DNA from: Synechocystis sp. PCC 7338
GTDB lineage: Bacteria; Cyanobacteriota; Cyanobacteriia; Cyanobacteriales; Microcystaceae
Length of the DNA stretch: 64,000 nt
Direction: 5' to 3'
NCBI RefSeq assembly: GCF_018282115.1
Contig: NZ_CP054306.1
Location: forward strand, 915,488 to 979,487
The notes below the pieces were generated by a model, which had not been told where the DNA came from, searched no databases, and saw only the letters and a program-made list of their open reading frames with translations. Of the stretch, positions 1-64,000 are shown piece after piece (within the stretch, counting starts at the first letter, position 1; the number at the start of each line of letters is the position of its first letter). The translations under genes were made by a program, and so were the position numbers.

Positions 1-9
1 AGGCTATGA

Positions 10-132
10 GATGGATTGCGAAAACTTTCCCAGCTATTGCAAGAAGAAGACTTTACTAATCTGAAATTTAAATTTGCTGGACGTTTACCTTATCTCTGGA
101 AAGGAATTCTAGTATCTGCCCAGCTAAAATAG
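10..132 (+). pseudogene. possible C-terminal tail of a gene entering from the left
   Basis: An open frame of 40 codons runs from just after a TGA at 7-9 to a TAG at 130-132 and ends in a plausible coding stretch (GRLPYLWKGILVSAQLK). The adjacent frame is open from base 2 to a TGA at 62-64. A single-base frameshift near base 12-16 would join the two into one C-terminus. I do not recognise the family. It may be a frameshifted gene end or non-coding sequence; the missing upstream bases decide. Confidence 0.25.
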
Positions 133-141
133 AGGCCATCA

Positions 142-699
142 ATGGCAAGTTTTCTGGCCCTATTACCCCGTTCTTTGACCACTTTCCTTTATGCCGTTGC
201 GGCCCTACTGAGGTTTTATGGCAACATCGACACCACCCCCATCCCCCAAGTCCCCCTCACCATCCTCCAGTGGAGCTTCATCGCCTTCATCCTGGGGACA
301 GCGGCTCTCCTGGCTAATCTCGGCCTTGAGTGGAACACTGGAAATCGAAGCCGAAACCGAGAGATTGAAGCAAGAGAACGCGAAACTCGACGAGATAATC
401 TTGCAGACGAAGAGAGAAACCGAGCGGCTGAGGAAAGAGAAAAAGCCGATCGAGAAAGAGACCGAGCAGATCAAGAACGAGATCGAGCAGATCAAGAAAG
501 AAACCGAGCAGATCAAGAAAGAAACCGAGCAGATCAGGAAAGAAACCGAGCAGATCAGGAAAGACAACGAGCGGCTCGCCGTGCTCGAATCCAAAATCGA
601 GGATTTGTTCTCCAAACACGGTATCAACTTGCCCCTAGCCCAGAAGCCAGAGCAACCCTAATCGATTTCTTAAGTTTTATCCAGGAATACGGTGAATAA
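142..699 (+). CDS. membrane-anchored coiled-coil protein with heptad repeats
   Basis: 185 residues. The N-terminus is hydrophobic (about residues 2-22) and a second strong membrane segment lies near residues 41-63. From about residue 68 the protein is an R/E/D/Q-rich coiled coil with exact seven-residue repeats (RADQERN and variants), then a short globular tail ending FLSFIQEYGE. The overlapping +2 frame (218-661) is also open because the 21-bp repeats have no stop in any forward frame. I chose this frame because both the membrane N-terminus and the ordered tail are in it; such tails are, from memory, common in cyanobacterial coiled-coil proteins of this type. Function unknown. It is followed at once by a Uma2-type gene. 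The first 17 or so codons recur as a broken copy at 1333. Confidence 0.65.
   Translation: MASFLALLPRSLTTFLYAVAALLRFYGNIDTTPIPQVPLTILQWSFIAFILGTAALLANLGLEWNTGNRSRNREIEARERETRRDNLADEERNRAAEEREKADRERDRADQERDRADQERNRADQERNRADQERNRADQERQRAARRARIQNRGFVLQTRYQLAPSPEARATLIDFLSFIQEYGE
451..573 (+). repeat. 21-bp tandem repeat encoding coiled-coil heptads
   Basis: Five to six consecutive units of 21 bp, built on ACCGAGCAGATCAAGAAAGA with a few substitutions. One unit equals seven codons, so slippage adds or removes whole heptads without breaking the frame. The units are nearly identical in the middle (about 485-560) and more diverged at the left edge. Confidence 0.85.
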
Positions 700-775
700 A
701 TGGCGATCGCCTAGCCATTTCCCAACACACTTCTTGTTCCCATTTAACCAGTTACCCGTTGCCAGTGAAACAACC

Positions 776-1321
776 ATGGTTACCCTACTGAAATGGACAG
801 TCCCAGACTATCACCACCTCATTGAACAGGGCCTATTAGATGGCAAGAAAGTGGAACTTTTAGATGGCAACCTAGTGACCATGGCTCCCGAAAGACCGCT
901 CCATAGCTACACCAATAGAACTGCGGCAGAGTATCTCAGAAAGAGATTGGAAAATTTCGCTTTGGTCATAGAAGCCCATCCCATCACCCTGAGCCAATCT
1001 GAACCGGAACCCGACATTGCCATTGTCCTCCCCCCCCAAGAGCGCTACAAAGAAAAACATCCCCAGGCTGAGGATATTTTCTGGTTAATGGAAATTGCCC
1101 ACAGCACCCAGGCCTATGACCTCAACGACAAAAAACAGATCTACGCCCAGGAAGGTATCCCCGAATATTGGGTGGCAGACCTAACTAACCGCCAATTATT
1201 TGTTTTTCGAGCACCGGACAACGGAGATTATCGCCTGCAACAAACCTACTCCGATGGCATCATCTTTAGCCAAGCTTTTCCTGACATAAAAATATCAGTA
1301 CAAGAAATGTTGCACTGGTAG
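776..1321 (+). CDS. Uma2 family (DUF820) putative endonuclease
   Basis: 181 residues from the ATG at 776; a GTG at 692 would add 28 residues of low-complexity sequence overlapping the previous gene, so the internal ATG is preferred. The fold belongs to the PD-(D/E)XK nuclease superfamily: PEPDIAIV supplies the acidic D, and WLMEIAHST followed by KKQIYAQEGIPEYWVAD gives the E...K core and the family's YWVVD-like signature. Uma2 proteins are highly multiplied in cyanobacteria and their biological role is not known. A second, divergent member lies at 12417. Confidence 0.85.
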   Translation: MVTLLKWTVPDYHHLIEQGLLDGKKVELLDGNLVTMAPERPLHSYTNRTAAEYLRKRLENFALVIEAHPITLSQSEPEPDIAIVLPPQERYKEKHPQAEDIFWLMEIAHSTQAYDLNDKKQIYAQEGIPEYWVADLTNRQLFVFRAPDNGDYRLQQTYSDGIIFSQAFPDIKISVQEMLHW

Positions 1322-1332
1322 CTCTCCGCCCC

Positions 1333-1392
1333 ATGGCAAGTTTTTTAGCCCCACTGCCCCGGTCTTTGACCACTTTCTTCCTCAACAACTGA
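1333..1392 (+). pseudogene. truncated copy of the 5' end of the coiled-coil gene at 142
   Basis: ATG at 1333 begins MASFLAPLPRSLTTFFLNN and stops at 1392. The first 17 codons match the start of the gene at 142 (MASFLALLPRSLTTFL) at DNA level over about 50 bp with few changes, then identity ends. It sits directly downstream of the Uma2 gene, so a gene pair was probably duplicated and the second copy largely deleted. Confidence 0.7.
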
Positions 1393-1480
1393 CTAAAGTA
1401 GCATTTTCCTCAATCCCAAACAACTTTTGTAGTTTTTGGCGATCGCCGTTGAGCCAGTTAATTTTGGCGTAATTATCACC

Positions 1481-2023
1481 ATGGAACTTAATCAATATGA
1501 GCAAGGCAACTATCACCCCGGTGCCTCCCTAGTCAAACAGTTGCTTTGGTATTTCCTCGGGGATTTTTTAGTGCAAACTCCCCTACTCCCCATCCCCCCC
1601 CTGAAGGTAGGGATCCTGCGGTTATTCGGAGCCAAAATTGGTACAGGAGTCAATATTAAACCCCACGTCAAGATCAAATTTCCTTGGCGTTTAACCGTCG
1701 GTAATTACGTTTGGTTGGGGGAAAAATGTTGGATTGATAATCTGGCCGCGGTTAGCATTGAGTCCCATGTGTGCATCTCCCAGGGGGTGTACCTCTGCAC
1801 TGGCAACCACGATTGGAACAAACCCAGCTTTGACCTAATCACCAGACCAATCCACATCGCCACAGGCAGTTGGATCGGCGCCAATGCTATTATTGGCCCT
1901 GGAGTACGAGTAAACGAAAGAGCGGTTTTAACTTTGGGGTCTGTGGCTGTTAAAGATTTGGCGGGCATGACCATCTACTCTGGCAATCCCTGTCAGCCAG
2001 TGAAAAAAAGACAAGTTACGTGA
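1481..2023 (+). CDS. WcaF-type hexapeptide-repeat acetyltransferase
   Basis: 180 residues from the ATG at 1481; an upstream start at 1436 would add a stretch encoded by a HIP1 site and is unlikely. The protein has the left-handed beta-helix pattern of acyl-CoA O-acetyltransferases: imperfect hexapeptides (IGTGVNIKP, GSWIGANAIIGPGV, VLTLGSVAVKDL) and the active-site region CTGNHDW near residues 107-111. Family members acetylate sugars in exopolysaccharide or LPS assembly. It precedes, in the same direction and 63 bp away, a WcaI-like glycosyltransferase, which matches the wcaF/wcaI pairing of colanic-acid-type clusters. Confidence 0.85.
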   Translation: MELNQYEQGNYHPGASLVKQLLWYFLGDFLVQTPLLPIPPLKVGILRLFGAKIGTGVNIKPHVKIKFPWRLTVGNYVWLGEKCWIDNLAAVSIESHVCISQGVYLCTGNHDWNKPSFDLITRPIHIATGSWIGANAIIGPGVRVNERAVLTLGSVAVKDLAGMTIYSGNPCQPVKKRQVT

Positions 2024-2086
2024 AATTACGGTAGGGAAAAACTAACTTTAATTGTTATCATGCCCCGGGACAGAATCTAATTAATA

Positions 2087-3361
2087 ATGAAGCTAACAAT
2101 TCTGAACCAATTCTATCCCCCTGACTATGCGGCCACGGGGCAACTGTTGGAAGAGTTGTCCATCGAACTGTCCAAAAAAGAGCTTGACGTGCAGATTTTT
2201 GCTGGGCAACCGGGTTATGCCTTTGACCAAGAACTGGCCCCGGCCCAGGAAATGTGTCAGGGGGTTTTGATCAGGAGAACTAGAACTTCTCGCCTTTGGC
2301 CCCAAAGACTACGGGGACGGGCGATCGCCGGAATTTTGTATTGTTTACGCGCCATTGTCAAACTCAGATTAAGAAACAGACTAGGGGATTTGATTCTTGT
2401 TACTACGGAGCCTCCCTACCTAATGGTGGTGGCCTACATCCTGCACTTGTTGTATAGAAAACCCTATATTTGCTTAATTTATGATCTTTACCCCGATGTG
2501 GCGGTGAAGTTGGGGGTAGCCAAGGAAAAGGATGCCATTGTCAAATTGTGGCGTTGGCTAAATCGTTTGACCTGGCAAAAAGCAGAGGCCATTATTGTGC
2601 TCAGCGAGAGCATGGCCAAAGTAATCGTGGACCAGCAGCCGGCCCTGACAGAGAAAATTAAAGTGGTTCATAACTGGGCGGACGGAGTGTTAATTCAGCC
2701 AAGGGCCAAAATCGATAATTGGTTTGCCCAACGCCATGGCCTAGACCAGACATTTACCGTCCTATACTCCGGCAATATGGGACGATGCCATGACCTGGAA
2801 ACCATCATGGAGGCAGCCCGCCTACTCAGTCAACAAGCCGTACAGTTTGTCTTCATTGGCGCCGGGGCCAAGGCGGCCATCTGCCGCAATTTCGTACAAC
2901 GCCATCAATTAACTAATTGTTTATTTTTGCCCTTCCAACCCAAACAGGTTTTACCCTTTTCCCTCACCGCCTGTGACCTGAGCTTGGTTTCCATTTTGGC
3001 TCAGGTGGAAGGACTGGTGGTGCCAAGCAAATTCTATGGCTGTTTGGCCGCTGGGACGGCGATCGCCGCCATTTGTCCATCCCATTCCTATTTGCGGGGG
3101 ATTATTGCCGATGCCCAATGTGGCGTAGCCATTGATAATGGGGATGGGGAAAAGTTAGCTCAATTCATCCTTCAGTTGAAGAATGATCCCCAGCGAGCCA
3201 CCGCCATGGGACACCAAGGCCGTCAGTATTTTGAAGAAAATTTCACCCTGGGCACCATTGCGGAGCAATACCTATCTGTCATTACCAAAGTGGGCGATAA
3301 AAAACTCGCCAAACTCCAAGCAAATAATTTTCCTCGCTACGCCGACTCACGCTGGCGCTAA
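2087..3361 (+). CDS. WcaI-like GT4 family glycosyltransferase
   Basis: 424 residues, GT-B fold. The N-terminal Rossmann half starts with LTILNQFYPPDYAATGQ (residues 3-19), the donor side carries VLYSGNMGRCHDLETI and the later E-rich region LVVPSKFYGCLAAGTA typical of GT4 enzymes that use nucleotide sugars. Best family match by eye is WcaI of colanic acid synthesis. Probably cytoplasmic or membrane-associated, adding a sugar to a lipid-linked surface polysaccharide precursor. Likely co-transcribed with the acetyltransferase upstream. The last ten residues contain a palindromic CGCTACGCC...GGCGCTAAG sequence. Confidence 0.85.
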   Translation: MKLTILNQFYPPDYAATGQLLEELSIELSKKELDVQIFAGQPGYAFDQELAPAQEMCQGVLIRRTRTSRLWPQRLRGRAIAGILYCLRAIVKLRLRNRLGDLILVTTEPPYLMVVAYILHLLYRKPYICLIYDLYPDVAVKLGVAKEKDAIVKLWRWLNRLTWQKAEAIIVLSESMAKVIVDQQPALTEKIKVVHNWADGVLIQPRAKIDNWFAQRHGLDQTFTVLYSGNMGRCHDLETIMEAARLLSQQAVQFVFIGAGAKAAICRNFVQRHQLTNCLFLPFQPKQVLPFSLTACDLSLVSILAQVEGLVVPSKFYGCLAAGTAIAAICPSHSYLRGIIADAQCGVAIDNGDGEKLAQFILQLKNDPQRATAMGHQGRQYFEENFTLGTIAEQYLSVITKVGDKKLAKLQANNFPRYADSRWR

Positions 3362-3593
3362 GCAAATGGTCGGATAAATAAACCACCTTAGGAGCGGTCT
3401 GCGACTGTTACTTTTTTCTGGTTTAATTCTGGTATTTTTTACCAAAAATTACAGGTAAGCGCCCAATGGCAGCGTATCAGTAAAACTTTTTAGTGATTTT
3501 TAGCCAAAGTCCGTTTGCTTGCTTTTCACACCAGAGCACGAAACAAATCCAGTTGTTCGCTACAGTAATGGCAGGAATTTAGGGTTTATCAAG

Positions 3594-4733
3594 GTGCTGA
3601 CCAAAATTTTATTCCGGCTACTATTGCCAATCCTTTGTTTTGTCTTAGTGGCCTGTGGGGTTTCCCCCAATGCGGTGCAAGCAGAGTCCCGCCTATTTTT
3701 GCCCCTGTCCTTAGAATTTTTAGATAGCTACGCCCTACCAAAGCAGTCAGTACAAGACTTACCCGTTGGAGGCATCTCCGACCTTACCTACGATCGCCAA
3801 CGGGATATTTATTATGCCGTCACCGATGACCGGCGATCGCCTAGGTTTTATACCATGCGCCTTAGTATTGCTGATGGAGAAAAGGGCATTGGCATTACCA
3901 AAGTGGAAGTGGTGGCCATGACCAGGCTGAAAACCAGCGAGGGGGAAACCTACGGCCGTCAATTGTTAGACCCAGAGGGTATTGCCCTGTCCCCCCGCCA
4001 GACCTTATTCATCAGCAGTGAAGGGGTTTTATCCACCCAAAGCCCCCCTTTAATTGCCGAATTTGCCCCCCAAACAGGCCGAGAGTTGGAGCAATTGCCT
4101 GTGCCCCGCCGCTTTTTACCCCAAGCCGATCCCCTCCAGGGCATCCGGGATAACTTTGGTTTTGAAGCTTTAACCATTGCCGCCACCAGCACCCTAGCGG
4201 ACGATCCTTTTCGTCTTTTCACTGCCCCTGAAAGCGTTTTAGCCCAGGATTTTGACCCAGACAATCCCCCTCGAGAAATCCCTTTACGGTGGTTGCATTA
4301 CGTTATTAATTCCGTCGGCCCCCCCGTTTTAGTCAGCGAAAACCTTTACCCCCTTGCGCCTGCTCCAACAGGTACCCTGCTCCACGGCCTGAGCGCCATG
4401 GTGGCCCTACCCAGGGAAGGTTATTTTCTCACCTTAGAACGAACTTTTGGATTGACGGGGTTCCAGGGTAAAATTTTCCAAACGGTCAATGCCAATGCCA
4501 CCGACACTAGCCGCATTGCCAGTTTCCAGCCTGGTACCGATACCATTAACCCCATGCGGAAACAATTATTGCTCGACCTGGGGGATTTGGGTATTGAATT
4601 GGACAATCTGGAAGGGCTTACCCTGGGGCCTCGCTTACCGGATGGCTCTGGCAGTTTAATTGCCATTAGCGACGATAACTTTAGTGCAGATCAAACCACC
4701 CAAATCCTACTTTTCCGTTTGCGGGGGGTTTAG
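3594..4733 (+). CDS. lipoprotein with phytase-like esterase domain
   Basis: 379 residues from GTG at 3594. This start puts a classical lipoprotein signal at the N-terminus (LPILCFVLVAC, lipidated Cys21); an upstream TTG at 3519 would bury it. The mature part, from LEFLDSYALP through GLSAMVALPREGYFLTLER to LEGLTLGPRLPDG and ISDDNFS, matches the 'esterase-like activity of phytase' family, a beta-propeller thought to act on phosphate or other esters. Likely anchored on the periplasmic side of a membrane. Its end overlaps the convergent FAD oxidoreductase by 27 bp. Confidence 0.8.
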   Translation: MLTKILFRLLLPILCFVLVACGVSPNAVQAESRLFLPLSLEFLDSYALPKQSVQDLPVGGISDLTYDRQRDIYYAVTDDRRSPRFYTMRLSIADGEKGIGITKVEVVAMTRLKTSEGETYGRQLLDPEGIALSPRQTLFISSEGVLSTQSPPLIAEFAPQTGRELEQLPVPRRFLPQADPLQGIRDNFGFEALTIAATSTLADDPFRLFTAPESVLAQDFDPDNPPREIPLRWLHYVINSVGPPVLVSENLYPLAPAPTGTLLHGLSAMVALPREGYFLTLERTFGLTGFQGKIFQTVNANATDTSRIASFQPGTDTINPMRKQLLLDLGDLGIELDNLEGLTLGPRLPDGSGSLIAISDDNFSADQTTQILLFRLRGV

Positions 4734-5885
4734 CAGAGGGGCCAAATGGTCAATTACCGGCTCCCTAGCCCCAGTGAGGTGGTGGGCTAATTTTTGCGCT
4801 AGGGGGGGCACATAAACCAAGGGATGGGTAAAGCCGGTGAATAGTACTAACCCTGGTAAATTGGGTATTTCCCCCACTAGGGGTAAAGTTTGGCCACTAA
4901 AGGCCACTAGGCAATGGTGGGCGGTGACCGGCAAGGGGGCGAGACGGGGCAGAATTTCGGCGATCGCCGTTTGTAATTGTTGCTGGGCCCAGGCGAGGTC
5001 AGGGCGGTAATGGGGGGAAGTCACCAGTTGGCTAATCTGACCGATGAATAATCTGCCATCGAAAAATTGCACTGCTCCCGGTTCCACAACGGTGGCGACG
5101 CAATGGTCGTTGGGCTGATGCCAGTCCAAAGTTGGGGCGAGGGCTTCCAAATTGGGGCGTTGCTGTAAATCCGCCGGCATAATCACACAGCGGAGATTTT
5201 TTTTACTGGGGGCGGTTTGCAAAACGGCGGCGTGGGTGAAATAGAGGGGAAAATTAAGCCCTGGCCCCGGTAACAGAGCACGGCTTTGCCCCCCCCCGGC
5301 CAAAATTACTTTATGGGCAAAAAAATTTCCCACCCCTGTGTGGACCCCCTGCACACGATTTTGCTTGGTAATTAATCCTTGGACTGTGGCGATGTGTACT
5401 ACGCCCCCCTGGCGAATAAAAGCTTGCAGATAGGCGTTAACGGCTTTGCCGCCGTGGCAATGGCCCTGGGGCACCACAAACCCACCCCCAATGCCATCGG
5501 GATTGAGTTGGGGCTCAATGGCGATCGCCGTTAAACGGTCTACCCGTTGGGGCCGAATTAAACAATGGTCAAACTGCTTAGCCAAGGTCTGGGCATCATC
5601 TCCGGGGCGGAGATATAGCAATAGCTCCAGTTCTCGATATTCCGTTTCTCCCTCCAATTCCTGGCTCAAATGGGTCCAGCGGTACCGACTTTCATGGCAC
5701 AACTGCCGTTGCAGAGGAGTGGCCCCGGCCCAATAAATAATGCCACCATAGCTCAAGGCTGTGGCGTTGGCAGGCTGACGATGCTTTTCGAGTAACAGTA
5801 CCCGTTGCCCTTGGCTTTGTAATTCATAGGCGATCGCCGCTCCGGTAATACCGGCCCCGACTACAATGGCATCGTAATTTTCCAT
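4707..5885 (-). CDS. FAD-dependent oxidoreductase, DAO family
   Basis: 392 residues. The dinucleotide-binding GAGITG motif is at residues 10-15, followed by LLLEKHRQP, the acidic end of strand 2. C-terminal VAFSGQTLPLVGEIPNLPGL and GFTHPLVYVPPLA fit the D-amino-acid/glycine oxidase (DAO) fold that binds FAD and oxidises a secondary or primary amine. The substrate cannot be read. Its ATG overlaps the stop of the small gene upstream (TAATG at 5887-5883), so the two are probably translationally coupled. Confidence 0.85.
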   Translation of the reverse strand: MENYDAIVVGAGITGAAIAYELQSQGQRVLLLEKHRQPANATALSYGGIIYWAGATPLQRQLCHESRYRWTHLSQELEGETEYRELELLLYLRPGDDAQTLAKQFDHCLIRPQRVDRLTAIAIEPQLNPDGIGGGFVVPQGHCHGGKAVNAYLQAFIRQGGVVHIATVQGLITKQNRVQGVHTGVGNFFAHKVILAGGGQSRALLPGPGLNFPLYFTHAAVLQTAPSKKNLRCVIMPADLQQRPNLEALAPTLDWHQPNDHCVATVVEPGAVQFFDGRLFIGQISQLVTSPHYRPDLAWAQQQLQTAIAEILPRLAPLPVTAHHCLVAFSGQTLPLVGEIPNLPGLVLFTGFTHPLVYVPPLAQKLAHHLTGAREPVIDHLAPLLNPPQTEK

Positions 5886-6166
5886 TAACCTTGATTAACA
5901 ATTTGGCCCAAGGCTGCAAAACCAGGTACTTTCCCTGCCGAAGCAGAACCATCTTTCTCGGACACAATGACCGCACTGATCTGATCGCTCATAATGGCCA
6001 CCTTTTTCTCGGTCTGCTTTTCACAGGTGAGTTCCAACAGTTGGGGGCGATCATCCTGCATGGCAGTAATAATGTTCTGATAGAGGGTTTCCGCCGCATC
6101 CTTTTCCTTCCGCTGTACGGACACGGGCATGGGGGAATATTTAAGGGTCAAATCAACGCTGATCAT
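5885..6166 (-). CDS. small conserved-looking hypothetical protein
   Basis: 93 residues from ATG at 6166 ([18 protein letters not shown]). A start at 6340 would overlap the upstream channel gene heavily and encode an unlikely proline-rich leader, so it was rejected. The protein has a K/E-rich helix ([18 protein letters not shown]) and a two-strand region ([28 protein letters not shown]), resembling a compact alpha/beta domain. Not recognised. The stop/start overlap with the FAD oxidoreductase suggests a shared function or shared dosage. Confidence 0.7.
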
Positions 6167-6264
6167 AGGGAAACCGTAAACGGGAAGTGGTGAAACAGTC
6201 TTGCGACTCTTCCTAACTAGGTTATAGTTTTTTGGCCAAGAAGGGGGAAACCAAGCAGTTCCTG

Positions 6265-7200
6265 CTAGTCCCCATGGGAGACCTGGTGCCAAGGAGGTAA
6301 CTGGATTAAATCTTCCAGGTTGGCTTGCATAGTCTGGCAAATTTGGTCTAGGGGCAAATCGTTGGCATCGTGGCCGAAGGGGTTTTCAATCTCCACCCCA
6401 ATTTCTTCAATGCCGAAGACGGTGAAAGCAATAATGCCCACCACAAATGCTGTGGCCCAATGGAGGGTATTCACCATCTGGAAAGGGGTGATGAAGCAAT
6501 AAAGAAAAATAAGCTGGCGCAAATGGATGGCGTAGGCCAGGGGAATGGGGGTTTTTAAAATGCGTTCGCAACTGCCCAACACATCCACCATGGTATCCAC
6601 CAAACGGAGCATGGCGGTGAGCTGATAGGGGTTGATATTGTTCTGGTCGTATTCCTGTTGCAGATAATTACTGATCCAAAAGGCAATTTCCAGGGGGGGA
6701 TTCTGCAAATCCTCCAGCTTGCGGTAACCGGATTCCGGCAAGAGGGCCCAGATTTCTTCATTTAAGGGTTGGGAGCGCAGGTGCAACTTCGTAGCCAAGG
6801 CAAAGGCTACCAGCAGGTGCAGAATTTTAATTTTGTCTTGGTGGGCTTGGGGTGTTGGTTCCGCCACTGAGACCCAGATGGTGCGGGATAGGTTGCGGAT
6901 CGTGTTGACCATGGTGCCCCAGGCTTTCCGTCCTTCCCAAAAACGTTCGTAGGCAGTGTTAGTGCGAAAAACCAACAGCAGACCCAAAACAATGCTGGGC
7001 ACAATGCTTTCCTGGAGGGGAATGGAAAATTCATAACCCTGCCCATCCACTAAGGTCACCACCAAGGAAAAGGCCATACACACCAGCACTCTAGGGGCGA
7101 TCGCCGGGATGACAGAGCCTTGCCAACGCAAGAGAATATCTGTCCAGATGCGGGACGGACGGGATGGATGGTGGGAGAAAAGCCCCAGGAATTTGCTCAA
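6265..7200 (-). CDS. bestrophin-type (RFP-TM, UPF0187) anion channel
   Basis: 311 residues with four hydrophobic segments. The conserved segment [18 protein letters not shown] (from about residue 78) is the family hallmark and SIVLGLLLV precedes it. C-terminal LPPWHQ and the acidic [21 protein letters not shown] also match bacterial bestrophin homologues, pentameric channels studied for chloride and sodium conductance; plant and algal relatives tune thylakoid ion balance. The membrane (plasma or thylakoid) cannot be told from sequence. Same strand as the following small gene, separated by about 98 bp. Confidence 0.9.
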
Positions 7201-7268
7201 ATTTTACTCCTCCCCCACCGCAGATAGACATTACCAATCCTGGGGGATAATGATTCCCCAGGCTATCC

Positions 7269-8468
7269 CTAAACTAATTCCATTTCCTGGGGAATCAAAC
7301 TCAACATCTTGGCGATCGCCGTTTCCAAATCGTTGTGCCAATGGACGAGGCTGTTATTGTACATTTGTTTAAGCTGGTCTAAATTGCCCTGGCTAAACCG
7401 AATTACCACCGGTAGCACTTCCCCTGTGTAGGTTTGTCGTTGGGGAGGGCGTTGGCGCTGGGGGAAACTAGGCCCCGTCCCCCGCAAACTGCGGTCTTCA
7501 CTGGATGGGTTGGGGGGCAGGGGTAAAAAAGCCCGTAAATCCTCTGCCAAGGCTGGGGTAGCGGCTTCCCTAGTGGCCAGATTAACAAAAATACCTTTCA
7601 GGTTGGGGGCCTGGCTGAGGTGATCAAAGGCTAGTTCCAGTTGTTTACCAAGGGCCATGCCACTGCGACTTTCATCCAACAAATAGGCACCGGTAATGCC
7701 CAAGGAGTTGAGCAAGTCCCACGTACTCAGGGCCAATCCTTCACTGTTGCAAATTAGGCCAATTTGTCCCTGGGCTAGGTCCCCCGGTAGCCAACTATGC
7801 CCTGTCCATTGCTCTGAGCCCCAATTAAGTAAATCCGGATGCCGGTTGATCGCCGTGTCGTTGACCGTAATTTTACCGTCCAGGGCCATCACCTCCCCAT
7901 CCGCGCTAATGCCCAGGGGATTAATTTCAATTACGTCCAAATCATAGGTGACGAATAACTCATACATTTTTTCGATGATGGCGCTCACCGTAGTCACCAG
8001 GGGCCCAGTTAAACCCATTTTCACCGCCAGCCGCCGGGCCAAGTAGGGGGAAAAATTAGTCCGTAGGGAAACACTCTGCATTTGCTCCAACAGGCTGTCC
8101 ACATCAATGCCCCCTTCACTGGACCCCATCAACACCGGGCATTGCCGTTGGTAGTCCAGCACGATGGCCAAAAATAATTCCGACTGGGCATCGTAGCGGG
8201 CCTCGGCCAAAATCACCTCTGGGTACTCGTCCGCAATGGGCAAATGGAAAATGGCAGAAGCGGCGGCAATGGCATCGATGGTATTTTCCACAAACCTGAC
8301 CCCACCGGCCTTGCCCCTACCCCCCGCTCGCACCTGGGATTTGAGCACCATGGGATAGGGAATTTGCAAACGTTTGAGGGCAGTGGTGTTTTGAATAGTT
8401 TGAGAGGGCAAAATGGGAATGCCCACCTGTTGGAATAGTTCCTTGGCTTGGTACTCTAACAAATCCAT
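7269..8468 (-). CDS. sucC: succinyl-CoA synthetase beta-like subunit (divergent)
   Basis: 399 residues with an N-terminal ATP-grasp domain (MDLLEYQAKELFQQVGIP, KSQVRAGGRGKAGGV, DVIEINPLGIS) and a C-terminal CoA-ligase domain. In the TCA cycle the alpha-beta enzyme makes ATP from succinyl-CoA. The C-terminal half is unusual: GLICNSEGLALSTWD replaces the common GC-x-NGAGLAM-type loop, and a proline/arginine-rich insertion of roughly 25-30 residues lies near residues 318-346. No sucD is adjacent. It could therefore be a true beta subunit working with a distant alpha subunit, or a paralogue. Confidence 0.8.
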   Translation of the reverse strand: MDLLEYQAKELFQQVGIPILPSQTIQNTTALKRLQIPYPMVLKSQVRAGGRGKAGGVRFVENTIDAIAAASAIFHLPIADEYPEVILAEARYDAQSELFLAIVLDYQRQCPVLMGSSEGGIDVDSLLEQMQSVSLRTNFSPYLARRLAVKMGLTGPLVTTVSAIIEKMYELFVTYDLDVIEINPLGISADGEVMALDGKITVNDTAINRHPDLLNWGSEQWTGHSWLPGDLAQGQIGLICNSEGLALSTWDLLNSLGITGAYLLDESRSGMALGKQLELAFDHLSQAPNLKGIFVNLATREAATPALAEDLRAFLPLPPNPSSEDRSLRGTGPSFPQRQRPPQRQTYTGEVLPVVIRFSQGNLDQLKQMYNNSLVHWHNDLETAIAKMLSLIPQEMELV

Positions 8469-8502
8469 AAATTGTCCCTAAAATTTACTCTTGTGTTGTC
8501 TA

Positions 8503-9219
8503 CTACTCTCCACTGGGACTAATTTCTTCCACTAGCTCCGGGGAACGCCGCTCGGAAAAGCCCCAGGCAAACAGTAGCCCAATCATGGTGATCATCAACA
8601 ATTCCGGGGGCACGAGCTCGGGGTTAATGACTCTGATCAGCAGCCGCAGACCCACCAAACCCACGGTGATAAAACCAGCATCCTTGAGGTGGGTAAAAAT
8701 GTCTAACCAACGGATAAATAAACCCGCTAAAAACCGGAGGGCAATGACCCCAATGGTGCCCCCCGCAATGATCAGCCATAACTGATCCGCCACGGCGATC
8801 GCCGTAGTGACGCTATCGAGGGAAAAGGCTAAATCGGTGAAAGCAATCAGGGGGATCGCTTGCCAAAAGGAACTAAATTCAAAGGTTTTGTGATGATTTT
8901 CCCCTTCATCGGGGGACAGAAAGTAACTCCCCACCAGCCAGAGCAAATATAATGCTCCCGCCAACTCAAACTGCCAATATTGCAACACAAAGGAGGCAGT
9001 GAAAATGAGCAAAACCCTGAGCACATAGGCAATTATTAACCCTGCATTCAAAGCCCGCCGTTGCTGGGCCGGATTGGGGAGCCCCTGAGCAATGGTGGCT
9101 AGGGCAATGGCATTATCCGCCGATAGCACTGCCTCGAGGGCAATTAACACCAGCAACATCAATGGAGTTTTGACAGCAACAGCAAAGGACGAGTTGAACA
9201 GAAAATCTAGGTCAAACAT
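8503..9219 (-). CDS. TerC family integral membrane protein
   Basis: 238 residues from ATG at 9219 (MFDLDFLFNSS); an earlier start at 9426 would add a proline-rich leader and overlap the flotillin gene. The hallmark motif LEAVLSADNAIALA in the first long helix and TDLAFSLDSVTTAIAV in the middle place acidic residues inside the membrane, as in TerC/Alx proteins implicated in metal (manganese, tellurite) handling. About seven membrane segments. In plants the TerC homologue is needed for thylakoid membrane biogenesis. Located 34 bp downstream of nothing on its strand but followed by sucC after 35 bp, so co-transcription is possible. Confidence 0.9.
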   Translation of the reverse strand: MFDLDFLFNSSFAVAVKTPLMLLVLIALEAVLSADNAIALATIAQGLPNPAQQRRALNAGLIIAYVLRVLLIFTASFVLQYWQFELAGALYLLWLVGSYFLSPDEGENHHKTFEFSSFWQAIPLIAFTDLAFSLDSVTTAIAVADQLWLIIAGGTIGVIALRFLAGLFIRWLDIFTHLKDAGFITVGLVGLRLLIRVINPELVPPELLMITMIGLLFAWGFSERRSPELVEEISPSGE

Positions 9220-9370
9220 GGGCACAGGGATAGGTGGAGGCCTGCAGAGACAGACCGGAAAAAACCAAGGTAAACAAGGTTTAATTCCAGCCATTCCGTC
9301 TTCCTTTATTATTAGGGGCTTTGGTGGTGGGCCGCTACCCCCTGCCATTGGCGATCGCCGTTGAGCCCCA

Positions 9371-11377
9371 TCAAATTTCATCTGGGGAAAACTTGGGCCC
9401 AGGGGAGGTTTCAACGTTGCCCCCATGGTCTTCAGCGGCAGGAGGGGGAGTGGGGGAAACCGGCGGTGGATCCTGGAGTAGGGACTTCACCTGTTCCACC
9501 ACGGTGCTGAGTTTACCTTCGTTTAATAGACCATTGAGCAGGGTGAGACCACTGGTGGAAAGCAGTAATTTATTAATGTCCCCGGCGTTCCCCCCATGGC
9601 CATTGCCCCCATTTAAGCCAGGGAAAGAATAAATTCGGGATTCCCCCAATACCCCAGGCTGGGGCGCCAACGATTTAATCAGATCCGGCAATTGGGTGAC
9701 CAGCTCCGGCCAGATGGTTTTCAATAGTTCGGCGGTGCGGTTAGCATTACTCAGGCTGTTCTGGGCGGCGATGATGGCCTTGTGTCCTTCCGCTTCGGCC
9801 ATGGCTTTGTGACGGTTGGCATCGGCTAGGGTCCGGATAGATTCCGCTTCCAGTTCCGCCGCTTGCCTCGCACTTTCCGCCTGACGCCGCCGCCGGAACA
9901 CGTCAATTTCCACCACGTTTTGTTCCGCAATGCGATGTTGCTGGGCATCCTGTTGGGCCACAATTACTGCCAATTTTTGGGATCGTTCCGCCGCTTCCAC
10001 TTCCTGGGCCGTAATAACGCCTGATTCCGCCTCCGCCCGCAGAGCCTCCGCCTCTAACCGTTCCTTTTGTTTATTGGCAATGGCGATCGCCGCCGTTTGT
10101 TCGGTAATTTGAGTTTTTTGTTCTGCCAAAGCAATTTCCGCCTTCGCTTGCAGTTGGGAAGCTTCAATGGTTTTACGGCGCTGAATTTCCGCCACTTCCG
10201 CTTCTTGTTTTTGCAACGCCTGGGTCACTTTTAGTTCCTTATTCCGTTCCTCCAAGGCGATCGCCGAAGCAATTTGACTATTTTGAATGGCCAATTCTTT
10301 TTGAATCCGTTCTTCTTCCACTGCCTGTTCCTGAAGAATTTTATTCCGTTCTTTTTTCGCCTCTTCCTTGTCCTTCGCCTCTTGAATTTCCCGTTGCTGT
10401 TGTGCTTCCTGGGATTCCAATTCCTTCCTTTGGGCTAACTTTAATAGTTCAATTTCTTTTTGTTGGGTAATATTGGCATCTTCCTGCTCCCTCTTGATGG
10501 CCAAACTCTTTTTTTCTGCTTCTAATTCCCCCTGTTCAATGGCCACCCTGGTGGTTAATTCCACCTCCCGTTTTTGTTGGATGGAACGTTGGATCGTTTC
10601 CGTTCTCAGCCGCACCCCCTGGGCATCGAAAAAGTTATTTTCGTCGTAGGTATCACTTTCTTCAATTTCGGAAATGGCAATGTTATTGAGGGTTAAACCA
10701 ACTTTGCGTAAGTCCCCTTGGATCAGGTTCAATACCTCATCAGCAAAGCCTAATTTATCAGAATCTAATTCCGCCAATTTTTTCTTTTTCGCCGCCGCTC
10801 GAATGGCGTCATCAGCCCGTTTTTCCAGGGCATCTTTGATATCCGCTTCCGAAATTTGACCTTTTTTGGAAAGTCGAGCCGCCGCCGTTAAAATTTCATT
10901 GCGGTTGGGGGTAATGCAAACGTAAAAAGTTACCCGCATATAGTCCTGGGTTCGCACGGCCAAATTCCCGGCCCGCACCACGTCAATGGAAATTTCCCGC
11001 AGGGATACCCTGGTAATTTCGTGGAAACCGGGAATGACAATACAACCCCCGTGGAGAATCACCATTTGCTCTTTTTTGAAAACGCCTCCGGTTCTGACCA
11101 AAGCTTCGTTGTTGGGGGCAATGACGTAGAAACGGGTGTAGAGAAAAACGGTTACTAAAATGAGGAAAATGACCGCAATGATCACCACCGGAAAAAATAA
11201 CAGCGGCGATAGACCACCCAAGGCGGAATTATTATCATTGATTGGGGGGTTGGGGGCCTGGGCAATGATTAATTCTTCCCCTGGGGCTCCAGCTTCTGCC
11301 ATGGCCAGCAAGGGACTCGCCTCCGCCGGGATGGAGGGCAACGTTTGGAGAAATTCAAACCAAAATTTACTATGCAT
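9371..11377 (-). CDS. flotillin-like SPFH/band 7 protein
   Basis: 668 residues. A single membrane segment lies near residues 57-82 (LLFFPVVIIAVIFLILV), followed by an SPFH domain (FYVIAPNNEALVRTGG, GGCIVIPGFHEITRVSLREI) to about residue 230 and a very long E/K/Q/A-rich coiled coil to about 560. The tail has a glycine-rich patch (GGNGHGGNAGD). Flotillins oligomerise and organise membrane microdomains; the conserved gene in cyanobacteria is linked to membrane organisation. A good GGAGG precedes the ATG. No NfeD partner is adjacent. Confidence 0.92.
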   Translation of the reverse strand: MHSKFWFEFLQTLPSIPAEASPLLAMAEAGAPGEELIIAQAPNPPINDNNSALGGLSPLLFFPVVIIAVIFLILVTVFLYTRFYVIAPNNEALVRTGGVFKKEQMVILHGGCIVIPGFHEITRVSLREISIDVVRAGNLAVRTQDYMRVTFYVCITPNRNEILTAAARLSKKGQISEADIKDALEKRADDAIRAAAKKKKLAELDSDKLGFADEVLNLIQGDLRKVGLTLNNIAISEIEESDTYDENNFFDAQGVRLRTETIQRSIQQKREVELTTRVAIEQGELEAEKKSLAIKREQEDANITQQKEIELLKLAQRKELESQEAQQQREIQEAKDKEEAKKERNKILQEQAVEEERIQKELAIQNSQIASAIALEERNKELKVTQALQKQEAEVAEIQRRKTIEASQLQAKAEIALAEQKTQITEQTAAIAIANKQKERLEAEALRAEAESGVITAQEVEAAERSQKLAVIVAQQDAQQHRIAEQNVVEIDVFRRRRQAESARQAAELEAESIRTLADANRHKAMAEAEGHKAIIAAQNSLSNANRTAELLKTIWPELVTQLPDLIKSLAPQPGVLGESRIYSFPGLNGGNGHGGNAGDINKLLLSTSGLTLLNGLLNEGKLSTVVEQVKSLLQDPPPVSPTPPPAAEDHGGNVETSPGPKFSPDEI

Positions 11378-11416
11378 GGTGGGCCTCCGGAGGGCAAAAA
11401 TAGCAGTTGTGCAGCG

Positions 11417-12238
11417 TTAAGCATTGGTTAACCAAAATTTGGCAATGTAACCCAAAGCCTTAACCCCATCTCGCCAATTGATTTTCTTTCCTTCAGCAAA
11501 GGTACGGCCATAATAGGCCACCCCCACTTCATAAATTCGCCATCGTCTTGGCGATCGGGTTACCTTCATTGTAAATTCAACTTCAAAACCAAAATCACTA
11601 CAGGTTAAACGCAGGTCTTCCAGCACTTCCCGCCGAAACATTTTGTAACAAACTTCAATATCACTGAGGTTGATATTACAGACCAAATCAATCAAACTGG
11701 TGATCAATTTATTGCCTAAATAATGATGGAAATAGAGCACCCGATGGGGATTGCCATAGAAGCGGGAACCGTACACCACATCGGCCCAACCGCCATTAAT
11801 TAACTTCCACATCGGTTCCCAATCCTCGGGGTCGTATTCCAAATCGGCATCTTGGATAATCAACACATCCCCGGTGGCGGCGGCAAAAGCAGTACGGAGA
11901 GCCCCCCCTTTTCCCTGGTTCTGCCGATGGAAAATTACTTTCACTTCCCATTTTGTTGCCATCACAAAACTATGGCCCTGGCGATCGCCATTGGTTTCCG
12001 CTGATGGGGCTAGGGGAAAACATTGAAACTGGCCCGCTAAATTGAGGTTGGCCAAAATGGGATGCTGTTCCGGATCGCCAAAGGTATCCACCAACCATTG
12101 CCTCGTGCCATCCTTAGAACCATCATCCACCATGACAATTTCCTTCGGTACTTCCGGCAGCACCGTGGTAATTTTTTTGAGGATCTTTTCAATGGTTTGA
12201 ATTTCGTTGTAAATTGGGATGATGACAGAAAGCTTCAT
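11417..12238 (-). CDS. GT2 family glycosyltransferase (polyprenol-phosphate mannosyltransferase-like)
   Basis: 273 residues, GT-A fold: MKLSVIIPIYNE at the N-terminus, VMVDDGSKDGT, the NQGKGGALRTAF loop and the metal-binding IQDADLEYDPEDW near residues 127-139. It resembles dolichyl/undecaprenyl-phosphate sugar transferases, but lacks C-terminal membrane helices. An apparent insertion of about 40 residues (roughly 60-100, with a HIP1 site in its DNA) sits between the nucleotide-binding strand and NQGKGG. It starts upstream of the flotillin gene with 39 bp between them. Confidence 0.85.
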   Translation of the reverse strand: MKLSVIIPIYNEIQTIEKILKKITTVLPEVPKEIVMVDDGSKDGTRQWLVDTFGDPEQHPILANLNLAGQFQCFPLAPSAETNGDRQGHSFVMATKWEVKVIFHRQNQGKGGALRTAFAAATGDVLIIQDADLEYDPEDWEPMWKLINGGWADVVYGSRFYGNPHRVLYFHHYLGNKLITSLIDLVCNINLSDIEVCYKMFRREVLEDLRLTCSDFGFEVEFTMKVTRSPRRWRIYEVGVAYYGRTFAEGKKINWRDGVKALGYIAKFWLTNA

Positions 12239-12416
12239 GGGAATGGGGAAAAGAAAAAGGCTAAACGCTGAGAGATAAATGAGATCGCCTTTAGAGTTAT
12301 ATCATTTTGGGAGGAGAGATAGTACTCTCCGCTAGTTCTTATTCAGAAACTTCTACGGGGCAATTGTCGCCATTTAATTAGCACAATGCAAAAAAACATC
12401 TATAGGGCAAAGAGTA

Positions 12417-13058
12417 ATGAATAATTTGTTGACAAAACCTCTTATAAATAGCTGGATTATCGCAACATGGGATGAATATATTCAGCAATTAGATAATTTA
12501 AAAGATCAATATCTGAAGAGTTATTATTATCAAGGACACATGAGGGTTGAAATGTCCCCTGTCAGTTTTGATCATGGTCAGGATCATGTAATGATAATTT
12601 TTGCAGTGAATTTATTCATTGCCCTCAGACAAATTCCTGCGACGGGCTTGGACACAACTACTTTTCGTAAAAGTGGGGTACGGGAGTGTCAACCGGATGT
12701 GGCTTATTACTTAGGGGAAAATGCTAGGACAATTCCGTCGGGAACAGGCATTGTTAATCTGGATCAATATCCTTCCCCAAACTTGGTTGTGGAAATTTCC
12801 CGGTCTTCCTTATTAGATGATTTGGGAATAAAGAGATCTTTGTATGAGGATTTAGGGGTTAGGGAATATTGGATAGTAGATGTTCAAAAACCCCAATTAT
12901 TTGCTTATTCGGTAGCCAACCTGGGTAGTCAAAGAATTACAACTTCTCAAGTTTTGCCTGGGTTAGAGATTGGAATTTTAGAGGAGGTTTTACAGCGTAG
13001 TCGTCATAGCAATCAGGCAGAGGTGGGATATTGGTTACTAAAGCGATTTCAACAATAG
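12417..13058 (+). CDS. Uma2 family (DUF820) putative endonuclease, second copy
   Basis: 213 residues. Core nuclease-like motifs are CQPDVAYYLGE (near residue 91), PNLVVEISRSSLLDD (near 123) and YEDLGVREYWIVDV (near 142), giving the D...ExS...K/Y pattern of Uma2. It diverges clearly from the copy at 776 and its coding sequence is AT-richer than the neighbouring obg, suggesting separate acquisition rather than local duplication. Function unknown. Confidence 0.85.
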   Translation: MNNLLTKPLINSWIIATWDEYIQQLDNLKDQYLKSYYYQGHMRVEMSPVSFDHGQDHVMIIFAVNLFIALRQIPATGLDTTTFRKSGVRECQPDVAYYLGENARTIPSGTGIVNLDQYPSPNLVVEISRSSLLDDLGIKRSLYEDLGVREYWIVDVQKPQLFAYSVANLGSQRITTSQVLPGLEIGILEEVLQRSRHSNQAEVGYWLLKRFQQ

Positions 13059-13214
13059 CAAAGTTAATAAATAAGGTTTGGATTGAAGTCAATAGGATTG
13101 TTGGTGTAACTCTCTCTCCACTACCATTTATCTACAACTCAATAGAAAATCAAAATCATAGGATTTTTGCAGATTGTGCTAAATTTTGCTTACTAGAGGA
13201 AACTGGACTAAATA

Positions 13215-14321
13215 ATGCAATTTATTGATCAAGCGGAGATCGAAGTACAGGGCGGTAAAGGCGGCGATGGCATGGTGTCCTTTCGGCGAGAAAAGTATGT
13301 GCCAGCGGGGGGGCCTTCCGGCGGCAATGGGGGCTGGGGCGGCTCGGTGATTTTTGAAGCGGATGCCAATCTACAAACCCTGTTGGATTTTCGCTATGCC
13401 AGAATTTTTAAAGCCGATGACGGCAAACGGGGCGGCTCCAGCAATTGCACCGGGGCCAATGGCAAAGATGTGGTGGTGCAAGTTCCCTGTGGCACCATGG
13501 TGTACGACTTGGACGGGGAATGCCTCTTGGGGGATTTAGTCAGCCCTGGGCAACGGCTTTGTGTGGCGGCGGGAGGTAAAGGTGGTTTGGGCAATCAGCA
13601 TTTCCTCAGCAACCGTAATCGGGCTCCGGAATATGCCCTACCAGGATTGGAAGGGGAACAGCGACAACTGCGATTGGAGCTTAAACTGCTGGCGGAAGTA
13701 GGTATTATCGGCCTACCTAATGCGGGAAAATCAACGTTAATTGCGGCTCTATCAGCGGCAAGACCCAAAATTGCCGACTATCCTTTTACTACCCTGGTGC
13801 CCAACCTAGGAGTGGTAAGGAAACCCACCGGGGACGGTACTGTATTCGCCGATATTCCGGGGTTGATTGAAGGTGCGGCGGCAGGCATTGGTTTGGGGCA
13901 CGAATTTCTGCGCCACATTGAACGGACCCGTTTACTCCTCCATGTGTTGGATGTGACCGCTGGGGATCCGATCGCCAATTTTCGGGTGATTCAGCAGGAG
14001 TTAGAAGCCTATGGCCGGGGATTAATGGAAAAACCCCAAATCATTGCCCTGAACAAAATTGATGCGCTGGACGAGGAAATGATCAGGGAAATTGAGGCGG
14101 AATTACAACGGTTCAGTGACGCTCCCTGTTTGCAGATTTCGGCGGCCACCCGCTGGGGCTTGGATAACTTGATGCAACTGGTGTGGCAATGGCTCGATGA
14201 AATGGCCGCAGCGGACGCAGAAGCCCAAAGGTTGCTGGAGTTGGAATTGCAGGCCCAGGCGGCAATGAATAACCCTTTCAACTCTGACGTACCCATTGAC
14301 GGGGCCACTTACTCAAGCTAA
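13215..14321 (+). CDS. obg: Obg family GTPase
   Basis: 368 residues. The glycine-rich Obg fold ([20 protein letters not shown] through KGGLGNQHF) fills residues 1-158. The G domain follows with P-loop GLPNAGKST near 165-173, switch [17 protein letters not shown] and NKID. The C-terminal OCT domain of some homologues is absent; the protein ends after an acidic/Q-rich helix, as in other cyanobacteria. Obg binds the large ribosomal subunit and links ribosome assembly to growth and stress. hliD follows after 54 bp on the same strand. Confidence 0.95.
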
Positions 14322-14331
14322 AAGGGAAAGA

Positions 14332-14349
14332 AAGGTAAAGAATTGTAAA
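14332..14349 (-). promoter_or_regulatory. HLR1-like direct repeat upstream of hliD
   Basis: Read on the minus strand this is TTTACAAT, a 2-bp spacer, then TTTACCTT. The known HLR1 element bound by RpaB consists of two (T/G)TTACA(T/A)(T/A) repeats two bases apart; the first copy fits fully and the second has one mismatch. It ends 26 bp before the hliD start codon, a position where a bound regulator would block or assist RNA polymerase. Motif match by eye only. Confidence 0.4.
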
Positions 14350-14375
14350 CCTAGTTAATTATCCGAGAAAATCCC

Positions 14376-14549
14376 ATGAGTGAAGAACTACAACCAAACC
14401 AAACCCCTGTGCAGGAAGACCCTAAATTCGGCTTCAATAACTACGCGGAAAAGCTGAATGGCCGGGCCGCCATGGTGGGATTTCTGCTCATTTTGGTGAT
14501 TGAATATTTCACTAACCAGGGAGTATTGACCTGGTTGGGACTACGGTAA
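14376..14549 (+). CDS. hliD: high-light-inducible protein HliD (SCP/ELIP family)
   Basis: 57 residues, one membrane helix. The chlorophyll-binding motif of the Lhc superfamily is plain: FNNYAEKLNGRAAMVGFLL, with E and NGR in the E-x-x-NGR-x-AM-x-G pattern, followed by EYFTNQGVLTWLGL. The sequence fits HliD, which binds chlorophyll and beta-carotene, pairs with Ycf39 and protects newly made chlorophyll proteins during photosystem II assembly in the thylakoid. It lies 54 bp after obg and may have its own light-regulated promoter. Confidence 0.95.
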   Translation: MSEELQPNQTPVQEDPKFGFNNYAEKLNGRAAMVGFLLILVIEYFTNQGVLTWLGLR

Positions 14550-14648
14550 TAGGTTGGCGCAATTGGCCCATATCTATGGCCAGCAGAGTCGATAGGAAGA
14601 TTAAATCGGATTATTACCCTTGTTCACCACTCAAAAGTTAAAAATTAG

Positions 14649-15422
14649 CTAAAAATTGTCCTTCATCCCCCGGAGCTTGCCAAATACCCGAGCTGGCTCC
14701 GTCAGACCCACCTGAGCTTGAATAACGGGATTGTCCCACCGCAGAAAAGGATTGGTGCGTTTTTCTGTGCCTAACCAAGATGGGATGGTGGCCTGGCCTC
14801 GTTGGCGATCGCCTTGTACTGTCTGGAATCGTTCCTGGAGGTCCCTGTTATCGGGGTCAACGGTGAGGGCAAATTTGAGGTTACCTAGGGTGTATTCGTG
14901 GGCGCACCACAGCCGGGTTTGATCCGGTAATTGCCGCAATTTACTGATGGATTGCACCATCTGGGCGGGAGTGCCTTCAAATAAACGGCCACAGCCCCCG
15001 GCAAAAATGGTATCGCCGCAAAATAAATCCCCTGTAGTTTCCCCAGGCCCTGGAGCAAAGTAATAGGCAATGTGGCCCCTGGTGTGGCCGGGGACAAAAT
15101 AGATGGTTGCTTCCCTACCGCCAAAACTCAGGCGATCGCCATCTTGGAGAAAAATTGTTTGGCCGGGGATGCGTCCCTCGTCTTCTGCTCCCCCGTAAAT
15201 TTTCAAATTGGGATATTGGGCTAGGAGTTCTCGGTTGGCCCCCACATGGTCCCAGTGGTGATGGGTGTTATAAATAGCTACTAAATCAGCCCCTAATTTT
15301 TGTAGGCAGTCCAATACAGGTTTAGCCACCGCCGGATCCACCACTGCGGTCTGATTCCCCTGGCGATCGTGGAGCAAAAAAATATAGTTATCTGCCAGGA
15401 CGGGTAAGCGACGAATATCCAT
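14649..15422 (-). CDS. gloB: hydroxyacylglutathione hydrolase (glyoxalase II)
   Basis: 257 residues, the normal size. The metallo-beta-lactamase motif THHHWDH puts H54, H56, D58 and H59 in the dinuclear metal site; later ligands are in [29 protein letters not shown] and [13 protein letters not shown]. The enzyme hydrolyses S-D-lactoylglutathione to D-lactate and glutathione in methylglyoxal detoxification. The C-terminal NPFLRWDNP is the family's substrate-binding region. It faces hliD convergently. Confidence 0.93.
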
Positions 15423-15485
15423 ATAGCTTAGGGTTCGGGGACTGAATGGTTATGTCCATCCTAACCGTGCCAAGGCTGATCAAAA

Positions 15486-16790
15486 TTAGACTTCCCAAGC
15501 CACCACTGCACCCTTGAGGCTATGGCCCCACCAAGGACTGTTATAGGCAGAAGTTTGCAAAGCCCCCCTCTGTAAAGTCCAAGCTAGACCGGGATCAAAC
15601 AAAATTCGCGGCGGATTAAGCTTGGGTAGGCCCAAGCATTGCCGAGGATTCGTGCTCAGGGCACGCCACAGTTCAGTGGCAGTTACCAGACCCTTTTCCA
15701 CTAACCCTTGCCACAAACAGGGCAAAACCAATTCGTAGCCGATCGCCCCGGGGGGAGCTTCCGCAAAGGTTTGGGTTTTTTCTTCGTAGGTAAAGGCGTG
15801 ATGATCCACCGCAATAGCATCAATGACACCGTTTTTAATCCCCTCAATGAGAGCTAAACGATCGCCTTCGTTACCCAGGGGGGGGTCAAAGCGCAAATTG
15901 GGATCGTAGTGGGGCGTATGGGGCGGTAAACCATGGGCGATCGCCCCGTTGCTGAGCAGGAGATGGTGCCAGTTGACGCTAGCGGTGCAATTTAACCCCT
16001 GACTTTTAGCTTGGGCAATTAGTTCGACTCCCCGGGCGGTGGAAATACGCATCAGATGCACGGGGGTCAAATAATGGGGTAATAATTCCAACAAACTGGC
16101 GATCGCCGCCGCTTCGGACATTACCGGATCCGGTGGCAGGCCCAACTGGATCGCCAACGGCCCTTCCCGCATCACCCCATTACCCCGCAGGGAACTGTTG
16201 AGGGGAACCAAAGCTAAAGGTTTGCCGGCCATAGCCCCATATTCCAAAGCCCGCTGTAGTAACCGCCAATCTTGAATTGCGCCCCCATCGCTAAAACCAA
16301 TTACCCCTGCTTGGTCTAGCTCTCCCCATTCCGTTAACTGCTTGCCCTGGTTGCCGTGGGTGACGCTCCCCCACCAGTGGCATTGAACTGTGGCCGCATC
16401 TTCCCCCTGCTCCCGCGGGTGGGCATTTACCCCTGCCATCTGATTTAACCGTTGCTCCAACCATTGCAAAGTTTGGGGCCGATCCAACGGGGGATCGGTG
16501 TTAGGCAAAATGGCTATGTCCCCAAAGCCGCCGGCGATCGCCGTTTGCAGTAATTGGCCGAGGGTTTCCCGGTCTTCGTGGCCAGGCTCACCGCTGTAGC
16601 TGTACAGATCCGCCAAGCTGGGGGCCAAGAGCAAATTGTCTCCGGGAACCACCACCGCATCCGTTGGTATCGGGTGAGAATCATCCTCCACGGCCACAAT
16701 GGCATTGCCCTGTACCATCACCGTCACCCGTATTTCCTTGCCCTGTATGGGATCTAGGCAACGAACCTGGGGTCGACATTGCGTTTCCAT
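15486..16790 (-). CDS. pyrC: dihydroorotase-like protein lacking catalytic histidines
   Basis: 434 residues, collinear with class I dihydroorotases (GDNLLLAPSLADL, AGGFGDIAILPNTDPP, GFSDGGAI, DPPLG, IDAIAVDHHAF). The zinc ligands are mostly gone: the HxHxRDPG motif reads LYSYSGEPG, the VHICHVST histidine is R in VHLMRIST, the histidine expected after FSDDG is missing, and DHAPH is DHHAF. The two aspartates remain. It is therefore probably a non-catalytic paralogue like PyrC' of Pseudomonas, which structurally supports aspartate transcarbamoylase. A true DHOase should be elsewhere in the genome. Confidence 0.85.
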   Translation of the reverse strand: METQCRPQVRCLDPIQGKEIRVTVMVQGNAIVAVEDDSHPIPTDAVVVPGDNLLLAPSLADLYSYSGEPGHEDRETLGQLLQTAIAGGFGDIAILPNTDPPLDRPQTLQWLEQRLNQMAGVNAHPREQGEDAATVQCHWWGSVTHGNQGKQLTEWGELDQAGVIGFSDGGAIQDWRLLQRALEYGAMAGKPLALVPLNSSLRGNGVMREGPLAIQLGLPPDPVMSEAAAIASLLELLPHYLTPVHLMRISTARGVELIAQAKSQGLNCTASVNWHHLLLSNGAIAHGLPPHTPHYDPNLRFDPPLGNEGDRLALIEGIKNGVIDAIAVDHHAFTYEEKTQTFAEAPPGAIGYELVLPCLWQGLVEKGLVTATELWRALSTNPRQCLGLPKLNPPRILFDPGLAWTLQRGALQTSAYNSPWWGHSLKGAVVAWEV

Positions 16791-16909
16791 TTAACCTTTT
16801 AACCTCGGGGGAACGACGGCACAAAAATCCCCCTAAAATCCTAGCAAAGTTGGGCAACCTTTCCGGATCCTGGGGGTTAACTGTACTTTTGGGTTAGGTC
16901 AATCACGGC

Positions 16910-18238
16910 TTAGTCTTCAAAGGCAATCTCCACCCCTTTTTCTGTTTGACCATGTTCAACAATATCGAGCCCCACTTTTTCCTGGGACGGTTTTACCCGC
17001 AACATGCCCCAAAGGTCCAGGAGGTAGAAAAGGAAAAACATGGTGATGAAGGCCCAAAAGGGAATCACCAAGGAGCCAACGATTTGGGCACTGAGTTTAT
17101 GTTCAATGTTGGTGCTGAAAATGCCCACGGCAATCCCCCCCCAAATGCCACATAAACCGTGCACAGGCCAAGCGCCCACCCCGTCGTCAATGCGTAGACG
17201 ATCCAACAGCTTCGTGCCCAGCACCGACAAAATGCCTGCCACCGCCCCAATGGCGATCGCCGACCAGTTACTAACGGCGTCACAACCGGCAGTAATACCC
17301 ACCAAGCCGCCCAAAATACCATTGAGGGTCACCAGCAAGTTGGCTTTATGTTTAGCTTCCGTAATCCAGTCGAAGGCTAGGGCCGCTAATCCACCAGCGG
17401 CGGCGGAAAGGGTAGTGTTCACTGCAATTAACATGGTGGTATTGGTGTTTAGAGCCCCCACAAAGGCCAATTGGCTGCCGGGGTTAAAGCCATACCAGCC
17501 CACCCAGAGAATAAACACCCCCAGGGAACTGGAAGTAATCCCCTGATAACCTAGACTGTTAATTTTGTTACCCTCAAAACGCCCAATGCGTGGCCCCATC
17601 ACCACCACAGCGGCCAGGGCAGCAAATCCCCCCACCGCATGCACCAGAATCGAACCGGCAAAATCATGGAATCCCAATTGGTCAAGCCAGCCTCCACCCC
17701 ACTTCCAGTAACCACTGATGGGATAGACCAACCCAGTAATGACAGCGGAGTAAATTAGGTAGGCTTTGAAATACATCCTCCCCATGACCGCCCCGGAGAC
17801 AATAGTGGCCGCCGTGGCCGCAAAGGCCGCTTGGAACAACCAATCCACCTGGGGACTAAGGCCTTCCACGTTATTTGGGGTGTTGGCAATGCCAAAGCCA
17901 CTCCAGCCAAAAAAGCCTCCCAATACTGGAGTTTCGCCGTACATGACGCTGTAGCCAAAGAGGAAGTAAAGTAATACCCCCACACAAACATCAAAAGTGT
18001 TCTTAAAGAGCACATTAACTGTATTTTTGTGGGAAGACAGTCCCGCTTCCAACATAGCAAAGCCAGCCTGCATGAACAGTACTAAAACCGCTGCGGCCAG
18101 TAAGAATAAATTATTAATTGCATAGGTAACTTCTGCAATGGAAATGGTTTCTGTTTGGGCCTGGGCCACCCCGACAAATAAAAATGCCAGCATAGCGCCC
18201 AGGGCATAACGGGCAAGGGGAAAAATTTTGGGTTTCAT
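16910..18238 (-). CDS. amt: Amt family ammonium transporter
   Basis: 442 residues. A cleavable signal-like N-terminus (LGAMLAFLFVGVAQAQ) is followed by eleven membrane helices. Family motifs include FWLQ-like FMQAGFAMLEAG, DFAGSILVHAVGGFAALA and the pore region VHGLCGIWGG with conserved histidines. It moves ammonium across the plasma membrane. No PII (glnB) gene is adjacent. The upstream 240 bp hold a near match to an NtcA site but not a convincing one. Confidence 0.95.
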   Translation of the reverse strand: MKPKIFPLARYALGAMLAFLFVGVAQAQTETISIAEVTYAINNLFLLAAAVLVLFMQAGFAMLEAGLSSHKNTVNVLFKNTFDVCVGVLLYFLFGYSVMYGETPVLGGFFGWSGFGIANTPNNVEGLSPQVDWLFQAAFAATAATIVSGAVMGRMYFKAYLIYSAVITGLVYPISGYWKWGGGWLDQLGFHDFAGSILVHAVGGFAALAAVVVMGPRIGRFEGNKINSLGYQGITSSSLGVFILWVGWYGFNPGSQLAFVGALNTNTTMLIAVNTTLSAAAGGLAALAFDWITEAKHKANLLVTLNGILGGLVGITAGCDAVSNWSAIAIGAVAGILSVLGTKLLDRLRIDDGVGAWPVHGLCGIWGGIAVGIFSTNIEHKLSAQIVGSLVIPFWAFITMFFLFYLLDLWGMLRVKPSQEKVGLDIVEHGQTEKGVEIAFED

Positions 18239-18478
18239 TGCCTGGACTAAATCAACTCCCTGGAAAAAGTGAGATTTTTCCTAAGATTGCATCTTGGGAG
18301 GGACTGAATTGTTCACCACCAACTTTTGTCACTGTTTGTCCACAATTTATAAAATTGGGACAAGTAGTACGCAGATGATATTTGGGTTCCATTCTAGTGA
18401 GTAGGGGAAGTACACGCTACACTGGGAAGGAGGGGAATTACTCCTCTTCTGCAAAGCTTGCATTGGCAGGAACGCTCT

Positions 18479-19678
18479 ATGGGACCAGCTTCCCTCCTGG
18501 TGGTAGATGACGATCCCGATAATTTTGATGTTATCGATGCCCTCCTAGCGGATCGGGGTTATGAGCTTAACTACGCCGACAGTGGCCAACAGGCCATTGA
18601 CAGCCTGGATACCTTTCAGCCAGACCTCTTGTTGATTGATGTCATGATGCCCGGTCTGAGTGGCATTGAGGTTTGCCGAGCGATCCGTGCTTCGACTCGG
18701 TGGCGCACCCTGCCAATTATTATGGTTACGGCCCTGGACAGTAAACTCAGTTTGGCCAATTGTTTGGCGGCGGGGGCCGATGATTTTATTTCCAAGCCTT
18801 TGAACGGTTTAGAATTGCAAGCCCGCATCCAGGCCATGTTGCGCCTGAAGCGCCAGTACGATGCCCTAGAGAATTTACTGCAACAACGGGAATCGATGGT
18901 GCACATGATTGTCCACGATTTGCGTAACCCCCTCACCAATTTAATTTTGGGGATACAAATTTTGCAGAGGGGTCATTATGATCCTCCCTTGCCCACGGAA
19001 AGACTCGATCGCCTGCTCCATGCCGGGCAACAAATCCAGCATTTAGTGGACGATATGTTGGTGGTGTCCAAGCAGGAACATGGCAAGATTCGTTTGGACT
19101 ATCAAGAAGTCGACCTGTTGGCATTAATGGGGACTGTGCTGGATGATTACGAGGCGATCGCCAGCCAAAAACAATTAACCCTGGTGCGGGCATGGGAAGA
19201 TAGACCCCTGGTTGCTAGAATAGACTCCCCCATTTTCCAGCGCATCATCAGCAATTTGCTCAGCAATGCAATTAAGTTTTCTCCCACGGGCGGCAAAGTA
19301 GAGGTGGTAATTGCAACGGGGGAAAAAGACAGAATCACCATCTGCTTCATTGACCAAGGGCCAGGCATTAAGGATGAACTGAAACTAAAAATTTTTGAGC
19401 CCTACGAAGTGGGTACCATCATGCCCAACATTGCCCAAATTGGCTTGGGTCTGGCATTCTGTAAGATGATGAGCGAAGCCCATGGCGGTGCCATCACAGT
19501 GCAAGATAATCAGCCCAAGGGAGCCGTTCTTTCCCTGACATTGCCCCCGCATCCCCCGGTTCCAAGCGGTTGGGTTCCCCACGGCCAATGGGAGGAATTA
19601 GCGGTCGATACTAGGAAAGAAAGGAGCCACAGGATTGCCAAGGTCAACCCTGACCAAGGACCGGTAGGCTTAGAGTAG
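18479..19678 (+). CDS. receiver-histidine kinase hybrid without sensor domain
   Basis: 399 residues from ATG 18479; TTG at 18458 would add seven residues. Order is receiver first: LLVVDDDPDNF with phospho-acceptor D54 in LIDVMMPG and K near TA-x-DSK..FISKP; then a HisKA dimerisation helix with H146 in MIVHDLRNPLTNL; then an HATPase domain (N box ISNLLSNAIKFS, G1 FIDQGPGIKD, G2 GLGLAFCKM). No transmembrane or PAS/GAF input domain is present, so the signal must come through the receiver or a partner protein. The C-terminal 40 residues are basic and unstructured-looking. No cognate regulator is adjacent. Confidence 0.9.
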   Translation: MGPASLLVVDDDPDNFDVIDALLADRGYELNYADSGQQAIDSLDTFQPDLLLIDVMMPGLSGIEVCRAIRASTRWRTLPIIMVTALDSKLSLANCLAAGADDFISKPLNGLELQARIQAMLRLKRQYDALENLLQQRESMVHMIVHDLRNPLTNLILGIQILQRGHYDPPLPTERLDRLLHAGQQIQHLVDDMLVVSKQEHGKIRLDYQEVDLLALMGTVLDDYEAIASQKQLTLVRAWEDRPLVARIDSPIFQRIISNLLSNAIKFSPTGGKVEVVIATGEKDRITICFIDQGPGIKDELKLKIFEPYEVGTIMPNIAQIGLGLAFCKMMSEAHGGAITVQDNQPKGAVLSLTLPPHPPVPSGWVPHGQWEELAVDTRKERSHRIAKVNPDQGPVGLE

Positions 19679-19731
19679 ATTCACAATTCGACAAACACTA
19701 GCAACCATGCCAGCGGAGGGCAGATTTTATT

Positions 19732-20607
19732 ATGTTTAAGCATTGCCTCATTTGTACGGATTTTTCTGATGGACTGCAGCGACTAGCGGGCTTTGTGGAA
19801 GAACTTTCCCTCTGTGGCATCAGTAAGCTCATTTTTCTCCACACCGTTTCTGTCTGGGAAGATGAACACTTAGCCAACGTGGACGAGGGAAAACTCCAAG
19901 AAGCGAAAGTTTATCTGGAATCCTTGGTCGCCAATGTTCCCGCAGGAGTGGAGGTGAAGGTGGAAGTGTCCTCAGTGCGCTACCTTGACCTGGTTAACAA
20001 GTTGGTGAAGGAAGAAGCCATCGACATAATTATCAACGGGATGCCGGTACGGAGTGATCTCGAATCGAAGCTTTTCGGTAGCCATACCCTTTCTTTGGCT
20101 AAGTCAACGGAAGTGCCGGTAATGATTTTGCGCCCCCAATTAATTACCACCTACACCGTGGAAGAGATGGCCCTACGTTGCCAACACCTGTGGCGTAATT
20201 TATTGGTGCCCTACGATGCCAGTTCTGCCGGTAATTATCTGGTGGAAAGGTTAAAAGCTTCTTTAGAAAAGGGGCCCTCCGGTAAAGTACAGTCCTGTTA
20301 TTTTCTTTCTATTTTGGAAGATGGTATCCGTCGCCCCGAGCTGATGGAAAGTCGTCGTCAGGAAGCTGAGGAAAAGTTGGCCACAATCAAACAAGAATTT
20401 AGCTCCCTGGTGCCGGATATTGTCACCGAAGTGCGCCAAGGTAATCCCATTCAAGAAATTCTCAATGCCGCTTTCGTCAATGATATTACGGCGATCGCCG
20501 TGGCCAGTCGTCGCGCTAGTTTATTGGATTGGACTATCCCCAGCTTGACGGACAACATTTTGAACCGCAGTTGGTTCCCCCTCCTGTTTTTCTCCCCTAA
20601 AAGTTAA
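19732..20607 (+). CDS. tandem universal stress protein (UspA) domains
   Basis: 291 residues. Two UspA-like alpha/beta domains: residues 1-140 (FKHCLICTDFSDG ... VMILRP) and 155-291 (LLVPYDASSAGNY ... PLLFFS). The expected ATP-binding glycine loop G-x2-G-x9-G is weak in both halves (GMPVRSDLESKLFG, ASRRASLLDW), so nucleotide binding is uncertain. Usp proteins respond to starvation or oxidative stress. A single gene 53 bp after the kinase; co-transcription is possible. Confidence 0.8.
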   Translation: MFKHCLICTDFSDGLQRLAGFVEELSLCGISKLIFLHTVSVWEDEHLANVDEGKLQEAKVYLESLVANVPAGVEVKVEVSSVRYLDLVNKLVKEEAIDIIINGMPVRSDLESKLFGSHTLSLAKSTEVPVMILRPQLITTYTVEEMALRCQHLWRNLLVPYDASSAGNYLVERLKASLEKGPSGKVQSCYFLSILEDGIRRPELMESRRQEAEEKLATIKQEFSSLVPDIVTEVRQGNPIQEILNAAFVNDITAIAVASRRASLLDWTIPSLTDNILNRSWFPLLFFSPKS

Positions 20608-20663
20608 CAATAATTAGGAAAAAACAAGGTCAAGCTGGCTAAATTTTCCTACACATAAATATG

Positions 20664-20698
20664 AAAAAAATCCCCACCTTTGCAAAACGGAAGTGGGG
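20664..20698 (-). terminator. intrinsic terminator of the giant phosphatase gene
   Basis: On the minus strand CCCCAC and GTGGGG form a stem around a GC-poor loop and are followed by ATTTTTTT. It lies 27-60 bp after the phosphatase stop. The plus-strand gene ending at 20607 gets no U-run from it. Confidence 0.75.
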
Positions 20699-20724
20699 TT
20701 ATTGCTTGTGGGAAAACTAGGAGC

Positions 20725-23700
20725 TTAAATTACAGTTGCTCCATTCAGGTCCACACCGAAAATGTTGGCCTGGGCGATCGCCTCGGGGGATCCGGCGGCG
20801 AAAACATTGGAAGAAAGCCAATTCCAATCGGAACTAGAGTTCCAAACACCAATTTGGTTGGTGTCGAGGTTTTGCCAAAGCACTTGATTAACCCCCTCTA
20901 CGGTTTCCGCTGCTAGGGCCTGCCAGTTGCCCAGGTCATTGTCAAAAGCTTCTCCTAGGTATTTGAGGGGGGTTGTTAAGCCATCACCGGTTTGGGCGTA
21001 GTAATTACCAAAGATGCCTTCTAGAAGACTAACATTGCCCTTGGTTTCTACATTGGTCAGGCGATCGCCAAGGAGTAGATCATTATTGAGATCAATCTGG
21101 AAAGTAACCTCCGCTTCCAGGGTATTGAAAGAATCAGTAGCCCAGGTTTCGGAAGAAATCCAGTTCCAGTTGGCATCAGCATTCCACAGCCCAAATTGAT
21201 TACTGTCAGGGTTTTGCCAGAGCACTTGATTGATTCCTGCCACGGTTTCCGCTTCCAGGATTTGCCAATTACCAAAAGTGTCGGCTCCCAAGGGCTGGTC
21301 TTCATACTTCAGGCTCACTTCCATGCCATTGGGCAGTTCAACCAAGAAGAAGCCATCTTGTGCCACAGCCTTAATGTCATTGTTGGATGGATTCAGCGCA
21401 TCGATAACAGTATCAACCCGGAAAGCCAGGTTTTGAATCCGGGTATCAAATACCGGGGTGGTATCCGTTTGATTAAAGGCAGTTGCGGGAGTATTGAAGT
21501 TGGCCGCCAAATATTCCGCCAGGGCATCCTGTTCAGAACCATTGGGGGCAAAGGTGGCAAACCCTGTACGGGGAGCGTCTTCGGGGAGATTCAAATCAAC
21601 CCGATTGGCACTATCTCCGGTGGGGAAAGGATAGCCATCACCCCCTCCGGCCAGGAATCCCAGGGTGACCATGCGGAAGCTACGGCTAGGATCACCTATT
21701 AAGTCACCGTCTTTAACTAACACGTCTATGTCTTTGCCGGTTTCATCTTCGATCGCCAGGGAAAGAATCCGATTGCCGGGGGCACGGTCGAGGTCAAAGC
21801 TGAAGGCAATACCACTAACTTGGGGAAAACGACCCTGTTGGTTAGTGCCGTCACTGGCCGCAATACCATGCTCTAGCAGGGCTAATAATTCAGCGGCAGT
21901 AACGGTGATCAAGCTCAAGCCATTGTTAAAGCTCAGAGCGTTGGCAATGTCCGTTTCGGAAATGCCACCTTCAGGTTTAATCACATTACCATTGGCATCA
22001 GTCACCGCTTCATTGGGCAGTCGCTCGGGCATCCCAGTTCCCCCGGCGGGGATCACAACCCGACCAATGTCATCCCGAATGCCGCCGCCATTTTTAAGGG
22101 AAATGAGAGCAGTGGGATCCGTTTGTTTGGCGATCGCCAGGTTGGCATCGGCGGTTAGGTTACCCAGATTGGTTTCCTGTTGGCGAACTGCCGGGCGTAA
22201 CCCTTCGAGGTAAACATCACTCAAACCAAAGACATTACTTTCTTTGGCAACAATCACTTCCCGTAATTGATCCACAATGGCTTGGATTTCCTGATCCACC
22301 AGGCCCGCCGCATTCAGATCTGCCACTCCCTGAGGATCGGTGGCATAGGCTCCACTGATTAAGGGGTCATAGCTTTCGGGAATAATTACCCCCTCGGCAT
22401 CAAAGTCAATCACGAGGCGGCCGACATATTTGTAATTGCCGTCAGTATTAACCACTGCCACGGGGTTACCATCTGCACCAGTTTTGATAATGGGGTAAAT
22501 TCCTTGGGCCGTATCCCCTGCCCGCAGGCGATCGTTTTCATCCACCAAGCGGGCATTGGAACCACCGGCTACAATAATGTCCACATGGCTGAGGCGGGAA
22601 GCCAATTCCTGCTCAATGCTGATTTGTTGCATATGGGCTAACAGCACCACCTTATTCAGCCCCGGATTGGCCAACAATAAGGCATCCACATCCGCTTGGA
22701 TAATGGCGGCGAGGGCATCCAACTCTTCCGCAGTGGGAGTGCCACCAAAGGGACTGGGCAAAATCCCCACATCGCCGGGGCTAGCAATTGTTCTCAGGGT
22801 TGGGGTGGTGGCCCCCACAATGCCAATTTTTTCTCCATTGACGGTGATAACGGTGCTAGCGGCAATTTTGCCAGGGATGGTGCTGGATTCCTGGCCATCC
22901 GCTGTGAGCAAAGGGCTTAGGTTCCCATCGGTGGTGAAATCGAGGTTTCCACTGAGGTAGGGAAAGTTGGCCCCGGGGAAATTATCTGCCGGATCCCCTC
23001 CAATCAAATCGGCTATCAACGCTGTGCCCAGGTCAAATTCGTGGTTGCCAAAGGCGATCGCCTGGAAGCCCAACTCGTTTTGAATCAAAATATCCGCCCG
23101 ACCTGCGCCGCCAAACACATCCTGGGAAGCACCAAAGAAAAGCCCAGGAATATAGGCATCCCCAGAGGAAAGAATGAGATTATTGGCAAAACCGGGAATA
23201 CCATCATTGTCAATGTCCTGTTGCAGGAGGGCATTGAGCACAGCGGAGAAACGAGGCGCATCATCCAGAGCGGGTACTCCCCCTTCCTGGTCAGCGGCAT
23301 GGAACAACTGCAGGGTGAAAGGCTGGGGAGTGGGAACATTAACCTCAAAAATAGCCGTGGTTTGGCTCACCTCATTGCTCACCACCAATAATGGTTTCCC
23401 GTTGGGACTATCGGCCGCGTCAATAAAAATTAATCCTTCTGGGCCGGAATCGGTCAAATTAGACTCTGGATCGACAGTGAAATCCCGTGGATTAACGTAT
23501 TGAACAAATTCAGGGGACTCGGGATTGGTCACCTCGTAAACCATGACGCCGCCAATGCGTTCCAATCCCACAAAGGCATAGGTACGACCGTCGATGGTGC
23601 CCACTGTCACCCCTTCTGGCTCAGGCCCCTTATTATCACTGCGGTTATCGAAACTGTTGTTGTTGTTGCTGGCATTGAAAAAATCCGGTATCGATTCAGC

Positions 23701-24936
23701 GACAATCCTTTCAAAATCGTCCCCACTGTCGTAAATCAAATTACCGTTGCTGTCCCAAATGGAGAAAGAACGGGAACCATAGGTGTAGAGTTGGTCAAAA
23801 TCCCCATCCCCATCAATGTCCCCAAATTTGGTGGTTACGGTCAGACGACCAAGGTTGGCATCTGCTTGCAACTCTGCGGCATTGGGAAAAGCCACCGGGT
23901 CTAGAATCAAATCCTTAATCCGAGCTTCTTCCAGAAAAATATCTCCTTCCCCATCAAACGGAGAGGGAAAAATATCATCGTCCGAGGGACGGTTGCGGGC
24001 ATCCCCTTCATTGGCGGTGATGTAATAGGTCTGGTCTCCGACGGTAAAAGAGGCAATGCTGTCGGGCATATACATGCCGAAAATTGGCCAATTTTGAATA
24101 TTAATCCCCCCATCCCGATCGCTGGCATCCAATCCATTACCCGGCAAGCTGTGGTCCTTAAAACCTAGGGGCAGAATCGACTCCACTGTGGCACTGGCAA
24201 TGTCAACCACTGCAACGGCATTATTTTCCTGCAAGGTTACCCAGGCTTTAGTCCCATCTCCGTTAAAGGCAATATATTCCGGCTCCACATCTTCCGCTAC
24301 GGTGCTGTTCCGGACAACGTTACCATTCTCATCGAAAATCTGGCCGAAAAGTCTGACACCAGCGGCTAGTAGATCAGCTTTTTGGGTGTTAAAACTATCA
24401 AAAGTGGCAGTCTGGGCTACTAGGTTGCTAAACCCATTGCTGATGTCCACAATGCTCACTGAACCCACCGGATCCACTGTGTAGCTTTCATTGGGTTCCC
24501 CTTCATTGGCGGTTAAAACTTTTGTCCCATCGGGGCTAAAGGCGACCATATCGGGTAAAAAACCCACCAGCACTTTGCCCAGGAAATTGCCGGTAGCTGT
24601 ATCGAAAAACTGTACTTGACCTGCTTCCTGATTGTTAAGGTCATCCCGAATGGCCAAGGACACAGCCACAATGCCCGCGCTGGGAGTACCGGCTTTACCC
24701 ACCGCCACACTGTTGGGTGCAGGGCTGAAACCGGGGGGCAGGCCATCAAAATCCAGTGCCAAATCCCCCAGCTTAGTGGGATTGGTGGGATCGGTTAGAT
24801 CTAAAATTTCGATTACGGAGCCCGCCACCACAAATAGGCGCTTAGTGCTGGGGTCGAAGGCAGGAATTTCCGACCCATTACTGCTGGCAAAGCCACCAAT
24901 TTTGCTTATCAAACTAACGCCGTTGTTAATGGTCAT
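20725..24936 (-). CDS. giant secreted phosphatase: beta-propeller plus 5'-nucleotidase plus Trp-rich repeats
   Basis: 1403 residues. Residues 1-530 form a choice-of-anchor-I/esterase-like propeller (VFSPDGTKVLTANEGEPNE, YITANEGDARN, GPEPEGVTVGTIDGRTYAF). About 540-1180 is a calcineurin-type 5'-nucleotidase with FHAADQEGG, LSSGDAYIPG, FGNHEFDLGT near 632, VLLAHMQQ and a UshA-like C domain (LKNGGGIRDDIG). The last 200 residues contain two near-copies of a Trp-rich unit (NWQ.LEAETV.G.NQVLWQN). No signal peptide is visible, which fits type I secretion of giant cyanobacterial alkaline phosphatases. Pho-box control is visible upstream. Confidence 0.88.
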   Translation of the reverse strand: MTINNGVSLISKIGGFASSNGSEIPAFDPSTKRLFVVAGSVIEILDLTDPTNPTKLGDLALDFDGLPPGFSPAPNSVAVGKAGTPSAGIVAVSLAIRDDLNNQEAGQVQFFDTATGNFLGKVLVGFLPDMVAFSPDGTKVLTANEGEPNESYTVDPVGSVSIVDISNGFSNLVAQTATFDSFNTQKADLLAAGVRLFGQIFDENGNVVRNSTVAEDVEPEYIAFNGDGTKAWVTLQENNAVAVVDIASATVESILPLGFKDHSLPGNGLDASDRDGGINIQNWPIFGMYMPDSIASFTVGDQTYYITANEGDARNRPSDDDIFPSPFDGEGDIFLEEARIKDLILDPVAFPNAAELQADANLGRLTVTTKFGDIDGDGDFDQLYTYGSRSFSIWDSNGNLIYDSGDDFERIVAESIPDFFNASNNNNSFDNRSDNKGPEPEGVTVGTIDGRTYAFVGLERIGGVMVYEVTNPESPEFVQYVNPRDFTVDPESNLTDSGPEGLIFIDAADSPNGKPLLVVSNEVSQTTAIFEVNVPTPQPFTLQLFHAADQEGGVPALDDAPRFSAVLNALLQQDIDNDGIPGFANNLILSSGDAYIPGLFFGASQDVFGGAGRADILIQNELGFQAIAFGNHEFDLGTALIADLIGGDPADNFPGANFPYLSGNLDFTTDGNLSPLLTADGQESSTIPGKIAASTVITVNGEKIGIVGATTPTLRTIASPGDVGILPSPFGGTPTAEELDALAAIIQADVDALLLANPGLNKVVLLAHMQQISIEQELASRLSHVDIIVAGGSNARLVDENDRLRAGDTAQGIYPIIKTGADGNPVAVVNTDGNYKYVGRLVIDFDAEGVIIPESYDPLISGAYATDPQGVADLNAAGLVDQEIQAIVDQLREVIVAKESNVFGLSDVYLEGLRPAVRQQETNLGNLTADANLAIAKQTDPTALISLKNGGGIRDDIGRVVIPAGGTGMPERLPNEAVTDANGNVIKPEGGISETDIANALSFNNGLSLITVTAAELLALLEHGIAASDGTNQQGRFPQVSGIAFSFDLDRAPGNRILSLAIEDETGKDIDVLVKDGDLIGDPSRSFRMVTLGFLAGGGDGYPFPTGDSANRVDLNLPEDAPRTGFATFAPNGSEQDALAEYLAANFNTPATAFNQTDTTPVFDTRIQNLAFRVDTVIDALNPSNNDIKAVAQDGFFLVELPNGMEVSLKYEDQPLGADTFGNWQILEAETVAGINQVLWQNPDSNQFGLWNADANWNWISSETWATDSFNTLEAEVTFQIDLNNDLLLGDRLTNVETKGNVSLLEGIFGNYYAQTGDGLTTPLKYLGEAFDNDLGNWQALAAETVEGVNQVLWQNLDTNQIGVWNSSSDWNWLSSNVFAAGSPEAIAQANIFGVDLNGATVI

Positions 24937-25068
24937 AATTGCTTCGGGAATTTCTCAATCAGGAAAAATGGAGGAAAATTTTGGACTTGGGTTGGCGATC
25001 GCCGACGGACAACAAAATTCCCCATCAGCGGCGAGTCCCCACTAGTCCCCGCTATAGTTTTTCACAGA

Positions 25069-25110
25069 CAAATTAAGAAAAACTTATGATTAGGCTATGG
25101 AAAGGTTAAG
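25069..25110 (-). promoter_or_regulatory. Pho box (SphR/PhoB site) of the giant phosphatase
   Basis: On the minus strand the octamers CTTAACCT, CATAGCCT and CATAAGTT follow one another with exact 3-bp spacers; a fourth, CTTAATTT, comes after 4 bp. The cyanobacterial Pho box is known as PyTTAAPyPy(T/A) octamers every 11 bp. A TATAGC hexamer lies about 10 bp downstream (near 25048-25053) as a likely -10. The arrangement points to phosphate-starvation induction of the gene at 24936. Confidence 0.85.
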
Positions 25111-25261
25111 CAAAACAATTAGTTCCGGGTAAAGATTGAGGAAAACCCGCCATTGTCAACGGGGAACGAAAAAGCTAAGCTCAAGGGCGGCGCATTACCC
25201 TGCCAATTTGGAGCCAATTCCTCGACAATATCGATAATTCTGAAAAATCCTTAAACTATCT

Positions 25262-25795
25262 ATGCAACAACGTGGCGTGACAATCTGGTTAACGGGACTG
25301 AGTGGAGCAGGCAAAACCACCATCACCCAGGCGTTAGAGAAAAAATTACGGGATAGTGGTTACCGTCTAGAAGTGCTAGATGGAGACGTGGTGCGCACCA
25401 ATTTGACCAAGGGTCTGGGCTTTAGTAAGGAAGACCGGGATACCAATATTCGTCGCATCGGTTTTGTTTCTCATTTGCTCACCCGCAACGGCGTTATTGT
25501 GCTGGTTTCTGCCATTTCCCCCTACGAAGCCATTCGCCAGGAGGTGAAACAGACCATTGCTGATTTTTTAGAAGTATTTGTCAATGCGCCCTTGGCGGTT
25601 TGTGAACAGCGGGACGTTAAGGGTTTATATGCCAAAGCCCGCAGTGGAGAAATTAAGGGCTTCACCGGCATTGATGACCCCTATGAACCACCTACCAATC
25701 CCGATGTGGAATGCCGCACCGATTTAGAGGAGCTGGATGAAAGCGTCAACAAGATCTGGCAAAAGTTAGTCGATTTACAATACATCGAAGGTTGA
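25262..25795 (+). CDS. cysC: adenylylsulfate (APS) kinase
   Basis: 177 residues, full length. P-loop GLSGAGKTT at residues 12-20, then LDGDVVRTNLTKGLGFSKEDR (APS-binding), RRIGFVSHLL, and the FVNAPLAVCEQRDVKGLYAKAR lid region. The enzyme phosphorylates APS to PAPS for sulfate activation in the cytoplasm. It is divergent from the phosphatase; the 325-bp intergenic region between them holds the Pho box for the other gene and no obvious element of its own. Confidence 0.95.
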   Translation: MQQRGVTIWLTGLSGAGKTTITQALEKKLRDSGYRLEVLDGDVVRTNLTKGLGFSKEDRDTNIRRIGFVSHLLTRNGVIVLVSAISPYEAIRQEVKQTIADFLEVFVNAPLAVCEQRDVKGLYAKARSGEIKGFTGIDDPYEPPTNPDVECRTDLEELDESVNKIWQKLVDLQYIEG

Positions 25796-25861
25796 ACCAA
25801 CTAGCCTTTACTTGGGCTTCGGCTGATCATAATCAATCTTTTCCTGAACAAGGAGTCTATC

Positions 25862-26032
25862 TTGGCAACGGGGCCCTTAATTGTTCTGACAAAGCTCCGA
25901 CAGCCCTGGGGTCAATGGGCCGTTGGCTTCCAATGGCAAACCAATCTATCTAGGTGGGGACTAGATGGGGGATTCCTTGCGCTAGGATTAACTTTGGTTA
26001 ATATCGATCGCCAAGGGATTAGGCTTAATTAA
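25862..26032 (+). CDS. small hypothetical protein downstream of cysC
   Basis: 56 residues from a TTG at 25862 preceded by AAGGAG seven bases upstream. The composition looks coding (LATGPLIVLTKLRQPWGQW ... GFLALGLTLVNIDRQG), with tryptophans and a hydrophobic strand near the end. Otherwise the 316 bp between cysC and exbB would be empty. Not recognised; the non-ATG start keeps confidence low. Confidence 0.45.
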   Translation: MATGPLIVLTKLRQPWGQWAVGFQWQTNLSRWGLDGGFLALGLTLVNIDRQGIRLN

Positions 26033-26111
26033 CCAGACTAGTCCCCTATTCCCCCATATAAGTTGAATAATTTCCTAGTCGCAAATCTTGCAATGGAGGC
26101 AATGAATAGCA

Positions 26112-26804
26112 GTGAATCCCATTGAGTTGATTCAAAAGGGCGGCGTGGCCATGTGGCCCCTGATTCTCTTATCGGTGTTGTCCGTCAGTACGATCATCGA
26201 AAGGTTGTGGTTTTGGGGGCAAATTCTCCTCAAAAGTTCCCAGACTGCTTCCCGCATTTTGGATACGGCGGCCCGGGATTGGGACACGGCCATTCGGGTA
26301 GCCCAGGATAATCGGCGTTTCCCCATTGCTAAATACCTTTTGGCACCGTTGCGTTTGCCCCATCCAGACCCGGAGGTTTTTCACCTGGCCTTGGAGTCGG
26401 CGGCCGATGACCAACTGGCCCTGATGCGGCGGGGGGACAAAATTCTGGAAGCGATCATTGCCCTTGCTCCCCTGTTAGGTTTGTTAGGAACGGTGTTAGG
26501 GCTAATCCAGTCCCTTAGTTCCATCCAAATTAGTGATTTGGGGACGGCTTCCACCGCTGGGGTTACCCTCGGGATTGGGGAGTCCTTAATTTCCACGGCG
26601 ACAGGGCTAATCGTGGCGATCGTCAGCCTGGCTTTTTATCGTCTGTTTCAGGGTCTATGGTTCAACCAGATGCGGGTATTTCGCAAGGCCGGCAGTGAAC
26701 TGGAGGTGCTCTATCGTCAACGGTGGTTTGAGGAAGAGATGGCCTATGACGACGGCATAGCCGCCACCTCAGAAGCGGGAAGCATGCCCCAGGAATCCTA
26801 CTAG
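26112..26804 (+). CDS. exbB: MotA/TolQ/ExbB proton channel family protein
   Basis: 230 residues from GTG at 26112. Three membrane helices: [17 protein letters not shown] near residue 14, and a pair in [16 protein letters not shown] and [22 protein letters not shown], which carry the conserved T/S and P/G of the ExbB/TolQ proton path. With ExbD it forms a plasma-membrane proton-motive-force motor that normally powers TonB-dependent outer-membrane uptake. No tonB is adjacent. exbD follows in the same direction after 144 bp. Confidence 0.9.
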
Positions 26805-26948
26805 TTTTCCTTGCTGGAATAGCATCCCCTTGCACAACTTTGTTTCAGCTTCTATTTTGTCGTCGTTAGTATGGTTACGGAGTTCCTCACAGTTCGGACT
26901 CTGTAACAAACACTTGCTCTTGGCTTTCCCCATTCGTCGAAAATCCCC

Positions 26949-27758
26949 ATGGCATCCTCCCCCAAAGTTCCCAAATCGACCCGTAGGCTTCAAGCTCTCT
27001 ACCACCCCACCCGGCCCCTCGCCCTCTGGCAAGATAGTCAACATGATCAGGGGGAAGTGCGCATTGAGATAATTCCCTTAATCGATGTAATTTTCTGTAT
27101 TCTCACTTTCTTCATCCTGGGGGCGGTGGGGCTATCCCGGCAACAGGCCATTAGCTTAGACCTGCCCAGGGCCAGCACCGGTGCCCCACAAATGCGGGAA
27201 ATGTTTATGGTGAGCCTGGATGATCTGGGGCAACTGTATGTGGAAAAACAGCCAGTCAGCCAGGAGCAGATGGTCAGTGCCCTGCAAAATTATCACCAAT
27301 ACAATCCCAGCGGTTTGATTGTACTGCATGCTTCCCGCAATGCCAGCTATAACGATGTGGTGCAGTTACTGGACATTCTCCGCACCGTGGGCGGCGATCG
27401 GGTGGCCCTAGCTACCTTACCCGGGGATGGCCAAACTCCTCCAGGCATGAATCCCAATGGCTTTAACGATCCCAATTTAGGACTGCCGGGCATGACTCCG
27501 GGCAATGCTTTCCCCAATAGTCCCACGCCGGGAATGCCCAATTTTAATAATTTGAATCCTGGTGGTTCCGGTGCAGGCTCCCCTAATTTTAGTAACACTC
27601 CCCTGCCCGGTATGCCCGATGCCAATGGCAATATGTCCCCCAACCCCGGCATGAATCCTGGTTTTCCCGGTGGAGGCACCATGAACCCTGCCCCCAACTC
27701 CCAGTCCCCCAATTTACCTGGGATGGATAACACCACTCCCGATGCCCCCCAACAGTAA
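26949..27758 (+). CDS. exbD: ExbD/TolR family protein with long Pro/Gly/Asn tail
   Basis: 269 residues. One membrane helix at about 41-62 with the functional aspartate in IIPLIDVIFCILTFFILG, then a periplasmic ExbD domain (ISLDLPRAS to VGGDRVALATLP, about residue 155). The remaining 110 residues are an unusual low-complexity extension rich in P, G, N and M (repeats like PGMNPGFPGGG and PNFNNLNPGG) absent from standard ExbD. The tail would lie in the periplasm, perhaps interacting with peptidoglycan or a partner. rsmB starts 22 bp later. Confidence 0.9.
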   Translation: MASSPKVPKSTRRLQALYHPTRPLALWQDSQHDQGEVRIEIIPLIDVIFCILTFFILGAVGLSRQQAISLDLPRASTGAPQMREMFMVSLDDLGQLYVEKQPVSQEQMVSALQNYHQYNPSGLIVLHASRNASYNDVVQLLDILRTVGGDRVALATLPGDGQTPPGMNPNGFNDPNLGLPGMTPGNAFPNSPTPGMPNFNNLNPGGSGAGSPNFSNTPLPGMPDANGNMSPNPGMNPGFPGGGTMNPAPNSQSPNLPGMDNTTPDAPQQ

Positions 27759-27779
27759 TTGGTTGAAACTGCGTTGCCC

Positions 27780-29120
27780 ATGATTTCGGCTCGACAATTG
27801 GCCTTTTTAGTTCTGCGGGACATCGATCGCCGCGATAGTTACACTGATGTGGCCATTGACCGGGCTTTGCAAAAACATTCATTGTCTCCCCCCGATCGCC
27901 GTTTATGTACAGAATTGGTTTACGGGGTGGTGCGCCGACAAAGAACCCTGGACTGTTTAATTGAACAACTTGGCGATCGCCCTGTGGGCAAACAACCGCC
28001 TGATTTAAGAAGGATTGTGCAACTGGGACTGTATCAATTGGGTTATTTGGATCAGATTCCAGCGTCAGCGGCGATCAATACCAGTGTGGATTTGGCCAAG
28101 GCCAATGGATTGAAGGGATTGAGCAAAGTTGTTAATGGTATGTTGCGTCGCTACCAACGGGGCAGGGAAGGGGGAGAAGGAATTTTAGACCAGGGAAAAA
28201 TCAGTTTAGGAGAAAAATATAGTTTCCCCGATTGGTTGGTGGATTTATTTGTACAAACCTGGGGCCAGGAAGAAACAGAAGCTTTATGTACTTATTTCAA
28301 TCACAACCCCTCTTTGGATATCCGCATAAATCCCTTGCAAACCAGTCGGGAAGCAGTGGCGCAGATGTTGGAGTCCATGGATATCACCGCCACCGCCATG
28401 GCCGGTTTACCCCAGGGATTAAGGCTGACCGGAAAAACCGGGGCCATCACCCAACTGCCAGGTTTTGTAGAAGGTCTCTGGACTGTGCAGGATGCCAGTG
28501 CCCAATGGGTGGCTCAAATTCTCAATCCCCAACCGGGGGAAACTATTTTTGATGTTTGTGCGGCCCCCGGTGGTAAAACCACCCACATTGCCGAATTAAT
28601 GGGGAATCAGGGTCAAATCTACGCCGGCGATCGCCATGGTTGGCGCTTACAAAAGTTAGCTGTCACCCAACAAAGATTAGGACTGACCAGCATCAAAACC
28701 TGGGAAGGGGATTTAACTCGACCGGGAGTCAAACCTCCCATGGAATCGGTAGACCGGGCTTTGCTGGACGTGCCCTGCTCTGGTTTAGGCACCCTGCATC
28801 GCAACCCCGATCTGCGCTGGCGACAAACCCCCGCCACTATTGAAACCCTTTTACCCCTGCAAGAATTTCTACTAAAGGCGATCGCCCCCTTGGTGAAACC
28901 CGGCGGCACCCTGGTTTATTCCACCTGCACTTTGAATCGGGCGGAAAATGAAGCTCAGATTGAACAATTTTTACAAGGCCACACCGAATGGCGATCGGAA
29001 AACTTTATCTGGATTAGCCCATCAGGAGATTCCCAGGGCGTTACTGACGGTATGCTGACTATTCTTCCCCACCAACATCAGCAAGATGGGTTTTTCATCG
29101 CAAATTTAAAGAAAGCTTAA
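27780..29120 (+). CDS. rsmB: 16S rRNA m5C967 methyltransferase RsmB (Sun)
   Basis: 446 residues from ATG 27780; a TTG at 27759 is in frame but less likely. N-terminal NusB-like RNA-binding domain (ARQLAFLVLRDIDRR ... LGLYQLGYLDQIPASAAINTSVDLAK) to about residue 140, then a Rossmann methyltransferase. SAM site DVCAAPGGKTTHIAEL, then the two catalytic cysteines in LDVPCSGLG and YSTCTLNRAENE. Modifies cytosine 967 of 16S rRNA. Confidence 0.95.
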   Translation: MISARQLAFLVLRDIDRRDSYTDVAIDRALQKHSLSPPDRRLCTELVYGVVRRQRTLDCLIEQLGDRPVGKQPPDLRRIVQLGLYQLGYLDQIPASAAINTSVDLAKANGLKGLSKVVNGMLRRYQRGREGGEGILDQGKISLGEKYSFPDWLVDLFVQTWGQEETEALCTYFNHNPSLDIRINPLQTSREAVAQMLESMDITATAMAGLPQGLRLTGKTGAITQLPGFVEGLWTVQDASAQWVAQILNPQPGETIFDVCAAPGGKTTHIAELMGNQGQIYAGDRHGWRLQKLAVTQQRLGLTSIKTWEGDLTRPGVKPPMESVDRALLDVPCSGLGTLHRNPDLRWRQTPATIETLLPLQEFLLKAIAPLVKPGGTLVYSTCTLNRAENEAQIEQFLQGHTEWRSENFIWISPSGDSQGVTDGMLTILPHQHQQDGFFIANLKKA

Positions 29121-29281
29121 CAATTCTAACGGCGATCGACTCTTCCCCCCACAATAGAAATAGTGAATCAAAATTCTGGCCAAAGGGTAAATGTCCTAAA
29201 AACAATACATGGGACTCATTACTTGACCGGAAACTTTAGCTAAGTTAACTGTACCATTCCATCCCTGGGGGGTAATGCGCC

Positions 29282-29704
29282 ATGACGAAAACTGCTAGAA
29301 CTAAACAACTATTCAAGATTTTGATTGGGGCCGCCTGGCTAGATGGGGTAATCCAAGTGGAAGAAAGGCAACATCTACGGCGCTTAGCGGCGGAATATAA
29401 ACTGGAAAATGATCCGGAATTACAGGCCCTTCTGTCAGAGCTAAAATCCGTGGAAGCTCCCCAATGCTATGCCTGGGTGAATGAATATTTAGGGGATTAC
29501 CCCAGTGAGCAAGAATATTCCGAACTGTTAGAAGCATTGAGTGGCTTACTCTACAGCGACGGCGATATTCAAACCCAAGAAGCCCAGTTACTAGCTTCCC
29601 TGCAGGAATCCGATCCTAGCCATGGCCACCCCAAATCATCCCTGGATAAATTTCTTGGCAAAGTTCAGCGGCTTTACCGTCGTGCCCTGCAAAAAGCTAG
29701 CTAA
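29282..29704 (+). CDS. TerB-like tellurite resistance family protein
   Basis: 140 residues, all-helical. KILIGAAWLDGVIQVEERQHLRRLAAEY at residues 11-38 is the first of two TerB-like helical repeats with the acidic ELD/D-G-x-I-x-x-E pattern; YSDGDIQTQEAQLLASL is the second. TerB-like domains bind metal ions and are often linked to membrane or stress complexes. The call is by fold pattern only. The antiporter gene follows after 33 bp. Confidence 0.7.
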   Translation: MTKTARTKQLFKILIGAAWLDGVIQVEERQHLRRLAAEYKLENDPELQALLSELKSVEAPQCYAWVNEYLGDYPSEQEYSELLEALSGLLYSDGDIQTQEAQLLASLQESDPSHGHPKSSLDKFLGKVQRLYRRALQKAS

Positions 29705-29737
29705 ATTTTTGCAACTCTGGGATTTTCGGGAGAAAAC

Positions 29738-30853
29738 ATGATGACTTGGATGACGATCCTAAGCTTGGTTCTGGGGTTGGGCGTTTTGGTGATAGGGGCA
29801 GAAATATTGGTTAAAGGGGCTTCCCGCATTGCGCTGATGTTTGGCATTTCCCCTTTGATCATCGGTCTCACCATTGTGGCCTATGGCACTAGCGCTCCGG
29901 AATTGGTGGTGAGTTTGCAAGCTGTCTTTGCTGGGCAGGCCGATATTTCCATCGGCAATGTGGTAGGTAGTAATATCTTCAATATTTTGCTGATTTTGGG
30001 GGTCTGTGCCACCATTACTCCCCTGGTGGTGGCCCAACAATTGATCCGCTTGGACGTACCTATTTTAATTGCCGTTTCCGCTCTCCTAATGTTCTTCGCC
30101 CAGGATGGTCGAGTTAATCGTTTGGATGGATCAATTTTTGTCCTGGGGGCAATCCTCTACACCACCTTTCTCATTTTTCAGAGTCGGCGGGAAAAAAATC
30201 CAGAAATTGCTGAGGAATACGCCCAGGAGTTTGGAGAACCTGTGCCGAAAACTGGCCAGCAAATCGCCAAACAGATTGCTTACATTGGGGTAGGTATGGG
30301 ATTATTAATAATTGGTTCCCGTTGGTTAGTGGAAAGCTCCGTGGACATTGCCCGGGCCCTGGGCATTAGTGAGTTGGTCATTGGGCTGACCTTGGTTTCC
30401 CTTGGCACATCATTGCCAGAATTAGCTACTTCCGTGGTGGCCAGCTATCGGGGGGAGCGGGACATTGCCGTGGGTAATGTGGTCGGCAGTAATATTTTTA
30501 ACATTCTGGCGGTGTTGGGTTTTGCGGCCAGTCTTTCCCCCACAGGGGTGGCCATTGCCCCGGCGGTGATTAAATTTGATTTGCCGGTGATGTTTGCAGT
30601 GGCGGTGATCTGTTTACCGGTTTTTCTGACCGGAAGACTAATTTCCCGTTGGGAGGGAATTCTCTTTTTGGGCTATTACTTCTCCTATGCCACCTATTTG
30701 GTATTAAGTGCCACCAGCAACGAAAATCTTTCCCTCTTCACCGATATCATCCTGTTCATTGTTATTCCAGCAACGGCGATCACCTTGGGGCTGTCCATTA
30801 TTCCGAATCTGTTTAAGGGCACCAAAACGGCACCGGAATCTGATTCCGACTGA
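29738..30853 (+). CDS. CaCA family sodium/calcium (cation) exchanger
   Basis: 371 residues, ten predicted helices. The two inverted alpha-repeats are plain: AYGTSAPELVVSLQA with GNVVGSNIFNILL near residues 46-84, and SLGTSLPELATSVVA with GNVVGSNIFNILAVLG near 220-260. The two glutamates in these repeats bind Ca2+ in YrbG/NCX proteins. Exchanges Ca2+ for Na+ or H+ at the plasma membrane; the coupling ion cannot be read. Probably co-transcribed with the TerB-like gene. Confidence 0.93.
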   Translation: MMTWMTILSLVLGLGVLVIGAEILVKGASRIALMFGISPLIIGLTIVAYGTSAPELVVSLQAVFAGQADISIGNVVGSNIFNILLILGVCATITPLVVAQQLIRLDVPILIAVSALLMFFAQDGRVNRLDGSIFVLGAILYTTFLIFQSRREKNPEIAEEYAQEFGEPVPKTGQQIAKQIAYIGVGMGLLIIGSRWLVESSVDIARALGISELVIGLTLVSLGTSLPELATSVVASYRGERDIAVGNVVGSNIFNILAVLGFAASLSPTGVAIAPAVIKFDLPVMFAVAVICLPVFLTGRLISRWEGILFLGYYFSYATYLVLSATSNENLSLFTDIILFIVIPATAITLGLSIIPNLFKGTKTAPESDSD

Positions 30854-31123
30854 AGTCTATTGAGTATCAGAAAAAATAGTAAAAAAAGATTATGTTGTCA
30901 GTCGACGGTTATGCTAGTGGGAGCGAAAATCAACTCACAGATAAAATTGGCTTGCCAGGGAAAATAATTTGCCTTGGGCGATATGCTCCCATTCCTTCAT
31001 TCCTTTCAACCAATAGATGAGGGGGAATGTCCAACACAGGGAACTTCACTGGTAAAAACGTTAAGCTAAAACAGAACTGGGCGCTCTGCCTGGGGTTGGC
31101 TGTTTGGGAGCAAATTAGTTGCC

Positions 31124-32353
31124 ATGTTACGTCTCATCACCCAGTCCGGTGACATTGTTCAGGAGTTGCGATGTTTACATCATCGTCCCGTCCCTTCCCC
31201 CTGGCCGGTGATGGCAAAGGTTGTGGCGGCGATGGAACATTGGGCTACCGTTAGCCAGGATGCTCCCCCCAGGGTTAGTGGAGCTGAGTTGGATGCGGCT
31301 TATCAGCGTATTAGCCAAGAAAAATTGTCGGTGATTCGCCAAGCTTGCAACATCCTAGAGCAGATTTACCGTCCGCAGTTGCCCAAGGCCAAAGTGCGCT
31401 TTCCGGAAGATGGCACAGTGCGGGGGCAGAGGTTTTACGCGGTGAGAAGGGCTGGTTTTTATCTGGAAACAAAAAGGGGGGATGCCCTGGGCAATTTACT
31501 CCGCCAAGGAATGTTGGCCAAGACTATGGGGGTAGGGGAACGGGTGTTGGTGACGGAAACTATTAGCCCGACTATTTTGGTGGCGGCCCAGGAAATGGGC
31601 ATTGAGGAAATTTATCTAGCTGCCGGGGTGCCGGCGATCGCCATGTTGACCTGGGGGGCAAAAAACATTGCTCCGGTGGAGTCCATTACGGGGGCGGGAT
31701 CTCCGGAGGTAATGGCCGCCAAACAATTGGTGAGTGGTGTGGTGACCATTGACCAAACCCTAGCCAGAACAAATTTGATGGTGCTAGCGGACAGTGAAGC
31801 CAACGGGCAATGGCTAGCCCTAGATTTGTTGGCCCATGCCGAACAATATCCCAATGCCAGCGCAGTGCTACTGACCAATCGCCTGGATCTGGGAGAAGAA
31901 GTCATCCAATCAGTGAATCGCTATTGTCGGGAGCAAGAACATTCTGTGCACACGGAAAAGGCCCTGGCCCATTACGGCCTAGTGGCGATCGTGGAAGACC
32001 TGGAAGCCTGTGGAAATTGGGTCAATGAGTTCGGCCCCCATATTTTACTATTGGCTATGGAAGACCCCTGGGCCATGGTGGAAAAAATCCAGCGAGCCAG
32101 GGAAATTTACATCGGTTACCATAGTCCGAGCATTTTGGGTCATTACCTTAGTGGAGCTACCCGTCTGCAAACCCAGGATGGGGCCATGGCCACAGCTAGT
32201 GAATTAGCCTTCCATTGTTTTCTACGCTCCAGTCAATTACTAGACTATGGTAATACCCTGCCGCCCCCGTGGTTAAAGGATTTGGTTAATTGGCAGGGTC
32301 TAACGGCGATCGAAGAACGGTTGGGGCAATTGGAGCGACTCAATGAGGATTAG
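31124..32353 (+). CDS. hisD: histidinol dehydrogenase-like protein with altered metal ligands
   Basis: 409 residues, collinear with HisD: VRGQRFYAVRRAGFYLETKRG, ETISPTILVAAQEMGI, AAGVPAIAMLTWGAKNI, GAGSPEVMAAKQLVSG. HisD binds Zn through Gln and His of LLSQAEH, Asp of GDYASG and a C-terminal His. Here these positions read LLAHAEQY (Q to H, H to Q), GHYLSG (D to H) and LTAIEERL (no His). The GPSE signature is also missing. It is probably not an active histidinol dehydrogenase; a second canonical hisD should exist elsewhere. Slightly shorter than the typical 430 residues. Confidence 0.75.
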   Translation: MLRLITQSGDIVQELRCLHHRPVPSPWPVMAKVVAAMEHWATVSQDAPPRVSGAELDAAYQRISQEKLSVIRQACNILEQIYRPQLPKAKVRFPEDGTVRGQRFYAVRRAGFYLETKRGDALGNLLRQGMLAKTMGVGERVLVTETISPTILVAAQEMGIEEIYLAAGVPAIAMLTWGAKNIAPVESITGAGSPEVMAAKQLVSGVVTIDQTLARTNLMVLADSEANGQWLALDLLAHAEQYPNASAVLLTNRLDLGEEVIQSVNRYCREQEHSVHTEKALAHYGLVAIVEDLEACGNWVNEFGPHILLLAMEDPWAMVEKIQRAREIYIGYHSPSILGHYLSGATRLQTQDGAMATASELAFHCFLRSSQLLDYGNTLPPPWLKDLVNWQGLTAIEERLGQLERLNED

Positions 32354-32426
32354 GTTAACCAAATTTTACCTAGACTTTTTCAATTCTGGAACCAGAAATT
32401 CCATCTATCGTTTTGCGATAAGACGT

Positions 32427-32456
32427 AGCAGTGAAGACTGCAAACCTTGCACTGCT
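32427..32456. other. hairpin between convergent genes
   Basis: A perfect 7-bp inverted repeat AGCAGTG ... CACTGCT closes a 16-base loop. It could end transcripts from either side, but no run of T follows on either strand, so it is a weak terminator candidate. Confidence 0.35.
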
Positions 32457-32519
32457 TTGCCGATTTCTGGCTAGGGAACCTACTTGCCCAAGCTTAACCA
32501 TGGGAACCATACTGCCCGA

Positions 32520-33227
32520 TTAGCCAGGATCTTCAAACTTATAGCCCAAACCGATCACCGTTTTAATAAAACTAGGATTAGCGGGGTCTGGTTCAATTTT
32601 CTTGCGCAATCTGCGGATGTGGGTGTCCACCACCCGTTCGTCGCCAAAAAAATCATTGCCCCACAACTTTTCAATTAATTGGCCCCGATTCCAGACTCGC
32701 CCTGGATAGCTCATAAACGTAGCTAATAAATTAAATTCCAACCCGGTCAATTCCAACTCCTCCTGGCGATCGCCTTGGTAACGACTAGCCTGATGTTGGT
32801 CTAGATCCACCTGAAAATGGCTTGTGCGATAAATTTGCCCCACCGGTTGCCCCTGACGCAATTGCCGCCGCAATAGGGCCCGCACCCTGGCCACCAATTC
32901 CCTCGGACTAAAGGGTTTAACCAAGTAATCATCGGCTCCAGTGGAGAGGCCAATAATGCGGTCTATTTCCTCCCCTTTGGCGGTCAACATCAGAATATAG
33001 GGATCTTTACTGCCTGGTTGTTGGCGAATGCGGGTACAAACTTCCAGCCCATCCAATTTGGGTAACATTAAATCCAACACAATGAGATCCAGAGCCTGTT
33101 CCTGGAAAATTCTTAAACCCGTTTCCCCGTCATTGGCTACAACGCAGGTAAACTGTTCACGCTCTAGGGTTTCCCTAATTAACTGGGCTATTTCCTGGTC
33201 ATCTTCTACAATCAAAATATTGGGCAT
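32520..33227 (-). CDS. OmpR-family response regulator
   Basis: 235 residues. Receiver domain with D9-D10 (VEDD), phospho-acceptor D52 (VLDLMLPKLDG), T/S near LTAKGEE and K of YLVKPFSP; then a winged-helix DNA-binding domain (LELTGLEFNLLATFM, RVWNRGQLIEKLWG, VVDTHIRRLRKKIE, TVIGLGYKFE). A transcription factor controlled by an unlinked histidine kinase. Nine bp separate its start from the end of the upstream gene 33237-34319, so they may share a transcript. Confidence 0.93.
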   Translation of the reverse strand: MPNILIVEDDQEIAQLIRETLEREQFTCVVANDGETGLRIFQEQALDLIVLDLMLPKLDGLEVCTRIRQQPGSKDPYILMLTAKGEEIDRIIGLSTGADDYLVKPFSPRELVARVRALLRRQLRQGQPVGQIYRTSHFQVDLDQHQASRYQGDRQEELELTGLEFNLLATFMSYPGRVWNRGQLIEKLWGNDFFGDERVVDTHIRRLRKKIEPDPANPSFIKTVIGLGYKFEDPG

Positions 33228-33236
33228 AGCAATAAA

Positions 33237-34319
33237 TCAATCCTGTTCCTCCACATTGCGGCTATTGCGCCACACCTGCCAACCCAGATAAATCAACAGC
33301 AGAGTAGCACCAATGGCAAAGCCCCAACCGCTGGGAATATTGGAAAATCCCAAAGCTAAACTGCCGGCCCAGAGGGTGAGGGCATAGATAAACAGCACCG
33401 TTAGACGGTGGGAAATACCCGCATTGATCAAGCGGTGGTGCAGATGGCCCTTGTCAGCCTTAAAAGGAGATTTCCCCTTAATGACCCGGGAGAGAATAAC
33501 CACTGACATGTCCAAAATGGGCACCGCCAGCACCAGATAGGGCAATAAAACCGCTGTCACCGCCACCGTCGCCATGGCTGCTACTTTAACCAGGCCAATC
33601 ACCGCTACGGCCCCCAGGGTAAAGCCCATAAAGTAGGCTCCCCCATCCCCCATGAAAATCTGGGCAGGATTGAAGTTGTACCGCAAAAACCCCAGTGCTC
33701 CCCCGGCCATGGCCGCCGCAATTAAGGCCGCCTCCGATTGTTCCATAAACAAACAGAGCACAAACAGCACCACCGCCGCAATGCCACAGACCCCCGCCGC
33801 CAAACCATCCAAGCCATCAATCCAGTTAATGGCGTTGGCTAAACCCACTAACCAAATCACCGTAATGGGCAAACTTAAAATGTCCAGGTACACCAAGTTC
33901 CCCAGGAACGGCAGGGTAAAAAAGTCAATTCTTACTCCCATATTCCATACCACCGAGGCGATCGCCACCTGGGCCAATAAACGGGAAAAAGGACTTAGGT
34001 CAAACAGGTCATCAAATAAACCAATGCCAAAAAAAGCTAAACCCCCCAGCACTACGCCCCAGACTTCCCATTCCCCTTTAGTGCTCATGGCACCGAAGGC
34101 CCCAAGATTCCAAACCGCCAACAGCGCCACCAAGCTACCGAGGAAAATAGATACTCCCCCTAGGCGCACCATGGGACGATGATGCATTTTTCGAGCACTG
34201 GGTTGGTCTACATAACCGGCCCGTTGCCCCCAATGATTGATTAACGGTGTCGTGAACCAAACCACAATCACCGCCAAAATAAATGCAATGAGATAATATT
34301 GACCGCCGAGCATGGGCAA
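33237..34319 (-). CDS. WecA/MraY-type polyprenyl-phosphate sugar-1-P transferase
   Basis: 360 residues with about ten membrane helices. Signature motifs of the GPT family: MHHRPMVRLGGVSIF (start), NAINWIDGLDGLAAG with the catalytic DDG-like D pair, NPAQIFMGDGGAYFMG, and KGHLHHRLINAG. It transfers a UDP-activated sugar-phosphate (GlcNAc-1-P or similar) to undecaprenyl phosphate, the first step of O-antigen, teichoic-like or peptidoglycan chains. Better match by eye to WecA/TagO than to MraY, given the HLHHRL motif. Confidence 0.9.
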   Translation of the reverse strand: MPMLGGQYYLIAFILAVIVVWFTTPLINHWGQRAGYVDQPSARKMHHRPMVRLGGVSIFLGSLVALLAVWNLGAFGAMSTKGEWEVWGVVLGGLAFFGIGLFDDLFDLSPFSRLLAQVAIASVVWNMGVRIDFFTLPFLGNLVYLDILSLPITVIWLVGLANAINWIDGLDGLAAGVCGIAAVVLFVLCLFMEQSEAALIAAAMAGGALGFLRYNFNPAQIFMGDGGAYFMGFTLGAVAVIGLVKVAAMATVAVTAVLLPYLVLAVPILDMSVVILSRVIKGKSPFKADKGHLHHRLINAGISHRLTVLFIYALTLWAGSLALGFSNIPSGWGFAIGATLLLIYLGWQVWRNSRNVEEQD

Positions 34320-34510
34320 AGATGGGATTGGGAAGGGTTCATGGTAAAGTTTACCCCATATTTGTAAGGTGCTTAGCTCCTGTTAACCAGGCAATAGAAG
34401 CCGCAATCCAAAACCCGATGGTCTGGGGTCACCGTGAACTATACGAAGCTATCGCTCTTCTATCAGAAAAGGGCAGATAAAATAGAAGAGCTGAAAGCTA
34501 GAGTTGACAT
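34320..34510. other. intergenic sequence before a transposase remnant
   Basis: About 190 bp with no recognised gene. The final part, just before the transposase start (34480-34510), is AG-rich and may be the left end of a lost insertion element. No clear inverted repeat could be matched on the right side. Confidence 0.3.
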
Positions 34511-34633
34511 ATGGTAGCGCACCGTAGAGCCAAAGAAACAGTACAGTTCATAGACAAATATTGCGAAACCTACAGAGACTTATTTCCAGAAGTGAGAAGT
34601 TTTGAGTACTTCAAATATTTGTATCTAGGATGA
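34511..34633 (+). pseudogene. N-terminal remnant of an IS701/IS4-type transposase
   Basis: 40 codons from ATG 34511 to TGA 34631-34633. The peptide (RRAKETVQFIDKYCETYRDL, then FPEVRSFEYFKYLYLG) matches, from memory, the conserved start of a cyanobacterial transposase family (pattern PTVxFVDEYCxxYxxLFPEVRSFExFKxLHLG). The rest, including the DDE catalytic core, is missing, so the element is dead. Confidence 0.65.
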
Positions 34634-35035
34634 ATTACGGACAGGCTGATTCAAGCCTCGAGTGCATCAACTGAAAAGTTTGTTACAAAAAATTTCATTA
34701 GTTAAAGTCTGATTTTATACAAAAACAATAGACAAACCAATGAAGTATTTGCATCTTAGCATAGGCCAGCGTAATCGCCTTTATCGACTGCAATAAGAAC
34801 AGAAATTTTCTCAAAGAGAACTAGTCCTATTAATTGGATGTTTACAAAGTGCGATTTACTGAAAATTACAGAGAAATAAAACAGAGCACACAGAAAGAGG
34901 TTTATTTGCCAGACAGCGCCCAAATTTTGGCGGATAGAAGAAGAAAAAATTCCAAAAGAAAGTTTAATAGCATAAAGGAAGATGCTATAAAAGAAATAAA
35001 AACAAACTTCCAAACCTCAAAAAAGATCATAATAT
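34634..35035. other. AT-rich degenerate stretch
   Basis: About 400 bp, strongly A-rich. An open frame of 67 codons (34834-35037, KVRFTENYREIKQSTQKEVY and lysine-rich continuation) has no recognised family and its composition differs from the surrounding genes. I regard it as decayed foreign DNA. Confidence 0.4.
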
Positions 35036-35176
35036 GAATCGGTTGAGGAAGCTGTTTCTTTCTTGGATAATGCACCAATTTCCTATCAAGAAAGATACAA
35101 AATCTACCAAACAAATGCTGAAAGACTATTTAGATTAGGAACCACCAATGGCAGTAATGATACGCTTTTTACCTGA
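35036..35176 (+). pseudogene. C-terminal remnant of an amidohydrolase (TIM-barrel metal-dependent hydrolase)
   Basis: 47 codons, VEEAVSFLDNAPISYQERYK then IYQTNAERLFRLG, ending at TGA 35174. This matches, by pattern, the common end of amidohydrolase-2 family proteins (F-L-x-x-x-P-I-x-x-x-x-x-x-K-I-x-x-x-N-A-x-R-L-F-x-L). No upstream part of such a gene is present in any frame. Its last 29 bp overlap the start of the ferredoxin gene. Confidence 0.55.
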
Positions 35177-35387
35177 TGATGTGACTGTGATGGCCCGGGC
35201 GGGAGAACCTATTTTAGATGTGGCAGAAAGGGCAGGAGTTTTCATTCCCACCGGATGTTTGATGGGTTCCTGCCATGCCTGTGAGGTGGAATTGGGGGAC
35301 GGTACTCCCATTTGCGCCTGCATCAGCGCGGTGCCAGTGGGGGTAAGGGAATTGGAGATCAATCTTTATGATGATCCCACTTGGTAA
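35148..35387 (+). CDS. compact [2Fe-2S] ferredoxin
   Basis: 79 residues. Cysteines fall at 37, 42, 45, 57 and 59 (TGCLMGSCHACEVELG, then PICACIS). The first three follow the plant-type CX4CX2C rule, but the fourth comes after only 11 residues instead of about 29. This spacing resembles the [2Fe-2S] domains at the N-terminus of HoxU/NuoG-type subunits more than photosynthetic ferredoxin. A small electron carrier for a specific partner is likely. Start ATG sits inside the amidohydrolase remnant. Confidence 0.85.
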   Translation: MAVMIRFLPDDVTVMARAGEPILDVAERAGVFIPTGCLMGSCHACEVELGDGTPICACISAVPVGVRELEINLYDDPTW

Positions 35388-35392
35388 TACAC

Positions 35393-35863
35393 CTAAATTT
35401 CTTCGAACCGCAGATTAAGGTTAATGGTGTCAGGTCCAAGCATCGTTCCCTGAATAACCAACACCACTGATTTGCCTGCATCCTTTGGGGTCAAAGTTAG
35501 CTCAGCAGGGGTATCAAACACAATACTAAAGCCCCAGTCTCCCTGGGTAGCATTAATAGTTCTTTCCTCATAACCCAGTTTAGTAAGGGCATCTTGGTAG
35601 AACTTCACTGTGGGGGCTGGTTTACCGTTAGCTTGGAAATTTAATCCCTGTTGTCCATAGGCATTGGCCATAAACATACTACCCACATTGTTCGGACTAC
35701 CCTGGGGCCTGGGTAACTTTACTAAAATATCCGCCGCGTTAGCCTGACTAACAAAAAAAGGCTGGGGTTCAACAATGACAGGAATCTGATCAATGGTGGT
35801 GGACGAAATGCTCAATAGGGCGGTGAAAATGGGGAATAATGACATGATCTTGCTGTTTTTCAA
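35393..35863 (-). CDS. exported hypothetical protein
   Basis: 156 residues. A signal-like N-terminus (MKNSKIMSLFPIFTALLSIS) is followed by QANAADILVKLPRPQGSP and a beta-rich domain ending LNLRFEEI. A central motif NVGSMFMANAYGQQGLNF and KLGYEERTINATQGDWGF looks like a conserved exported domain but is not a family I can name. It converges on the ferredoxin gene with five bp between stop codons. Probably periplasmic. Confidence 0.7.
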   Translation of the reverse strand: MKNSKIMSLFPIFTALLSISSTTIDQIPVIVEPQPFFVSQANAADILVKLPRPQGSPNNVGSMFMANAYGQQGLNFQANGKPAPTVKFYQDALTKLGYEERTINATQGDWGFSIVFDTPAELTLTPKDAGKSVVLVIQGTMLGPDTINLNLRFEEI

Positions 35864-36191
35864 AAATTAATCCCCAGTATACTGCCCTGGGAAGAATAGC
35901 CACTAAGGGCGCACAAACTTCATTTACCCTGACAGAATCAATATATTGGGTCAATTGCTGGGATAATTAACAAAGTATTCGGATCAAAGACTTTTAACTC
36001 CCTAAAACGAGGTTAATTTCCTTCTTTCTCCGCCATGCCACCGTCTGTTCTGCCATAGTTGACAAATTAGGACAATGGCCTCTAAAAAACTATGGTTTAA
36101 AACAACTGTGCATGGAATCATCTTACCCGGGGAGTAATTGACGACTTATCTATGGTTGCTGTCTGATCTAAAATTTAATCCATAGTTGATT
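35864..36191. other. 328-bp intergenic region between divergent genes
   Basis: This AT-rich region should carry the promoters of the exported protein (minus) and the cupin (plus). A TTGACA hexamer at about 36058-36063 could be a -35 for the plus side, but no good -10 sits 17 bp after it. No RNA gene or repeat recognised. Confidence 0.3.
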
Positions 36192-36896
36192 ATGAAAATA
36201 AAAATTAATCTCATCAATAGAAAAAATTTTCCCTGGATAGTAGTTATCTCATTAGCTTTATTTTTGTTAATTCAAATAGGTTTTTCCATTAATCCTGTCC
36301 TGAGTCAGAGCACGAAGGAAAATACTAAAGTAGCAACTAGATTAGAAGCCCCAAAAACGGAGCCGATCAAGATTAAAGACGAGGCACAATTAGCTAACAA
36401 TCCCATGGCCACAAAAATAAGTGAAACCCAGTTTAGCTGTGAGCCCAGAGAAGTGGAAGTTTATAAGTACACAGCCGGAACCATTTCCTACTGTAGAAAA
36501 AAGAACTTTCCTGTTGCTGAAAATGACACTGCCAGGGTGGAGATAAAGCCAGGAGCCGCTCGCACCCCCCATTGGCATGACACTTGGGAAGAACAAATTT
36601 TGATCTCAGGTAAGGCAAAAACAGTTTTGATTGATCCAAAAGGCAAAGTATTTGAGCAAAATTTAGAATCAGGTAATCTTGTTTTTATTCCTTCGGGCTG
36701 GACCCATTGGTCTGAAACCGTTGGTAATGAAACAGCTACTTTCATTTTCTTATTTCCAGCAAATTTCAAGACTTTTGAAGTTCTAGATTCGATGGTCGCC
36801 ATTAATAATCCTTTAATGGAATCCCTGCTTGGTTATGATTTGCCAAAGGGTAATAATAATCGTGATTTGTTAATTATGATCAATAAAAATCCTTAG
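36192..36896 (+). CDS. exported single-domain cupin protein
   Basis: 234 residues from ATG 36192. An N-terminal hydrophobic anchor or signal (IVVISLALFLLIQIGFSI) is followed by a low-complexity linker and a cupin at about 120-215: PHWHDTWEEQILISG supplies H-x-H and E metal ligands and IPSGWTHW the fourth His. It resembles half of an oxalate-decarboxylase-type bicupin and could bind a transition metal in the periplasm. No partner enzyme adjacent. Codon use is AT-rich relative to core neighbours. Confidence 0.75.
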   Translation: MKIKINLINRKNFPWIVVISLALFLLIQIGFSINPVLSQSTKENTKVATRLEAPKTEPIKIKDEAQLANNPMATKISETQFSCEPREVEVYKYTAGTISYCRKKNFPVAENDTARVEIKPGAARTPHWHDTWEEQILISGKAKTVLIDPKGKVFEQNLESGNLVFIPSGWTHWSETVGNETATFIFLFPANFKTFEVLDSMVAINNPLMESLLGYDLPKGNNNRDLLIMINKNP

Positions 36897-36979
36897 TTAA
36901 TTTCGCTATCGAACCAACGTTAATTCAAATATCATTTCGCTTCATTCTCGATTATTAATTACGGAGTAATTCCACTACC

Positions 36980-37780
36980 ATGGACAGCAAAACAACACCT
37001 CTAGGATTGTTATTATTTTTCGCTTGTATGCTCCATGGTCCAACATTTGCTAATCCGAGCGTCGAACCAAACTATCAACCTAAGGATGGCATCGTTAGAC
37101 TATATGGTGCCGGAGGACCACACACCGCCCTTATCCGGGCTGGCAAGCTCTTCACTGCCCAAACAGGTATTCCTGTGGATGTGAAGTTCGGACCAGAAAG
37201 TCAATGGTCTCAAGACGCCCAGCGTGATGCAGACATCATTTGGGGTACCTCGGAGCAATCAATGACTGCCTTTTTGGAAACCTATAAAGAATTCAATAGC
37301 AATGACGTGGAACCGATTTATATGGCAACATCGGTGATTGCTGTTCGTAAAGGTAATCCCAAAAATATCAAAAATTTTGACGATTTGCTCAGTCCCGGAA
37401 TTAAAATTGTTGTGACTGAGGGAGCTGGCGTTTACAACACTTCAGGCACTGGCGTATGGGAAGACATTGCCGGCCGCACAGGCTCCCTTGATGATGTCAA
37501 AGCTTTTCGCCGCAATATTATTGCTTTTGCCAAGGGCAGTGGCGCTAGCTTTGAAGCATTTAAAGAGATGAACGCAGATGCTTGGATAACCTGGAAAGAC
37601 TGGCCCATTAACCATCCCGAAGAAGCTGAATGGGTTGAACTTTCTCCTGATCGAGTTATTTACCGAGATTTGAATGTTGTCACCAACGCCAAGGCCGATC
37701 CAGGGGCGGAGCTATTTATTGATTTTCTGCAAACTGAAGAGGCAGAAGCGATATTTCGTTCGGAGGGATGGTCAAAGTAA
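36980..37780 (+). CDS. AcfC-like periplasmic substrate-binding protein
   Basis: 266 residues with a signal peptide (LLLFFACMLHGPTFAN). The mature part (LYGAGGPHTALIRAGKLF, FGPESQWSQDAQRDADIIWG, TEGAGVYNTSGTGVWED, AWITWKDWPINHPEEAEW) matches accessory colonization factor AcfC, a relative of molybdate/sulfate-binding proteins. The ligand is likely an oxyanion or small organic anion. No ABC permease or ATPase is nearby, so it is an orphan binding protein or shares another transporter. An ACGGAG ribosome site lies 13 bp upstream. Confidence 0.85.
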   Translation: MDSKTTPLGLLLFFACMLHGPTFANPSVEPNYQPKDGIVRLYGAGGPHTALIRAGKLFTAQTGIPVDVKFGPESQWSQDAQRDADIIWGTSEQSMTAFLETYKEFNSNDVEPIYMATSVIAVRKGNPKNIKNFDDLLSPGIKIVVTEGAGVYNTSGTGVWEDIAGRTGSLDDVKAFRRNIIAFAKGSGASFEAFKEMNADAWITWKDWPINHPEEAEWVELSPDRVIYRDLNVVTNAKADPGAELFIDFLQTEEAEAIFRSEGWSK

Positions 37781-38688
37781 AATGTGTAAGATTCTGTTTG
37801 AGAAGTTGAGTTGTCGGAGTTAAGTTCCTTCTAACCTTCCTTGACAATGGGAGAATTTGAGTCAAATACTCCTTTTACAGCGGTTGCCGTATCTAGGCAC
37901 CATAGCAAAAACTTTGCCAAATAAGCGTTACAAAGGTTTTGTTGATATCAGATTGATCCTGAATTTGCTGTATCAGGGAATCAGGGAAATAAATCCATTA
38001 CCCTAAACTTGTTAAACAGTCCCTAGATTCTTTGATTAAAATCTTAGAAGAGCATAGCCAAGACACTTGTCCAGTGACTAATCTTGTATAGTAAAGGGCG
38101 AGACGGTTAGGACTAATAGTCACTGAAAACCTTTCCAAATTAAGAGTTTTAAAATTAAAAATGTCCTAAAACAGCCCAATTTTTGCTATAGCAATTCTCG
38201 TTACTTTAGCAAATTTTTTTACTGTTTTAGCCTAAGGAATGCCGTAGCTGACACGATCAACTTAAATTTATTTGAATCTCTCTCTTCCCCGGTCAAATTA
38301 ACTGATTAAATTTTCGATATAAATTCTATGGATGAAAACCTTAAAATCTCTGCATTTAAGGATATATCGGCTTTTCTACTAACAACTTTACAAAGTCAGA
38401 CCAAGATTAATTTGGATATCAAATATGTCAAAAATGCAGATGAAGCCCATCGGGATTTAAAACAAAATCTGGCCCATATTATTTTGATGTCCTATACGGA
38501 AGCAATTTTTGCTCAAGATACGGGCATGATAATGCCCTCTGAACGTCACTGGCTAGAGAAATTTCATGGATGTTAAACAAAATTGGAGTGAAACTTTATC
38601 TTGATTAGCTTTAGTACAGAGTTCAAAAACTTTGCTCATCTGTATTGGCCTTCACCATCAGCATCCTAGCTTTAATGTTGGACATAAT
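37781..38688. other. 908-bp gene-poor decayed region
   Basis: AT-rich, HIP1-free, with stops in all frames except short stretches. One readable piece is the ORF at 38328. Others are LDSLIKILEEHSQDTCPVT near 38028-38080 and FSTEFKNFAHLYWPSPSAS near 38600-38668, each too short to assign. No tRNA, terminator or repeat recognised. Confidence 0.5.
38328..38576 (+). pseudogene. fragment resembling a periplasmic binding protein
   Basis: 82 codons. The middle (YVKNADEAHRDLKQNLAHII then LMSYTEAIFAQDTG) resembles the phosphonate/phosphate-type binding-protein pattern in which a loop D-L-x-x-x-x-A-x-I-x-x-x-S-Y lines the ligand cleft. There is no signal peptide and no remainder of the fold. It is probably a decayed remnant, related in kind to the AcfC gene upstream but not to it in sequence. 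Assignment is weak. Confidence 0.35.
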
Positions 38689-40110
38689 TTAAGAAATACG
38701 ATGAATCTTAAGAAAATTGGTGCCTCTGGGTATTTTTGTCGGAATCCCGGCCATAACTAATAATTGGTCGCCTTTTTGTACCATTTCTCGATCCCTTAGC
38801 AGTACCTCCGCCTGTTGGATTAAGTCCTCAAAGGTGTCAAATTCTTCGTCAATTAAAAAGGGAATAATACCCCAAACTAAGTTGAGACCATGGTAAACCT
38901 TTTCTGAGGGGGTAAAGGCAATAACCGGCACCGATGGCCGTTGATTGGAAGCGAGCAGAGAAGTAAAACCAGACGTGGTGAATGTAACAATATATTTTAA
39001 GTCTAAGATTTCGTCGATGACCACCAATGCTTCACTTAGGGCATGGGTTTCCGTATTTTCGATTGGTGGATTGTTGGTAAGATGGAGACCCAATTCCGTT
39101 TCTTCGGCAATTTTACGCAACATCTGTACTGATTTAACAGGGTATTGTCCCACTGCCGATTCCCCGGATAACATTACCGCATCGGTGCCATCCAAGATGG
39201 CGTTGGCCACGTCACTGGCTTCTGCTCTGGTGGGTCGGGAATTGTGAATCATGCTGTCTAGCATTTGGGTGGCGGTAATAACCGGAATGGCCCGTACGTT
39301 ACAGCGCCGGATGATTTCCTTTTGCAGGCGAGGCACTTTTTCTGGGTTTACTTCCACCCCTAGGTCGCCCCGGGCCACCATAATGCCGTTGGAAACTGCC
39401 ACAATTTCTTCCAGATTTTCGATCGCCTGGGGCTTTTCGATTTTGGCAATGACCGGCAGGTCAGGATGGCCCCGTTCGGCCAGAAATTGTTTGAGGGTGT
39501 GGATATCTTCCCCTTTGCGGACAAAGCTGAGGGAAACCCAATCAATACCTTGGCTCAGACCAAATTCTAAGTCCTGCTTATCCTTGGCGGTCATGGAAGG
39601 TAAAGTTAGCACTAACCCCGGTAGATTGACCCCTTTGCGACTTTTGAGGACGCCCCCCGTCACCACTTCACAAATTACCTCTGGATCTTTAATCGCCACC
39701 ACTTTCATTTCCAGCAAACCATCATCCAACAAAATTCTTTCCCCCACCCGGGCCTCCGCCGCCAAATGGGGATAGTCAATGCCTACCGCCTCACCATGGC
39801 GATCGCCAATTTCCACTGGCACCAAACAGATTTTTTCCCCTTCTCGTAGATGTTTTTCGCCCCCTGGTAACTGACCAATGCGAATTTTGGGCCCCTGTAA
39901 ATCCTGCAAAAGGGTAATGGGAGTGTCCATTTCTTGCTCCACCGATCGCAGCATTTTGACCATGGTGGCGTGATCCTCGTAGCTACCATGGGAAAAATTG
40001 AGCCGAGCCACATTCATGCCCGCATCCACCATTTGACGTATCACCTCCACCGAACTACTGGCGGGGCCAATGGTGGCCACAATCTTGGTGCGATGACTTA
40101 GGGGTCTCAT
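38689..40110 (-). CDS. pyk: pyruvate kinase
   Basis: 473 residues, the short form. Motifs in order: [37 protein letters not shown], the catalytic region [33 protein letters not shown] (Mg and phosphoryl binding), [22 protein letters not shown], and a C-terminal domain ([17 protein letters not shown]). Converts PEP and ADP to pyruvate and ATP. It lacks the long extra C-terminal domain found in some cyanobacterial isoforms. Ends inside the decayed region's right edge. Confidence 0.95.
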
Positions 40111-40185
40111 AAAACTTCACCGGGGGTTAATCTAGGCTGGCACTGGAATTCTAGTCCAACTTACTGGAGGGGAATTAAGGGAATG

Positions 40186-41412
40186 TTATAGAGTCCCCAT
40201 CCCTTGGGCTGCCAACCAAGCCGTAGTCCAGGCATTTTGAAAATTAAAACCGCCGGTAATACCATCTATGTCGAGGATTTCCCCAGCAAAATATAAGCCT
40301 GGGCAACAACGGCTGGCCATGGTTTTAAAATCCACTTCCTTGAGGGTAATACCCCCACAGGTAACAAATTCTTCTTTGAACACCCCTTTGCCTTTGATCT
40401 GACAGTGGTAGCGGTGGATATTATCCGTTAGTTGTCGTTCCTGGACTTTGGAAAAATCAGCCCAGCATTGGCCGGGTTTAATCTCCGCCTGGGCCGTTAA
40501 TCTCTGCCAGAGTCGTTTGGGAAGGGTTGTGGGGCTGAAATTAGCAATTTGTTTGCGGGGATGATTTTGCTTTGTCTGTTGCCATTGGACGATAGACTGC
40601 TGGGGGTTAACTCTAGGTAACCAGTTGAGCCAGAGGGAATGGTCATAGCTCGATGCCTGCAATTGCCTTGCTCCCCAGGCGGATAGTTTCAGCACCGCCG
40701 GGCCGCTCAGCCCCCAATGGGTAATCAAGACCGGGCCTGCTTGGCAATCAGTTCCTTTAAACTTCGGCGACAAACTCACTAGGGCATTTTCCACACTGAC
40801 TCCGGCAAGGTCGGTCAACTGGGCATCGGGAATATTAAAGGTGAACAAAGAGGGCACCGGAGCCTGGATTGTATGTCCCAATTGTTCCGCCCAACGATAA
40901 CCTAAAGGATTACTGCCCGTGGCCAACAACAGGCGATCGCCATTAATTATTTCCCCCGATTTAAGCGTTACCTGGAATTGCTCCCCTAGTTTTCCTACCC
41001 CTTGCACTGGCGATCGATTCCTTAACTCCACTCCCGATCGCCGCGCTGTCGCTAGTAAACAATCCACAATGGTGGCCGAGTCATCGGTAATGGGAAACAT
41101 CCGCCCGTCTGCTTCCGTTTTCAGTTGTACCCCCTCCGCCCCAAACCAGGCGATTGTTTGTTGGGGTTGGAAGCGACTGAACGCTCCCCGTAACGCTTTC
41201 CCCCCCCGGGGATAATTTTGCACTAACTGCGTCGGGTCAAAGCAATGGTGGGTCACATTACAACGACCGCCTCCAGAAATGCTAACCTTAGCCAGGAATT
41301 TTGACCCCGCCTCCAATAAAATTACTCTGCCCTCCGGTAGATTTCTTGCACAATTAATCGCCCCAAAAAAGCCGGCCGCTCCTCCCCCCACCACAATTAC
41401 AGTTCTTGGCAT
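40186..41412 (-). CDS. HI0933-like flavoprotein (BaiN/RdsA family)
   Basis: 408 residues. FAD-binding VVGGGAAGFFGAINCA at residues 7-22, LLEAGSKFLAKVSISGGGRCNVTH (family signature), LLLATGSNPLGYRWAEQLGH, VLITHWGLSGPAVLKLSAW and a C-terminal GEILDIDGITGGFNFQNAWTTAW. Cytoplasmic flavin oxidoreductase of unknown substrate; members reduce bile-acid-like or other enones in gut bacteria. Start agrees with a GGAG-like site weakly. The 364 bp upstream contain Yfr1. Confidence 0.9.
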   Translation of the reverse strand: MPRTVIVVGGGAAGFFGAINCARNLPEGRVILLEAGSKFLAKVSISGGGRCNVTHHCFDPTQLVQNYPRGGKALRGAFSRFQPQQTIAWFGAEGVQLKTEADGRMFPITDDSATIVDCLLATARRSGVELRNRSPVQGVGKLGEQFQVTLKSGEIINGDRLLLATGSNPLGYRWAEQLGHTIQAPVPSLFTFNIPDAQLTDLAGVSVENALVSLSPKFKGTDCQAGPVLITHWGLSGPAVLKLSAWGARQLQASSYDHSLWLNWLPRVNPQQSIVQWQQTKQNHPRKQIANFSPTTLPKRLWQRLTAQAEIKPGQCWADFSKVQERQLTDNIHRYHCQIKGKGVFKEEFVTCGGITLKEVDFKTMASRCCPGLYFAGEILDIDGITGGFNFQNAWTTAWLAAQGMGTL

Positions 41413-41543
41413 AGTTCTGATTAAACTTTAGATCCGTGTTTCCCCGGAAAATAGATCCAAATAGATCCAAAAATCCCTTGAAAAAATTTCACTGATACGG
41501 AACTCCCCACCGGCAAAACCCCTACGGCCCCCGTTCCAGCCTG

Positions 41544-41549
41544 TACAAT
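41544..41549 (+). promoter_or_regulatory. -10 box of the Yfr1 RNA
   Basis: TACAAT lies six to eight bases before the predicted 5' end of Yfr1. A TG dinucleotide directly precedes it. No strong -35 hexamer is visible upstream. Confidence 0.55.
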
Positions 41550-41554
41550 GAAGA

Positions 41555-41627
41555 GGGCGGAGACGTAAGTTTCCGTTCACTCCTCACACCACACTCCGCC
41601 TGGATGATGTTCGGGCGGTTTCTTCTT
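41555..41627 (+). ncRNA. yfr1: Yfr1 cyanobacterial small RNA
   Basis: The ultraconserved single-stranded motif ACTCCTCACACC (41579-41590) is present between two stem-loops. The 5' stem is CGGA...TCCG, and the 3' stem is CCGCC (41596-41600) with GGCGG (41614-41618), followed by TTTCTTCTT as terminator. Yfr1 is a short trans-acting RNA that represses outer-membrane porin mRNAs and is needed under stress; in many cyanobacteria it is located near trxA, as here. Exact ends are inferred from the -10 box and the T-run. Confidence 0.9.
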
Positions 41628-41650
41628 ATCTACTCATAATGGAGGGAAGT

Positions 41651-41680
41651 ATGACAGCAACTGTGACAAAAGATGAATAA
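41651..41680 (+). CDS. nine-codon ORF between Yfr1 and trxA
   Basis: ATG at 41651 encodes MTATVTKDE and stops with TAA. It has a strong ribosome site (GGAGGG at 41641-41646, four bases before the ATG), better than that of trxA itself. It may be a leader peptide or the remnant of a gene whose body was lost. No conserved identity. Confidence 0.35.
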   Translation: MTATVTKDE

Positions 41681-41776
41681 ATTCTAAGTTTCACGATATT
41701 TTTCCATACAGAGGTCAACAATTAGTTATGGTAGTATTCTAATCAGCCCATCACGAGGTTTAAAAGGATTTCCAGT

Positions 41777-42100
41777 ATGAGTGCTACCCCTCAAGTTTCC
41801 GACGCAAGTTTCAAAGAGGATGTATTAGACAGCGAGTTACCCGTGCTCGTAGACTTTTGGGCTCCCTGGTGTGGCCCTTGTCGCATGGTGGCCCCCGTCG
41901 TTGATGAAATCTCACAACAGTACGAAGGCAAGGTCAAAGTCGTTAAGTTAAACACCGACGAAAACCCCAATACCGCTAGTCAGTACGGCATCCGCAGTAT
42001 TCCCACCCTAATGATTTTCAAAGGGGGTCAGAGAGTGGACATGGTGGTGGGAGCCGTGCCCAAAACGACCCTTGCCAGCACCCTAGAAAAATATCTTTAA
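41777..42100 (+). CDS. trxA: thioredoxin (m-type)
   Basis: 107 residues. [19 protein letters not shown] holds the active-site WCGPC at residues 31-35; the cis-proline is in [12 protein letters not shown]. Reduces disulfides in Calvin-cycle and antioxidant targets with electrons from ferredoxin-thioredoxin reductase. AAAAGGATTT upstream gives a weak ribosome site. Essential in related strains, from general knowledge. Transcription probably ends at the terminator at 42136. Confidence 0.96.
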
Positions 42101-42135
42101 GCGCTGGTCTCCCTGCTTTGTGACGGTTTCCCTCC

Positions 42136-42169
42136 GGATCGTGCCCCTCCCCAGGACACGGTCTTTTTT
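42136..42169 (+). terminator. intrinsic terminator of trxA
   Basis: A 7-bp stem GATCGTG / CACGGTC (one G-T pair) around a C-rich loop, followed by TTTTTT. It lies 36 bp after the trxA stop codon. Confidence 0.8.
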
Positions 42170-42261
42170 GTTGGGTTTTTGCCCTGGAGGGAAAATAACA
42201 ACCATGGGGTGAATGGGGTAAAAGTTCCATTTTGCCCCCATCTTTTGATTATCTTTGCAGA

Positions 42262-43215
42262 TCAAAGCATAGCCAATTCGCCGATCACTTCCAGGCGCTT
42301 ATATCTACCCAGCCGTACAAATTTTTCTGACAGGGTTTCCGCCACCTGGGGAGGAATCCAACCCATTTGTTGGAGTAGATGAATGGCTACGGCGTACTTA
42401 GCTCGTTTGGAACCATCCTTAACTTTAATTGCTAAACCTAGCCCTTCCCCCACTCGGCCCACACATTGCACCCCCTCGGCACCAGACTTGCTGACCAATT
42501 CCCCTTCCATTTGTTGCATCAGTTCCGTATCGAAACAGCCTTCCCCAGCGACAAAATAGGGATAATAGGTCATCGCCCGGGCAACCCGCTCTAAACCCAA
42601 TTGTTGTCCCGAAGATAGCAGTGCATATAAGTGGGCTATTTGCCCCAACTCCATGGCGTAGGTGGGGGCCCCACAGTCGTCGTGGGCGGCGATCAATTCC
42701 GCTCCAGGCATACCCAGAAGGTCGGCCACCTTGGACAAAATCAGTTTTTGAATGGGACTGCTTTGTTGCAAATAACTGTGGAGTGGCCAGTCCTGCTGCT
42801 GGCAAACGGCCAACATACCGGAATGTTTCCCGGAGCAGCCATGGTGCAGGGGGCTTTCCTGTCCTGGTGGAATGGGACATTGTAAAGCCTGGGGCTCAAT
42901 GTCGGCCCGCCAAAGAATATTGAATACCTGCCGGGCTTGTTCAATGGTGCCTTGGTGCGAACCACACATAATGGCCAGGTCTTTGTCGGTGAGGCCATAG
43001 CGCTCCATGGTACCGGTGCTAGTGACGGCCAGGGCCTGAAATGGTTTGAGGGAAGAGCGAATGAAGGCGTTGCTGGTGCTGTTACCGGCAAGCATTAAAA
43101 CCCTTCCCCTGTCGTCGTATACTGTGGCTTCGGCCCAGTGTTGGGATTCGATGATGCCTTCCCTCAGCAAATGCACTTCGATGGGGGGAGTGTGGGGGCG
43201 TTTTCCTCTGCTCAT
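42262..43215 (-). CDS. asparaginase II family protein
   Basis: 317 residues. Family signatures: HLLREGIIESQHWAEATVYDD at the N-terminus, SSLKPFQALAV, MCGSHQG, HHGCSGKHSGMLA and DDCGAPTYAMEL, the last three forming the catalytic region. This is the cyanobacterial/plant-like asparaginase II type (not the tetrameric AnsB type) that hydrolyses asparagine to aspartate and ammonia. Cytoplasmic. No obvious operon partner; CGLD27 lies 64 bp upstream on the same strand. Confidence 0.9.
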   Translation of the reverse strand: MSRGKRPHTPPIEVHLLREGIIESQHWAEATVYDDRGRVLMLAGNSTSNAFIRSSLKPFQALAVTSTGTMERYGLTDKDLAIMCGSHQGTIEQARQVFNILWRADIEPQALQCPIPPGQESPLHHGCSGKHSGMLAVCQQQDWPLHSYLQQSSPIQKLILSKVADLLGMPGAELIAAHDDCGAPTYAMELGQIAHLYALLSSGQQLGLERVARAMTYYPYFVAGEGCFDTELMQQMEGELVSKSGAEGVQCVGRVGEGLGLAIKVKDGSKRAKYAVAIHLLQQMGWIPPQVAETLSEKFVRLGRYKRLEVIGELAML

Positions 43216-43279
43216 GCTGTTGGATTTAATGCTCGGTGGTAATGTTTTTCAGGCTTGAGTTTTTGAACCTGTTTCAATT

Positions 43280-43804
43280 CTAGGCACTAATCAGTCGAAA
43301 CATTGCCCAGAGGAGCAGATCGATCGCCATGGTGGCCCCCAAGAATTTCAAGGTATCTTGCCAGCGTTGCATTACGGGATTGACTTGATAGCGCAAAATA
43401 AGTTGATCCCTGGTTTGCACTTCTAGGGGTTTACGCCACACTTGGCCATCGTACCAGCCGGATTCTTCGTAGGTGACGGTTTCTGCCCCCAGGCGATCGC
43501 CAACGTAACGCCAGCCCAACAGCAAGCGCAACACAAACAGGGATAGCAGAAGGCCAATGCCCAGCACAATCATGAAACCACATTGAACGGGTTGCTTTTC
43601 CACCGAAAAGCTGGCGGAGGCGATCGGGCTGACAATAAAACTAATCAACAAAGCCAGCCCCGTAAGTTTCTTGCCGTAACTGAGCAAATCTAGTTGGCCC
43701 CAGGCATATAACCAAGCAGACTTGAGGGCTTCGTATTCATTGACCGGCTGTTGCTCCAGAGGGACGGGGCAAATTTGGGGTGAGGATTCCCGCATGGGAT
43801 TCAT
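43280..43804 (-). CDS. CGLD27 family (DUF1230) membrane protein
   Basis: 174 residues from ATG 43804; a start at 43849 would add 15 weak residues. CPVPLEQQPVNEYEALK is the family start motif, followed by two membrane helices (GLALLISFIVSPIA and MIVLGIGLLLSLFVLRLLL) and ESGWYDGQVWRKPLEVQTRD with YQVNPVMQRW. The family is conserved in the green lineage and diatoms and is linked to iron nutrition and chloroplast biogenesis. Function in cyanobacteria unresolved. Same strand as the asparaginase downstream. Confidence 0.88.
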   Translation of the reverse strand: MNPMRESSPQICPVPLEQQPVNEYEALKSAWLYAWGQLDLLSYGKKLTGLALLISFIVSPIASASFSVEKQPVQCGFMIVLGIGLLLSLFVLRLLLGWRYVGDRLGAETVTYEESGWYDGQVWRKPLEVQTRDQLILRYQVNPVMQRWQDTLKFLGATMAIDLLLWAMFRLISA

Positions 43805-43990
43805 AGAGTTCAAATAATTTAGGGTAATTCCGGCAAAAGCTGGGGGCAATAAAATCCCTTTCCATTTTGACCCAGAATTTCGGGGAGAACCAAGTCCCTC
43901 AACCCAGGCAAATTTTTGATTATTTTTGCTCTAACCGGATTAAGCCATGGCCCCTCTCAGTTAACCTGGAATTACCTACGTTGATGATCT

Positions 43991-45106
43991 ATGACTGTAT
44001 CTCCCCTATCCGTTTGCATTACCCTCGGTACTCGCCCTGAAGCGATCAAATTGGCCCCCGTGATCCGGGCATTCCGGGCCCAACCCGATATGGAAACCCA
44101 GGTAATTTTGACCGGGCAACATCGGGAAATGGTGCAACAGGTCATGGATTTATTTGAGTTGTCAGGGGATGCGGATCTGAAAATTATGCAACCGGGGCAA
44201 ACTTTAACGGATATTACCCAGGGTTGCTTGGGGGGATTGGACAAACTCTGGCGGGAAAAACCACCCCAATTGGTCATTGTCCAAGGGGATACCACCACAG
44301 CTTTTGCGGCGGCCCTGGCGGCTTTTTATCAGCAAATTCCCATTGGCCATGTGGAAGCGGGGTTACGCACCGATAATTTATTTAATCCCTACCCAGAGGA
44401 AGCCAATCGTCGCCTGATTTCCCAAATTGCCCAGTTGCATTTTGCCCCCACTACCCTAGCAGTGGAGAATTTACGGCGATCCGATGTCACTGGGGAAATC
44501 CATTTAACGGGCAATACGGTCATTGATGCGTTATTGACAGTGGCCGGCCAAAAACCAGCTTGCCCCATTGACGGTTTGGATTGGCAAAAGTATCGAGTTT
44601 TACTGGCTACAGTGCATCGCCGGGAAAATTGGGGGGAGCCCTTGCAGGATATTTTGACCAGTTTTAGCCAAATCCTAGAGCAGTTTCCCGACACGGCCCT
44701 ATTACTGCCCATGCACCGCAATCCCACTGTGCGGGAACCGATTCAAAAGGCATTGGGTGATCATCCCCGGGTTTTTCTAACAGAACCATTGGATTACGCC
44801 CAATTGGTGGGGGCAATTCAGCATTGTTACCTACTCTTAACGGATTCCGGTGGTCTTCAGGAAGAAGCTCCTAGTTTGGGTAAACCTGTGTTAGTGTTGC
44901 GGGAAACAACGGAACGACCAGAGGCGATCGCCGCCGGGACAGCGAAATTAGTGGGGACAAATCCGGCCAAAGTTACGAAGGCCGCCGGGGAGTTACTGAG
45001 TCAACCCCAAGCCTATGAACAAATGGCCAATGCCATCAACCCCTTTGGGGACGGTACTGCCAGCCCAAAAATCATCCAAATTGTTCGTAATTATTTCCAA
45101 CACTAA
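43991..45106 (+). CDS. wecB: UDP-N-acetylglucosamine 2-epimerase
   Basis: 371 residues. GT-B-like fold with LGTRPEAIKLAPVIRAF at residues 11-27, QGDTTTAFAAALAAFYQ, HVEAGLRTDNLFNPYPEE (substrate-binding), HRRENWG and DSGGLQEEAPSLGKPVLVLR. Converts UDP-GlcNAc to UDP-ManNAc for surface polysaccharide. Unlinked to other polysaccharide genes here, though WecA-like and WcaF/I-like genes are elsewhere in the window. Divergent from CGLD27. Confidence 0.95.
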   Translation: MTVSPLSVCITLGTRPEAIKLAPVIRAFRAQPDMETQVILTGQHREMVQQVMDLFELSGDADLKIMQPGQTLTDITQGCLGGLDKLWREKPPQLVIVQGDTTTAFAAALAAFYQQIPIGHVEAGLRTDNLFNPYPEEANRRLISQIAQLHFAPTTLAVENLRRSDVTGEIHLTGNTVIDALLTVAGQKPACPIDGLDWQKYRVLLATVHRRENWGEPLQDILTSFSQILEQFPDTALLLPMHRNPTVREPIQKALGDHPRVFLTEPLDYAQLVGAIQHCYLLLTDSGGLQEEAPSLGKPVLVLRETTERPEAIAAGTAKLVGTNPAKVTKAAGELLSQPQAYEQMANAINPFGDGTASPKIIQIVRNYFQH

Positions 45107-45128
45107 CTTGAATAGCCAACTCATGTTT

Positions 45129-45176
45129 AAGAGCCTGTTTGAAAAGCCCCCCTCGCTCCCCAAATTTAGGGGGAAA
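45129..45176. repeat. dispersed small repeat, copy A
   Basis: Starts AAGAGCCTGTTTGAAAAGCC and continues with a C-rich run to CCCCAAATTT and GGGGG. Read in reverse complement it aligns with the right half of copy B (57193-57309). See copies B and C. Confidence 0.65.
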
Positions 45177-45181
45177 CTGAG

Positions 45182-45535
45182 TAAATAGAAAGTATGAACT
45201 TTACTTCTCTGGAAGATAGACACAGACACAGGGAAATATCTTGGGCTTATGCCCGTCGCAACAGCAGACTCGGTTAACTAGATCATTAGCACGAAGAGCA
45301 AAGTCAAAGCGCGAGCATTACAGGGGAAATTTTGTAGCTGATGTTACAGAAAAGCGAGATCAATACAAGATAGCATCAAGCCCCGCTTGCCCTGCCTACC
45401 GGGTTTAGCATATTGGCCCCTGGGGTGAAATACTTTTAAATTGTATCAAGGTCGAGACTCCCAACTTTTACTGCTAATTTAGCCCCTGGAGCTTGCCACC
45501 GCTACAGAAACAAAATAATTATCATAACTATCAAA
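45182..45535. other. intergenic region before the glutamate symporter
   Basis: About 350 bp with one open stretch (near 45285-45410: SLARRAKSKREHYRGNF, then VADVTEKRDQYK) that ends at a stop after ACPAYRV. It is short, has no start codon in frame and no known family. No tRNA or terminator. The symporter's promoter should lie in the last 80 bp. Confidence 0.35.
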
Positions 45536-46999
45536 ATGCTTAGTTTAATTAATGTTTTATTTGCGTTTATCACCCTGGCGATTTTAATTCTGGTGGGTAG
45601 ATTTGTAAAACAGAAAATTAAGCTATTTCAAAAACTATATTTACCAGAATCGATTATTGCCGGGGCAATCGCCTTGTTATTAGGGCCAGGGGTAGTTGGT
45701 TCCATTGCCGTGGCCCTGGGGGTACCTGCGGATAGTTATTTGGCCGGGGGAGTATTTCCCGAAACTACCCGCACCGTCTGGGCCCAGTCCCCTGGAGTCT
45801 TCATCAATATAGTTTTTGCGGCCCTATTCCTGGGGGAAACCATTCCAAAACCGAAGGAAATTTGGCGTAAAACCTCTCCCCAAGTAGCCTTTGGCCAGAC
45901 GTTGGCTTGGGGGCAGTATGCTTTGCCCATCTTGATCACCTTATTAATTTTAATTCCTCTGTTCAATGTCGATCCGATAATTGCTTCCCTGGTGGAAATC
46001 AGTTTTGAAGGAGGTCATGGAACTGCAGCCGGTATGGCAGAAACCTTCAACAGACTAAATTTTCCTGAAGGCGGAGATTTAGCCCTGGGATTGGCCACCG
46101 TGGGTATTGTCACTGGGGTAATCGCCGGTACGGTTTTAGCCGATTGGGGCAGGCGCAATAATTACATCCAAGAAATACCGACCGAGATAACATCAGGAGA
46201 CGCCCAATTTCAGCCCACGGCCCATCTGGAAAGTGATCGTGTTTTGAGCAGAAGAGCTCAGTTAATGCGAAACCTTTTAATCGATCCCCTATCTTTGAAT
46301 TTTGGCTTTACGGCCTTAGCGGTGTTGATTGGCTGGATAATTTTAGAGCTACTCAGGTTGTTAGAATTTTTCACCTGGGGAAAAACTGGTTTTGAATTGG
46401 CTGGAGCTATTCCTTTATTTCCCATGGCTTTGATTGGAGGCATTATTGTCCAACTAATTATGAAAAGGTTGGATTTAGATTCCTTGATTATTAGAAATTT
46501 ACAAGAAAGAATTGCCGGAGTGGCCCTGGATTTGGTCGTGGTAACGGCCTTAGCATCGATTAAACTGCAGGTGTTGGGAGCTAACTTGCCCGTTTTTCTG
46601 AGTTTGTCTTTGGTAGGAATTATTTGGAATATTGTCGCTTTTGTTTACCTAGCACCAAGAATTTTACCTAGTTATTGGTTTGAAAGAGGTATTGGTGATA
46701 TGGGTCAATCCATGGGGGTTACTGCCACAGGAATTCTGTTAATTAAAATGGTTGATCCCCATAACCGTACCGGTGCCTTTGAAAGCTTTGCTTATAAACA
46801 ATTATTTTTTGAGCCGATTGTTGGTGGTGGATTATTTACGGCGGCGGCCCCCACTTTAATTCGTCAATTTGGTCTGATTCCGATGCTAATTTCCACCTCC
46901 GGCTTATTAGCTTTTTGGCTAATTTTTGGTTTCTGGAACTATAAGGTGATTAAACGGGAAATGATGGCTGAAGCAGATTCACCCAACCCCATTGGTTGA
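45536..46999 (+). CDS. ESS family sodium:glutamate symporter
   Basis: 487 residues, about twelve hydrophobic segments. Family features: an N-terminal LYLPESIIAGAIALLLGPG with the conserved reentrant motif, FEGGHGTAAGMAETFNRL (substrate-loop like GGHGT) and the C-terminal MGQSMGVTATGILLIKM / GGGLFTAAAPTLI. These transport glutamate with Na+. Longer than E. coli GltS (about 400) because of an insertion between the halves. No HIP1 site occurs in this gene. Confidence 0.88.
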   Translation: MLSLINVLFAFITLAILILVGRFVKQKIKLFQKLYLPESIIAGAIALLLGPGVVGSIAVALGVPADSYLAGGVFPETTRTVWAQSPGVFINIVFAALFLGETIPKPKEIWRKTSPQVAFGQTLAWGQYALPILITLLILIPLFNVDPIIASLVEISFEGGHGTAAGMAETFNRLNFPEGGDLALGLATVGIVTGVIAGTVLADWGRRNNYIQEIPTEITSGDAQFQPTAHLESDRVLSRRAQLMRNLLIDPLSLNFGFTALAVLIGWIILELLRLLEFFTWGKTGFELAGAIPLFPMALIGGIIVQLIMKRLDLDSLIIRNLQERIAGVALDLVVVTALASIKLQVLGANLPVFLSLSLVGIIWNIVAFVYLAPRILPSYWFERGIGDMGQSMGVTATGILLIKMVDPHNRTGAFESFAYKQLFFEPIVGGGLFTAAAPTLIRQFGLIPMLISTSGLLAFWLIFGFWNYKVIKREMMAEADSPNPIG

Positions 47000-47100
47000 T
47001 ATTGGCACTAACGGAATAATAAGCCGCAGTTAAGAGTTTTAAGTCTTTTCCATGACTAAACAATTTCAATGTTTGTTTGAAGTTTAAGTCTGTTGAAGCT

Positions 47101-47484
47101 TTAAAATCTGGCTAAATGCCAATCGGGGCGTAAACTACGGGCTTGGCGCAAATAGGCATGGTACATTTCTGACTGGGGGCTTTGGCTGTTGACGTGAATT
47201 AACACCCTAATACACCGTTCTAAACTACCTTTGACATACATTTGTTGCACATCTAACAGGGGGACATTTTCCCAGCGGGGCCTCTGCCTGGCGATCGCCG
47301 CCGGAAAAATTACATCGAGGTCGGGGGTAACAGAGAAAGTTACACTGACAATGTCCTCCGGGGGGCAGGCGTTATTTGCTTCGATGACATCCAGCAGCTC
47401 ACAGACCGCATCTCGGATTGCCTCAGAGCTATTTTCCGAAACCGTCGTTGCACCCCGAATCGCTCGAACTTTCCAGTCCACCAC
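47101..47484 (-). CDS. aroH: AroH-type chorismate mutase
   Basis: 127 residues from GTG 47484 (a TTG at 47490 and GTG at 47481 are alternatives; GAGGAGG at 47491-47497 best fits 47484). Trimeric Bacillus-type fold: WKVRAIRGATTVSENS, VSVTFSVTPDLDVIFPAA, LDVQQMYVKGSLERCIRVL. The arginines in RAIRG and CIRVL and the E/D of the second motif match the active site. Catalyses chorismate to prephenate for Phe/Tyr synthesis. Cytoplasmic; alone in its operon. Confidence 0.92.
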   Translation of the reverse strand: MVDWKVRAIRGATTVSENSSEAIRDAVCELLDVIEANNACPPEDIVSVTFSVTPDLDVIFPAAIARQRPRWENVPLLDVQQMYVKGSLERCIRVLIHVNSQSPQSEMYHAYLRQARSLRPDWHLARF

Positions 47485-47687
47485 CCTCAACCTCCTCGTT
47501 AATTGCTAGTAAGTTTAGTCTTTTTGAGTTGAATTTAATCTAATCGGTCTAGTTACGGGGGCAAAAGTTCCCCCTTTAGCCGTAGCCCAACGGTAAGGGA
47601 CTATTTTGTTTGGAAACCACACTCATCTTACCGGACAATTCGGTTAGGATGATTGACTGACCTTTTGCCAATTTTGCCCAAATCCCT

Positions 47688-48881
47688 ATGCCTCGCCTCA
47701 GCCTTTGCATGATTGTTCAAAATGAAGCCGCTTTCCTGGGGGAATGCTTAGCTAGTGTGGCGGATCTAGTAGATGAAATGGTCATAGCAGACACGGGGTC
47801 CACGGATAATACGGTGGAAATTGCTACCCAAGCGGGGGCTAAGGTGATCACTGTGCCCTGGGAAGATGATTTTGCCCTAGCCCGCAATCATGCCCTAGCC
47901 GCCACCACGGGGGATTGGGTGTTAGTGCTCGATGGGGACGAAAGGCTGAATATTCTGGTTAAAGATGGCATCCAAAAGGCGATCGCCACGGACAATGCCT
48001 TGGTGGTGAACTTAATGCGCCACGAACTGGACAGTAACCAATCTCCCTATTCGTTGGTATCCCGGTTATTCCGTCGCCATCCGGCGGTGCAATTTAGTCG
48101 TCCCTACCACGAAACCATTGATGACAGCGTTTTGACCTTACTGGAGCGGGAAACCCATTGGCAGGTGATTGATTTACCAGGGGTCGCCATCCTCCACCAG
48201 GGCTATAGTCCCACCTTGCTGAAAGAACGGGGTAAAACCCAGCGGGCCAAACATTTGCTCGAAAAAGCCATGGCGGACAATCCCCAAGACCCTTACCTCT
48301 GCAGTAAGCTAGGAGCTTTATATTTCAGCTTGGGGGACGAAAAAGAGGGGGTAAAAATGCTCAAACAGGGGCTCAAGCGCAACACAGCTTCCATTCCCGT
48401 GCGGTTTGAATTGCATTACCATCTGGCCAACGCCTACCGCCGCCAACAAAAATGGGAATTGGCCCGCAAACATTATCAGAAAGCCTTAGATGAAGAAATT
48501 TTACTGCCCCTAAAACTAGGTGCTTTGATCAATTACGGTGCTTTTTTGCAAGACTTAGGGGAATTGGGCGAAGCAATTAAGGTTTATCAAGCAGTAATTC
48601 ATATTGATCCGTCCCAAGCGATCGCCTTTTTTAACTTAGCAATGATTTACAAGGCCCAAGGAAACTTACTCGAAGCCATCAAGGGTTATCAACAGGCTAT
48701 TGCCCTACAACCGGACTATGCTGAAGCCTATCAAAACCTAGCTGTTACTAGTTTTAAGGCTGGTCTAATCCAAGAAAGTGTCGATGTTTTCCAACAGGCG
48801 ATCGCCCTTTATGAACAACGGCAATCCCCGGAGGCGGATCGACTCAGAAAAAATCTACAGGAAATGGGTTTGATCGCATAG
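47688..48881 (+). CDS. GT2 glycosyltransferase with TPR repeats
   Basis: 397 residues. N-terminal GT2 domain: LSLCMIVQNEAAFLGECLASV (5-25), VIADTGSTDNTVEIA, WVLVLDGDERLN with the DxD-like DGD, RLFRRHPAVQFSRPYHETI. From about residue 190 four or more TPR units (DPYLCSKLGALYFSLGDEKEG, FNLAMIYKAQGNLLEAIKGYQQAI). Such proteins glycosylate proteins or lipids and may scaffold partners. Cytoplasmic. Not part of a polysaccharide cluster. Confidence 0.9.
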   Translation: MPRLSLCMIVQNEAAFLGECLASVADLVDEMVIADTGSTDNTVEIATQAGAKVITVPWEDDFALARNHALAATTGDWVLVLDGDERLNILVKDGIQKAIATDNALVVNLMRHELDSNQSPYSLVSRLFRRHPAVQFSRPYHETIDDSVLTLLERETHWQVIDLPGVAILHQGYSPTLLKERGKTQRAKHLLEKAMADNPQDPYLCSKLGALYFSLGDEKEGVKMLKQGLKRNTASIPVRFELHYHLANAYRRQQKWELARKHYQKALDEEILLPLKLGALINYGAFLQDLGELGEAIKVYQAVIHIDPSQAIAFFNLAMIYKAQGNLLEAIKGYQQAIALQPDYAEAYQNLAVTSFKAGLIQESVDVFQQAIALYEQRQSPEADRLRKNLQEMGLIA

Positions 48882-48884
48882 CCC

Positions 48885-48959
48885 ATGAAATTACCCAATG
48901 CCGCCCAAGCAGACTATCTGAAAAAAATCAACAACAACTGCCTTATCGGTTGTCCGTAA
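48885..48959 (+). pseudogene. truncated DUF6883-like gene start
   Basis: 24 codons (MKLPNAAQADYLKKINNN...) to TAA at 48957. The KLPN-A-x-A-x-x-x-x-K-x-x-x-Y/N-C-L start resembles DUF6883 proteins, small cyanobacterial proteins that usually continue for about 90 residues and are commonly followed by a DUF4926 gene. Here only the start remains, four bases after the previous gene's stop. Confidence 0.5.
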
Positions 48960-49016
48960 GGGGAAATTTTTCCTTGCTTAGTTGGTTGTTATCCCGTTAA
49001 AAAGTAGCAGGTAATT

Positions 49017-49256
49017 ATGAAAATTAAAGACTTAGATGTTGTTATTTTTACTGAAAGCCGGATAACCAAACACTTTGAAATGGGTGAACCGATTTACCTT
49101 CAACCGGGCCAGGTGGGAACAATGGTAATGGAATTTAGCGACCGGATGTTTGAAGTTGAATTTGCTGACCAGGATGGTATTCCCTAAGCCATGGAAACCT
49201 TTCCTGCAGCTCAATTACTGATTTTTCACCAAAATCCCATACCTACAAATCTATGA
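49017..49256 (+). pseudogene. DUF4926-like gene interrupted by an in-frame stop
   Basis: ATG 49017 encodes 56 codons (MKIKDLDVVIFTESRI ... FEVEFADQDGIP) to TAA at 49185-49187. The same frame continues after that stop with AMETFPAAQLLIFHQNP to TGA 49254-49256, completing the usual DUF4926 C-terminus (normally ...T-Y-A-M-x-x-x-P/F...L). A TAC to TAA change at the tyrosine codon is the simplest explanation. The final bases overlap the cobM start (ATG 49253). Confidence 0.65.
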
Positions 49257-50038
49257 CCGCAACCAGACAATCTTTTTCTCCGGCCGTTTATTTTGTTGGG
49301 GCAGGCCCCGGTGATCCCGATCTACTGACTATTAAGGGGCAAAAGCTCTTGCAAGCGGCTGATTTAGTCCTCTATGCCGATTCCCTGGTGCCCAAGCAAA
49401 TGTTGGCAGAGGTGCGACCCCAGGCGGAATGTATTGCTACTGGGAGTAAAACCTTGGAGACCATTGTGCCGTTAATGATCACAGCGGTGCGCCAAGGGAA
49501 AATTGTGGTGCGACTCCATTCTGGTGATCTCACCCTCTACAGCGCCATCCACGAACAAATGCAGGCTCTGGGGGAAGCGGACATTTCCTTTGTCTGTGTG
49601 CCGGGCATTAGTGCATTCCAGGCGGCGGCGGCCATCTTAAACTGTGAGCTCACTGTGCCTGATTTAGTACAAACTATTGTGCTGACCCGCATTAGTGGTG
49701 CGGCTTCGACGGTGCCAGAACGGGAAGAGTTAGCAAGTTTGGCCTACCACCAAGCCAGTTTGGGGCTATACTTAGCCGCTCGCCATGTGGAAAAAGCCCA
49801 GAACCAATTATTGGAGCATTACCCCGCCGACACTCCCGTGGCCGTTTGCTTTCGGGTGGGTTGGCCCGATGAAAAAATTTGGCTAGTTCCCCTGGGGGAA
49901 ATGGCCGCCCTAAGTTTGCAAGAAAATCTCATCCGCACCACCCTATACCTGATCAGCCCTGCTTTAAAAACCGATCTCCCCCGGCGATCGCGCCTTTATC
50001 ATCCTGACCACAGTCATATATTTCGTCCCAAACGTTAA
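49253..50038 (+). CDS. cobM: precorrin-4 C11-methyltransferase
   Basis: 261 residues. Tetrapyrrole methylase fold: VYFVGAGPGDPDLLTIKGQKL at residues 11-31, LYADSLVP, RLHSGDLTLYSAIHEQM, CVPGISAFQAAAAIL and LTRISGAASTVPERE. The SAM and precorrin sites are intact. Acts in corrin-ring (cobalamin-type, pseudocobalamin in cyanobacteria) synthesis. Starts within the end of the broken DUF4926 gene, so that gene's promoter may drive it. Confidence 0.95.
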   Translation: MTATRQSFSPAVYFVGAGPGDPDLLTIKGQKLLQAADLVLYADSLVPKQMLAEVRPQAECIATGSKTLETIVPLMITAVRQGKIVVRLHSGDLTLYSAIHEQMQALGEADISFVCVPGISAFQAAAAILNCELTVPDLVQTIVLTRISGAASTVPEREELASLAYHQASLGLYLAARHVEKAQNQLLEHYPADTPVAVCFRVGWPDEKIWLVPLGEMAALSLQENLIRTTLYLISPALKTDLPRRSRLYHPDHSHIFRPKR

Positions 50039-50246
50039 ATTGTGCCTGCTAGGAATTTATTAATTTTCATTGCTAAAGTAGCTAAAAATTTATCTGGACT
50101 TAATTTTGTTAAGATTGGTGACAACAAGAAACAAATGGCTAGTGATTAGTTTCTATGGGAACAGCTAAGCTCAATTGTCTTAACAATAAATATAATTAGC
50201 TTAATTTTGCAATTAACAAGTCTACTTCTTTACTTTTAAACAATAC

Positions 50247-51941
50247 ATGTCGACACCAAAAAGTTGGACAAAGAAAGCGTATCAGAAAGGGTTACTTCTC
50301 TTAGGAACTTTGACGGCAAATATGCTACTGGCTTTTCCCCTAGGGGCGGCGGAGCAAATTTCTTTTTCCTATGGTGGTTTGATGACTTCCATCAAAATCG
50401 ACTCTCTGACAAAGTTTGCGGAGACGGGGGAAGTTGATAAAGACTTACAATTTTATTTCAATTTTATTGCCCAGGATCAACAGAAGGAGTTGCGGGCAGT
50501 TTTAAATAAAGAAGTAGAGCTTAGTCCTGTGATGATTTCTCGCTTCTTCAACACCAAAATGGGTGAAGAAATTTTAACTCGACTGGGGGAAGTGATTAAC
50601 ATTCCCTATAAAAATAATGGCAAATACGCCATACGGGCAGCCCTCGTTCAGGCGGCGATGGAACCAGGGGGATTGTCTTCAATTAAAGTGTTACAAAAAC
50701 TACCTACTAGCATACAAATTAATGGAGAAAAAGCCCTGGCATTGGCCAAGCAAGTTGATATGTTTATCTTGGCCACGGAAACCGCTGTAAAGGAATTGGC
50801 CATACTAACCGCTGAGGAGGCTTCGGAAGCTCCAGCTGTTAATTATGCTGACTTACCTGACCTACGCCAGTCTGGCCCCTATGGGGTGGAAAAAGTTGTT
50901 TGGCATTTAGTTGACGCCAGCCGCGATCGCCATTTTTATGTTGACGTGTTTATTCCCAAGGGAGAGCAGCAAGATAAGATTCCAGTGTTAGCCTTTTCCC
51001 ATGGTTTGTCTTCCCGGCCAGAGGATTATGAAGTGGGTTTACAACATTTAGCCTCCTATGGCTATCTAGTTGTTGCCCCCCAACATCCCGGTAGTGACAA
51101 TATTTATCTCCAGGAAATGCTGGAGGGCTATCACGGCGATATTTTTGATGTTAATGATTACATTAATCGCCCCAAGGATATTAGTTTTACCCTGGATGAA
51201 TTAGAACGACGTAACCAATCAGAATTTGCCGGTCGTTTAGATTTAAAAAATGTTGGGATGGCGGGCCATTCCTTCGGTGGTTATACTGCTTTGGCGATCG
51301 CCGGGGCGGAAATAGATTTTGATAATTTGCAAAAGGATTGTGATTCAGATTTAGCCAATTTAGACGTTGCTCTACTAATGCAATGCCGAGCCTTAGAATT
51401 GCCCCGACAAACCATTTCCTTACGGGATGAAAGGGTCAAAGCAGTATTTGCAGCCAACCCAGTTAACCGCAGTCTTTTTGGTAGCAAGGGCTTGGCCAAA
51501 ATTAATATTCCAGTTGTTTTTGGCTCCGGTAGTTACGACCCGGCGGCGCCCCCGGCGTTGGAACAAGCAGCATCTTTTACCTGGTTAACGGTACCGGATA
51601 AATATTGGCTTCTAATTGAAGGGCAAGCCCACGTTAACTTCACTAAATTAGATCCGGGCATCAGTAAAGCCATTGATTCCACCGCCCACCTGGTTTTACC
51701 CAATCAAGACACCATTTATGACTACGTCATGGGTACAACTGTGGCATTTTTTGAAGTTTACATCCGTCAAGATCCCCAGGGTGCGGATAAATATCGCCCC
51801 TATCTCAGTTCAGCCTACGCAGAATATTTGAGTGGGCTGAATGAGTTTAAGTTGTATCTGGTGTCCGGTAAATCTGCCCCTAAAATCAGGCAAAAAATTG
51901 ATGAGTTCCTGGCCCGGTACGGTGGATTCTCTCAGGATTAA
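50247..51941 (+). CDS. DUF1400-containing alpha/beta hydrolase, secreted
   Basis: 564 residues. N-terminal signal or anchor (LLLLGTLTANMLLAFPLGAAEQ), a DUF1400 domain at about 35-190 (the cyanobacterial leader domain of these hydrolases), then an alpha/beta hydrolase with nucleophile elbow GHSFGG near 340 and LAFSHGLSSRPEDYE. Catalytic Asp/His likely in VVFGSGSYDP and IEGQAHVNF. Dienelactone-hydrolase or lipase-like; substrate unknown. The next gene, BlaI-like, begins 43 bp later. Confidence 0.85.
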   Translation: MSTPKSWTKKAYQKGLLLLGTLTANMLLAFPLGAAEQISFSYGGLMTSIKIDSLTKFAETGEVDKDLQFYFNFIAQDQQKELRAVLNKEVELSPVMISRFFNTKMGEEILTRLGEVINIPYKNNGKYAIRAALVQAAMEPGGLSSIKVLQKLPTSIQINGEKALALAKQVDMFILATETAVKELAILTAEEASEAPAVNYADLPDLRQSGPYGVEKVVWHLVDASRDRHFYVDVFIPKGEQQDKIPVLAFSHGLSSRPEDYEVGLQHLASYGYLVVAPQHPGSDNIYLQEMLEGYHGDIFDVNDYINRPKDISFTLDELERRNQSEFAGRLDLKNVGMAGHSFGGYTALAIAGAEIDFDNLQKDCDSDLANLDVALLMQCRALELPRQTISLRDERVKAVFAANPVNRSLFGSKGLAKINIPVVFGSGSYDPAAPPALEQAASFTWLTVPDKYWLLIEGQAHVNFTKLDPGISKAIDSTAHLVLPNQDTIYDYVMGTTVAFFEVYIRQDPQGADKYRPYLSSAYAEYLSGLNEFKLYLVSGKSAPKIRQKIDEFLARYGGFSQD

Positions 51942-51984
51942 TCCTGTATGGTTAGAAAAGATCTTGATGCACCGTGGAATATTT

Positions 51985-52407
51985 ATGAGTTGGATCCCCC
52001 CCTACCGCCCCCAACAATTGTCCCTGGGCCCCCTGGAGCAGGAAATTTTGGAAATTGTCTGGCAATTAGACCAGGCCACGGTGAAGGATATCCACGACCG
52101 TATTTTGAGCGATCCTGACCGGGAATTGGCCTACTCTTCAGTGACCACGGTGTTGAACCGTCTAACTAAAAAGGGTTGGCTTATGTGCCATCGCCAGGGT
52201 AAAGCCTTTATTTGGACGGCAAGGGTGAGCGCTGACCAGGCCAAGGCGGTGCAATCCTACGAACAATTGCAACAGTTTCTGGCCATTAGCAATCCTGATG
52301 TGGTGGCCGCCTTCGCTGACAGTTTAGATACCGCTAGCATTGACCAGTTAACAGCGATCGCCGATCGGTTACAGAAAGCCCGGCAACAGCGACAGGAGGA
52401 AAAATAA
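51985..52407 (+). CDS. BlaI/MecI-type transcriptional repressor
   Basis: 140 residues from ATG 51985; longer starts overlap the hydrolase end. LSLGPLEQEILEIVWQLDQA at residues 13-32, then VKDIHDRI and YSSVTTVLNRLTKKGWL form the winged helix-turn-helix typical of BlaI/MecI. C-terminal helices for dimerisation. Usually cut by a partner M56 peptidase on signal; here that partner follows directly with its ATG overlapping the stop (TAATG at 52405). Confidence 0.9.
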   Translation: MSWIPPYRPQQLSLGPLEQEILEIVWQLDQATVKDIHDRILSDPDRELAYSSVTTVLNRLTKKGWLMCHRQGKAFIWTARVSADQAKAVQSYEQLQQFLAISNPDVVAAFADSLDTASIDQLTAIADRLQKARQQRQEEK

Positions 52408-53252
52408 TGCACAGTATCTTGTTTCTCATGGCTGTGTTAATTGCGTTTGCCCTGCGATGGGCCATCCGTTACTGGCCCGGCAAGTTAGATTGGCCAGCGG
52501 CATTAATTTGCTTTGCCCTGCCCCCCATGCTTTTAATCAGTACTAGCGCGGCGATCGCCTGGATGGGCTGTGGTTGGATGTTTGGTTTGCCAGCTAGCAT
52601 GGGCAGTCATCTACTGGCATGGATGTTTTTAGTTTGGACAGGGCTATCGGTGCTCTATTTGGCGGAGCAGACCTGGCAAACTCTGCGAGCGGTGCAGAAC
52701 TACCCCATCAGCCATTGGCAGGGGCAAAAAATTCGTCTTTTGGAAACCGATTTTCCCTACAGTGCCCAGGTGGGGCTTTGGTCGCCGGAATTGGTGGTGA
52801 GCCGGGGGTTATTGCGCTTACTGACCCCAGAGCAGATACAAGCTGTGTTAGCCCACGAAAGCGCCCATCTTTTTTACCGGGATACCTGGACATTTTTCTG
52901 GTTGGGGGCCCTGCGCCGTTTAACTTTTTGGTTACCGGAAACAGAATCCTTGTGGCAGGAATTACTGTGGCAAAGGGAATGCCGAGCCGATCGCCATGGT
53001 GCAAATCACTGCGACCCCCTGGTATTAGCGGAGGCCCTCGCCCTAGTGGCCCAAAATGCCATGGTGGCCAATCCCCTGCCCCTGGGGGTGCCTTTTGCTG
53101 GGCAACAGGATCGTCTTCTAGCTCGCATTGATCAATTGTTGTCCTCTACCGTTACCCCCAGTTCCCATCGGTTCATTGCCTGGGGAGGGTCTTTACTTCT
53201 ACTGGCGATCTCCGTTTTACCCCTAATCTTAATTCCCTTGCATATCAAGTAA
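52407..53252 (+). CDS. M56 (BlaR1/MecR1-like) membrane metallopeptidase
   Basis: 281 residues, four or more membrane helices. Zinc-binding HESAH near residues 150-154 (VLAHESAHLFYRDTW), with the third ligand E in WQRECRADRHGA. There is no C-terminal penicillin-binding sensor domain, so it is a minimal M56 protease as in many non-beta-lactam systems. Probably cleaves the BlaI-like repressor at the plasma membrane in response to a stress. Strong gene-pair coupling by start/stop overlap. Confidence 0.9.
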   Translation: MHSILFLMAVLIAFALRWAIRYWPGKLDWPAALICFALPPMLLISTSAAIAWMGCGWMFGLPASMGSHLLAWMFLVWTGLSVLYLAEQTWQTLRAVQNYPISHWQGQKIRLLETDFPYSAQVGLWSPELVVSRGLLRLLTPEQIQAVLAHESAHLFYRDTWTFFWLGALRRLTFWLPETESLWQELLWQRECRADRHGANHCDPLVLAEALALVAQNAMVANPLPLGVPFAGQQDRLLARIDQLLSSTVTPSSHRFIAWGGSLLLLAISVLPLILIPLHIK

Positions 53253-53339
53253 ATTCAAACCTTTGGGGCTGGGTAAGACCAACAACCATTGGGCTACTAG
53301 AAATTCCCACAACTGTATTCAATTAAGAAGTTTTTCAAA

Positions 53340-53822
53340 ATGGCCACTGCCTTAGAAATTAACCAATCGGCCCCCGCTTTCTCCGCTCCTAATGCCGAAG
53401 GCACAGCGTTTTCACTAGGAGATTTTGCTGGTAAGTGGTTGGTGTTGTACTTTTACCCTAAGGACAATACCCCCGGTTGCACCACGGAAGCAACTGAGTT
53501 TAGTGCCAAGTTAGCGGAATTTATCGCCCTCGATGCTGTTGTAGTTGGGGTCAGCCCAGACTCCGAGAAAAGCCATAGTAAATTCATCGATAAGCATAAT
53601 CTCACCGTTCAATTACTCAGTGATCCCGAGCATCAATTAGCCGCGGCCTATGGCGCTTGGGGCCCCAAAAAATTCATGGGTAAAGAGTATGAAGGCATTC
53701 TTCGTTCCACTTTTTTAATCAACCCCCAGGGAAATATTGCCCACATTTGGCCTAATGTGAGGGTCAAGGGCCACGTCGAAAAAGTGTTGGAGAAACTACA
53801 ACAATTAAGGGGTGCTGATTAA
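53340..53822 (+). CDS. bcp: BCP-type peroxiredoxin (PrxQ)
   Basis: 160 residues. Peroxidatic Cys47 in NTPGCTTEATEF; the resolving Cys five residues later found in many PrxQ proteins is absent, and there is no other cysteine. It is therefore a 1-Cys type or uses another thiol. FYPKDNTPG and STFLINPQGNIAHIW are family motifs. Reduces peroxides. Start preceded by AAGAAG. Follows the M56 gene by 87 bp. Confidence 0.93.
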   Translation: MATALEINQSAPAFSAPNAEGTAFSLGDFAGKWLVLYFYPKDNTPGCTTEATEFSAKLAEFIALDAVVVGVSPDSEKSHSKFIDKHNLTVQLLSDPEHQLAAAYGAWGPKKFMGKEYEGILRSTFLINPQGNIAHIWPNVRVKGHVEKVLEKLQQLRGAD

Positions 53823-53905
53823 TTTCAGTTGAGTAATTGCTTATGCAAAAATCATTTTTGGGCGAGCAAATTTTTCCCGCTAGGCAGAGCTTCCCCGTTG
53901 ATCTA

Positions 53906-54379
53906 ATGAACCTAATCAATTATTATCAACGCCGGTTACTAACTTGGTTAATCCTTGGTTTGATTGGCTTCAGTCTAAACGCCTGTCAAAGCTCCCCGCC
54001 CCCCTTGGAATTTGCCCCCGATGGTGCAGTGGTACAGCAAGCAATTACTTTCCAACTCAACCGTACACAAACTGCCCTTAGTCAACATTTAAACGCCCCA
54101 ACGCCGGATTTTGAAATTAGCAAGATCAACGTTAAAAAAATCGAGGCGATCGCCGTGGATAACTTACCGGCCTATCACCTAACTGGGGGATATGATTTAA
54201 AACTGATTCTGCCCCGGCAAACGGTGACTCAAAAACAGAATCCATTTGATCTTTACCTACAGCGGCAAAGTGAAGGTAAAAGTTGGCGATTGTTAAAAAA
54301 AGACATTGATCCCCGCACCAACGAGGAGAAATGGGGGAGCTACCTAGTGGAGCTAGAAGCAACGGAGCCGGCAAGTTAA
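53906..54379 (+). CDS. putative lipoprotein, function unknown
   Basis: 157 residues from ATG 53906, chosen because it yields a lipobox (LLTWLILGLIGFSLNAC, lipidated Cys25) instead of a 23-residue leader from 53837. Mature protein is beta-strand rich with a helix; LTGGYDLKLILPRQTVTQ and WRLLKKDIDPRTNEEKWGSY are notable. Not a family I recognise. 83 bp downstream of bcp. Confidence 0.75.
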   Translation: MNLINYYQRRLLTWLILGLIGFSLNACQSSPPPLEFAPDGAVVQQAITFQLNRTQTALSQHLNAPTPDFEISKINVKKIEAIAVDNLPAYHLTGGYDLKLILPRQTVTQKQNPFDLYLQRQSEGKSWRLLKKDIDPRTNEEKWGSYLVELEATEPAS

Positions 54380-54460
54380 CGAGTTGAAGTTGACAGGGGA
54401 AAAACCAAAATCTGCCTTGGGCAGACCGAATTAACCCTAGCTCTCCTCGCCATTAAGTGC

Positions 54461-54766
54461 TCAGGAATTTTCCAGCCATGTTTCCACACTTTTCACCTTT
54501 TCATCCATGGTTTGGGGGCGATCGGTGCGGGTACCGAAACGCATGCTGGAAGTGATACGGGGGGCTCCCAGGGCATGGACCGCTTCGTGACAGGCCTTAA
54601 CTGCGGCAAAAACTTCGTCCCAATCCCCTTCAATGTTGGTGCCGTAGGCATGCATGGTATGTTTCAGTCCCGCTTCGGCCAACACTTTCTGACAGGCGGC
54701 CACATACTGGCCCACGGAAACCCCCACACCTAGGGGCACGACACATAAATCCACAATCACGTTCAT
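54461..54766 (-). CDS. MTH1187/YkoF-type thiamine-binding-like protein
   Basis: 101 residues from ATG 54766; a longer start reaches 54871 but lacks similarity. VIVDLCVVPLGVGVSVGQYV and LKHTMHAYGTNIEGDWDEVF show the ferredoxin-like double fold of the MTH1187 group, often bound to a thiamine-like ligand; C-terminal RFGTRTDRPQTMDEKV. Small cytoplasmic protein, often tetrameric. No neighbour gives function. Confidence 0.85.
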   Translation of the reverse strand: MNVIVDLCVVPLGVGVSVGQYVAACQKVLAEAGLKHTMHAYGTNIEGDWDEVFAAVKACHEAVHALGAPRITSSMRFGTRTDRPQTMDEKVKSVETWLENS

Positions 54767-55057
54767 AGCTTTTACTCGTCGGTAATGGCTAACGACAATC
54801 TCAAATTTCCCTAGATTTTGACACACTCCCGCCGTCAATTGGGGGGACAGGCTAGTTGTTGATATGGGCATTGGGTTAGAAGTCCTCTAAAACCATGGCC
54901 CACCAAGACTGAGAAAGTCCGCAACAAGTCGTTAAATTTCTGCGCTTGCATTGGCCTTATTCTGAAGGGATAAGGCTTAACCGAGGAGGGCTTGCCGTTA
55001 TCAATCTCTATGGCACGGTGAGACTCTCCCTGAACCGATTCAAGGAACTCAATTATC

Positions 55058-55912
55058 ATGCTTAGCAAAATTTTATACGCAGATTCTGGCACCAGCCAAA
55101 CCCAAGAAATGCTCAAGGCCATGATGGATTTTCCGGCGGTGCAAAAGGCATCGATCACGATTTTGCACGTGGTTCCACCCCAAATTACCACGGAGGCATT
55201 CACGGAAAAATGGGCCGAGGGCGGTAAAATCCTGGCGGATTTGTTAGAAGACGTGGCCATCGAACCCAGTAAGGTTTCCACCGTGTTGCGCCAAGGCGAT
55301 CCCAAGGGGGTGGTGTGTGATGTGGCCAATGAAATTGATGCGGACCTAATTATTATGGGTTCTCGGGGCTTGAAGCGGTTGGAGGCCATTTTAGAAAATT
55401 CCGTCAGTCAGTATGTGTTTCAACTGACCAACCACCCCATGTTGTTGGTGAAGGACGATATTTACGTTAAGCGCATTAAACGGGTCATGGTGGCCCTAGA
55501 TAAGTCCGCGGCGGCGCAGTATGCCTTGGAACTAGCCCTGGAGCTTTTGCGGGACTATCCAGAAGGGGAATTAATCCTCGCTCGGGTGAATCCCGACCTC
55601 AAACCGGATTTGTTGCCCCTTTCCCGCCAAGAAATTGAGGAAAATCCTGTCCTGGCCCCGGCGATCGCCAAGGCTAAGCGTTTGGGTGTTGCCTATCGTT
55701 GCACCGTAACAGGGGGTAAGCCAGGGGAAAAATTATGTGAATTGGCAGAGGACTACAACGCTGATTTGATACTTTTGGGTTCCCCCGATCGCCGCCCCTC
55801 CATTGCCAAGAGTTTGCCAGATTTAGACAGACTGTTGGGCACTTCCCTATCGGACTATATCCGGGTAAATGCTCCCTGTCCGGTGTTATTGGCCCGCAAA
55901 GAAGGGATTTGA
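55058..55912 (+). CDS. tandem universal stress protein
   Basis: 284 residues, two UspA domains. First: KILYADSGTSQTQEML ... LIIMGSRGLKRLEAILENSVSQYV, which has the G-x-x-G-x9 loop of ATP-binding Usp except N in place of the last G. Second: VMVALDKSAAAQYALEL ... LILLGSPDRRPSIAKS. Each is shorter than the 140-residue norm by a little. Role in stress survival inferred from the family. Preceded by 290 bp with no assigned gene and no clear promoter element. Confidence 0.85.
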   Translation: MLSKILYADSGTSQTQEMLKAMMDFPAVQKASITILHVVPPQITTEAFTEKWAEGGKILADLLEDVAIEPSKVSTVLRQGDPKGVVCDVANEIDADLIIMGSRGLKRLEAILENSVSQYVFQLTNHPMLLVKDDIYVKRIKRVMVALDKSAAAQYALELALELLRDYPEGELILARVNPDLKPDLLPLSRQEIEENPVLAPAIAKAKRLGVAYRCTVTGGKPGEKLCELAEDYNADLILLGSPDRRPSIAKSLPDLDRLLGTSLSDYIRVNAPCPVLLARKEGI

Positions 55913-55961
55913 TCCCCACCGAGAGGGAAATACTTACCCACGTTTTAACCATCCATTGGAC

Positions 55962-55991
55962 AAAAAAAGGGGGCCGGATAGACTCCGCCCC
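55962..55991 (-). terminator. intrinsic terminator of psbM
   Basis: Minus-strand hairpin GGGGC GGA ... TCC G GCCCC with a 5-base loop, followed directly by TTTTTTT. It lies 36 bp after the psbM stop. Confidence 0.85.
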
Positions 55992-56026
55992 TAACTCTGT
56001 TCTGCTTGACAATGGTTAACCAAGGC

Positions 56027-56134
56027 TTAGCTTTCGCTCTGTTTACCGGTTTGAATAAACAGGATCAACAGGAAAACCGTTGGCACCAACACAAATAAAA
56101 TACTTGCTATAAAGCCGAGATTATTAACTTGCAT
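56027..56134 (-). CDS. psbM: photosystem II protein M
   Basis: 35 residues ([20 protein letters not shown] ...), one membrane helix and the typical tail GKQSES. PsbM sits at the dimer interface of photosystem II. It is too short for most gene finders and lies between a Usp gene and an HDAC-like gene. ATG 56134, stop 56027; a strong terminator follows. Confidence 0.97.
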
Positions 56135-56279
56135 AGCCTAAACTGCCTCGATCTTAAATTTGGCTCAATACCCTACCTAGAATAGCATTGGTGGGTCATG
56201 GCCCTGGGGCAATGGCCGAGGGGCTGGCCAAACTTTTTGCTCCGCTTTCCTTACTTAATTTCACTCTCCTCCACCTACC

Positions 56280-57194
56280 ATGGTCGCTATTATCTACAGC
56301 GCAGAGTTTTTACACCACGATACTGGCCCCACCCACCCCGAATGTCCGGCCCGACTGACGGCGATCGCCACGGCTTTACGGCAGATGCCGGGGGCGAATT
56401 ATCTCCATTGGCAAAGGCCTTCCCCGGTGACGTGGAATTTATATCCATACATTCTCCGCTGCCATAGCCAAGAATATTTAAATAAATTGGCAAGATTAGC
56501 TGAGGAGGGGGGCGGTTCCCTCGATGTCGATACTCCTGTTTCTCCCCAGAGTTATGATCTAGCTCGCTTAGGGGTGCGGGCCTGGTTGGATGGGGTTGAC
56601 CATGCCTTAAACCAACGGGAGGCGGTGTTTGTGTTGGCCCGTCCCCCCGGTCACCATGCCATTCGCAATACAGGTATGGGTTTCTGCTTGCTCAACAGTG
56701 TGGCGATCGCCGCCCATTATGCTCTGACTAGACCAGGGGTAGAACGGGTAGCCATTGTGGATTGGGATGTGCACCACGGCAATGGCACTGAAGCACTGGT
56801 GGAAAATAACCCCCAAATTTTTTATTGTTCCCTGCATCAATTTCCCTGCTATCCCGGCACAGGAGCCGCAGGCGATCGGGGGAAACATAACAATGTGCTC
56901 AATATTCCCCTCAAACCAGGGGGCGATGGCAAAGTTTACCAAGAGGCCTTTGAGAACCAGATTTTACCGTTTTTACGGCAAGCCAAACCGGATTTACTGT
57001 TGGTGAGTGCTGGTTATGACGCTAACCGAGCCGATCCTTTGGCCTATATGAACCTAATCCCAGAGGATTACGGCATGATGACCCATTATCTAATGGAAAT
57101 CTCTCCCTATCTGGTTTTAGGATTGGAAGGGGGCTACCATTTACCGAGCTTAGCCAAATCAGTGGTGGAAACCCTTAAGCCCTTGTTGTTCTAA
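56280..57194 (+). CDS. histone-deacetylase-like amidohydrolase
   Basis: 304 residues. Zn-dependent HDAC superfamily motifs: HDTGPTHPECPARLTAI, LARPPGHHAIRN, VDWDVHHGNGTEAL (metal-binding D/H), LHQFPCYPGTGAAGDRG, SAGYDANRADPLAYM and GLEGGYHLPSLAKS. Bacterial homologues deacetylate polyamines or small acyl-amines. Cytoplasmic. Its stop lies at the left end of repeat copy B. Confidence 0.93.
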   Translation: MVAIIYSAEFLHHDTGPTHPECPARLTAIATALRQMPGANYLHWQRPSPVTWNLYPYILRCHSQEYLNKLARLAEEGGGSLDVDTPVSPQSYDLARLGVRAWLDGVDHALNQREAVFVLARPPGHHAIRNTGMGFCLLNSVAIAAHYALTRPGVERVAIVDWDVHHGNGTEALVENNPQIFYCSLHQFPCYPGTGAAGDRGKHNNVLNIPLKPGGDGKVYQEAFENQILPFLRQAKPDLLLVSAGYDANRADPLAYMNLIPEDYGMMTHYLMEISPYLVLGLEGGYHLPSLAKSVVETLKPLLF

Positions 57195-57309
57195 GAGCCT
57201 GTTTGTAGAGTCTGATTTCGTCTCCTAAATCTTCTCACTACTCCGGGAATTTTACCTCTGTTTCTCCCCAAATTTGGGGGGTCAGGGGGGCTTTTCAAAA
57301 ACGTTCTAA
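57193..57309. repeat. dispersed small repeat, copy B (full length)
   Basis: About 117 bp. Starts AAGAGCCTGTTTG and ends CAAAAACGTTCTAAG, imperfect inverted repeats of one another. Inside is the palindrome CCCCAAATTTGGGG and a run GGGGTCAGGGGGGCTTTTC. Copies A and C share parts. Likely a mini-inverted-repeat element, non-coding. Confidence 0.65.
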
Positions 57310-57464
57310 GGGGGGGGATTGATGGAATCTTGCTCCCAGTTGAGTTCAGAGGCAATGGGTAAAGTTTCGATCTCCCCTTTCAGTACCTTAGAGATCCAGA
57401 AACCTTTACACTCTTTTCCCCAACTTAAAAGGAGGGTGTTTCACTAGGAATGGGCAACCAGAGA

Positions 57465-58385
57465 CTAAAGCTTTCTCCTTTGGGACTCTCCCCAGTAACC
57501 TATCAACTTATAGGCTAGCTTAGCCGTGGAAAATTCTGACACCACCGACCCTGGCACCGGGGCCAACTCCATCAGGTCACAACCAATCACTTGCTTGGTT
57601 TGAAAAAGACGGCGGAAAAAATTTAACCCTTCGTACCAGTTTAATCCCCCCGGTTCGGGAGTACCCACCCCCGGCATAAAACCTGGATCAAAACCGTCCA
57701 TGTCGATGGTGAGAAAGACTTTATCTGTGGCAATACTGGCGATCGCCTGGTCAATCCAATCGGGATTTTCAGCCATTTCCCTAGCCCAAAAAACAGGAAT
57801 ATTTTTTTCCCTGATCAAATCTGCCTCTTCCTGACAAATGGCCCGGATGGCGATCGGGAGAGTGGGTAAACCCAATTCCAACACCCGACGCATCACACAG
57901 GCATGGTTATGCTGGGAACCTTCAAATTTGTCCCGCATGTCCCCGTGGGCATCAATTTGCACCACCGTGAAAGGCTCCGACGTTCCCTTCTGCATAGCCC
58001 GCACCACCCCAGTAGTAATGGCATGCTCCCCACCGATCGCCACCACAAATTTACCATCCTCCACAAAGGGGACAATGCCGTCACAAACCTGGGTTACCAT
58101 GGCGTCCCCTGCTAAAGCGGTGTGCTCGTTGTTATTCGCCAAAGGAGCACAGGTGTAAATGCCCAAATCATAGCAAGGGGAAGTATTCAACTCTTCATCG
58201 TAGGCTTCCAACTGGTCCGAAGCTTCCAGTACTGCTTCAGGGCCATACTGACAGCCCTTACGGTAGGAAGTAGTTGCCTCATAGGGAATAGGCACCACCA
58301 CCACAGCGGCATCAGCATAGGGGGTAATGGCTTCCGACTCCAGGAACTGTTTGGGCGAGGGGGAAATTTTACGAGAACTATCCAT
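57465..58385 (-). CDS. speB: agmatinase/arginase family ureohydrolase
   Basis: 306 residues. Two Mn ligand motifs and more: GGEHAITTGVVRAM, QIDAHGDMRDKFEG, DMDGFDPGFMPGVGTPEPGGLNW. Agmatinase converts agmatine to putrescine and urea; cyanobacterial members include agmatinases and other guanidine-type ureohydrolases, so the substrate is not certain. The cyclophilin gene ends (TAG 58386-58388) directly at its start ATG 58385, so expression is linked. Confidence 0.88.
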   Translation of the reverse strand: MDSSRKISPSPKQFLESEAITPYADAAVVVVPIPYEATTSYRKGCQYGPEAVLEASDQLEAYDEELNTSPCYDLGIYTCAPLANNNEHTALAGDAMVTQVCDGIVPFVEDGKFVVAIGGEHAITTGVVRAMQKGTSEPFTVVQIDAHGDMRDKFEGSQHNHACVMRRVLELGLPTLPIAIRAICQEEADLIREKNIPVFWAREMAENPDWIDQAIASIATDKVFLTIDMDGFDPGFMPGVGTPEPGGLNWYEGLNFFRRLFQTKQVIGCDLMELAPVPGSVVSEFSTAKLAYKLIGYWGESQRRKL

Positions 58386-59135
58386 CTATTTTTCTAAATT
58401 ATTTTGCCCTGCAATTACCTTGGCGGACTGGATTTTGTCCCCCTGTTTGATCTTCAGCACCTCATCCATGCCCTGGGTGACGTAACCAAACACGGCATAA
58501 TCACCGTCTAAAAATCCCGTTTCATCGGAGAGGGTGAAATAGAACTGGGAAGAGGCGGAATCTGGCATTTGGGAGCGGGCCATGGCCACAGCACCGATTT
58601 TATGGGGAAGCACTACGGGTGGACTGCTGTAGCCGCCCTGTTGTCCCACCGGTTGACCATATAAAGGCGCTTCTGGAGCATTTTCCACGGCCGGGTCAAT
58701 CTTAATTTCCAAAGGAATATTGCGGGGACGTTGGGTGTTTTTATCTACATAACCGCCCGTGCCGTCGCCTTTGGGGTCTCCCCCCTGGGCCACAAAGCCA
58801 TCCACTACCCTGTGGAAGGTTAAGCCGTTGTAGAAGCCCTGCTCCACTAGGTCAACGAAGTTACCGGCGGTGATCGGCGCATTTTCTCCGTCCACTTCAA
58901 TAATGATCGGCTGGCCGTTAACCATCATTTCCACGGTGGCTTTGCCATTTAAGCGGGGTTTATAGTCCTTGTATTGGTCTGTGGCTAGCTGAGCCACTGG
59001 GCTGTTGGTTTCTGTGGGGGAGGGATCTGCTGAAGAATTGGCAGATGGCTGATTGCAGGCAGTGAGCAAGATATTGACGGCAAAAAAGATGCCCACAAAC
59101 CAGATGGCTCGGCTAATTTTCGGTAAAATCCGCAT
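58386..59135 (-). CDS. cyclophilin-type peptidyl-prolyl isomerase, lipoprotein
   Basis: 249 residues. Lipoprotein signal [10 protein letters not shown] (lipidated Cys27), a serine/proline linker, then a cyclophilin domain: [74 protein letters not shown]. The canonical F-R-x-x-x-F loop is replaced by TFHRVVDGF, a bacterial type. Likely outer surface of the plasma or thylakoid membrane. Precedes speB without a gap. Confidence 0.93.
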
Positions 59136-59356
59136 AAAATCTAATCTCCTATATGTTCTCCGTAATTGCTAATGGGGACGTCCATTATCTTTTTCTGAAT
59201 TAGCTAAACCATAGTCCCTTGCTAGGGATCTTAGTCCACCTCGATTGTCATCCAGGGGGAATGGAGCCAATTTGACATCCCCGGTTCCTGCCCTGGATTT
59301 GGCGGGCCTGATGGCGGGATCTGGCCGTATGGGAGCGGCAATTTAGAAGCCCCCCC

Positions 59357-59923
59357 TTACAAACCCTCCAGGGGCACTCCCAGAAACCGGGCCAACTCGG
59401 CCCCTTGATTTTCCAACTGGGAAAGGGAAATGGGTTGCCCAGCCCTGGTGAGGGGAATATCTCGTCGTTGTTTAACCTTGAGGTACAGGGAACGTTTGGG
59501 GTTAACACCTTCTTTAATTTCTGCTTTTACTGCCTGGACATCGGCAATTTTATTGACCAATTCAATGCGGCGATTTTTGCCGGGGAAGCCCCAACGGAAA
59601 ATGGTCACCTGCCCCGATTTTTTATTGAATTCGTTGTAACCACTGCCCACATTCAGAGCCATGGTCAACCAGAGATAACCTGCCACTGTGCTGCCAGCCA
59701 CACCGTAGAAAAGTAGAGCTACACCTTGGGGAATAAATTGCAGTCCGGTGGTGTCACTAACAATCAAAAGATTTTTGCCGAAGTAGCTAGAAAGGCCGGC
59801 CAACAGGAAACCGACACCGCCAATGGTAGAAATTCCAGCCCAAAAAAAGTTGCTGAAGCGGCGGGCTCCCAATACTTCTTGGCGCAAAATTTGGGAAGAT
59901 TCTGCGAGCGTCTGTCCACCCAT
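59357..59923 (-). CDS. ycf4: photosystem I assembly protein Ycf4
   Basis: 188 residues. Two membrane helices (SNFFWAGISTIGGVGFLLAG, GVALLFYGVAGSTVAGYLWL) then the soluble NVGSGYNEFNKKSGQVTIFRWGFPGKNRRIEL typical of Ycf4, with KQRRDIPLT near the end. Thylakoid membrane factor for assembly of photosystem I subunits. Preceded at 59924-60061 by a repeat copy and no gene. Confidence 0.95.
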   Translation of the reverse strand: MGGQTLAESSQILRQEVLGARRFSNFFWAGISTIGGVGFLLAGLSSYFGKNLLIVSDTTGLQFIPQGVALLFYGVAGSTVAGYLWLTMALNVGSGYNEFNKKSGQVTIFRWGFPGKNRRIELVNKIADVQAVKAEIKEGVNPKRSLYLKVKQRRDIPLTRAGQPISLSQLENQGAELARFLGVPLEGL

Positions 59924-60031
59924 GTATTTCTCTAATGATAATTACAACGAAACCAACCCTTGAATTTTACCCCATCAGGGCTAGGGGCTTGGAAGATGGG
60001 GCGATCGCCAGGAAGGAATTGTATCTAGTTT

Positions 60032-60077
60032 GTCCCCAATTTGGGGGGTCAGGAGTGCTGTTCAAACATGGTTAGAA
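60032..60077. repeat. dispersed small repeat, copy C
   Basis: CCCCAATTTGGGGGGTCAGG then TTCAAACATGGTTAGAAGGGG aligns with the right half of copy B. Its minus-strand reading provides the last codons (PPSNHV) and stop of the GH3 gene, so the element probably inserted at or replaced that gene's original end. Confidence 0.6.
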
Positions 60078-61540
60078 GGGGGAATGCGGAGGTAATAACC
60101 TTTTTCATCTCCCCAACGTCCCTGGGTTAACCCATGGGGATAACCATCTGTCCTCACTTGCACGGGAGCTAACTGAGCCAATTGCCGAGCCCGACGGTAA
60201 TGAAAACTACGTTGGAGGCTGTGATCTAACCGCTGGGCCAATGTTTGTTCCTCTCCGGCGATCGCCATCATTGCTCCATGAGATAGGTATAGAGCGTAAT
60301 GGGGTTGGGGCTCTGACACTGGCACCAAGCAACAAAGATCAGTGTTATTGACTAAGCCAAGATTATTAAGAGTTTCAGCCACAAATTCTTCGGTTAATTT
60401 CTCCCCCACCAAGTCACTTACCCGATCGCCACTACCCACCAAGGCCAAGCAAGGCGTTTTAAGGTACCAATGAGATACCTGAAGACGATCGCCGAGGCGA
60501 TAACGGTATAGTCCCCCTGGAGTGGAGATAATTAATTGATAAATTTGCCCTGTTTGTACGTTGGCCAGATCAACAATAGTGCCATCAGCAGCCATAAATT
60601 CCAACACAATTTGGTTTACTAAAGGCACAAATCCCCCAGCCTTGATTAGGGGAATGGTAATGGGCGCTTCCGTGGCTAATAGACCTTTTCCTTGGATGAA
60701 TATTCCGGGAAAATAAGCCTGTAAAACCCCGGCTTGGTTCCTGGCAAATAGTTGATCCCAACAGGAAATCAGCTTTAACTGTGGCCAGATTTTTAACCAG
60801 TTAATCGGCTCCGTTTCTAGCGCTTTCCGTCTGGCAGCATCCAGGCGATCGCCAAGGGTCGTAATTAAGGCATGACGATGCTGGGCTATAAACATTAATT
60901 GCACCGTCAAAAAAGTTGGACTCCAAAGGGAAATAATTTCTAGGTCTGGATTTTGCAATAAAGCTAAAGCTAAAGCCCAACGAAAAGTGTCTCCGTCGGG
61001 AAAATGATTACCTACCCGCACTAAAAAATGACCGCTAAGCCAACGCAAAGGCCCCGTCAAATAATCCGTGTCATCAATGCCCCCAGGGCGATCGCCAAGG
61101 GTGGGAGAAATACAAGCATAGGTTTTACCTGTGCAAAAACTTGGGCCATGATGGAGTAAATCGTAGGCCCAGACTGCAAACATAAACGTAAACGCAGTCA
61201 GTAAACCATGGGTGTAGGGAATTTGTTTACTTGCTCCAGAACTGCCGGAAGTTTGTTGCCAAGATCGAATTTTTTCGTTGGTGATTATCGATTGTGTAGG
61301 CGAGGCTTGCTGCTGTTTCAACCAGGGGTAAAAATCTTCATAATTAACTATGGGAATAGCGAACCAAGGCGAGTCTTTTTTGATCCTCAAAGATTGACCA
61401 TAACTGGTATAAATTAAGCGCTGAATGATTTTAGTTTTTAACCTTTCTTGTTCAACTTCAGGCTGATGTAATGCGTAATTAAAACGATCAAAAGCTGGTT
61501 TTAATAGGTGTTTACTGATCCTCAAAAAAAAATCATGCAT
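60062..61540 (-). CDS. GH3 family acyl-adenylating enzyme
   Basis: 492 residues. GH3-type motifs: QTSGSSGASKQIPYTHG (ATP-binding P-loop, near residue 96-112), GLLATEAPITIPL, and ISTPGGLYRYRLGDRLQVSHW. Plant GH3 enzymes adenylate auxin or jasmonate and conjugate amino acids. Bacterial members have unknown acyl substrates; here no partner gene reveals one. Domain organisation is full length, except the last six codons come from a repeat copy. Confidence 0.88.
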   Translation of the reverse strand: MHDFFLRISKHLLKPAFDRFNYALHQPEVEQERLKTKIIQRLIYTSYGQSLRIKKDSPWFAIPIVNYEDFYPWLKQQQASPTQSIITNEKIRSWQQTSGSSGASKQIPYTHGLLTAFTFMFAVWAYDLLHHGPSFCTGKTYACISPTLGDRPGGIDDTDYLTGPLRWLSGHFLVRVGNHFPDGDTFRWALALALLQNPDLEIISLWSPTFLTVQLMFIAQHRHALITTLGDRLDAARRKALETEPINWLKIWPQLKLISCWDQLFARNQAGVLQAYFPGIFIQGKGLLATEAPITIPLIKAGGFVPLVNQIVLEFMAADGTIVDLANVQTGQIYQLIISTPGGLYRYRLGDRLQVSHWYLKTPCLALVGSGDRVSDLVGEKLTEEFVAETLNNLGLVNNTDLCCLVPVSEPQPHYALYLSHGAMMAIAGEEQTLAQRLDHSLQRSFHYRRARQLAQLAPVQVRTDGYPHGLTQGRWGDEKGYYLRIPPSNHV

Positions 61541-61724
61541 AGGAAAGGTTTAGTTTGATCATTTCTCAGCTAAAAGAATTACAAATATGTTTCACAATGG
61601 TCATGGCCACCCAAAGTTAACACCAATCACCATTGATGTTGACGAGGAAAAATTTTTCTACTTACTTTCCTAGCAATAAAAGCCAGAGGGAACTCGTCTC
61701 CACTTCAAGCTTTGCTAACAATTA

Positions 61725-62621
61725 CTAATAGCTGATAATGGGAATCCACTCAAAGCTATCCACAATGCCCTGATAATAATCGTTAATTGTTTCCCGGGGA
61801 TAGGGAGCAACGCCAGTTTCTTCATCGAACCACCGTTCATAGATCTCCACCGCTGTTCTCTGATCACTGATTACCCCCTCCATATATTTGAGCAGGGTAT
61901 AATTGACCAAATTGCGCCAATCTGAATCATCTTTGGGCAATAAACAGGCATAGGCTTCGTACTGATAAGGAAAATTCGGCACCACCTTCCACTGTTGGGG
62001 ATTGTCGGAAGTTTTTTTCAATCCGGCCAAAACAATGCCATCTCCGGCAAAGGCTTCGATTTCTCCAGCTTCGAGCTTGGCCATACCATCAGCTTGGTCT
62101 TCAACTTCAACGATAGTCGCCCCGGGCTGGAAGTTAATAATGGCTTTTTCATTGGTGGTGTCGGCGATAACCCCGATCGCCTGGCCTGCCAAGGAATCGG
62201 CGGATTCTAGATCACTGTCCACCCCGGTGATAATTTTGGTGCCGTCAGCAAAGTAACTCACCGAAAAATCCACCATTGCTGTTCTATTCCAGGTGAAAGT
62301 GGAAGAAGCGCATTCTAAGTCAATAGTTTGATCTTTAATTAAGTCAAAGCGGTTATCGGCGGTGGCTTCCACCATATTTAGTTTAATGGGCTTGCCTAGT
62401 CTGGCTTCCGCTTCCCGGCGAATTAATTCCAGCATATCGATGGAAAAACCCACCCATTGTCCCTGGTCATTGACATAGGCGAAGGGAACCGCATCCTTTC
62501 TGGTGCCAGCATTAATCACCCCCGTTTGTTCAATGCGATCCAATACTTCTCCGGCCCCACTAGGTAAGCCCACGGCTCCACTGAGTAATACGGACAAAGC
62601 TAAACAGGCAAATTTTTTCAT
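61725..62621 (-). CDS. amino-acid ABC transporter binding protein (SBP_bac_3)
   Basis: 298 residues with a cleavable signal (ALSVLLSGAVGLPSGAG). DRIEQTGVINAGTRKDAVPF, WVGFSIDMLELIRREAEARLG, ECASSTFTWNRTAMVDFSVSY and AGEIEAFAGDGIVLAGL are typical of polar amino acid binding proteins. Its permease and ATPase are not adjacent. Ligand unknown; glutamate- or arginine-type by pattern. Periplasmic. Confidence 0.92.
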   Translation of the reverse strand: MKKFACLALSVLLSGAVGLPSGAGEVLDRIEQTGVINAGTRKDAVPFAYVNDQGQWVGFSIDMLELIRREAEARLGKPIKLNMVEATADNRFDLIKDQTIDLECASSTFTWNRTAMVDFSVSYFADGTKIITGVDSDLESADSLAGQAIGVIADTTNEKAIINFQPGATIVEVEDQADGMAKLEAGEIEAFAGDGIVLAGLKKTSDNPQQWKVVPNFPYQYEAYACLLPKDDSDWRNLVNYTLLKYMEGVISDQRTAVEIYERWFDEETGVAPYPRETINDYYQGIVDSFEWIPIISY

Positions 62622-62735
62622 TGGTCAACTCCTAGCACCAATTTCCCAAGACTACGGAGGGGGCAATGAAGTTTCAACCAATGGGGACCAGAAACCACAG
62701 CGGCCTATGGATCTAATCAATGGCACACTAGAAAA

Positions 62736-63143
62736 AGAGAGTTAGGGCGGGAGTTGCGGATTCCTGTCACAGGGAATCTGAGGAAAGTCCGGGCTTCCCA
62801 AAGGCCAAACTTGCTGGGTAACGCCCAGTGCGCGCGAGCGTGAGGATAGTGCCACAGAAAAATACCGCCTTTTCAGTAAACAGTGATCAGTCTAAACCCC
62901 TGGTAAATGATAACTGTCAAGGTAAGGGTGCAAAGGTGCGGTAAGAGCGCACCAGCAGTATCGAGAGGTACTGGCTCGGTAAACCCCGGTTGGAAGCAAG
63001 GTCGGAGGGGCAAAGGTTGGTCTTTTTCCTGCCCCATGATTGGTGGAACCGCTTGAGGAATTTGGTAACAAATTTCCCAGATAGATAACTCCCCTAGGGT
63101 GCTTCGCATCCTGGAACAGAACCCGGCTTACGACTAACTCTCT
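62736..63143 (+). ncRNA. rnpB: RNase P RNA (rnpB)
   Basis: The RNA ends pair as AGAGAGTTAG (62736-62745) and CTAACTCTCT (63134-63143). The hallmark GAGGAAAGTCCGGGC (P4 5' half) starts near 62772, and ACAGAACCCGGCTTACG near 63116-63132 is the P4 3' half. About 408 nt between the paired ends, followed by TTTTTT terminating transcription. Ribozyme core that removes tRNA 5' leaders. Confidence 0.95.
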
Positions 63144-63183
63144 TTTTTCTTTGTATATCCTTTGCCCATAGGAACAGGACAGA

Positions 63184-63558
63184 GTGCAGATCAAAATCAT
63201 TCAGGAAGGTCCTGGTTGGCGCTGGGGTTTTGATCCCAATGCCGAGACTTTTCCCTTTTTACTCGGCTCAGAGGATTGGGCGTTGGAGTTGACCAGGGCA
63301 GAATTTGCTGATTTTAAGCGTTTAAGTCGGGAGTTGGCCGAGACTGTCACGGCGATCGCCGAGGAGTTAATGGAGGAGGAAAAAATTTGTTGTGAACTGA
63401 GCAGTGAGTTAATTTGGCTGGAGATTGAGGGCTACGCCCACGCCTACGGATTGAGGTTTATTTTGCACCAAGGGCGTAAAGCGGAAGGGGGTTGGCCGGC
63501 GACAATAGTGCCAGCATTGTTAGCTAGCTTGCAGAGCTATGGCTCAGGGGAAACCTAA
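63184..63558 (+). CDS. DUF1818 family protein
   Basis: 124 residues from GTG 63184. QIKIIQEGPGWRWGFDPNAE, FPFLLGSEDWALELTRAEF and IWLEIEGYAHAYGLRFILHQGRKAEG match the cyanobacterial DUF1818 family, a small soluble protein of unknown function. It begins about 40 bp after the rnpB terminator, in the same direction. Confidence 0.9.
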   Translation: MQIKIIQEGPGWRWGFDPNAETFPFLLGSEDWALELTRAEFADFKRLSRELAETVTAIAEELMEEEKICCELSSELIWLEIEGYAHAYGLRFILHQGRKAEGGWPATIVPALLASLQSYGSGET

Positions 63559-63703
63559 AGTCAGGGTTAACGTCCAAAACCCAAGGGTGGAGGATGGATT
63601 TTTGACCTCAGCGGCCCAAAGAGATTGCCCGAATTCGCTACACTAGCTTTATTGGGTTGACAATCTTCCCCTGCTTGTTTTCATAGCCTGCCCGTTAGCG
63701 ATT

Positions 63704-64000
63704 ATGATTCGTTTGCCCGTGGTATTACCTCAAAGTTTTCTTCCCCCTCGTTTGCTATCTTGCCATTGGGGCTGGTTGGCGATCGTCTTGGCCTCCTTAT
63801 GGAGCTTATCTTCACTGCCTGTTAACACCGGTTCCTCGGTGGTGGCTCAAACGGCCCCTTCTAGCCCCATGACCGTTCGCTCTGACATCCAAGAGGCCAA
63901 CTCCCAAACTGGAGTGGTAACTGCCCGTGGTAACGTTCAAGTTTACTATCCTGCTCGCAATTTGCAAGCAACGGCGGCCCAGGCCCAGTATTTTTCCCAG
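63704..64000 (+). CDS. LptA/OstA-like protein, partial (continues beyond window)
   Basis: 99 codons, ATG 63704, open to the window's edge. A signal peptide region (WLAIVLASLWSLSSLPV) precedes SVVAQTAPSSPMTVRSDIQEANSQTG and VVTARGNVQVYYPARNLQA, the first strands of an OstA/LptA-type beta-jelly-roll. LptA moves LPS through the periplasm to the outer membrane. Length and completeness cannot be judged. Confidence 0.75.
   Translation, partial: MIRLPVVLPQSFLPPRLLSCHWGWLAIVLASLWSLSSLPVNTGSSVVAQTAPSSPMTVRSDIQEANSQTGVVTARGNVQVYYPARNLQATAAQAQYFSQ

Follow-up and report, generated by a model that had tools for sequence, protein, structure and literature searches.

The window, a stretch of 64,000 nucleotides from the genome of Synechocystis sp. 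PCC 7338, carries on its minus strand an open reading frame (positions 15486-16790) that starts with ATG, has no internal stops and encodes a protein of 434 aa, which we call PyrC'. It is flanked, on the same strand, by ORFs whose products are presumably an ammonium transporter-like protein (16910-18238) and a glyoxalase II-like protein (14649-15422). The closest named relative among the best 80 of 430 is from Synechocystis salina LEGE 00031 (93 % identity). PyrC' is a full-length member of NCBIfam NF005614 (PRK07369), an equivalog model named 'dihydroorotase', which it matches at 593.8 bits against a curated cut-off of 456. It also matches TIGR00857 (464 bits; cut-off 279), and scores 17.7 with the Pfam amidohydrolase model, under the cut-off of 25. 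The initial annotation held that the protein is called an enzyme by default, and the curated model does indeed name it a dihydroorotase (DHO). Elsewhere in the window we noted a 1403-aa ORF at 20725-24936 (minus strand), whose product we take to resemble a secreted 5'-nucleotidase/esterase-type protein, a bacterial RNase P RNA at 62737-63146 (plus strand; RF00010, 264 bits) and the cyanobacterial small RNA Yfr1 at 41557-41620 (plus strand; RF01116, 58 bits). The gene and its altered sites, mapped by alignment to DHO chains from Aquifex and Thermus, are:

15486..16790, minus strand: pyrC', a class I dihydroorotase-like gene (434 aa) of the NCBIfam NF005614/PRK07369 family, from the ORF, profile matches and fold
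16596..16604, minus strand: YSY (codons 63-65) replacing the HxH of the alpha zinc site (Aquifex H61, H63), by alignment
16590..16592, minus strand: Gly67 replacing Aquifex R65, by alignment; Arg is kept in 0 of 150 family proteins
16284..16289, minus strand: Asp-Gly (codons 168-169) against the Asp-Asp-Gly of active class I DHOs (Aquifex D152-D153-G154), by alignment
16206..16208, minus strand: Val195 replacing beta-site His180, by alignment; 66 of the 125 non-f12 proteins have Trp here
16047..16049, minus strand: Arg248 (in VHLMRIST) replacing beta-site His232, by alignment; Arg in 119 of 125 non-f12 proteins
15792..15806, minus strand: DHHAF (codons 329-333, in AVDHHAF) replacing DHAPH, by alignment; the second His is lost

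It had been claimed from the sequence that this protein has lost its zinc-binding histidines and is otherwise collinear with dihydroorotases. At the alpha site, Aquifex H61 and H63 correspond to Y63 and Y65 (context DLYSYSG), and in the DHAPH motif Aquifex H309 corresponds to F333; Aquifex R65 and H309 are, we assume, substrate-binding residues of DHO. The claimed losses stand for Y63, Y65, R248 and F333, and V195 adds the other beta-site His to them, but the 'DH' of the last motif is retained as D329 (equivalent to Aquifex D305) and H330. The fate of the alpha-site Asp153 is ambiguous and depends on the alignment, since FSDGG against FTDDG can be read as a change of Asp to Gly or as a deletion of one residue. 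In this alignment the window protein lacks the residue set of catalytic class I DHOs, with the four zinc His and the equivalents of R65 and H309 gone. Collinearity was borne out: phmmer matched residues 47-427 to residues 39-409 of 2z00, and 407 residues aligned to 3d6n_A (3.3 A). In Aquifex DHO, where the zinc ligands are described as H61, H63 and D153, the H180A/H232A protein is reported still to work and the metal-free form to be inactive (PMC3880350). Hence, the beta site alone is not decisive, and we place the weight on the alpha-site His and the substrate residues.

An AlphaFold2 model of the protein (pLDDT 92.4, pTM 0.92), made from the first genome-wide alignment (A1, 47 rows, used for the fold only), predicts for the window protein a complete class I DHO fold, at the length typical of that class. 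Foldseek ranked 3d6n_A, the Aquifex DHO captured with its aspartate transcarbamoylase (ATC), first, and VIA-align gave Z scores of 49.7 for 2z00 (Thermus DHO), 48.7 for 3d6n_A and 48.6 for 4bjh_A, the class I DHOs in this comparison lying close together in Z. Between the window's genome and a congener (G252), dN/dS was 0.117 for pyrC', 0.028 for pyrB and 0.069 for the gene of the PyrC dimer; pyrC' is under purifying selection, and is less constrained than the catalysts. A value of 0.245 against a more distant congener was set aside because dS was saturated at 1.76. The open frame, the dN/dS of 0.117 and the losses throughout the family rule out a recent pseudogene. Fusion partners were also considered, as some open frames extend to 707 aa; of eight such regions, six, in which the frame was found by a motif pattern and inspected by eye, showed just extra residues before the start, with no recognisable domain, and the two with the longest frames (L284, L285) were unmatched.

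We aligned 155 family proteins, comprising the window protein, loci from a search of cyanobacterial genomes and 80 named loci (the best 80 of 430 confirmed relatives); removal of identical sequences left 150 distinct proteins, the window's included. Four loci (L086, L088, L093, L099) had been taken out as PRK07575, six (L103, L106, L107, L109, L110, L113) gave no pick, and the fragments L108 and L111 are likewise absent. None of the 150 has the HxH motif, and His180, His232, Arg65 and His309 are each found in 0 of 150. Losses that recur in every distinct family protein go beyond chance. The name of NF005614 asserts DHO activity, whereas all 150 members sampled lack the residues that this activity calls for. 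With zinc and substrate residues lost in all sampled relatives, PyrC' probably serves another pyrimidine enzyme as its partner, in a structural or a regulatory role, and the label 'dihydroorotase' is likely to be wrong. We consider it very likely, on the strength of these residue losses, that the window protein is not a DHO and is non-catalytic. That it still is one, with an altered metal site or with no metal, would fit the retention of D329, H330 and, on one alignment, Asp168, and a Pseudomonas PyrC paralogue that lacks canonical ligands has been reported as active (PMC2770081); we regard this as highly improbable given that all 150 proteins lack the HxH motif and the four other residues, that the metal-free Aquifex enzyme is reported to be inactive, and that 282 of the 291 cyanobacterial genomes have a further DHO family.

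In the window's genome the single match to TIGR00857 is the window protein itself. The same genome encodes one PyrC dimer (L004; TIGR00856, 533 bits), whose sequence contains HLH and DSAPH as well as a Lys and two more His. Thus a second complete pyrC, which the initial annotation had proposed looking for, is present, and the window's genome is not one without another dihydroorotase. All four genomes of the window's genus have PyrC', accompanied by the PyrC dimer in three and by PRK07575 in one. Across the 291 genomes, the PyrC dimer (TIGR00856, E <= 1e-30) was found in 121 and PRK07575 (NF005751, E <= 1e-100) in 170, with both in 9 and neither in 9; PRK07575 is the sole other DHO family found in 161. 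Seven of the nine genomes with neither are at most 85 % complete, the remaining two, G131 and G204, being 100 % and 99 % complete. Each of these two has a fragment (L113 in G131, L110 in G204) that matches TIGR00857 but is counted as containing a stop, which could reflect assembly or real decay, and the fragment in G204 reads as PRK07575-like. G131 also encodes a 470-aa protein (L107) that is presumably a hydantoinase-like amidohydrolase. Among PRK07575 proteins, Gln replaces the first His of HxH in 4 of 4 examined (L038, L041, L086, L093).

The PyrC' family itself was detected in 274 of the 291 cyanobacterial genomes (NF005614, E <= 1e-50). At E <= 1e-10 there were matches in 279 genomes, 241 of them above the cut-off, and five (G227, G254, G267, G282, G290), with E-values no better than 4e-39, were dropped as probable cross-hits. 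The members from family f12 fall under the NF005614 cut-off (197-288 bits), and NF005614 was still the best model for the two that were scanned. NF005614 was unmatched in 12 of the 291 genomes, namely G093 (62 % complete), G229 (87 % complete) and, in genus g24, 10 of the 11 genomes, with sizes of 1.6-1.7 Mb. The single g24 genome that retains pyrC' (L098, in G160) has an extremely long branch, with 1.9 changes per column, and is perhaps approaching loss. A cyanobacterial-type pyrC' with 50 % identity to the window protein (L212) lies on a contig titled Candidatus Gracilibacteria that is probably mis-binned. Since PyrC' is present in almost every cyanobacterial lineage sampled, it is probably ancestral there. 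The naming of NF005614 thus affects a nearly phylum-wide set of proteins, and metabolic models of cyanobacteria that assign the DHO step to pyrC' have probably picked the wrong gene.

The lost site has not decayed in the 125 non-f12 proteins: Y63 is present in 123, R248 in 119, D329 in 118 and H330 in 125, position 333 is aromatic in 121, and the segment equivalent to Aquifex 58-70 has a mean column conservation of 0.91, as compared with 0.69 overall. A vestigial site so nearly fixed in a new form would suit a regulatory protein in which the former active site now forms a pocket for a ligand (e.g. a nucleotide or phosphate), so that the protein senses an effector and adjusts PyrB or another pyrimidine step. 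We think this unlikely, if the least unlikely of the alternatives, since the conserved residues may only pack the barrel and the 25 f12 proteins (genomes of 1.7-3.7 Mb) have others: the first His of HxH, at position 63, is kept in 25 of 25 and the second in 0 of 25, position 248 is N in 24, position 329 is H or N in all 25 and position 333 is L in 23, which means that the pocket is not kept everywhere. In 38 columns of the scaffold, one residue is common to at least 95 % of non-f12 and at least 90 % of f12 proteins. As judged from this alignment, the active site is remodelled in two different ways, one in non-f12 and one in f12 proteins, while the scaffold stayed.

The initial annotation had likened the protein to the non-catalytic PyrC' proteins of other bacteria, and the comparison upholds that likeness in the loss of zinc ligands, with kinship to pyrB-linked pseudo-DHOs favoured. 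We compared 12 DHO-like genes drawn from 35 plasmid-filed records with a match. Six have altered ligands (Azospirillum, Methylobacterium, Sinorhizobium, Ruegeria, Shinella and Acinetobacter) and the other six keep all ligands. A PyrB-like ORF accompanies 11 of the 12, including all six pseudo-DHOs, and in those six it lies just upstream of or overlaps the pseudo-DHO gene, two being cut by the end of the region. The Acinetobacter pair comes from a 3.66 Mb record filed as a plasmid (L297, NZ_CP077849.1), which is presumably a chromosome. In a 42-row tree, the six proteobacterial pseudo-DHOs and all cyanobacterial rows lie on one side of a branch with support of 98/96. When the ligand neighbourhoods were masked and the long f12 and Acinetobacter rows omitted, the pseudo-DHO clade had support of 89/83, and two alternatives were not rejected (AU p 0.305 and 0.146). 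Therefore, one ancient loss of catalysis is favoured by these trees, and is not established. Residue comparison revealed no derived state, beyond the losses, that unites the cyanobacterial and proteobacterial pseudo-DHOs; none of the six proteobacterial proteins has W140, R208, W274, G306 or W360, which many of the cyanobacterial rows share.

The Pseudomonas PyrC' (pDHO) of class A2 aspartate transcarbamoylase (ATCase) is described as an inactive DHO homologue, without which the P. aeruginosa ATCase is reported to be inactive (PMC7053772), and cyanobacterial PyrC' shares its loss of zinc ligands. This comparison used one Acinetobacter and five alphaproteobacterial sequences, with Pseudomonas PyrC' itself compared by description. 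As with the Pseudomonas protein, there is a second DHO in the window's genome and no PyrI was found there; unlike it, cyanobacterial pyrC' is not near pyrB, and its pocket has Y, R and aromatic residues. The DHO of the Aquifex aeolicus class A1 DHO-ATC dodecamer (3d6n) has the same fold, with 407 residues aligned and a Z of 48.7, but keeps H61, H63 and D153 and is described as a zinc enzyme that is active when in complex with ATC (PMC3880350). Likewise, the CAD-like pseudo-DHO of fungi (ura2) is reported as a DHO-fold chain without zinc ligands that is tied to ATCase (PMC7053772, PMC4581275); it is a domain of a multifunctional chain, whereas PyrC' is a free chain, and the likeness is drawn by description and not by sequence. 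Among the titles listed from the open-licence literature, none was on a cyanobacterial pseudo-DHO, which we do not take to mean that none has been published.

We favour, with moderate confidence and by analogy with these systems, the interpretation that the window protein is a pseudo-DHO akin to PyrC', with a role in assembling or stabilising PyrB, the aspartate transcarbamoylase. PyrC' would pair with the PyrB catalytic chain in the manner of Pseudomonas PyrC' and Aquifex DHO, and dimers of the DHO fold would join two trimers of PyrB into a dodecamer resembling that of class A2. The first committed step of pyrimidine synthesis would thereby become stable or active, and carbamoyl aspartate would be cyclised by the other DHO, which is the PyrC dimer in the window's genome and PRK07575 in most others. 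PyrC' may thus work like a scaffold or stabiliser and is a putative member of class A2; membership of that class is not established, because linkage to pyrB is absent and the complex is only inferred. If PyrC' does partner PyrB, the cyanobacterial ATCase would consist of two chains encoded at separate places in the genome.

Gene position does not bear out that the protein holds aspartate transcarbamoylase together, as the PyrC' proteins named in the initial annotation do. The window's genome has one PyrB gene (L002; NCBIfam, 389 bits), which is about 2.4 Mb from pyrC' along the contig, and pyrC' lies within 30 kb of pyrB in 0 of 57 genomes; the two are on one contig in 36 of these, the closest pair being 126 kb apart. 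Unlike the six proteobacterial loci, the cyanobacterial genes are therefore not adjacent, adjacency being no part of the biochemical definition of class A2. A partial Mantel test in 22 f12 genomes also gave a null result for the distances of PyrC' and PyrB given the PyrC dimer and OTC (r -0.02, p 0.53), as compared with 0.40 and 0.42 for the PyrC dimer and OTC in the same test. The lack of nearby pyrB and of a partial distance correlation, together with the absence of PyrC' from 10 of the 11 g24 genomes, would suit a protein that has left pyrimidine synthesis and binds, for example, a structural partner of another pathway. We nonetheless doubt this explanation: the fold and kinship of PyrC' are those of ATCase partners, its loss coincides with faster evolution of PyrB (below), and it lies within 2 kb of PRK07575 in 17 of the 89 genomes in which both were placed (places were listed in 150 genomes for PyrC' and in 114 for PRK07575). 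The two genes are also near each other at 10 of the 80 named loci (the best 80 of 430). This nearness ties pyrC' more loosely to pyrimidine synthesis. An operon of pyrC' and PRK07575 was considered and rejected, since in five loci inspected an intervening gene is on the opposite strand, and what is conserved is the neighbourhood only; the gene between them is, we assume, signal-peptidase-like.

PyrI was detected in 0 of the 291 genomes by a search that detected the E. coli control, which argues against a class B ATCase. The closest solved chains to the PyrB of the window's genome are 2at2 and 3r7d, which we take to be Bacillus class C ATCases, with Aquifex third, a point against the partnership. 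In its favour, this PyrB scored 220-263 bits against eight complete PyrBs whose genes are linked to that of a DHO or pseudo-DHO, and 166 bits against Bacillus velezensis PyrB, which is also DHO-linked; the PyrB tree, from which 2 of 11 references were left out as partial, has very long branches.

If PyrC' is a partner of PyrB, the g24 genomes that lost it offer a natural experiment as to whether PyrB can manage alone. PyrB is present in all 10 g24 genomes that lack PyrC', which counts against the partnership. We compared the evolutionary rate of PyrB in 8 of these 10 (G215 and G234 were out) with that in 22 of the 25 PyrC'-bearing f12 genomes (G067, G221 and G286 were out). The ratio of the g24 branch to that of its sister G160, which has kept a fast-evolving PyrC', was 2.68 for PyrB, 1.49 for the PyrC dimer and 1.29 for OTC. 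At residues invariant in the 22 PyrC'-bearing f12 genomes, g24 has changes at 5 of 122 for PyrB, as compared with none of 108 for the PyrC dimer and none of 103 for OTC (Fisher test, pooled p 0.006; singly p 0.062 and 0.064). Four of the changed residues (R61, P116, L150 and V175) are invariant in all 57 PyrC'-bearing PyrBs, 35 of them non-f12 and 22 f12, and are changed in the eight g24 PyrBs (L150 in seven of the eight); four of the five changes are conservative, the exception being P116T. Counts of derived sites, 14:8 for PyrB as compared with 9:11 and 1:4, did not differ significantly (p 0.35 and 0.14). These sequences suggest, on weak statistics, that PyrB evolves faster where PyrC' was lost, the g24 loss being a single event, chosen for the test once the data had been seen, in genomes whose amino-acid composition is unusual.

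The same loss could be accommodated if PyrC' were the counterpart of PyrI, a zinc-free regulatory chain of DHO fold whose effector pocket tunes ATCase up or down; f12 would then have changed the pocket, and g24 would have discarded the chain, leaving PyrB to run alone. We view this proposal as speculative, and about as doubtful as a role outside pyrimidine synthesis. As a separate observation on PyrB, the proteins of four genomes (L072-L075, from G015, G171, G191 and G152) match TIGR00670 in two pieces, with the break at model positions 195-206 resembling an insert, and the f12 PyrBs have an insert at roughly the same place.
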